Below, in pieces: positions 1 to 24,660 of a stretch of 24,660 nucleotides of DNA (position 1 is its first letter; every line of letters starts with the position of its first letter). The position numbers were made by a program, and so were the translations under genes. The notes under the pieces are model-generated. The model searched no databases and was not told the DNA's origin. It saw nothing but the letters and a program-made list of their open reading frames with translations. Origin of the DNA: a virus. Location: IMG/VR virus record IMGVR_UViG_3300025645_000432, positions 1 to 24,660 of that record; one strand, 5' to 3'.

Positions 1-522
1 CTGGTTCCAAAACACATTTACTTTTACTGATTCTAAATCCTCTGCATCTACATCAATTTTAGCTATACCTGCTAATGTCTGGTATTTCTGTTCTTTTGCA
101 GGGTCTTCCAGTTCGTCGCTCACAAACTGAGAACATGCTAGATAAGCTGTATACTCTTGCATACTTGCTGGCATCTCTTCCCACTCTAAGCTACGTACTG
201 TTTTTAATGCTATTACTTCTGTACCTATATTAAACGTCTGGGTCTGTGAGTTGTAGACCTTTCTACCACGTTTAACATACGTTGCATCTGCTGCTATAAA
301 TTTTGTAACTTCTTTTGGTATTCTAACTTCTCCTGATACATCCGCTTGGAATATTACGTTGTAGTCAGTGTTGAACCACCATCCTCGTCTTTGTACACTC
401 TTACGTAGTCTTTCTAAACTACTTACTGCGTTGGCTACGTCTGGGTGAGCAACGTTCAAGCTGTTCACTGGACTAGAACCTACTGCGCGTAAAAGCATTT
501 GTACTGCTTCTAACTTTTCCAT
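1..522 (-). CDS. Tail tubular protein A (T7 gp11-like), 3' end cut by window edge
   Basis: The minus-strand frame is open from an ATG at 522 to the window edge, giving 174 codons without a stop. The start follows a good ribosome site (AAAGGAA, 6 nt before ATG). The protein opens MEKLEAVQMLLRAVGSSPV and has a segment around residues 45-50 reading RRGWWFN, followed by an EEMP motif near residue 127. These match the pattern of T7 gp11-type proteins (AVNDILASIGEPPV, SRGWTFN, DEMPE), which form the ring joining the portal to the tail nozzle. The gene follows the capsid gene and a terminator, as T7 gene 11 follows gene 10 and T-phi. The C-terminus lies outside the window. The assignment rests on motif and position, not an alignment search. 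Confidence 0.88.
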   Translation of the reverse strand, partial: MEKLEAVQMLLRAVGSSPVNSLNVAHPDVANAVSSLERLRKSVQRRGWWFNTDYNVIFQADVSGEVRIPKEVTKFIAADATYVKRGRKVYNSQTQTFNIGTEVIALKTVRSLEWEEMPASMQEYTAYLACSQFVSDELEDPAKEQKYQTLAGIAKIDVDAEDLESVKVNVFWNQ

Positions 523-591
523 ACTATTTCCTTTGCAAAGAAAACAGACATATGAACCTAATTGCTCATATATCTAAGTGTTAATAAATAC

Positions 592-622
592 CACTTATAA
601 AAGCCCCTCGTGAGAAGGGCTT
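592..622 (-). terminator. Rho-independent-like terminator downstream of the capsid gene
   Basis: On the minus strand an AAGCCC arm (622-617) pairs with GGGCTT (606-601) around a 10-nt loop, and the transcript continues with TTTTAT. It lies 18 nt after the capsid stop codon. T7 has its late terminator T-phi at the same place, just after gene 10. It would attenuate late transcription between capsid and tail genes. Confidence 0.7.
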
Positions 623-639
623 CTAAAGTTGTACTAAGG

Positions 640-1707
640 TTATGCTACAGTTGAACTGAAGATACCTGCCGCCATTTCTGCGCGGTTAGGAGTTACTGCG
701 AAGCTCAAGTAAGAATCGATGAACCACTGCATTTCTTTCTTATCGAAATAAACATCAGAGGTCAAAGGAATGGTCTCACCAGCAAGCAATGCTTTAGGCA
801 TTAACAAGCATACAACACATTTCTGGTCGTTGGCAGAAACGTCATAAGCGTTACCGTTACCAGCGTTAGAAAGGAAGTGAGTTACACCAACATCACTAGC
901 TTTAGGGAAACGGTTAGTCTTCTGGATACGAACACCACAAGATTCTAATACGTCGCCTTTAGCGTAATCGCCATTGACTGAACTGAAGTCACGAGAGATA
1001 AGTTTTTGGTTACGTAGTAAAGCGTAGTACTGTGCTGGACGCATGAGTAATACTGCTTCAGATACATCAACATCTTTCTCTTCAATTTTCTGGCACATGT
1101 CCTGAATTGCTAATTCTAGCAAATCTGGGTCTAGTTCATCACCAACACCAGCTAGTACGATTGGAGTACCACCTTGGAAGCCTTTAGGGGCTGTGCGAAC
1201 GATGTTAGTAGGAGTTAAACCTTCCCAACCACCTAGTGAAACGCCATCTGGGTCAAGGTTAGTTACTTGGCAAGCTTTGATGCCCTGTACTAAGAAAGAC
1301 TCATCGAAGAATTTACCGATTTCTTTACCGTGCTCCATACCGATTTCTTTACGAGTATCGATGTGAGACAAGAATGAATCAAGAACGAATTCGTTGGTAC
1401 GAGCCAATACGATTGTATCGATTTTGATAGAGATGTTATCGAACGTAACACCGTTATCAACTGGACGAATACCACGTGCAACTTTCTGCAATGCACTTGA
1501 ACCAATACGGTCGTTAGTTAAGGTATCAGTACCACGGATGGTTTTGAATTTAAAGAACTGACGCATGAAAGATTCTTTAAGGATACGGTGCTCAACTTCG
1601 CCACCATATTGCTCGATGTAAAGTGGGTTGACGTTACCAGAATCTACTCCGGCTTGATGTCCTGAACGTACTTGTTCGTTTGCTACTGCTTGGCCTACAA
1701 TTGACAT
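640..1707 (-). CDS. Major capsid protein (T7 gp10-like)
   Basis: This 355-aa protein is the size of T7-type major capsid proteins (about 345 aa in T7). It contains features typical of that family: an N-terminal stretch ending in NPLYIEQYGGEV, then a FKTIRGTDTLTNDRIG segment near residues 53-68, and a C-terminal ..FDKKEMQWFIDSYLSFAVTPNRAEMAAG region. It would form the icosahedral shell on the scaffold. The ATG at 1707 has an AGGAAT ribosome site 7 nt upstream. The gene follows the scaffold gene with a 20-nt gap and is followed by a terminator, the standard T7-like portal-scaffold-capsid order. No anomaly is seen. Confidence 0.93.
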   Translation of the reverse strand: MSIVGQAVANEQVRSGHQAGVDSGNVNPLYIEQYGGEVEHRILKESFMRQFFKFKTIRGTDTLTNDRIGSSALQKVARGIRPVDNGVTFDNISIKIDTIVLARTNEFVLDSFLSHIDTRKEIGMEHGKEIGKFFDESFLVQGIKACQVTNLDPDGVSLGGWEGLTPTNIVRTAPKGFQGGTPIVLAGVGDELDPDLLELAIQDMCQKIEEKDVDVSEAVLLMRPAQYYALLRNQKLISRDFSSVNGDYAKGDVLESCGVRIQKTNRFPKASDVGVTHFLSNAGNGNAYDVSANDQKCVVCLLMPKALLAGETIPLTSDVYFDKKEMQWFIDSYLSFAVTPNRAEMAAGIFSSTVA

Positions 1708-1727
1708 ATAATATTCCTAATCTTTAA

Positions 1728-2579
1728 TTAATAACCACGGGCGATTGATTTCGACCGACGGCTGTTTAGTTGTGCAATTTCTGGACTAGTTTCGTAGTTA
1801 TGCCCGTTATCCATTAACTTTCGGAGTTCACGATTATAGCCTGATTTGTCTAATGGTTTGCTACCATACTCGGTTACTGAACTCTCACCTGTCACTAATT
1901 TGGCTGGTTGAGATATAAACGAGTCGGACTTCTTAAAACTTTGTACTAACGAATCTATTGCTAGTTCCGCTGCTTTTCCACCTTGACGTAATAGACCATT
2001 GATTTCTTCACGGTCTGATACTGGTAGATTTGTCTTTGCCCATGTTGCAAGTTCTTTAAAAGTGTCTGCACCTGTTTGGTCAGTGATTCCTTTAAAGGCA
2101 TCTTGTACTTGGGTAAAGATTTTATTATCTGCTGCTTTAGATGCTACTACATTAGAGGTATGTAAGCCTTTTAATTTATCTGCAATTAAACCTGCTACAC
2201 CTTCTCCATGCTTCTCTACGAGCTTCTTCATAATCTCGATGCTTACTTCGCCATCTGCTTCGGTAACTGCTGTAGCTACTTCTGATGGGGTTAGTCCTGC
2301 ATCTTCTAAGAACGGTCGTACTTTCTCTGCTGCTGAAGAATCGAACTTAGGTAAAGGTTTGGCATCTTCTACAGGTGCTTCTGCTTCATCTAGTTTAGCT
2401 TCGCCTTCTACAGCTTCTTCTGCTGGGGCTTCTGCTTCTTCTTCTACTGGGACTGGATTCTCAATGGGGTTACCACTGTCGTCTAGTCTATTATCTTCTT
2501 GCCAATTCTCGTTAGGGGAGGGTGCTTCCGCAACTGGTACTTCTTCACTAGTTGGGGTTACATTAACGTCAGTTGTCAT
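1728..2579 (-). CDS. Capsid assembly scaffolding protein (T7 gp9-like)
   Basis: This 283-aa protein lies between portal and capsid, the fixed position of the T7 gp9 scaffold (about 307 aa). Its N-terminal 75 residues are very acidic and alanine/proline rich, with repeated EAP/EEA blocks. The rest is helical and charged (IMKKLVEKHGEGVAG.., FKKSDSF..). The C-terminus is basic (SRRSKSIARGY), as expected for a scaffold tail that contacts the shell. It would direct procapsid assembly and then leave. The ATG at 2579 directly follows the portal TAA (TAAATG), suggesting translational coupling. Confidence 0.88.
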   Translation of the reverse strand: MTTDVNVTPTSEEVPVAEAPSPNENWQEDNRLDDSGNPIENPVPVEEEAEAPAEEAVEGEAKLDEAEAPVEDAKPLPKFDSSAAEKVRPFLEDAGLTPSEVATAVTEADGEVSIEIMKKLVEKHGEGVAGLIADKLKGLHTSNVVASKAADNKIFTQVQDAFKGITDQTGADTFKELATWAKTNLPVSDREEINGLLRQGGKAAELAIDSLVQSFKKSDSFISQPAKLVTGESSVTEYGSKPLDKSGYNRELRKLMDNGHNYETSPEIAQLNSRRSKSIARGY

Positions 2580-4127
2580 TTATTTTTGTCCTGTCTGTGG
2601 TTGTGCTTGCGCTTCAGCTTGGGCTATTTGACCTGCTGCTTGTGCTTCCTGTTGTGCTCTCTGAGCCTGTGCTGCTTTAACATCTTCTTCTGACTTGAGT
2701 AAGTCGCCATAGGTTATACCATGACCTGCACCTAACATAGCGATTAGTTTTCCATAATCAATACGTAGTGCTACTTCTTCTGGTACATCACTTAATGATA
2801 CTAGGTCATTAAAGAATGCACGTGTACGGTCTAACTCGGAGTTCCTAGATAAAGAGTCTAATCCTGTAACAATGACAGGTTCTACTTCTTTAAGGATAGG
2901 GTCGAATTTCTTAATCAGTCTCTTGGCTAAAGGAAGCTGCATGTCTGTAGCTAATCGTGAGTATACACCACCGTAAGAGCCTTCTAACTCTTGGGCTTGC
3001 ATACGTATCTCTTCAGCGGTTACTCGCTCTGCATCTCGTGTTACGGAGTTGTTAAGAAGGAATGCTGCTGCGATTCTACGTTCTACTGCTTGGAACTGCG
3101 TGAGTAAGAAGTCTGATGCTGCTTGTACATTGGCTGTGTGAACATATAAGTCCTCTTCTCTACCGTGTACGTATTCACCACTTGCCGCTTCTGTAATCTT
3201 CTTAACGTCTGTCATACCAGTAGGGTCTACTAGAATCTTAACGTCAGTAATAATCACAGTATAATCTAAGATAGCTTCTGCTAACGTAGACAACGTGTGG
3301 AAGTCACCTGCATACATCTCAACTAAACCTGTACCGTAATCTTTATTTCGGGCTAATGCCCAAGTTAATGGTAGCCACGGTAAGTCGTCTTCTTTGTAAT
3401 GCCCAACTTTCAAATGACATGCACATAAATCTTCTAGCTCTTGCCATACTACGAAGTGGTCTTTAGCTACTCGTTGGATACCTGTGAATATAGTTACTTC
3501 TGCATCTTCAAGAATGTTTTGTTCTGCTGCAATCATGGCCAACTCATCACTCAATGCGGATACTGCTTTAGTCTCCTGAATGATTATCTTAACTGTGTTG
3601 CCACGTAGGTCACGCTCTATTACATAATCACGTAAAGAGTAAGCTTGCATACCACCATCATCTGGCATATACATTAAAGCATTACCTGTGATTATCAACT
3701 GTAGGATACAATCCGTCATAGTCACACGAGCGTTGATTTTCTCTAGCTCTCGCATTGAACCACGTTCGCTGGCTGCTAATGCCTCTTGGATGTCTGCTGT
3801 GTCTAGTCCCACGTTTTCTGATAATACTTCTTCCTTTTGTTCGTCTGTTAACGTTAGTCGAAAGAATGGTCTTGAAGGTTGAAACAATGCCATCATAATC
3901 TTGTTAGATAGGTTGTTTACTGCCTGTGCGCCCACTGATTGAAAGTCATTCTGAAACTCTTCATCGTTGCCTACGGAGTTGTCTGGAAATATAGTCGGCA
4001 TTGTCCATCCAGCGTATCGCTCTGCTCTAGTAAGAACAGATTCGCGCATAGCTGACATCTTATGGAACTCGCCTTTAAGTAAGTAATCACCCGACAAATA
4101 CTTCTCAGCATGTTTTTCTGAGTTCAT
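2580..4127 (-). CDS. Portal (head-tail connector) protein (T7 gp8-like)
   Basis: The 515-aa product matches the length of T7 gp8 (536 aa). It shows family signatures: RAERYAGWTMPTIFPD near residues 35-50, the following NLSNKIMMALFQPSRPFFRL block, LPLTWALARNKDYGTGLVE in the middle, and a GGVYSRLATDMQLPLAKRL segment in the C-terminal third. The last 40 residues are a low-complexity Gln/Ala tail. The dodecameric portal forms the DNA channel and nucleates procapsid assembly. The ATG at 4127 has AAGGAT 7 nt upstream, one base after the stop of the preceding small gene. Confidence 0.95.
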   Translation of the reverse strand: MNSEKHAEKYLSGDYLLKGEFHKMSAMRESVLTRAERYAGWTMPTIFPDNSVGNDEEFQNDFQSVGAQAVNNLSNKIMMALFQPSRPFFRLTLTDEQKEEVLSENVGLDTADIQEALAASERGSMRELEKINARVTMTDCILQLIITGNALMYMPDDGGMQAYSLRDYVIERDLRGNTVKIIIQETKAVSALSDELAMIAAEQNILEDAEVTIFTGIQRVAKDHFVVWQELEDLCACHLKVGHYKEDDLPWLPLTWALARNKDYGTGLVEMYAGDFHTLSTLAEAILDYTVIITDVKILVDPTGMTDVKKITEAASGEYVHGREEDLYVHTANVQAASDFLLTQFQAVERRIAAAFLLNNSVTRDAERVTAEEIRMQAQELEGSYGGVYSRLATDMQLPLAKRLIKKFDPILKEVEPVIVTGLDSLSRNSELDRTRAFFNDLVSLSDVPEEVALRIDYGKLIAMLGAGHGITYGDLLKSEEDVKAAQAQRAQQEAQAAGQIAQAEAQAQPQTGQK

Positions 4128-4128
4128 T

Positions 4129-4380
4129 TTAAATCCTTATTGTCGAGCCAACTTCGCTCTCTATTTCTTCGTCATCAACTTCTAACGATATTTGTCCCAT
4201 TGAGCCTACACCCTCGCCTTCTGTCTCTGCGAATACTTCAGATTTACGAGCTTGTATATCTGCTTCAACGGCATCTTCTTTTGCTTGTTTTGCTGCTTTC
4301 TTTGATGCTTTTGCTTGTAGCATAGAACTACCTATACTAAACACCGCTGATGCGGCTACTGCCGTGACTATCCAAGCGAT
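4129..4380 (-). CDS. Small membrane-anchored protein ahead of portal, AUC start
   Basis: The frame has no ATG or TTG start. A GTG at 4344 lacks a ribosome site and would remove the N-terminus. A strong AGGAG site lies 7 nt before an ATC at 4380-4378; starting there gives 83 aa opening (M)AWIVTAVAASAVFSIGSSM. This is a hydrophobic segment followed by a helical, highly charged region (KASKKAAKQAKEDAVEAD) and an acidic end EIESEVGSTIRI. Many podovirus proteins encoded just before the portal have this layout, including T7 gp6.7 and gp7.3, which are virion or tail components. The function here is inferred from position only. The start overlaps the last 13 bases of the HNH gene. The same junction is repeated at 8504. 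Confidence 0.68.
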   Translation of the reverse strand: MAWIVTAVAASAVFSIGSSMLQAKASKKAAKQAKEDAVEADIQARKSEVFAETEGEGVGSMGQISLEVDDEEIESEVGSTIRI

Positions 4381-4841
4381 AAGTCACCTCCTACGTGCTT
4401 CCACGTGACTCTGTTAATTATGTTATCTACTGATTGTCTACATACACCAAATAGTTTAGCTATCTTTACATTTGGTATATAACTAGTTAATTCTCTCATC
4501 TGTTTTACATCCTGTTCTGATAATATACCGTTTTTAGCTTCTCCGCGAACTTGTCTTGACTTACTTACTTTGTCCGCCATGTTATCTGCTTGAGTGCCTT
4601 GTTGGAGATGTTTGGGATTTACACAACTTGGGTTGTCGCAAGTATGTAATACAACACTACCTCTCTTTAGGTCTGCACTGACTAAATCATACGCTTTCCT
4701 ATGTGCTTTGTGTCGTAGTTGTCCTTCACGAACATGCCCGTACCCATCTCTATCTAATGCACCACTCCAAGGAACACACTCTTGTATGTTGTACTGTACG
4801 CACAACTCAGTTATGTGTGTCAATTCTTGTAGTTGGTTCAT
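4368..4841 (-). CDS. HNH homing-type endonuclease
   Basis: I chose the ATG at 4841 because a GGAG site lies 8 nt upstream, giving 157 aa. The middle shows the HNH_3-type core: VPWSGALDRDGYGHVR, then KAHRKAYDL, then VVLHTCDNPSCVNPKHL and GTQADNMADK. The C-terminal third (VKIAKLFGVCRQSVDNIINR) looks like a helix-turn-helix DNA-binding unit. Such free-standing endonucleases cut DNA and spread by repair into intergenic sites of related phages. It sits between two genes that are normally close together, overlapping the cupin-like gene by 35 nt and the AUC-start gene by 13 nt. This suggests it is an insertion. Cleavage has not been shown. Confidence 0.88.
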   Translation of the reverse strand: MNQLQELTHITELCVQYNIQECVPWSGALDRDGYGHVREGQLRHKAHRKAYDLVSADLKRGSVVLHTCDNPSCVNPKHLQQGTQADNMADKVSKSRQVRGEAKNGILSEQDVKQMRELTSYIPNVKIAKLFGVCRQSVDNIINRVTWKHVGGDLSLG

Positions 4842-5250
4842 ACTGTTTCTCCAATTGTTTGTCGAGGGTTTCATAGTCAGGAGCAATAAACTCTTGGCGT
4901 ATATCATCTTCGTTTGTTAGTTCTGTTGCTATGAACTCAGTCCACACTGTTTCTGTAATTGCGTACCCTGCTCGCTTAACACCTGCTTTAGATATAAACG
5001 TAGCAGGAGCATCTATAATCTTTTCACCATCTTCAGTGACTATCTTAATGCTCCCCTTGGATACTACATTGATTTGGTCCTTTAGATGTATCTCGCCTAC
5101 AAGTGCAACACCTTCTGGTATTGTAATCTCTCTTGCGTACACACCACCGCAGAAATACTCTACTGCTGTTATCTCTACCTGTGGATGTTCCTTCATAACC
5201 TTTTCGAGAGCAAGTACCTTATCTCTACCTACTTTCTGTAAAGTAGTCAT
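4807..5250 (-). CDS. Cupin-like protein of unknown role
   Basis: The 147-aa protein has a cupin-type beta core. Residues 28-70 read EYFCGGVYAREITIPEG followed by VGEIHLKDQINVVSKGSI, then a GEKIIDAPATFISKAGVKRAGY block near residues 75-96. Similar single-domain cupin-fold proteins are common between the RNA polymerase and portal genes in marine T7-like phages; that is recalled knowledge, not a search result. The metal-binding histidine pattern is incomplete (one His in GEIHLKD), so enzymatic activity is doubtful. The ATG overlaps the TGA of the upstream 60-aa gene (ATGA). The C-terminus overlaps the HNH start and may have been altered by that insertion. Confidence 0.72.
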   Translation of the reverse strand: MTTLQKVGRDKVLALEKVMKEHPQVEITAVEYFCGGVYAREITIPEGVALVGEIHLKDQINVVSKGSIKIVTEDGEKIIDAPATFISKAGVKRAGYAITETVWTEFIATELTNEDDIRQEFIAPDYETLDKQLEKQYEPTTRIDTHN

Positions 5251-5429
5251 GATACTAACTTCTCCTTGATGTGTCTAATTACATCTTGTTGACCTGCTTG
5301 AAACATAATCTCATTCTGAGTCATGCTAGGTTTTACAGGTCTTACTTTAAATACTTGTTCTAGATAATCTATATCTCTCTGTACTAATCCCCTTGGGTCC
5401 TTAGTATGTGATAAATCATTTATACTCAT
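5247..5429 (-). CDS. Small conserved-type protein between RNAP1 and cupin gene
   Basis: This is a 60-aa protein without signal or membrane segment. The core YLEQVFKVRPVKPSMTQNEIMFQAGQ.. followed by DVIRHIKEKL resembles short proteins found in the same slot in other T7-like phages, where the role is unknown. It starts 22 nt after the RNAP1 stop and overlaps the cupin-like gene by 4 nt. The ribosome site is weak (AGAAGA). The function is not recognised. Confidence 0.75.
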   Translation of the reverse strand: MSINDLSHTKDPRGLVQRDIDYLEQVFKVRPVKPSMTQNEIMFQAGQQDVIRHIKEKLVS

Positions 5430-5450
5430 TAGTTATCTTCTATAAGTGGG

Positions 5451-7853
5451 CTAACCGAAGAAATATTCGGCAGCCGTTATTTCGTGTATATCGTATGTAC
5501 CTGTTGGTGGCATAGTATTTGTATCTATACCTAACTGGTTGGCCCAGTCTACTAGTGGGTCTGACGTAGTATATAAGTCTAAGAAGGCTATTCTAATCTT
5601 ATCAAATAGTTTCTGTGTGTGTCCCGCATGTGTACCGAAGTCATCGTGTATCATAGCAAGGCATTCATCACCCATCTCATTGATTGTCATAACCATGTGC
5701 GTACTGTCGATAGAGTGTACAAAGTTTGGTGCTATACCATTCCGTTGGCCTACTCTATTAGGTGTTGCATCTTCAAAGTTCTGAAGCCACAAACGACACC
5801 CGCCATTTAGTTGTGTTCTTATTTCTATACTGTTTGTCTTCTGGTAATATTGGTATACTGGGAAACCGATTGGCGTTAACCAAGCTACAAAGTCCTTTGG
5901 TATACTCTTCTGTAACCAGCTCATAGCTCCTCTAGCAGCAATAACTACTTCTCCTATAGATTCCCATAAGATAGGTGTTAGGAATTTGGCCATCTCGAAC
6001 TGTAGTTTGTCATCTAAGTCAAACTTTGTCCAATTCTCCAATACATATTCCATTATATACTGTCTAGCAGACTGCTGAGTCGCACCATAAGGTAGCGTCA
6101 TTACAGGTCTTTTAGTACAATACCTATCGATACCTACTCGCAACCAGACTTTTGCATACGGGTGGTCCATACATCGAAGCTTTTCTGTAGTAACTGTAGC
6201 GACTTCACCGTAAATATCGGCTGGGGTGTCTGAGTTTGATAAGTTTGTTGCTTTAGCTCCAACACCGTCTCTTAGCATTGCTGAGAAATGTTGCAACCCA
6301 TTACAACTGCCGTCAAGTCCCACTGGGATTCTGCCCACTGCCTTAACATTTCTTCCGTAGTCACAGTTTGCCCATTCGAAACAGAATGCTAGGAATTGGT
6401 ATGGTTTGTCAGCACTGCCCCAGAAGTCTCTGTACCCAATTGGGTCGTTAACTGTACGTTTGATAAAGTCTTCTTGTGACTGAATCCACGTAACTCTGTC
6501 TGCGTAACTGCATTTGTCTTCGCCAAAAGTATTTGCTCCTTGTATAGCTAACCACTTAACACCCTCTGTACCTAGTACAACGTCCTTAGCAAAGCATAGT
6601 AAGCCTTTAGCGGTATCTGCACCCTGTGGCGACAGTCCTGCTGTAGCACAGTATATACGTCCTCTGAAGTCGCAGTTGTATGCGTAGTAAAACTCGTCCC
6701 ACTCAGATAGTTCAAGGGCTAATTTACTAGTTCTAATGTAGGATAATACTTGGCCTTTGCGCTGGTTTTCTCTACCGTATGCCGCTTTGGCTATTTCTTT
6801 CCACATAGTAACTTCTTCGAGTTGTGCTTCGTTTAGATTCTCCTTCTTCAATTCCTTTAAGTGTTCAGGGAATGATGGTATCTCTATACGTTCACTTGAT
6901 GGCATACCTATTGATAAATTCTTATCGTAGATTGTGCGCTGTACTTCTAATACTTCTTTGTTAATTTTCCAAGGTGTTTGTTGTAACTTGTTTAATGCCT
7001 CTCTATGTTGTACTGGGTCATGTTGGGATACGTAATTTCTAGCATCTCCTTTCTGAGCCTTTATCAACGGTAGTTGTGAGTTCATCTGGTGTGTGTAGTA
7101 GACTGAGTTTGTTAGGTTATCAGTCCAATCATTTGGTGGTATTTTAAGAGGTAGTAAGAAGGGGAACATAAATCCTCTCTCTTTCTCAAACTCTGCTGCC
7201 CAATCATCAAATGCTACTGTTGTCTCTAAATGGTATGTTGTCTTCTTAGCTGCACGTTTAAGGTCCATGAATAGGACATCATTAAATACATGTAAGATTG
7301 CTGTTAGTACACGTTGGCCAGCATGGGCTTTGTATAGCTGTGACCACTCATTCCAATCATAACCGAATTGGTTAAACTTCAGGTTCATAACTTTGTGCAT
7401 GTGTGTGAAGTCAGTTATATTCTGTTGTGAAAATGATTTTTTCACCGTTCCATAATATTCTGGATTCTGTGCTTCAAACAGTTGGCATTTTAAATCAGAC
7501 TCTAATCGAGTACCAATATTCATACATACGTTTATTATCTTATTATTCTTACGTTCTTGTACAGCACCTATTACTACACGTAAACCAATGTAAGCTATCT
7601 TGAGATAGTCTTCGTCCATTGCTACTTGTTTGAGTAGTGCGTTGTACTTATTTGCTCTACCAGCACCTCTAGTGTTGGCCATAGTTTCTAATCGGGTTGC
7701 TACATCCTGTAGTCGATTCTTTAATAAATAAGAGCCGACATCAGTTTGGTCCGATTGGCCAGAGTCGCGTAAGCGGTCTTGGTTTGCATAATACCGCTCC
7801 GTTCCTCTTTCTAGACATTCTCTTTCCCAAGCTATTTGGTCGGCTATATTCAT
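5451..7853 (-). CDS. T7-type single-subunit RNA polymerase, late position (RNAP1)
   Basis: I place the start at ATG 7853, with AAGGTG 5 nt upstream, giving 800 aa (T7 RNAP has 883). All catalytic motifs are present: YNCDFRGRIY near 393; motif A GLDGSCNGLQHFSAML with Asp514; motif B RYCTKRPVMTLPYG with Arg577, Lys581 and Tyr589; GIAPNFVHSID; and motif C MIHDDFGTHAG with His736-Asp737. These correspond to T7 Asp537, Lys631, Tyr639 and Asp812. The protein ends in FFG rather than the FAFA foot of T7. The gene lies between DNA metabolism and structural genes, as in phiKMV-like phages, so it likely transcribes the virion genes. It is the second such enzyme in the window; see 19410-21443. Confidence 0.96.
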   Translation of the reverse strand: MNIADQIAWERECLERGTERYYANQDRLRDSGQSDQTDVGSYLLKNRLQDVATRLETMANTRGAGRANKYNALLKQVAMDEDYLKIAYIGLRVVIGAVQERKNNKIINVCMNIGTRLESDLKCQLFEAQNPEYYGTVKKSFSQQNITDFTHMHKVMNLKFNQFGYDWNEWSQLYKAHAGQRVLTAILHVFNDVLFMDLKRAAKKTTYHLETTVAFDDWAAEFEKERGFMFPFLLPLKIPPNDWTDNLTNSVYYTHQMNSQLPLIKAQKGDARNYVSQHDPVQHREALNKLQQTPWKINKEVLEVQRTIYDKNLSIGMPSSERIEIPSFPEHLKELKKENLNEAQLEEVTMWKEIAKAAYGRENQRKGQVLSYIRTSKLALELSEWDEFYYAYNCDFRGRIYCATAGLSPQGADTAKGLLCFAKDVVLGTEGVKWLAIQGANTFGEDKCSYADRVTWIQSQEDFIKRTVNDPIGYRDFWGSADKPYQFLAFCFEWANCDYGRNVKAVGRIPVGLDGSCNGLQHFSAMLRDGVGAKATNLSNSDTPADIYGEVATVTTEKLRCMDHPYAKVWLRVGIDRYCTKRPVMTLPYGATQQSARQYIMEYVLENWTKFDLDDKLQFEMAKFLTPILWESIGEVVIAARGAMSWLQKSIPKDFVAWLTPIGFPVYQYYQKTNSIEIRTQLNGGCRLWLQNFEDATPNRVGQRNGIAPNFVHSIDSTHMVMTINEMGDECLAMIHDDFGTHAGHTQKLFDKIRIAFLDLYTTSDPLVDWANQLGIDTNTMPPTGTYDIHEITAAEYFFG

Positions 7854-7854
7854 G

Positions 7855-8238
7855 TTACACCTTATTCTTAGCCCTAACTGCACGAGCTTTCTTGTTACGT
7901 GCTAATCGCTTTTCATCTTCAGTCTTGTGGCTTGGATGTAAGTAATTGTATTTAGGTGTCTTGTGTTCATCCAAGTACTTACCTAACCCTATTACATATT
8001 TCTCAGCCGATATACCGGTATGCCCTCTCTGTGCTAATTTCTTAACACGGCCCTCTATGCCATTACACGAGTTGTGTAAGGCCCCTCGTATGTATCCTTT
8101 AGTGTGACAATGGTCTAGCACAGCTACATCACGTTGGGTGAATGGGTGTCCACATATGGCGCACTTACCGCCCTGTTTCTTTACGACTTGAGAGAGCACA
8201 CCGGAGACCTGTGTGGTCTTTAGTCTGGTGACTGACAT
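7855..8238 (-). CDS. Endonuclease VII (Holliday-junction resolvase)
   Basis: The 127-aa protein has the endonuclease VII fold signature: CAICGHPF (zinc knuckle 1, near residues 27-34), LDHCHTKGYIRGALHNSCN (catalytic beta-beta-alpha region with Asp-His, and zinc knuckle 2), then EGRVKKL. T4 gp49 and related phage enzymes resolve branched DNA before packaging; in T7 the unrelated gp3 does this job. The C-terminus is Arg/Lys/Ala rich, suited to DNA contact. The ATG overlaps the TAA of the 88-aa gene (TAATG), and the gene ends 2 nt after the RNAP1 start codon. Confidence 0.9.
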   Translation of the reverse strand: MSVTRLKTTQVSGVLSQVVKKQGGKCAICGHPFTQRDVAVLDHCHTKGYIRGALHNSCNGIEGRVKKLAQRGHTGISAEKYVIGLGKYLDEHKTPKYNYLHPSHKTEDEKRLARNKKARAVRAKNKV

Positions 8239-8504
8239 TACAAAGCTTTTAACGTTTGTTTAGTTTTAAGCATCTTCTTAATTTCGTCTTGAGTTGGTCC
8301 CAAGGCTGCATTATCAAAGCCTAGACGCTTCATTGTTTGTTTAACATACTGCTTAGGTACACCACGTGCCATTAAATATGCGTGTAAGTGTTTCCTGTTA
8401 GTACGTCTACAAGTTGTACCTGTCTCAATATGGTCAAAGGTAACTGAACCTTTAGTACCATCTGGTAATTCTTCTGTCTCGTTGACTGCTACTATGAATT
8501 TGAT
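8238..8504 (-). CDS. 88-aa unknown protein with AUC start
   Basis: The frame is open without ATG, GTG or TTG near the ribosome site. An AGGAG lies 8 nt before an ATC at 8504-8502. The product is (M)KFIVAVNETEELPDGTKGS.., a beta-rich N-terminal half and a basic helical C-terminal half (AYLMARGVPKQYVKQTMKRL). Starting instead at the internal ATG (residue 45) would remove half the protein and has no ribosome site. The frame fills an otherwise empty 250-nt gap, and its TAA overlaps the endonuclease VII ATG, so it is clearly coding. No family is recognised. It probably belongs to the recombination/repair cluster. Confidence 0.75.
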   Translation of the reverse strand: MKFIVAVNETEELPDGTKGSVTFDHIETGTTCRRTNRKHLHAYLMARGVPKQYVKQTMKRLGFDNAALGPTQDEIKKMLKTKQTLKAL

Positions 8505-9517
8505 AAGTCACTCTCCTTTAATTGTATTTTTGCTAAACGTTTGTATTCTTCTAGGCGTTGTGTCTGACTTGAGCTGAATACAGCTATCATTCCAGACTCG
8601 GTTAAGAAGTCCAATACATCATCTAATTTCTTAGTTCTACGCATCCATAACAAGAACGCTTGTTCTATTAACATCTCTAATGCGTTACCTTCCTTGTAAT
8701 ACTCAATATAGGCTTCTCGTACTCTTGTACAAGCATCTCTATCAGAAGTGACACCCTTGAGTATAGCATAGGATTTAGCTTCACCACAAGGTTGTGAGGC
8801 ACGTTTAGCGTTTATCTTCTTAGTTGGTAAATATCTGTTAAGTAACTTACCTGAAAGTTGTGGTAATCCAGCAATGTTATCTGCACCATCACCATGTAAT
8901 AGTTGATGCCAGAACCAGCTAGTACCTCTACCAACTAATTTAGGTTTAACATTACCTACTTCTTTCCATTCAGTTTTACCATAACCTTTTACTTCGTATA
9001 TGTCTCCTGTCTTCTGCTCACAATGTAAGCCTTCTGACATCCATAAGTCTTTATCACCAGACATGATAACTGAGCTTTTTAAACCAAACTCTGCTATGCG
9101 TTCTAGTTGCATTATTGTTAGTGAATCATCAGCCTCTTGTAGCACGTTTGCTATAGGTGTGGCTATGTCTGTGTTGTAATTTGCTAAGAAGTTACGTAGT
9201 GCCGATACTCTGGCTGTCTTCTCAGGGTCAATTGATTTGTTTCGCTTCTCTTGATAAGGTTTGACAGTAGCCATTTGATTACGACCACCTTTCATACCAA
9301 GGGTAATGTGTACGTTGACGAACTCTGCACCTGCTGTAAGTCTGCAAGTCTCTATCAATTTCTTTAATTGTATTATGTTTTCTTGTAGTGATTTGTCTAA
9401 CCACGAGCATTCGTAACAACCGAAATCAGCGTCCAACTGTAGTACACGCCCTTTTACGAACGTGTTTAACAGGGAACCTGACTCGGCAGCTTGTGATGCA
9501 ATAGCTGCTAAGTCCAT
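8492..9517 (-). CDS. 5'-3' exonuclease, FEN/PIN type (T7 gp6-like role)
   Basis: The 341-aa protein carries the acidic metal sites of phage 5' nucleases: LDADFG (Asp29, Asp31), EADDSL (Glu128, Asp130, Asp131), MSGDKDLWM (Asp155, Asp157), and HGDGADNIAGLP with Asp210 and Asp213 ahead of a helix-hairpin-helix-like segment. It would degrade host DNA and remove RNA primers. The ATG at 9517 has AAGGAA 6 nt upstream. It follows the SSB-like gene, with which it shares an unusual N-terminal motif (MDLAAIASQAAE against MLDLNAISQAAV). Its final 13 nt overlap the AUC start of the next gene. Confidence 0.93.
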   Translation of the reverse strand: MDLAAIASQAAESGSLLNTFVKGRVLQLDADFGCYECSWLDKSLQENIIQLKKLIETCRLTAGAEFVNVHITLGMKGGRNQMATVKPYQEKRNKSIDPEKTARVSALRNFLANYNTDIATPIANVLQEADDSLTIMQLERIAEFGLKSSVIMSGDKDLWMSEGLHCEQKTGDIYEVKGYGKTEWKEVGNVKPKLVGRGTSWFWHQLLHGDGADNIAGLPQLSGKLLNRYLPTKKINAKRASQPCGEAKSYAILKGVTSDRDACTRVREAYIEYYKEGNALEMLIEQAFLLWMRRTKKLDDVLDFLTESGMIAVFSSSQTQRLEEYKRLAKIQLKESDLSNS

Positions 9518-9526
9518 GAGTATTCC

Positions 9527-10330
9527 TTAAAAGTCTACTTCGTCATTTGATTGTACTGTTTCTGCTGGCATCTCTGGTGCTTCATCTAAATCGATGTCGT
9601 CAGGTGCTACCACTTGCTTAGTACGTGAGTCTTCCCAATCTAATCCAGCCATGATTTTCTCTTGGTCCCAATTCATAGATTCTTCAGTCTCGTTATCTTT
9701 ACCAGCATTCTTGACGTAAGTTCTATCGTTATGGATAGATTCCCACATAGCCACAACCTGTGCGTCTGATACTGATTCGTTTTCCCATAAGAATAAACGA
9801 ACTGCACCCATCAACTCTGGTACTGTGATGTTTACTAAGTCACCTTCATCGTTCTCACGTTGAGGAGTGTCGTAGTTCTCTAGGTTTACATAAGTCTTTG
9901 CATCTGCACCTGTCCCGACTACGTTGTGTACTACCTTAGCTTTGAATGGCTTACCAATCAAGTCTACGAAAGTCTGAGCTGAACCACCTGTGGCTGTGTT
10001 GATTTGCTTGAATAATTTCTTATAGTTGGATGTAGCTTTAACACCTTTGTTGAAGAAGATTTTAACTTCGTGCGGTACTAATTTGTCACCCATCTCTTGA
10101 ATGTGCTTCTTGTGTAACAATTCGATTACAAGGTAACCTTTCTTAGCTGGCTTGTAGCCTTTAGCTAAACCTACTGCATCTGGTGCATGGCGACCTAGCT
10201 CTACGTATTCACGGATACGACCTAGTGCTGGTCCTTCTACTGCTACTGCTTTTACGAAATCACCAGAACTATCTACTGAAGTGTTGTCTGATTGTACTGC
10301 GGCTTGGCTAATTGCATTTAAGTCTAACAT
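9527..10330 (-). CDS. Probable single-stranded DNA-binding protein (T7 gp2.5-like role)
   Basis: The 267-aa protein has a beta-rich, basic middle (GLAKGYKPAKKGYLVIELL, EVKIFFNKGVKATSNYKKLF) and ends with a strongly acidic tail finishing NDEVDF. An acidic tail with terminal Phe is the hallmark of phage SSBs such as T7 gp2.5, where it docks on polymerase and helicase. Position between DNA polymerase and exonuclease supports the role. No OB-fold signature can be proven by eye, so the call is inferred. AGGAAT precedes the ATG. Proteins in this slot in related phages are often called hypothetical or SSB. Confidence 0.62.
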   Translation of the reverse strand: MLDLNAISQAAVQSDNTSVDSSGDFVKAVAVEGPALGRIREYVELGRHAPDAVGLAKGYKPAKKGYLVIELLHKKHIQEMGDKLVPHEVKIFFNKGVKATSNYKKLFKQINTATGGSAQTFVDLIGKPFKAKVVHNVVGTGADAKTYVNLENYDTPQRENDEGDLVNITVPELMGAVRLFLWENESVSDAQVVAMWESIHNDRTYVKNAGKDNETEESMNWDQEKIMAGLDWEDSRTKQVVAPDDIDLDEAPEMPAETVQSNDEVDF

Positions 10331-10351
10331 GTTTTAATTCCTATTGTTTGG

Positions 10352-12577
10352 TTAGTGCTTTACTGTCATATCGTAAAGGTCTGCACCTACTTCCGTTTCT
10401 GCTGGGAAGGGTACTGCTAATTTGAGTTCAGGGTATGCGTTATTGAATACCTCTGGAACGGTCTCTAATATCTTGTGTACTGCTCTGTATACAGGTGTTA
10501 TTGCTTCATCGTTCTTGCCATCTAGTAATAAGCAATCATGTACTGAGTTTACTAATAGAATATCACCACCGAAGTAGTCATTTTCTACGAAGTATCTCCA
10601 CACTTTGCCTAACATAGTTTGCATTACGAAGCCGCCTTCTCCCTGCATCGGGTAATTCTTACGTTCAGTAGGCGAGAAACCAGTGTACTTGCCTGATTTA
10701 TGCATAAAGTCAGGCGTGATTCCTTGTCTCCATTTATACATTGTACCAGTTGGTGAATGCCATACAGACTCTTGTTGATTGAAAGCAATTCCTCCGTGGA
10801 ATAGTTTGGAATCAGTGCGGGTTGCGTTATCGTTGATATGTCGTTCCAACATCTCATCAAATCGTTGCACTGTTGGATAGAGTATTCCCTCTGCTTCGAT
10901 AAGAGCTTCCACGTCAGCTTTTGACATTCCTGTAGCTTCCACAATAGCAGATACTCCTGCACCGTAAGCTCTCTGGAATGAGAATCCTTTTGCTCCTGTA
11001 CGCATGGCTCCGTATTTTTCGTCTCCTTCCACCTTACATTTGTGTAGGACGTATTCATATTCTTCTCCTAGTTTAGTTGCTAGACGTTTACAGTGAAAGT
11101 CTACACGGTTATTTAAATCTTCACACAGTTGTACATCTTTCGTTAACATACCTTGTATTACAACTTCTAACTGTGAGTAATCTATCTCTGCCATACGTCC
11201 TTCAGTACCAAATCGAGAAGTAAACATTCTCTTAACTTGTGATGTACCTTTACGTGGTAATGTTTGTAAGTTAGGGTTACTACTACTCATACGACCTGTC
11301 ACTGTACTAGTGTGGTTTAGGCTATGATGTATTATAGAATCTTCCCCTAACAGCGTGAGCATACCTTTACGGTTGCCCTTGTCATCTTCTGTCCAATAGT
11401 ATGTACTTAAATCTTTGTGGCACGACGTGTACTTTGCGAGCGTATTAGTGAATGGAATACCTCTAGTCGATAACGCCTCAATTGTGTCTGCGTTAGTTGA
11501 ATATAGTATCCCTCCCTTCGCATCTGTAGCTGCCCCTGCCCAACGTGGATTAGGGGAAGTGTAACCAGCGAAAGTAAAATAATGGTCCTTAATAGAACCT
11601 TTTGGCTTTGTCTTATCGTCGATTTTAACATTCTTAAATTTCCCCTCGCCTTTCTTTAGGCCAGATTTGTATATTATTTGTTGTCCCTCGTCGTCTAGTG
11701 CTGGTTCTAGTACTGTTTGTTGTACATATACCATGTCACCAGCTTCATTTAGGTTAGGTGTCCACTTACCATACTTTATTGTACCACCGAATATTAAGCA
11801 TGATTTCATCTGAGGGCTTCCCCAGTTAAACTCTACTTCTTCAGGTAGTTTAGGTATGAAGCTCTCTAATTCCTCTGATGCTTGTGCTACTGCTGCTGCA
11901 AGATTCTCTCTGTCTTCTTCTGCAATGGTTTGGTCAACGAACATGCCGTTATATTCCATCTCAGTAGTTGCACATAGTCCATCAAAGCGCATACGTAGCA
12001 TAGTCTTAAATTCTTTGGGCATAGTCTCGTTCATACGCTCGACTTGTCCCATCATGATTAAGAAGGTGTTGTCTACATCTCCGACTATATCTTCACCGTC
12101 ACCGATTAAGTAGTCTGTTAGTAGTCCACGAGGTATTTCACTCGTTAGTGCACCGTTCTCCCACATTTCTTTTACAGCATCAATCTTACATCCACCACCG
12201 TATTGTTCGGCAACCATGTTCATTGATACCATCTGTACGTCTTGTGTCATACCACCGAGCATATACTCAGCGTATTGGCCATCATAGATACGTACACCAC
12301 GTTTGAATGCTGCTACTAGGGCAGGCTCTTTCCACACCCATAGTAAATCAAACTTTATATTGAAACCATTTATAATGTCACCTTTCTGTAGCTGGTTTAT
12401 TAGCTCTACTGGTAATACATTATCTCTATGGTATTCAGTGTAATACTGTTCTTGTGCTGGGTTTCTATTCCACTTCCAGCCTATTTGTACGACATAGTTA
12501 CGTTCGTCAAATGGACCAGCCAATCTTTTGTTTAAGCGGTGATTCTCCACTTCTAAATCAAACGTAAATATGTTCAT
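10352..12577 (-). CDS. Family-A DNA polymerase (T7 gp5-like)
   Basis: The 741-aa protein (T7 gp5 has 704) has a 3'-5' exonuclease domain followed by a Pol I palm. Exonuclease motifs are FDLE (Asp7, Glu9) and NGFNIKFDLLW (near 70-80). Polymerase motif A is MAEIDYSQLEVV (Asp466), motif B is RTGAKGFSFQRAYGAG (Arg526, Lys530, Tyr538), and motif C is VNSVHDCLLL (His680-Asp681). It replicates the phage genome with the separate helicase and primase. An insertion of lysine-rich sequence near residues 280-335, between exonuclease and palm, is where T7 has its thumb and host thioredoxin-binding loop; whether this polymerase uses thioredoxin cannot be judged. The start overlaps the previous stop codon. 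Confidence 0.97.
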   Translation of the reverse strand: MNIFTFDLEVENHRLNKRLAGPFDERNYVVQIGWKWNRNPAQEQYYTEYHRDNVLPVELINQLQKGDIINGFNIKFDLLWVWKEPALVAAFKRGVRIYDGQYAEYMLGGMTQDVQMVSMNMVAEQYGGGCKIDAVKEMWENGALTSEIPRGLLTDYLIGDGEDIVGDVDNTFLIMMGQVERMNETMPKEFKTMLRMRFDGLCATTEMEYNGMFVDQTIAEEDRENLAAAVAQASEELESFIPKLPEEVEFNWGSPQMKSCLIFGGTIKYGKWTPNLNEAGDMVYVQQTVLEPALDDEGQQIIYKSGLKKGEGKFKNVKIDDKTKPKGSIKDHYFTFAGYTSPNPRWAGAATDAKGGILYSTNADTIEALSTRGIPFTNTLAKYTSCHKDLSTYYWTEDDKGNRKGMLTLLGEDSIIHHSLNHTSTVTGRMSSSNPNLQTLPRKGTSQVKRMFTSRFGTEGRMAEIDYSQLEVVIQGMLTKDVQLCEDLNNRVDFHCKRLATKLGEEYEYVLHKCKVEGDEKYGAMRTGAKGFSFQRAYGAGVSAIVEATGMSKADVEALIEAEGILYPTVQRFDEMLERHINDNATRTDSKLFHGGIAFNQQESVWHSPTGTMYKWRQGITPDFMHKSGKYTGFSPTERKNYPMQGEGGFVMQTMLGKVWRYFVENDYFGGDILLVNSVHDCLLLDGKNDEAITPVYRAVHKILETVPEVFNNAYPELKLAVPFPAETEVGADLYDMTVKH

Positions 12578-12810
12578 TATACTATCCCTACTACTTCGTT
12601 ATTTGTTTCAAACCAGACATGTGCACCACATGATAGTGGTTTATCTGGTCTATATACGAATCTACCGACTTCCTCGCCATCTTTCATGATGACTGCTGTG
12701 TTGGTATACTCATTTGTTTTATATGTCTTACACGTAAGTACAGGCTCTTGTGTACCGTTCTTACGGTTAGCTTTAATCACATGTTGGTTTACGTGTATGA
12801 TTGTTTTCAT
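12577..12810 (-). CDS. Small unknown protein ahead of DNA polymerase
   Basis: I use ATG 12810, which overlaps the TGA of the holin-like gene (ATGA), giving 77 aa. The sequence is beta-rich and soluble: KTIIHVNQHVIKANRK at the start, a middle of TYKTNEYTNTAVI, and a distinctive YRPDKPLSCGAHVWFET near the C-terminus. I recall similar small proteins ending in a PLSCGARVW-type motif next to DNA polymerase in marine podoviruses, without known function. It ends on the first base of the polymerase start, so the two are probably translated together. Confidence 0.72.
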   Translation of the reverse strand: MKTIIHVNQHVIKANRKNGTQEPVLTCKTYKTNEYTNTAVIMKDGEEVGRFVYRPDKPLSCGAHVWFETNNEVVGIV

Positions 12811-13151
12811 TTCTTTAATCTCATCCCAAATGCTGTTAATACACAGATACCTAACCAATATTGGTAGAAGTCTGGCATGGTTGCTAGTACTACAAAACCT
12901 TGTTGAATATGTGGGGCTGCTGCTGGAAAGAACGAAGCTATTGCTGGTATAGATAATACTATTGTCCAGTACTCGTCTTTCAATGAGCCACGCATATCAC
13001 CTACCATTACTATGGCTAGTGCTGCTTCTTCAGTATCAGCATTCATAATACGCTGTACTTTCTGTTGTTTGATTGCTGTCTTGTTGTCATGTCGTTTTGA
13101 CAGGTAGTTAGTAACTGGTGATACTAATCCTGCTAGTAGTTTTGCTATCAT
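12807..13151 (-). CDS. 3-TM holin-like membrane protein
   Basis: The start is ATG 13151, with AGGAG 8 nt upstream; a GTG directly before it is less well spaced. The 114-aa protein has a short N-terminal amphipathic segment, a charged middle (SKRHDNKTAIKQQ), and two hydrophobic stretches: YWTIVLSIPAIASFFP near 65-80 and YWLGICVLTAFGMRLKK at the end. A weaker hydrophobic region lies at 44-52. The KDEYWTIVLSIP..MPDFYQYWLG pattern resembles the GTA-type 3-TM holin family. Holins set lysis timing, but this gene sits in the replication module with no endolysin beside it, so a different membrane role is possible. Confidence 0.6.
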   Translation of the reverse strand: MIAKLLAGLVSPVTNYLSKRHDNKTAIKQQKVQRIMNADTEEAALAIVMVGDMRGSLKDEYWTIVLSIPAIASFFPAAAPHIQQGFVVLATMPDFYQYWLGICVLTAFGMRLKK

Positions 13152-13183
13152 CACTCTTGCTCCTTTGTTAATTTAGTTTATGA

Positions 13184-13206
13184 TAGGCACTCATACAGAA
13201 TGCCTA
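13184..13206 (-). other. Intergenic hairpin upstream of the holin-like gene
   Basis: Nine-base arms (13184-13192 and 13198-13206, one G-U pair) enclose a 5-nt loop. The hairpin sits in the only intergenic gap of the replication module, between the 79-aa gene and the holin-like gene. There is no T-run after it, so it is not a standard rho-independent terminator. RNA processing or a terminator for a phage polymerase is possible. Confidence 0.5.
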
Positions 13207-13212
13207 GTAAAA

Positions 13213-13452
13213 TTAAATTGCGCAGGCTCCTCCTGAGCAACCTTCTTCCATTTCTTCTACACCTTCTAGCGGTGTTTCTTCATCTTGACCGAATAGATAG
13301 TTGGAACCTCTGACGTAACTCTTACCAACACGGGGAGCTACGTACTTGAACCAATGGTTATCTGACATCTCTTCAGGCTTCCACATAGTAACTCCGTTAC
13401 GAGTCACTCTGTAGCCATCACCTGACATAGTGAAGTCATCCTTAGAATCCAT
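13213..13452 (-). CDS. Small acidic unknown protein
   Basis: The protein has 79 aa. The N-terminal half is KDDFTMSGDGYRVTRNGV followed by a TMWKPEEM segment. The C-terminus is acidic and ends in EGCSGGACAI, with two cysteines four residues apart. The ATG at 13452 overlaps the end of the metallophosphoesterase gene by 11 nt. No family, membrane segment or signal is recognised. The C-terminal cysteine pair might bind metal or form a disulphide; that is speculation. Confidence 0.65.
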   Translation of the reverse strand: MDSKDDFTMSGDGYRVTRNGVTMWKPEEMSDNHWFKYVAPRVGKSYVRGSNYLFGQDEETPLEGVEEMEEGCSGGACAI

Positions 13453-14446
13453 TTAGAACTCCTGTCCAGCGTCCATGTGCGTCCAATTCCATCGGGATTA
13501 AGCGAGGAATAGAATCAATAATGGCTGAACAGCCTAAGATAGGTTTCTTAGGAAATAATTTACCATAGGCGAAGGCCAAGGCTTTAGGGTCGATTAGGCA
13601 ACCAGAGATGATAGTCCAATACAAGGCTGAAGAAGAACTACGGTATTGAATTTCAAACTTACCGTGTTCGTGGCCTTCCACTATACTTACTCTCTCATGT
13701 GCAGCATTGTTCAGCGTGTCCCCTGCTGATTGATGCTGAAAGATAACGTCTTCACCATTGGGTAGTGTAACACGATGCTTATCTTTCCAGTCCCAGCCTT
13801 GACCTTCTCCCTGTGGAAAAAGAACTTCGCGGTATGGTTTGATATACTCTGCTGGTATACCTGATTTAAACGCTCTGCGATAGACTAAGCTACCGTGATT
13901 ACTATGACAAATATCCATGACAGGGAATACTCTCTCAAGCTCCTGTATGAACACTCGTGCTTTAGTCAACTCAACACCCGCAGAATCCAATGAAGGGTCT
14001 GAGTCGTGCATAGAGAGCGCGTGACCATCTGTTTCGTCACCCAAGTTAATAACACGGGTTGGACGGATTTTAGCTGCTACTGCAATTAAGAAATTGACAG
14101 CGTCAGGGTGGTTATATGGGGCGTGTTGGTCAGGAATAATAAGTATCCGACTGTTGCGCTTCTTCTCACTTTTTACTTTAACTGTACGGTCATCATCTGT
14201 GATGGATGGTTTACGTAGTGTTACTTCTGATTTGATTACTAGGTCTACTGCGCCTGTACCAGCATAAGGTTGTCCATTCTTTTTCACAACTTCAGTCATG
14301 TGTCTACGCCAGTAGCGTACTAACTGTGGTGATACTTCTACGCGTCCTAATGACGATAGGTATGCTGCTGCTTCGAAATCGTTGTTACCGTTATCAAAGG
14401 ATGCCATTACTTCTTCGTTCTTAAATAAGCTTCTAATTTTAGCCAT
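13442..14446 (-). CDS. Calcineurin-like metallophosphoesterase with N-terminal HTH region
   Basis: The 334-aa protein has the metallophosphoesterase metal-site series: PDQH (Asp106, His108), NLGDETD (Asp137), CHSNHG (Asn183, His184), FQHQS (His239), and GHEHG (His259, His261). The first 95 residues form a separate, basic region; FEAAAYLSSLGRVEVSPQLV near 24-43 looks like a helix-turn-helix. Similar phosphoesterases are frequent in T7-like phages, and their substrate is unknown (nucleotides or DNA ends are usual for the fold). The third motif is SNHG where many members have GNHD/E. It overlaps its neighbours by 8 and 11 nt. Confidence 0.87.
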   Translation of the reverse strand: MAKIRSLFKNEEVMASFDNGNNDFEAAAYLSSLGRVEVSPQLVRYWRRHMTEVVKKNGQPYAGTGAVDLVIKSEVTLRKPSITDDDRTVKVKSEKKRNSRILIIPDQHAPYNHPDAVNFLIAVAAKIRPTRVINLGDETDGHALSMHDSDPSLDSAGVELTKARVFIQELERVFPVMDICHSNHGSLVYRRAFKSGIPAEYIKPYREVLFPQGEGQGWDWKDKHRVTLPNGEDVIFQHQSAGDTLNNAAHERVSIVEGHEHGKFEIQYRSSSSALYWTIISGCLIDPKALAFAYGKLFPKKPILGCSAIIDSIPRLIPMELDAHGRWTGVLNGF

Positions 14447-14810
14447 TATGTTTCTCTATTTTCTTTGATGAATAACGGAGTTTATTCATTTCATAGTCTA
14501 CTGTGTTACCGTCCTTACCAGCACCATTTAAAGCACCATATGCACGTACTAATGACTTAAAGGCATTGCCGAAGTCAAAGTCGTTTGCAAATACATCACG
14601 TATAACATCTTCTGTTTCTACTGTCTGGTCATTAATGACTAGTGTGTAGTATGCGGACGAACCGCCATTGGATTTGATTGGTTTCATTTTAGTTTCTTCT
14701 TTAACCATAGGATTGGCTTCTTTATTAAGAAGTGCTTCACCAAAACTGTAGCTACGTGTATTAGGGCAATAGTAAACAATATCATCACTAAGATTACTTT
14801 CACAAGACAT
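14439..14810 (-). CDS. Unknown replication-module protein
   Basis: ATG 14810 is preferred, with AGGAG 9 nt upstream, giving 123 aa; an upstream GTG (14816) is too close to the ribosome site. Residues from about 42 on (MKPIKSNGGSSAYYTLVIN.., then FANDFDFGNAFKSLVRAYGALNGAG) resemble a small family I recall in T7-like phages beside helicase and polymerase genes. The function is unknown. The N-terminal 40 residues look like an extension, and an internal start at the MKPIK methionine is possible. It overlaps the ClpP-like and phosphoesterase genes. Confidence 0.7.
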   Translation of the reverse strand: MSCESNLSDDIVYYCPNTRSYSFGEALLNKEANPMVKEETKMKPIKSNGGSSAYYTLVINDQTVETEDVIRDVFANDFDFGNAFKSLVRAYGALNGAGKDGNTVDYEMNKLRYSSKKIEKHNG

Positions 14811-15381
14811 CTCCACATTCTCCTATGTACCTGTCACCAAGTATAGCTTTTACTGTACGTATAGGTATATATGATATGTTTTCTGGTGGTGTCATTATAG
14901 TTACACCTACTAGATAGAATATACTCTCTTGTGAGTATCCATATGAATACAAGGTGTTTCCCCATGAACCCATTAGGTCTCTAATCTTCTGTGTTGACAA
15001 ATACCTTATTGTACCATCGCTGTACGTAGTATACGGTGAATGTGCACCTACTCTCGCACCTATGTCAAAACAAATTCGTTTAGCACCAAATACTAGGTAT
15101 ACACCTGCCGATAGTGCTCTACGTACTTTTACTAATACATTCTTAGAGCGTATACATTCTGCTAATGCATGACCTTCAGTTACAGAGCCGCCACCAGTGT
15201 TTAGTATAATCACGTCACCATGTTCGATAGCTGCGCATACGTTGGTTGCTGTTACGCCATGCTCTATTAAGCCAATACGTATCTCTTTAGCTTCTACAAA
15301 TACACTACTTACAATTAGTACTACACCTAACCATACTATTAGCACAGCTTTCCATATACAGGGTGGGTCATTACGTTTCAT
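14800..15381 (-). CDS. Membrane-anchored ClpP/crotonase-fold protein
   Basis: The 193-aa protein begins with a basic segment and a hydrophobic stretch (KAVLIVWLGVVLIVSSVFVEA, residues 11-31), a signal anchor or signal peptide ending VEA. The rest has the ClpP/crotonase fold landmarks: NTGGGSVTEGHALAE (oxyanion-type glycines, 61-75), ALSAGVYLVFGAKRI with candidate catalytic Ser91, and GARVGAHSPY with candidate His114. It resembles the periplasmic ClpP-like proteins of COG3904 type rather than cytoplasmic ClpP. It would act at the membrane or in the periplasm. Its ATG overlaps the helicase TGA, so it is co-translated with replication proteins, which is odd for a periplasmic protein. Confidence 0.8.
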   Translation of the reverse strand: MKRNDPPCIWKAVLIVWLGVVLIVSSVFVEAKEIRIGLIEHGVTATNVCAAIEHGDVIILNTGGGSVTEGHALAECIRSKNVLVKVRRALSAGVYLVFGAKRICFDIGARVGAHSPYTTYSDGTIRYLSTQKIRDLMGSWGNTLYSYGYSQESIFYLVGVTIMTPPENISYIPIRTVKAILGDRYIGECGDVL

Positions 15382-16631
15382 CGGTACATTCCTCTGTCAC
15401 CATCTAGCTTATAAGTATCCAGTAATGGTTGCTTACCAGCACGTAGTGTTTTAGTTTTAGGCATAGATATGCCACGGTTATTTGGGTTCATGGTATCATC
15501 ATCGAAACCAATCATGAGTATATTATCACATGCTCCTTGTTTACCTGTCTTACTACCTTTCAGCATATGTTGCGCTGGGTAGAGTAGTCCTTCACCTTCA
15601 CAACTAACTTGGCTAGTAGGGAATGTTGGACAAGCGTATTCTACACCTAGCTCACGGAACCATTTGTATAGTTCTTCGAGTCGGTGGTGTTCATCAAGGT
15701 TACGTCGTGTTGGGAATTTAATGTTGTCTAACATATCACACACAACGGCACCAATAGTTAAGCCTTCTTTACGAATGCTCTCTAGTATATCTAGGATATA
15801 TAGGTTGCTCTTACCATGAATGTCATACACACGTACACGGTCACGTCTACCCATTATCTTTAGGTAGGCTGCATCACGCTCGTCTTTAGGCATGTCTGAT
15901 AGTTCTTGTGATGTGGCATTTAATGCAGATTGCATCTGACGTTTCATGATACGTTGTCTACTTGATTCGTTATTGAACCAAACAATGATGTCAGTATCTT
16001 TCATACCTCTAACCATAGATACATTGTTACATGTTAGGAATGTAGTCTTACCTAATCCGGGACATGCAGCTATAATCGTCTGGTCTGCGGGCTGTATGCG
16101 TCTGTACCGTTCGTTCAGTTCAGGTAGACACCACTCCAAGCCTTCGTCGTCATTCTCCTCTACAGAGCTGTCGTCTAGGTCTGCGTATTCGAATTTATTT
16201 GCACGAGTCATTTGCTCACTAAGTTTCTTTAGTAAGTCAGTTACCTCTGGCACAATGTCAATCTCTTCGCCAGCTTGATACTCTTCAATCAAGTTCATAG
16301 TAGTAGTTGCGAAGCCTAGTTCTAACATCTGGTTTACTAGGTTGTTCTTAACTACTTCAGGAACATCTGATTCCATCTTAGTTAAGATTGTGTTGTAGAA
16401 CTCCGTGTCTGCTTCATTTAACTTCTTGTTGTAAGAGTTAAAGAACATAGAACGGAATGAGTGAAAGTTAATACTGGTTTCTGTTTCGTTATTCTCGAAA
16501 TACTTACCAATAGATTTTGCCATAAGTGCTGTACGTTTGTTAACAGCATCCAATGGGATGTAACGGAATACTTTGTCGTACTCCGTCTTGTTCTTGATTA
16601 CTCGTAGTAATGCTAAATCAATAGATGCCAT
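15378..16631 (-). CDS. DnaB-type replicative helicase
   Basis: ATG 16631 (AGGAG 9 nt upstream, overlapping the previous TAA) gives 417 aa. A helical N-terminal region of about 170 residues ends in an acidic linker (DLDDSSVEENDDEG). The RecA-like motor follows, with Walker A ACPGLGKTT at about 189-197, an arginine/asparagine-rich VWFNNESSRQRIMKR segment, Walker B AVVCDMLDNI, and a late SQVSCEGEG motif. It corresponds to the helicase half of T7 gp4, but the primase is a separate gene (16966-17790). It unwinds DNA at the fork. Confidence 0.92.
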   Translation of the reverse strand: MASIDLALLRVIKNKTEYDKVFRYIPLDAVNKRTALMAKSIGKYFENNETETSINFHSFRSMFFNSYNKKLNEADTEFYNTILTKMESDVPEVVKNNLVNQMLELGFATTTMNLIEEYQAGEEIDIVPEVTDLLKKLSEQMTRANKFEYADLDDSSVEENDDEGLEWCLPELNERYRRIQPADQTIIAACPGLGKTTFLTCNNVSMVRGMKDTDIIVWFNNESSRQRIMKRQMQSALNATSQELSDMPKDERDAAYLKIMGRRDRVRVYDIHGKSNLYILDILESIRKEGLTIGAVVCDMLDNIKFPTRRNLDEHHRLEELYKWFRELGVEYACPTFPTSQVSCEGEGLLYPAQHMLKGSKTGKQGACDNILMIGFDDDTMNPNNRGISMPKTKTLRAGKQPLLDTYKLDGDRGMYR

Positions 16632-16984
16632 TAGTGTACTGCTCCTGTACATGCAATACAATCACATGCTACTTCTGTTGCTATGAATTCTTCAATCTCC
16701 TCTTCAGTGTAGCCGAAGAGTCGTCCCATAGCACGATTATGGTCTGCTTTAGTTCTGATTATCAGTTTTGCAGACTCACTAGTTAGGAATTTGAAGGCGT
16801 TTAATGGTCCTTCAGTTAGTGCGAAGTATACTACACCGTTCTTAACGTGTGTGTATAGGCGCTGTGCATCTAAGACAGTACGACCGTCTGTACCGTCCAA
16901 TGGTACACTACCTAATGGCTTAGTACCCATGAGTACTCCGAAGACTTCTGTGCCTCTGTGAGGTGCTATTTTAGATGTTGACAT
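16631..16984 (-). CDS. Unknown protein between primase and helicase
   Basis: The protein has 117 aa; the ATG at 16984 has AAGGAA 6 nt upstream. It is soluble with mixed structure (TEVFGVLMGTKPLGSVPLDG, LTEGPLNAFKFLTSESAK) and ends in a cysteine-rich tail CDCIACTGAVH, with three cysteines in six residues. No family is recognised. Being wedged between primase and helicase and overlapping both, it may be a replisome accessory factor. The cysteine tail could bind zinc; neither idea is proven. Confidence 0.72.
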   Translation of the reverse strand: MSTSKIAPHRGTEVFGVLMGTKPLGSVPLDGTDGRTVLDAQRLYTHVKNGVVYFALTEGPLNAFKFLTSESAKLIIRTKADHNRAMGRLFGYTEEEIEEFIATEVACDCIACTGAVH

Positions 16985-17790
16985 AGTATTTCCTTTATTT
17001 GTTGTTTGGAATAGAATTTGGGGTCATGTTCTGTGACAATGTTATAAGTTTCTGTAAGAAGGCCGCAAGATTGTCTAATAGAAGCACTTCCTCTTTTACC
17101 AGCTTTATCACTGTCGAGCCAAGTAATAACCTTATCATACTTTGACAGATAGTTAACCTGTGATGTAGTAGCTTTCGTGCCGAGGAGGGATACTGCTGTG
17201 GAAAGTTCACCAACTCTAATTGCCGACATAATGTCTTCAACGACAACAACTGTTGATGTAATGTGCTCAGTTTCCCGTAGTTTGGATTGGAACACCACAC
17301 TATGCTTATCTCCTCTTGGCTGAAGATATTTAGGTGTTTGTCCTTTAAGTAACGCTCTACACTGATACCATGTAAGTGTACCTTCGGAATTGAATATAGG
17401 CATGACAACGCGTTTAAGGCGTTCTGAATAACCGATGCTGTATTCTCGTTTAAGCTTGTCTGTGATGCCGTTGGAGTAAAGCCACAATCTCCCTTCCAAC
17501 GGAATATCTGTTGTGAAATCAGTTGGCAATGCAGGTTGTTCTCCTGCTGCTCCATGTAATGACTCATTGTTAATCCTCTTTAGTTCTGCTATTTCAGCAA
17601 GTGTTTGTTTACCCTTCATTTCGAAAGGCTGGTGGCTACAAGCGAAGCAGGAACCAGAGTAAGCCTTGATGTTATGACTAACTATCATGGCCTTAGTATT
17701 TGTACCCTCTCCACAAGCAGGGCAGTCCACTCTAGCCTTATGACCGAGTGGTAGGTTTCTCGCTATCTCTAACCAGTTGGATGACTTCAC
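16966..17790 (-). CDS. Stand-alone DNA primase (zinc finger plus TOPRIM)
   Basis: A GTG at 17790 with GAGG 9 nt upstream gives 274 aa; an upstream TTG (17838) is in frame but lacks a ribosome site. An N-terminal zinc ribbon has Cys23, Cys26, Cys48 and Cys51 (CPAC..CFAC). The TOPRIM core shows VVVVEDIMSAIRVGE (catalytic Glu) and WLDSDKAGKRGS (Asp-x-Asp). This corresponds to the primase half of T7 gp4, here on its own. It makes RNA primers for the lagging strand. The start region overlaps the 50-aa gene by 53 nt, and the end overlaps the 117-aa gene by 19 nt. Confidence 0.92.
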   Translation of the reverse strand: MKSSNWLEIARNLPLGHKARVDCPACGEGTNTKAMIVSHNIKAYSGSCFACSHQPFEMKGKQTLAEIAELKRINNESLHGAAGEQPALPTDFTTDIPLEGRLWLYSNGITDKLKREYSIGYSERLKRVVMPIFNSEGTLTWYQCRALLKGQTPKYLQPRGDKHSVVFQSKLRETEHITSTVVVVEDIMSAIRVGELSTAVSLLGTKATTSQVNYLSKYDKVITWLDSDKAGKRGSASIRQSCGLLTETYNIVTEHDPKFYSKQQIKEILCQHLK

Positions 17791-17890
17791 GATTAAGTAC
17801 CTCGTCAATTGGTTGTGTTGTTGAATTGTGTAGTTCAAGGATGAAGTTGCCTACATCCTCTTCTGTAACTACGTCGTGTTGCTTAAACAT
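17738..17890 (-). CDS. 50-aa ORF overlapping the primase start
   Basis: ATG 17890 directly follows the TAG of the preceding gene (TAGATG) and reads MFKQHDVVTEEDVGNFILEL.. to a TAA at 17738. It covers the stretch between the 62-aa gene and the primase that is otherwise empty, and its last 53 nt run in another frame inside the primase gene. The sequence is acidic and helical. The ribosome site is weak, so translation would depend on coupling. The GAGG that serves the primase lies within this ORF. The function is unknown. Confidence 0.6.
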   Translation of the reverse strand: MFKQHDVVTEEDVGNFILELHNSTTQPIDEVLNREVIQLVRDSEKPTTRS

Positions 17891-18079
17891 CTAGTCTGCA
17901 TATTCCTGTGTTATATCATCCAAGTCTGCTTTAAAGCTACGGAGTCTAGCAAACTCTACTGCTACTTCCCGCATTGTATGGATGTCTTCATAAGTTAAAG
18001 TGACTTCTTCTGCACTGAATCGGTCACAACGTTCTACGATAGAGAACCAAGTTCTCTCCCACCAAGGTAGGCTAGGCAT
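17891..18079 (-). CDS. 62-aa unknown protein
   Basis: ATG 18079 has GAGG 3 nt upstream; an in-frame TTG at 18088 is an alternative. The product starts MPSLPWWERTWFSIVERCDRF, aromatic-rich, then becomes acidic and helical (EDIHTMREVAVEFARLRSF). There is no transmembrane segment. It overlaps the end of the 40-aa gene by 8 nt and ends next to the 50-aa ORF. The family is not recognised. Confidence 0.65.
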   Translation of the reverse strand: MPSLPWWERTWFSIVERCDRFSAEEVTLTYEDIHTMREVAVEFARLRSFKADLDDITQEYAD

Positions 18080-18194
18080 TGGCCTCAACTAAACGCACTT
18101 TCTCATGACGCTTGTATTGTTGGTGCTCAAAGATTGCATCAATCTTCTTAGCTGATTGAAAGATTACTTTCTTGTTCTGAATTAATTTAAACAT
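18072..18194 (-). CDS. 40-aa basic protein
   Basis: A short ORF with a strong ribosome site (AGGAG, 6 nt before ATG 18194) reads MFKLIQNKKVIFQSAKKIDA.. to a TAG at 18072. It is lysine-rich and probably helical. The tight 1-nt gap to the 58-aa gene and 8-nt overlap with the next gene support coding. Its size and charge suit a nucleic-acid or host-protein binder, but nothing specific is recognised. Confidence 0.6.
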   Translation of the reverse strand: MFKLIQNKKVIFQSAKKIDAIFEHQQYKRHEKVRLVEANA

Positions 18195-18195
18195 G

Positions 18196-18372
18196 TTATG
18201 CTCCTGTACGAATGATTGTTAAAGGTTTGTTGTTAGCGCGTGTACGCCACGTGTCTGCGATACTACTTGATACACCATCTGATGTACGGTGCTTTGAATC
18301 TGTGAATGCTGCGTGATGTACAGGAGCTTTCTCGCTAACCTGTGCTGTGATTCTACGTTCGATGGTTTTCAT
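18196..18372 (-). CDS. 58-aa unknown protein
   Basis: ATG 18372 follows AAGGAAG by 8 nt. The product MKTIERRITAQVSEKAPVHH.. is basic, with a Ser/Thr-rich middle (SDGVSSSIADTW) and a TRANNKPLTIIRTGA end. It has no membrane segment. It sits in the small-gene cluster after the early terminator, where T7-like phages place poorly conserved genes that modify the host. The function is not recognised. Confidence 0.6.
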   Translation of the reverse strand: MKTIERRITAQVSEKAPVHHAAFTDSKHRTSDGVSSSIADTWRTRANNKPLTIIRTGA

Positions 18373-18373
18373 A

Positions 18374-18457
18374 TTATTTCTTCCTTTCAGTCTTTACAAA
18401 TTCTTGAATAACGAATGCCATCCAAGCTACTATTAAAAATAAGAATGCTGTTAGCAC
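18374..18457 (-). CDS. 27-aa single-TM micropeptide, GTG start
   Basis: A GTG at 18457 overlaps the TAG of the 73-aa gene by one base (TAGTG) and has GAGG 9 nt upstream. The product (M)LTAFLFLIVAWMAFVIQEF.. is one hydrophobic helix followed by a basic tail KTERKK, a topology expected to leave the C-terminus in the cytoplasm. It exactly fills the gap between neighbours, which supports coding. A role at the host membrane is plausible but unproven. Confidence 0.55.
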   Translation of the reverse strand: MLTAFLFLIVAWMAFVIQEFVKTERKK

Positions 18458-18678
18458 TACGATTTGCCTCTTGTGTAATTGTATGGCCATACGCCACAGT
18501 ATATGTAATGCCAGAAGTCACACCCTTGTGGTGTGTCGCCCCAATCGAATGCGGTTATTACAGTTTTCGCATCATCATCCTGAATTACTTCATTAGCAGC
18601 ATTTACAATGTTTAACTCATGTACTGCTAACTTCTTGCCAATAACCTTGGCTACTTGTTTGATTAATTGTTTGTTCAT
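18457..18678 (-). CDS. 73-aa unknown protein
   Basis: ATG 18678 overlaps the previous TGA (ATGA). The first half is basic and helical (QLIKQVAKVIGKKLAVHE), the second aromatic and acidic (DDDAKTVITAFDWGDTPQG, then FWHYIYCGVWPYNY). The ribosome site is weak, so coupling to the upstream gene is likely. No family is recognised. Confidence 0.62.
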   Translation of the reverse strand: MNKQLIKQVAKVIGKKLAVHELNIVNAANEVIQDDDAKTVITAFDWGDTPQGCDFWHYIYCGVWPYNYTRGKS

Positions 18679-18968
18679 AATATTAATTGCCCTTTTGCGT
18701 ACATATCTGCTATATACTGATAATCATTAAGTACGTAGTCGTTTAAGTGACTACCTCGTGCGCTGTCCATTGTGTCTGTGATGGCCATCTTTGCCTCTAG
18801 ACTACTGATGATACCACCAGCCGCATATATACTGTACTTGAAGTACTCAACGATGTCCTGTTCGTTAGTATAAGACATGTCTTCGTGTTCGTCACATGCT
18901 CCACATATGTACATACTCTCGTCATACATATACTTTAGAACCGCTAGTTCTTTAGGAGTATATTTCAT
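18675..18968 (-). CDS. 97-aa acidic unknown protein
   Basis: ATG 18968 has GAGG 7 nt upstream; an upstream in-frame start at 19001 is not supported. The acidic product reads MKYTPKELAVLKYMYDESMY.. with an ICGACDEHED motif (Cys-x-x-Cys, then His) near residue 22. It has no transmembrane helix. The CxxC-H group might bind metal. It overlaps both neighbours by 4 nt. Small acidic early/middle proteins in T7-like phages often bind host enzymes; that role here is only inferred. Confidence 0.65.
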   Translation of the reverse strand: MKYTPKELAVLKYMYDESMYICGACDEHEDMSYTNEQDIVEYFKYSIYAAGGIISSLEAKMAITDTMDSARGSHLNDYVLNDYQYIADMYAKGQLIL

Positions 18969-19303
18969 TTGAATTCCTCTGTTAATTGCCCCTCTACCCA
19001 TTCTAGGCAGAACTTTGCCATTTCTAATCGTTGCTTACCGTGAGTGGTGCGACGGTCGTGTTTACGGTTGTTGAGTGTATATCCTGTATAGTCTCCCTCA
19101 ATTGGGAATACACAGTTGCGTTTACCTGCCCAAGCTCGTTTTACTTCACTTGGAAAGTCTTGGCCTAATATGTCTGCACATATGCCAATGCCGTTATTCT
19201 CTTTATAATGACCTCTGATGTAACGTACTAACATGTTGTATGTATTCACCATATCATACTCGGTCATCTCGTGTGGTATGTCTTTTAAATCTAATATTGC
19301 CAT
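18965..19303 (-). CDS. 112-aa unknown protein, first gene after the early terminator
   Basis: ATG 19303 has GAGG 8 nt upstream. The soluble product has MAILDLKDIPHEMTEYDMVN at the start, then VRYIRGHYKENNGIGICADI, and KHDRRTTHGKQRLEMAKFCLEW near the end. It is the first gene downstream of the strong terminator at 19327-19349, only 23 nt away, so it would be expressed by read-through or from a promoter inside the end of the RNAP2 region. The function is not recognised. Confidence 0.7.
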   Translation of the reverse strand: MAILDLKDIPHEMTEYDMVNTYNMLVRYIRGHYKENNGIGICADILGQDFPSEVKRAWAGKRNCVFPIEGDYTGYTLNNRKHDRRTTHGKQRLEMAKFCLEWVEGQLTEEFK

Positions 19304-19326
19304 TGGTGTGTCCTCGCTTGAACATG

Positions 19327-19349
19327 AAAAAAGGGGCCGAAGCCCCTTT
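19327..19349 (-). terminator. Strong rho-independent early terminator after RNAP2
   Basis: On the minus strand GGGGC, a UUCG-type tetraloop and GCCCC are followed by six T, with an A-rich segment (AAA) completing the stem. This is the classic bacterial terminator form, so host RNA polymerase should stop here. In T7 the equivalent early terminator TE also lies downstream of the RNA polymerase gene. The opposite strand has only a short T-run, so it is directed to the minus strand. Confidence 0.88.
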
Positions 19350-19351
19350 GA

Positions 19352-19399
19352 TTATTTAAGAAATACTACCAAACCGTTTACTACGATATATGTTCTCAT
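19352..19399 (-). CDS. Possible 15-aa micropeptide before the terminator
   Basis: ATG 19399 has a modest ribosome site (AGGATAG) and reads MRTYIVVNGLVVFLK to a TAA that abuts the terminator stem. It is the only reading frame between RNAP2 and the terminator. It could be a tiny hydrophobic peptide, or translation here could influence the terminator, but a chance ORF is equally possible. Confidence 0.3.
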   Translation of the reverse strand: MRTYIVVNGLVVFLK

Positions 19400-19409
19400 G
19401 ATGTCTATC

Positions 19410-21443
19410 CTATGAAAAGATGTAAGTTGAATTAAGTGCTTCGCTTGCGTTATATCCACCAGCTCTGCGTTTAGCTACAAACTTAACAGGTTTAACTGCT
19501 AACTTGTCGCATACTTCAGTCATGATATCGAACTCATGAACTGCTACAAATTGTTCTCTGATTGCGCTGGCTGTGGTGAAGAAGTTACCAGCGTGTGAAC
19601 CGATTGAATCATGAACTGTTACTAGGTCATGGTTCAGTGAATTTACTACCATACGTAAATGCGTTGCATCTACACTGTGAATTAGATTTGGAGCCATAGC
19701 GCCACGTGTCTTGATTTCATCAAGCTTACCAACTGCACCAACTTTAACTGCATTAAAGCCACCTGCACGTACTCTGAAGTCCTCTATGTTAGTGTATTCG
19801 ATGTCACATACGAAACCATCCGCTGTAACCCATTGTGCTGAAGTTAATCCAGCTTCCATTGCCATTTCCATTCTGCGTGTTATTGCTGAAGTGAATGATT
19901 TAACTGCTGAAGCGTTTTGGTTTAATGCTTCCATGTACGCTTTACCGATTAATGAACCATGAAGTACATCTTCGCCTTTCTTAGCTAGGAATGCTTCAGT
20001 GTTAGCGATAACTGTATCTTCGCCAGCTCCATAACCTACAATCATTACAGGGTTTTTAGCCATGTTACGACCATATTTAGTTATTAGCTTCTGTACTTCA
20101 CCATCAGTGATAGTTGCTGCACAGTCTGCAATGATACCGTATATGTCACTTGGTACATCATCTTTAGTAGATGCTACGCAATTAACTGATACTGCTGTCT
20201 CACGGCTGCCCGTTATAGCTGCCATGTGTTGTAATCCGTTACATGTTCCGTCTTGATGACATACCAATGTTGATGTAACTGTAGCTGGGTCTGTATCTAA
20301 CGCTAGGATGCGATTGATTTCTAATATTGCTACAGTTGCTTGGAATGTATCTGCTTTTGGAAATGCTTGCATTACATCTTCAAAGTCTGTGATTGCTGCG
20401 AATGCACCACTGTCTATGTTCGACTGTACCCAACTGATACGGTCATTGATTGATATTTTGTCCATACCACATGCATTAGCTGTATGGATTGCTATGGCAT
20501 CGAAGCCTGTCTCGCCTAGTGCTACTGCATCAGCGAACTGAAATGCTGCTTTACAGAAGTCAGTGCCTTGTGGTGTAACTAAACCACCACGGTAGTACAT
20601 ACGTCCACGCTTATCCATTGTAATTGGGAAATGAACTGTACCAGTACATTTACTTACTGCACGATATACACGTGCGTCTTCATCAGTCACACCATACTCG
20701 GCTAGGTTATCTAGAAGTATGTCTGCTGCGTCCATCATAGCTGGTGATACTACAAACGATACTGCCTGTAGTTTGTTTACTGCTGCTAGCACTGCTGGTG
20801 CTATTGTCTTCTGCTTACTACCGTTAATGAGTTGAATCATTGCTGACTCATGTATTCCATTGTTGTTATCAGTCCAAGCGTTAGGTTGATTTGTTAAAGG
20901 TTTACATTTCATTGGTACGGCTGCTCTAAGCTCTTCGACCATATCACTTACTTCAAGTGCTGTTGCTTCAGTCAGTATATATACTTTACGTATCTTACCT
21001 TCTGATACTTCACGTGCTACCATCTTGGATGCTATGACACCTTGCCTAATCATTTCAGTTACGAAACGAGTTGTAATTGGTTTAAGAGACTCAGTAGACC
21101 ATACTGCTTTCATCTCTGTTTTAGCCCATGCTGCGAATAGTGCAGTAAGACCAAGGATTGTTACTGTACCTGTTTCTAAGGTACTTTGTAATGCTATTAA
21201 CCACATGATATCATTTAAGTCTTTATCAACTGTGATAAGTTCTCCACGTCCACCTGTGAATGATACTGATACGTCCTTCTCCAATACTAAACGAGGAACC
21301 AAACCAATCATTTGATTGACAAGTTTCTGTGCTGCTTGCATATCACCAATTGAATCACGAGCTATTTCAAGCTGAGTGTTGATTTCAGTAGTTAATGAAG
21401 TGTTAGTGTTAAGTGCAGTTCTTACAGAGTTTAATACGTTCAT
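19410..21443 (-). CDS. Second T7-type single-subunit RNA polymerase, early position (RNAP2)
   Basis: ATG 21443 (AAGG 11 nt upstream) gives 677 aa; longer in-frame forms begin inside a hairpin leader. The protein has the full catalytic set: ITMDKRGRMYYRGG with TPQGTDFCKAAFQF (near 275-305); motif A CHQDGTCNGLQHMAAI (Asp398); motif B GRNMAKNPVMIVGYG (Arg459, Lys463, Tyr471); AMAPNLIHSVDATHL; and motif C TVHDSIGSHAG with Asp612. It ends STYIFS. At 677 aa it is much shorter than T7 RNAP (883), the loss being in the N-terminal promoter-opening domain. It diverges clearly from RNAP1 and sits where T7 gene 1 sits, after three small early genes and before a strong terminator. It is likely made early by host polymerase. 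Confidence 0.95.
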   Translation of the reverse strand: MNVLNSVRTALNTNTSLTTEINTQLEIARDSIGDMQAAQKLVNQMIGLVPRLVLEKDVSVSFTGGRGELITVDKDLNDIMWLIALQSTLETGTVTILGLTALFAAWAKTEMKAVWSTESLKPITTRFVTEMIRQGVIASKMVAREVSEGKIRKVYILTEATALEVSDMVEELRAAVPMKCKPLTNQPNAWTDNNNGIHESAMIQLINGSKQKTIAPAVLAAVNKLQAVSFVVSPAMMDAADILLDNLAEYGVTDEDARVYRAVSKCTGTVHFPITMDKRGRMYYRGGLVTPQGTDFCKAAFQFADAVALGETGFDAIAIHTANACGMDKISINDRISWVQSNIDSGAFAAITDFEDVMQAFPKADTFQATVAILEINRILALDTDPATVTSTLVCHQDGTCNGLQHMAAITGSRETAVSVNCVASTKDDVPSDIYGIIADCAATITDGEVQKLITKYGRNMAKNPVMIVGYGAGEDTVIANTEAFLAKKGEDVLHGSLIGKAYMEALNQNASAVKSFTSAITRRMEMAMEAGLTSAQWVTADGFVCDIEYTNIEDFRVRAGGFNAVKVGAVGKLDEIKTRGAMAPNLIHSVDATHLRMVVNSLNHDLVTVHDSIGSHAGNFFTTASAIREQFVAVHEFDIMTEVCDKLAVKPVKFVAKRRAGGYNASEALNSTYIFS

Positions 21444-21467
21444 GAGATATATTACCTTAAAGTGTTT

Positions 21468-21479
21468 GGGCTTTTGCCC
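21468..21479 (-). promoter_or_regulatory. Hairpin just upstream of the RNAP2 ribosome site
   Basis: A perfect GGGC-TTTT-GCCC inverted repeat (plus strand) lies 25 nt upstream of the RNAP2 ATG and ends about 10 nt before its AAGG ribosome site. In the mRNA it is GGGC-AAAA-GCCC. It might stabilise the messenger or tune translation; the short stem makes the effect uncertain. Confidence 0.4.
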
Positions 21480-21508
21480 TTTAATCATTAAAATCATTAA
21501 GCGAGAGC

Positions 21509-21531
21509 GCAACGAAGTGTATCGACGTTGC
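21509..21531 (-). other. Second hairpin in the RNAP2 leader
   Basis: Inverted repeat GCAACG (21509-21514) and CGTTGC (21526-21531) with an 11-nt loop, in the 123-nt untranslated stretch between the 90-aa gene and RNAP2. It shares the 9-mer AACGAAGTG with the control-region repeat at 22258. An RNase III-like processing site, as between T7 early genes, is one possibility. Confidence 0.4.
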
Positions 21532-21566
21532 TTAAGAACTCTCTATTCTAACAGGATGTGTATTAC

Positions 21567-21839
21567 TTACTTGTCTTCCCCATTCATAATGGATTGATAT
21601 GACTCGATAGTACCAACTGCCGAGTTGTTATAGTGACGCTTGATGAAGTTGATTACTCTATGTGTTCTACTGAATCTCATGACTAGTTGCTCCAAAGGTA
21701 TGTTAGTTAATGTTACATGTTGTCCACAATAGCTCAATAAGCAAGCCACGTCCCCATCTACTCTAATGACCAAGTACTCTCTACTCTTACGTATTAAGTT
21801 CTTGAAGCATACTGTGTCACCAACCTCTATGTTACTCAT
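21567..21839 (-). CDS. 90-aa early protein, unknown
   Basis: ATG 21839 has GGGAG 7 nt upstream, giving 90 aa; the in-frame TTG at 21854 is not supported. The first half, MSNIEVGDTVCFKNLIRKSR.., then YLVIRVDGDVACLLSYCGQ, reads like a small SH3-type beta barrel. The second half is basic and helical (VMRFSRTHRVINFIKRHYNNS). As an early gene next to RNAP2 it may act on the host, but no family is recognised. Confidence 0.68.
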   Translation of the reverse strand: MSNIEVGDTVCFKNLIRKSREYLVIRVDGDVACLLSYCGQHVTLTNIPLEQLVMRFSRTHRVINFIKRHYNNSAVGTIESYQSIMNGEDK

Positions 21840-21840
21840 G

Positions 21841-21939
21841 TTATATACTCCCAATGTAAAGTGATAAGCTTGTGAATAAGGCTATGATAACGATTGTAAC
21901 TATTGCTGCTAAGTCTGCGTTGTTATGCCAATTCTTCAT
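21841..21939 (-). CDS. 32-aa single-TM early micropeptide
   Basis: ATG 21939 overlaps the TGA of the 71-aa gene (ATGA), with AGGGG 8 nt upstream. The product begins MKNWHNNADL and continues AAIVTIVIIALFTSLSLYIG SI, one clear transmembrane helix. It fills the space between two genes exactly and its TAA is one base from the next ATG. Short membrane peptides in phage early regions can alter the host envelope or exclude other phages; the role here is unknown. Confidence 0.62.
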   Translation of the reverse strand: MKNWHNNADLAAIVTIVIIALFTSLSLYIGSI

Positions 21940-22151
21940 ACTGTGTACCCCTGTGCTAAGTAGCTCTTATACAGTTCACGACCAGACTGTATTGTGTAGT
22001 TCATCTTAGGTGTATCTGTCCATGGCCCACCTAGTGTATCCTCATTGTCCCATGTCTGACTACTCACTACGCATTGGTTGTGTGTTACAGTGAATGCTAC
22101 AGTGTGTGTGTTACCTAGTGATGTGTTGGTTAGATAGTGTGTGATGTTCAT
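21936..22151 (-). CDS. 71-aa first early protein, unknown
   Basis: ATG 22151 has AAGGT 8 nt upstream and is the first gene after the 379-nt control region. The product MNITHYLTNTSLGNTHTVAF.. is beta-like and Thr/Asn-rich, with DNEDTLGGPWTDTPKMNY in the middle and a C-terminal helix (SGRELYKSYLAQG). There is no signal or membrane segment. The first gene of a T7-like early operon often encodes an anti-host factor (T7 gene 0.3 blocks restriction), but no similarity is visible. Confidence 0.68.
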   Translation of the reverse strand: MNITHYLTNTSLGNTHTVAFTVTHNQCVVSSQTWDNEDTLGGPWTDTPKMNYTIQSGRELYKSYLAQGYTV

Positions 22152-22229
22152 GATGGTGATACCTTATGTAATGAGTGATACGAAAAGAGACATATCAGCT
22201 CGTAAGCCCACCCATCCCGATTGATGAAC

Positions 22230-22233
22230 GATC
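22230..22233. other. Only GATC site found in the window
   Basis: By reading through the whole window this is the single GATC found; it lies in the control region 79 nt upstream of the first early start codon. See the finding on GATC avoidance. Confidence 0.75.
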
Positions 22234-22255
22234 CTTACACAAACCAGACTAAACA

Positions 22256-22297
22256 CGAACGAAGTGAGTCCTTCTTGTGTGAGCGAACGCAGTGAGT
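22256..22297. repeat. Pair of 14-nt direct repeats in the control region
   Basis: CGAACGAAGTGAGT (22256-22269) and CGAACGCAGTGAGT (22284-22297) differ at one base and are spaced 28 nt start to start. A related AACGAAGTG occurs in the RNAP2 leader at 21511. They could be binding sites for a protein or parts of an origin. Confidence 0.6.
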
Positions 22298-22340
22298 GAA
22301 TGGATGGCCCAAGGGGGAATTACAAAGTTGACGTCAAGAC

Positions 22341-22449
22341 GGAGTACCACTCCATATAAGGATTTAATTTTTCAAAATAGTGATATTACGGATAGAGTGG
22401 AGGGTGAAACCCTGTCTTAGTTCCTTGTGGGAAATATATGATTCCCCAC
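22341..22449 (-). other. Cluster of three hairpins in the early leader
   Basis: GGAGT-ACC-ACTCC (22341-22353), AGGGT-GAA-ACCCT (22401-22413) and an 8-bp stem with one G-U pair (22427-22434 with 22442-22449) lie within 110 nt. None is followed by a long T-run on the minus strand, so they are unlikely to be plain terminators. They would form a structured 5' leader if transcription begins at the TATAAT box. Confidence 0.55.
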
Positions 22450-22461
22450 GCTGGGTCGTAC

Positions 22462-22491
22462 ACTCTAAATTATAGGACCCTTGTGATGTCA
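22462..22491 (-). promoter_or_regulatory. Candidate host sigma-70 promoter (perfect -10)
   Basis: A perfect TATAAT lies at 22474-22469 on the minus strand, pointing to the early genes. The -35 region at 17-nt spacing is poor (AATCAA), and there is no TG extension. A second TATAAT at 22535-22530 overlaps the end of the 81-aa gene. One of these is the best candidate for host-driven early transcription, but neither is a full promoter match. Confidence 0.35.
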
Positions 22492-22512
22492 TTGATTTAT
22501 ATAGAGTTTATA

Positions 22513-22529
22513 TGGTCATATTTTGACCA
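22513..22529. promoter_or_regulatory. Palindrome, possible operator
   Basis: TGGTCA (22513-22518) and TGACCA (22524-22529) form a perfect inverted repeat with a 5-nt AT spacer. It lies between two TATAAT boxes, immediately downstream of the one at 22535-22530, which is where a repressor site would sit. It could instead be a short RNA hairpin. The binding protein is unknown. Confidence 0.45.
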
Positions 22530-22530
22530 A

Positions 22531-22776
22531 TTATAGTCTAAATGTCTTATTTATTGTCTGTTCTGGGGTTCTACGTTCCCATGTTGCTGATGTTATACCT
22601 TGTGTTTTAAGGTGTTGTTTTATCTCTCTCCAATCAGCTCTGGTTATACCTATTCCTAAGCCAATTATGTGTACTGTCTTACCTGAGTAGATTAGATTGC
22701 AGCTACTTGTGAATGTGGTTGCTGTTTCTCCGAATCTGTATAGCTCTATAATGTCCTGTAAGCGTTGTGCTGCCAT
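22531..22776 (-). CDS. 81-aa unknown protein
   Basis: ATG 22776 is preceded by AAAGGAA (9 nt). The product MAAQRLQDIIELYRFGETAT.. has a beta stretch (LIYSGKTVHIIGLGIGI), then a helix and a basic end (ATWERRTPEQTINKTFRL). It is the last gene before the control region. The function is not recognised. Its position after the tail gene would fit a late or packaging-related gene if the genome end lies in the control region, which cannot be shown. Confidence 0.68.
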   Translation of the reverse strand: MAAQRLQDIIELYRFGETATTFTSSCNLIYSGKTVHIIGLGIGITRADWREIKQHLKTQGITSATWERRTPEQTINKTFRL

Positions 22777-22790
22777 TATTGTATGTTCCT

Positions 22791-23285
22791 TTACCAGTCG
22801 GGTACTTCTTCATCCTCATCCCAGTCATCATTGTATTCTAAATCGTTTAATGTCAGTAGTTGTAGTGATTGTAATACGGATTCTATTACTGTAATGTATG
22901 TACGGCAGTGACGGTCACCATAACCATACTCCCAAGATACTAACTTAGCATGGATTACTTCATGTGTTGTTAATAGGTGTACAATTACTGATTGTAGTAC
23001 TTTGAGTCCATTGTGTGTATCAGCAGACTCGAACTGCTTTATAATGCTCTTAATACGGTCTAGACAGTCCTTGTCCAGTACTTTACCATGTGCGGTATTG
23101 GTTACCATGCGTGGCTGCTTACCGTAGGCCATACGCTTCTTCTCACGGTCTATACGTGATTGCTCTTGTATATTAATGTGTCGGAAGCTCTTGCCATACT
23201 TGATTAGCATCTTGCGCTCAAAACGAGGCAGGTTTGGTATGATAGGCTCTCCGCTTACATACTTAGTAAACTCTGCTTCGTTCAT
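22791..23285 (-). CDS. 164-aa unknown protein
   Basis: ATG 23285 has AAGGAG 6 nt upstream. The N-terminal 70 residues are basic and charged (RFERKMLIKYGKSFRHINIQ, RIDREKKRMAYGKQ). The middle is helical, with TTHEVIHAKLVSWEYGYGDR (an HExxH-like but incomplete HEVIH), and the C-terminus is very acidic (YNDDWDEDEEVPDW). HEVIH matches the HExxH zinc-protease pattern by letters, but no third ligand is evident and there is no other support for a protease. No family is recognised. Confidence 0.7.
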   Translation of the reverse strand: MNEAEFTKYVSGEPIIPNLPRFERKMLIKYGKSFRHINIQEQSRIDREKKRMAYGKQPRMVTNTAHGKVLDKDCLDRIKSIIKQFESADTHNGLKVLQSVIVHLLTTHEVIHAKLVSWEYGYGDRHCRTYITVIESVLQSLQLLTLNDLEYNDDWDEDEEVPDW

Positions 23286-23294
23286 GATTGCTCC

Positions 23295-23534
23295 TTATGT
23301 GTATTCTATTTTACCTAATACTACTTCGGCTACACCAGTTATGATGGCACGAATCCTACACTTTGGTAGGGCTAAGTACTTGGTTGTTGTTGCTACGAAA
23401 AACTCATCGTCTAAGGTCACATATGGTGAACCTTCTACTGATACTTGTAAACTAACGTCACCAGATGTAATAGCAGCCACTAATAAGTGGCTACCCTTCT
23501 CAAGTGGTTTGTCTACGTTATGTTCTAATATCAT
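23295..23534 (-). CDS. 79-aa beta-rich protein, probably virion-associated
   Basis: I use ATG 23534, because GAGG is 7 nt upstream of it; the earlier ATG at 23540 abuts the ribosome site. The product MILEHNVDKPLEKGSHLLVA.. is nearly all beta by appearance (DVSLQVSVEGSPYVTLDDEF), with no membrane segment. It overlaps the tail gene by 17 nt. Small beta-sandwich proteins after tail genes are often structural; that is an inference from position. Confidence 0.66.
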   Translation of the reverse strand: MILEHNVDKPLEKGSHLLVAAITSGDVSLQVSVEGSPYVTLDDEFFVATTTKYLALPKCRIRAIITGVAEVVLGKIEYT

Positions 23535-24660
23535 ATCCATCCCTCATTGTTGTTCTATATACATCTGACATTACATCTCTGTACACTGTGTTTAAGCTTA
23601 ATACGACTGTTCCGCCTAGTACTGTAGTCCTACCCATAGTTTCCCCAGTATGTGCACTAACTACAGATATAGTCTGTTCGTATGCTAACTCTGGGTTACC
23701 TACAATCTCTTCTGAGGTAATACTAGATACTAGTACAACACTCTGAGATAACAAGCTGATTAGACCTAGGGCCTCCTCTGTTGTTATACTTTCGGTTGTT
23801 AGTGCTGTTGCACCTACTAATAGGTTAGGGTCTCCTATGACCTCCTGAGAGGTCATACTCTCTGGTGCTAGTAGTGTTGCACCACTAGACAGGTTAACGT
23901 CGCCTATGGCTTCCTCAGAGGCTATACCAATTGCTGTTACTGTTACTAGACCTGTGGCTAAACTGGGAGTACCGAAGTTCTCTTCAGATGCTATAGCTGT
24001 TGGTGTTAGTATTTGTGTAGCTGGCCCACCACCTTCGTCAGCAGCAGTCCACCATGCACCTACGGCAGATTGGTTGTCATATTCTACGTCTAAATATGCC
24101 TGACTGGGTGCAAAATTGTAAAGTTTGAAATAAATAGCATCCCCATCCAGCCAAGAGAATGGCGTACTATCTGCATCAGTACCTACTGTAAACCTGTTTA
24201 GAGTTGGAGTTGTCACAGCAGTTGTATTAGTTACGAAGGCTGAACTGTCAATCGTTATTTTGCGAGAACTTGCAGACTCATACACGCCAGCGCAAAACCT
24301 AAATCCACCAGTCAAGGGGTTTATACCACTGTCGGCTGTACGCGTCACTCCATCATATGACTGAGCCAACAAACTATTTGAAACGGAGCTGGTAGATACC
24401 CTATGGAATCTATTTGTTACAGACTTGTCTGCAACTCCCATCACTGTATCACCGAGTACATCAAAATCACACCACACAGACATAGCGAATGGATGTGAGA
24501 TGGAAGACAATAGTGCGTCAATCCTAGAACTTACTCCGTTGAACCTGACGGATGGGATTCCATTAAATGTCGCCCCCGCGCCTAAATTAGCATTGGTTAA
24601 AGTAGTGTTACCTGTCCTGTCAGTTACCCCATCCGTTGTAACTACATGATAATCAACCCA
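23518..24660 (-). CDS. Tail or fibre protein with LamG-like domain and tandem repeats, 5' end cut by window edge
   Basis: The frame is open through the window edge, so the TTG at 24510 is not the start and the N-terminus is missing. The visible N-terminal 190 residues have the landmarks of a laminin-G/concanavalin-type domain: a DRTGNTTLTNANLGAGATF stretch, SVRFNGVSSRIDALL, and a late YFKLYNFAPSQAYLDVEYDN. Six degenerate 22-24-aa repeats follow, then a short basic end (YRTTMRDGYDIRT). Such proteins are usually virion-exposed and bind cell-surface sugars. It lies just before three small genes and the control region. Confidence 0.8.
   Translation of the reverse strand, partial: WVDYHVVTTDGVTDRTGNTTLTNANLGAGATFNGIPSVRFNGVSSRIDALLSSISHPFAMSVWCDFDVLGDTVMGVADKSVTNRFHRVSTSSVSNSLLAQSYDGVTRTADSGINPLTGGFRFCAGVYESASSRKITIDSSAFVTNTTAVTTPTLNRFTVGTDADSTPFSWLDGDAIYFKLYNFAPSQAYLDVEYDNQSAVGAWWTAADEGGGPATQILTPTAIASEENFGTPSLATGLVTVTAIGIASEEAIGDVNLSSGATLLAPESMTSQEVIGDPNLLVGATALTTESITTEEALGLISLLSQSVVLVSSITSEEIVGNPELAYEQTISVVSAHTGETMGRTTVLGGTVVLSLNTVYRDVMSDVYRTTMRDGYDIRT
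23590..24005 (-). repeat. Six tandem 22-24-aa repeats in the tail protein
   Basis: The repeats share a pattern of I-A/T-S-E-E-x-x-G-x-P-x-L-x-x-G followed by four to six hydrophobic-alternating residues; examples begin IASEENFGTPSL, IASEEAIGDVNL, MTSQEVIGDPNL and ITSEEIVGNPEL. The last copy is degenerate (HTGETMG). DNA copies are diverged, so the array is old or under selection. This looks like a beta-rich stalk. Confidence 0.75.

Follow-up and report, generated by a model that had tools for sequence, protein, structure and literature searches.

A non-coding gap in a partial viral genome: the probable concatemer junction of a two-polymerase autographivirus

The DNA analysed here, which we call the window, comprises the 24,660 bases of an IMG/VR virus record and represents a partial genome. 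Its main genes are encoded leftward, by the minus strand. Read in that direction, a tail-like protein and small ORFs are followed by a non-coding gap of 379 bases, further small ORFs, a single-subunit RNA polymerase of the early region (RNAP2; 19410-21512, minus strand, 700 aa, phrog_414, Pfam RNA_pol) with an intrinsic-terminator-like hairpin behind it (19327-19352, minus strand), a primase and a helicase. The order continues with a metallophosphoesterase, a DNA polymerase, an exonuclease, a second single-subunit RNA polymerase (RNAP1; 5451-7883, minus strand), located before the portal gene, and the scaffold, capsid and tail genes. The gap is flanked by minus-strand ORFs at 22531-22776 and 21936-22151, the latter being the first small early ORF (71 aa). 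The gap thus separates the late side of the genome, here a tail-like gene, from the early operon with RNAP2, which is the placement expected of a T7-type junction. Searches of the window against Rfam (E<=5) and for tRNA or tmRNA gave no match in the gap, and a distant blastn search with 21500-23300 against 50,697 phage records gave no match.

The closest named phages are the Alteromonas phages vB_AspP-H4/4 (H4/4) and vB_AmeP_R8W (R8W). Both belong to the genus Foturvirus, and two polymerases are annotated in either genome. They share with the window these two polymerases and the gene order around the gap, although the window RNAP2 is only 47 and 45% identical to those of H4/4 and R8W, and its RNAP1 is ~57-58% identical to those of the two Foturvirus members. 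The terminase gene lies directly upstream of the gap in H4/4, R8W and the related L003, and falls outside the window contig. Another relative, L002, gives some minor observations. Its RNAP2 is 99.8% identical to that of the window (window 19179-21544), while the blocks upstream are only ~87-91% identical. Two small ORFs of the window, including that of 71 aa, are missing in L002, and the drop of identity at this place marks a mosaic breakpoint. Before the junction, at a similar spot, both carry accessory proteins unrelated to each other: a weakly Laminin_G_3-like tail protein in the window (23518-24660, minus strand) and a 909-aa esterase/PKD protein in L002 (1232-3961).

The gap had been described as a structured region with a density of hairpins and palindromes not seen elsewhere in the genome. 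The elements themselves are present. Hairpins lie at 22341-22353 (GGAGT/ACTCC stem), 22401-22413 and 22513-22529 (with TGGTCA/TGACCA), and we found a fourth at 22429-22446. There are also a 10-nt palindrome, TTGACGTCAA, at 22328-22337, two TATAAT boxes on the minus strand (read as ATTATA on the plus strand, one at 22469 and one at 22530, of which the latter crosses the edge of the interval) and the direct repeats CGAACG[A/C]AGTGAGT, a pair of CGAACGNAGTGAGT, at 22256 and 22284 (22256-22297). Their density is unusual only to a slight degree, and it does recur in the genome. Four hairpins compare with 1.27 on average over 300 dinucleotide-shuffled versions of the gap (fraction with at least four, 0.02), but at least four are also found in 6.1% of same-size windows across the genome. 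A 10-nt palindrome occurs at least once in 32% of the shuffles, and 21 are present in the genome, which is the level expected by chance. The density argument is therefore weak. As to folding energy, the gap ranks within the best 2.5% (plus strand) and 9.4% (minus strand) of genome windows, with z = -3.3 on the minus strand (60 shuffles).

More direct information comes from relatives with published genome ends. In H4/4 a terminal repeat is annotated at 1-217 (217 bp), which its authors derived from double coverage (PMC5658483). For R8W, 202-bp repeats determined by PhageTerm and a terminus have been published (PMC8228385), and this terminus corresponds to R8W bases 1-30 read as the reverse complement. 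An exact repeat copy at both record ends was found neither in H4/4 nor in R8W, so that each record apparently includes a single copy of the repeat. The left end of H4/4 lies two bases past ACTCC and its right end immediately before ATATGTCTCTTTT. The resulting boundary rule, left end 2 nt past GGTACTCC and right end before ATATGTCTCTTTT, yields 202 bp when applied to R8W, matching the published figure; this is one independent check. R22Y was considered as a further relative with possibly mapped ends; in its paper, R22Y is compared with a schitovirus.

Applied to the window, the same rule predicts a direct terminal repeat (DTR) of 143 bp at 22196-22338 (minus strand), in single copy as in a concatemer, with the direct repeats mentioned above inside it. 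It is preceded by a left-end block ending in GGTACTCCGT (22339-22383, minus strand), which contains the first of the hairpins. The left genome end is thus predicted between 22339 and 22338, and the exact physical ends of the window's phage would follow those of its relatives. Since the published ends of two relatives sit on motifs that are ordered alike in the window, the suggestion in the original prediction that the region marks a packaging terminus is well supported. In our view the gap most probably represents the concatemer junction, with one DTR copy, of a two-polymerase autographivirus. To the complete T7-like arrangement predicted from the sequence, with right-end non-coding DNA, left cut, DTR of ~143 bp and early start, we assign a probability of about 0.88, and a junction with a DTR, taken by itself, appears nearly certain. 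The end rule would allow the physical ends of the uncultured phages of this group to be predicted from contigs alone.

We gathered 11 junctions without using the motif ATATGTCTCTTTT: those of the window, L002, L003, H4/4, R8W, G002, L034, L033, L028, L029 and L030. The RNAP2 locus of L032 was dropped, having only ~20 nt upstream. In all 11, the left-end block is followed by the CCCCC element, the right end and ATATGTCTCTTTT, in this order. The [TC]ACTCC left-end block is found in 11/11, as is the CCCCC element within the first 30 bases of the repeat, with CCCCCATAGG intact in seven. In the window, a C-rich element is present near the left end of the DTR, though degenerate: TTCCCCCTTGGG, a degenerate form of the TTTCCCCCATAGG element, lies ~20 nt inside the DTR (22308-22319, minus strand). 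ATATGTCTCTTTT, the first bases past the predicted right DTR end (22183-22195, minus strand), is exact in 10 of the 11 junctions, L028 carrying a variant. Compared with Foturvirus, the window therefore has the same left-end block, CCCCC element and ATATGTCTCTTTT at the right end, and differs in its degenerate CCCCCATAGG and in a shorter predicted DTR (143 bp against 217 bp in H4/4 and 202 bp in R8W). A scan of viral contigs for CCCAGATATGTCTCTTTT returned eight contigs, three of them new, and the same junction was found in all eight. Over all 14 junctions the predicted repeat length is 116-217 bp.

The elements that had first drawn attention to the gap behave differently. Only the window (1/11 junctions) carries the palindrome, only the window TGGTCA/TGACCA, and only the window a perfect GGAGT/ACTCC stem; AGGGTTTCACCCT occurs in 2/11. 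Because they are not conserved among the 11 junctions, we ruled out the perfect hairpins and the palindrome as functional parts, and a repressor site at TGGTCA/TGACCA is not supported. No support for a replication origin emerged either. The gap could still be an ordinary regulatory region (promoters, operator, origin) with no packaging role, in agreement with its two TATAAT boxes, its inverted repeats, its moderately stable fold and an upstream TATAAATCA/TATA block that may be a phage promoter. We find this very improbable, given that the published ends of two relatives fall inside the gap, that a sigma70 scan of the gap gave no site, and that the operator-like repeat and the palindrome are unique to the window.

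The predicted junction is ordinary in kind. T7, T3, SP6 and K1F, like the window as interpreted here, have a DTR between the late and early modules, a C-rich element near its left end and a short directional element at its right end. A CCCC-rich element followed by [A/G]TAG lies near the left end in T7, T3, SP6, K1F and phiKMV (5/5). At the right end, T7-type phages have ATCTGTT where the window has ATATGTCTCTTTT. In their sequence records, ATCTGTT forms the first bases past the repeat in T7 (DTR 160) and T3 (DTR 231); it lies one base earlier in SP6 (DTR 174), and K1F (DTR 178) has the close form TATCTGTAT at this boundary, while no pause-like site was found at the boundary of phiKMV (DTR 414). 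ATCTGTT is the class II terminator sequence, class II sites being known from the T7 concatemer junction (PMC11617373), and the polymerase-lysozyme complex pauses at the junction and engages terminase proteins, thus starting packaging (PMC3276506). It has also been reported that VSW-3 RNAP ignores ATCTGTT (PMC9624206), and phage polymerases need therefore not share one signal. The Tawavirus members JSF7 and phiV141, Vibrio phages, resemble the window group in their ACTCC left-end block followed by CCCCCATAGG and in giving two polymerase matches per genome for RNAP1; in the stretches read, neither ATATGTCTCTTTT nor ATCTGTT was found. The motif sequences are new as far as our literature search reached: no description of the junction motifs, including CCCCATAGG, was found in the titles and abstracts of one open-access literature library, and the H4/4 paper (PMC5658483) does not mention them.

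The position, orientation and conservation of ATATGTCTCTTTT are established. As its position and orientation are those of the T7 signal, the analogy suggests a T7-like pause-and-cut junction in which the pause element has been replaced by ATATGTCTCTTTT; that ATATGTCTCTTTT acts as a transcription pause element we regard as an even bet. By analogy with T7, genomes would be joined head to tail during infection, with one DTR between units. A phage RNA polymerase moving leftward in window coordinates would read through the DTR and pause at ATATGTCTCTTTT, just beyond it. The pause would recruit the terminase and the right end would be cut, whereupon the DTR would be duplicated and the left end cut two bases past GGTACTCC. 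Pausing and terminase contacts are transposed from T7 in this proposal, and either of the two polymerases may be the acting one. Alternatively, ATATGTCTCTTTT could be, at the same junction, a recognition site of the terminase small subunit and not a transcription pause. Repeated protein-binding sites are common near packaging cuts, and one to three copies of ATATGTCTCTTTT adjoin the cut site with irregular spacing. However, the T7 counterpart at the equal boundary is a transcription signal, and ATATGTCTCTTTT is pyrimidine-rich and directional, as class II signals are, so we consider a terminase site possible and yet rather doubtful. If ATATGTCTCTTTT is a pause element, the T7 pause-and-cut junction is suggested to be kept across autographiviruses with its pause sequence swapped, and it becomes testable which of the two phage-encoded polymerases links packaging to transcription.

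An early promoter had also been anticipated in the gap, and our scans do not bear it out. With a sigma70 position weight matrix, no site between the predicted left end and RNAP2 (21512-22338, minus strand, in the window) in 11 genomes exceeded the shuffle maximum, the G002 stretch ending at base 1150, near the RNAP2 start. Over the DTR and leader, 10 of 11 best scores, that of the window included, were below the shuffle mean; R8W was the sole exception, at about the 95th percentile of shuffles. In the T7 positive control, the three top sites were the annotated A1, A2 and A3 promoters, and A1-A3-like promoters of this type were not found behind the repeat of the window, unlike T7. As the matrix is crude, the missing sigma70 promoter of the early operon is a lead, not a proof. 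A repeated phage promoter did not emerge either: when the window, H4/4 and R8W were scanned for recurring 22-mers, counts were low, with four additional copies at most, and nothing resembled a promoter family, nor did T7-like CACTATA cores form one.

These results bear on another conceivable role of ATATGTCTCTTTT at the same junction: alone or in addition to the role proposed above, it could serve as a promoter for early genes or as an element in the leader of the first early RNA. In the window it stands 32 nt upstream of the first early ORF, and our scans gave no other early promoter. Such a role is nevertheless unlikely, ATATGTCTCTTTT being unlike a sigma70 promoter and its T7 counterpart not being a promoter. 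It is tempting to combine both ideas, although we consider the combination quite improbable: in this two-polymerase lineage, ATATGTCTCTTTT would have taken the place of the T7 pause site and be suited to one of the two phage-encoded polymerases, and the junction would also be where transcription first begins. As the early operon, including RNAP2, shows no host sigma70 promoter, its initial transcripts might arise at a phage-specific signal within the DTR or leader. The enzyme involved would be either a polymerase delivered together with the DNA or the host polymerase, acting on a type of promoter not described so far.

Upstream of the left end lies a TATAAATCA...CTATA block (22471-22501, minus strand), which could be a phage promoter or an origin. 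Seven of 14 records contain TATAAATCA followed by TATA within 45 nt, and all seven have it at the junction. A further match in G001 (at 4533) shares no more than the fixed letters. In G008 the block recurs in very similar form at 43498, within non-coding DNA ahead of an ORF that its zinc-binding-like start led us, by eye, to call primase-like, and this location argues for a phage promoter. That the block feeds transcription into the junction, like phiOR of T7, is a reasonable but weak proposal made by analogy. An IHF-assisted pac or cos site was also considered and rejected: WATCARNNNNTTR, the IHF site consensus, is present in the window with two mismatches and is exact in 2 of 11 junction blocks.

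ATATGTCTSTTTT gave 13 matches in 10 of 14 long records, four of the 14 being fragments in which RNAP2 was not seen; 11 matches lie at the junction, and the reversed control gave 0. The two copies away from it are of G type, one in the window (553-541, between the capsid and tail genes) and one in G004, at an equivalent place by blast coordinates. The window copy, ATATGTCTGTTTT (541-553, minus strand), stands behind a terminator-like hairpin and is nearer to T7's ATCTGTTTT than the junction copy is. Finally, an N4-type hairpin promoter (GGGC..GCCC before the right end) was discarded, since the window lacks the stem, which is present in 8 of 14 junctions. The near-identical junctions of L071 and L067 differ, a little ahead of the right DTR end, by an enlarged loop in the GGGC..GCCC hairpin, whose stem is retained.
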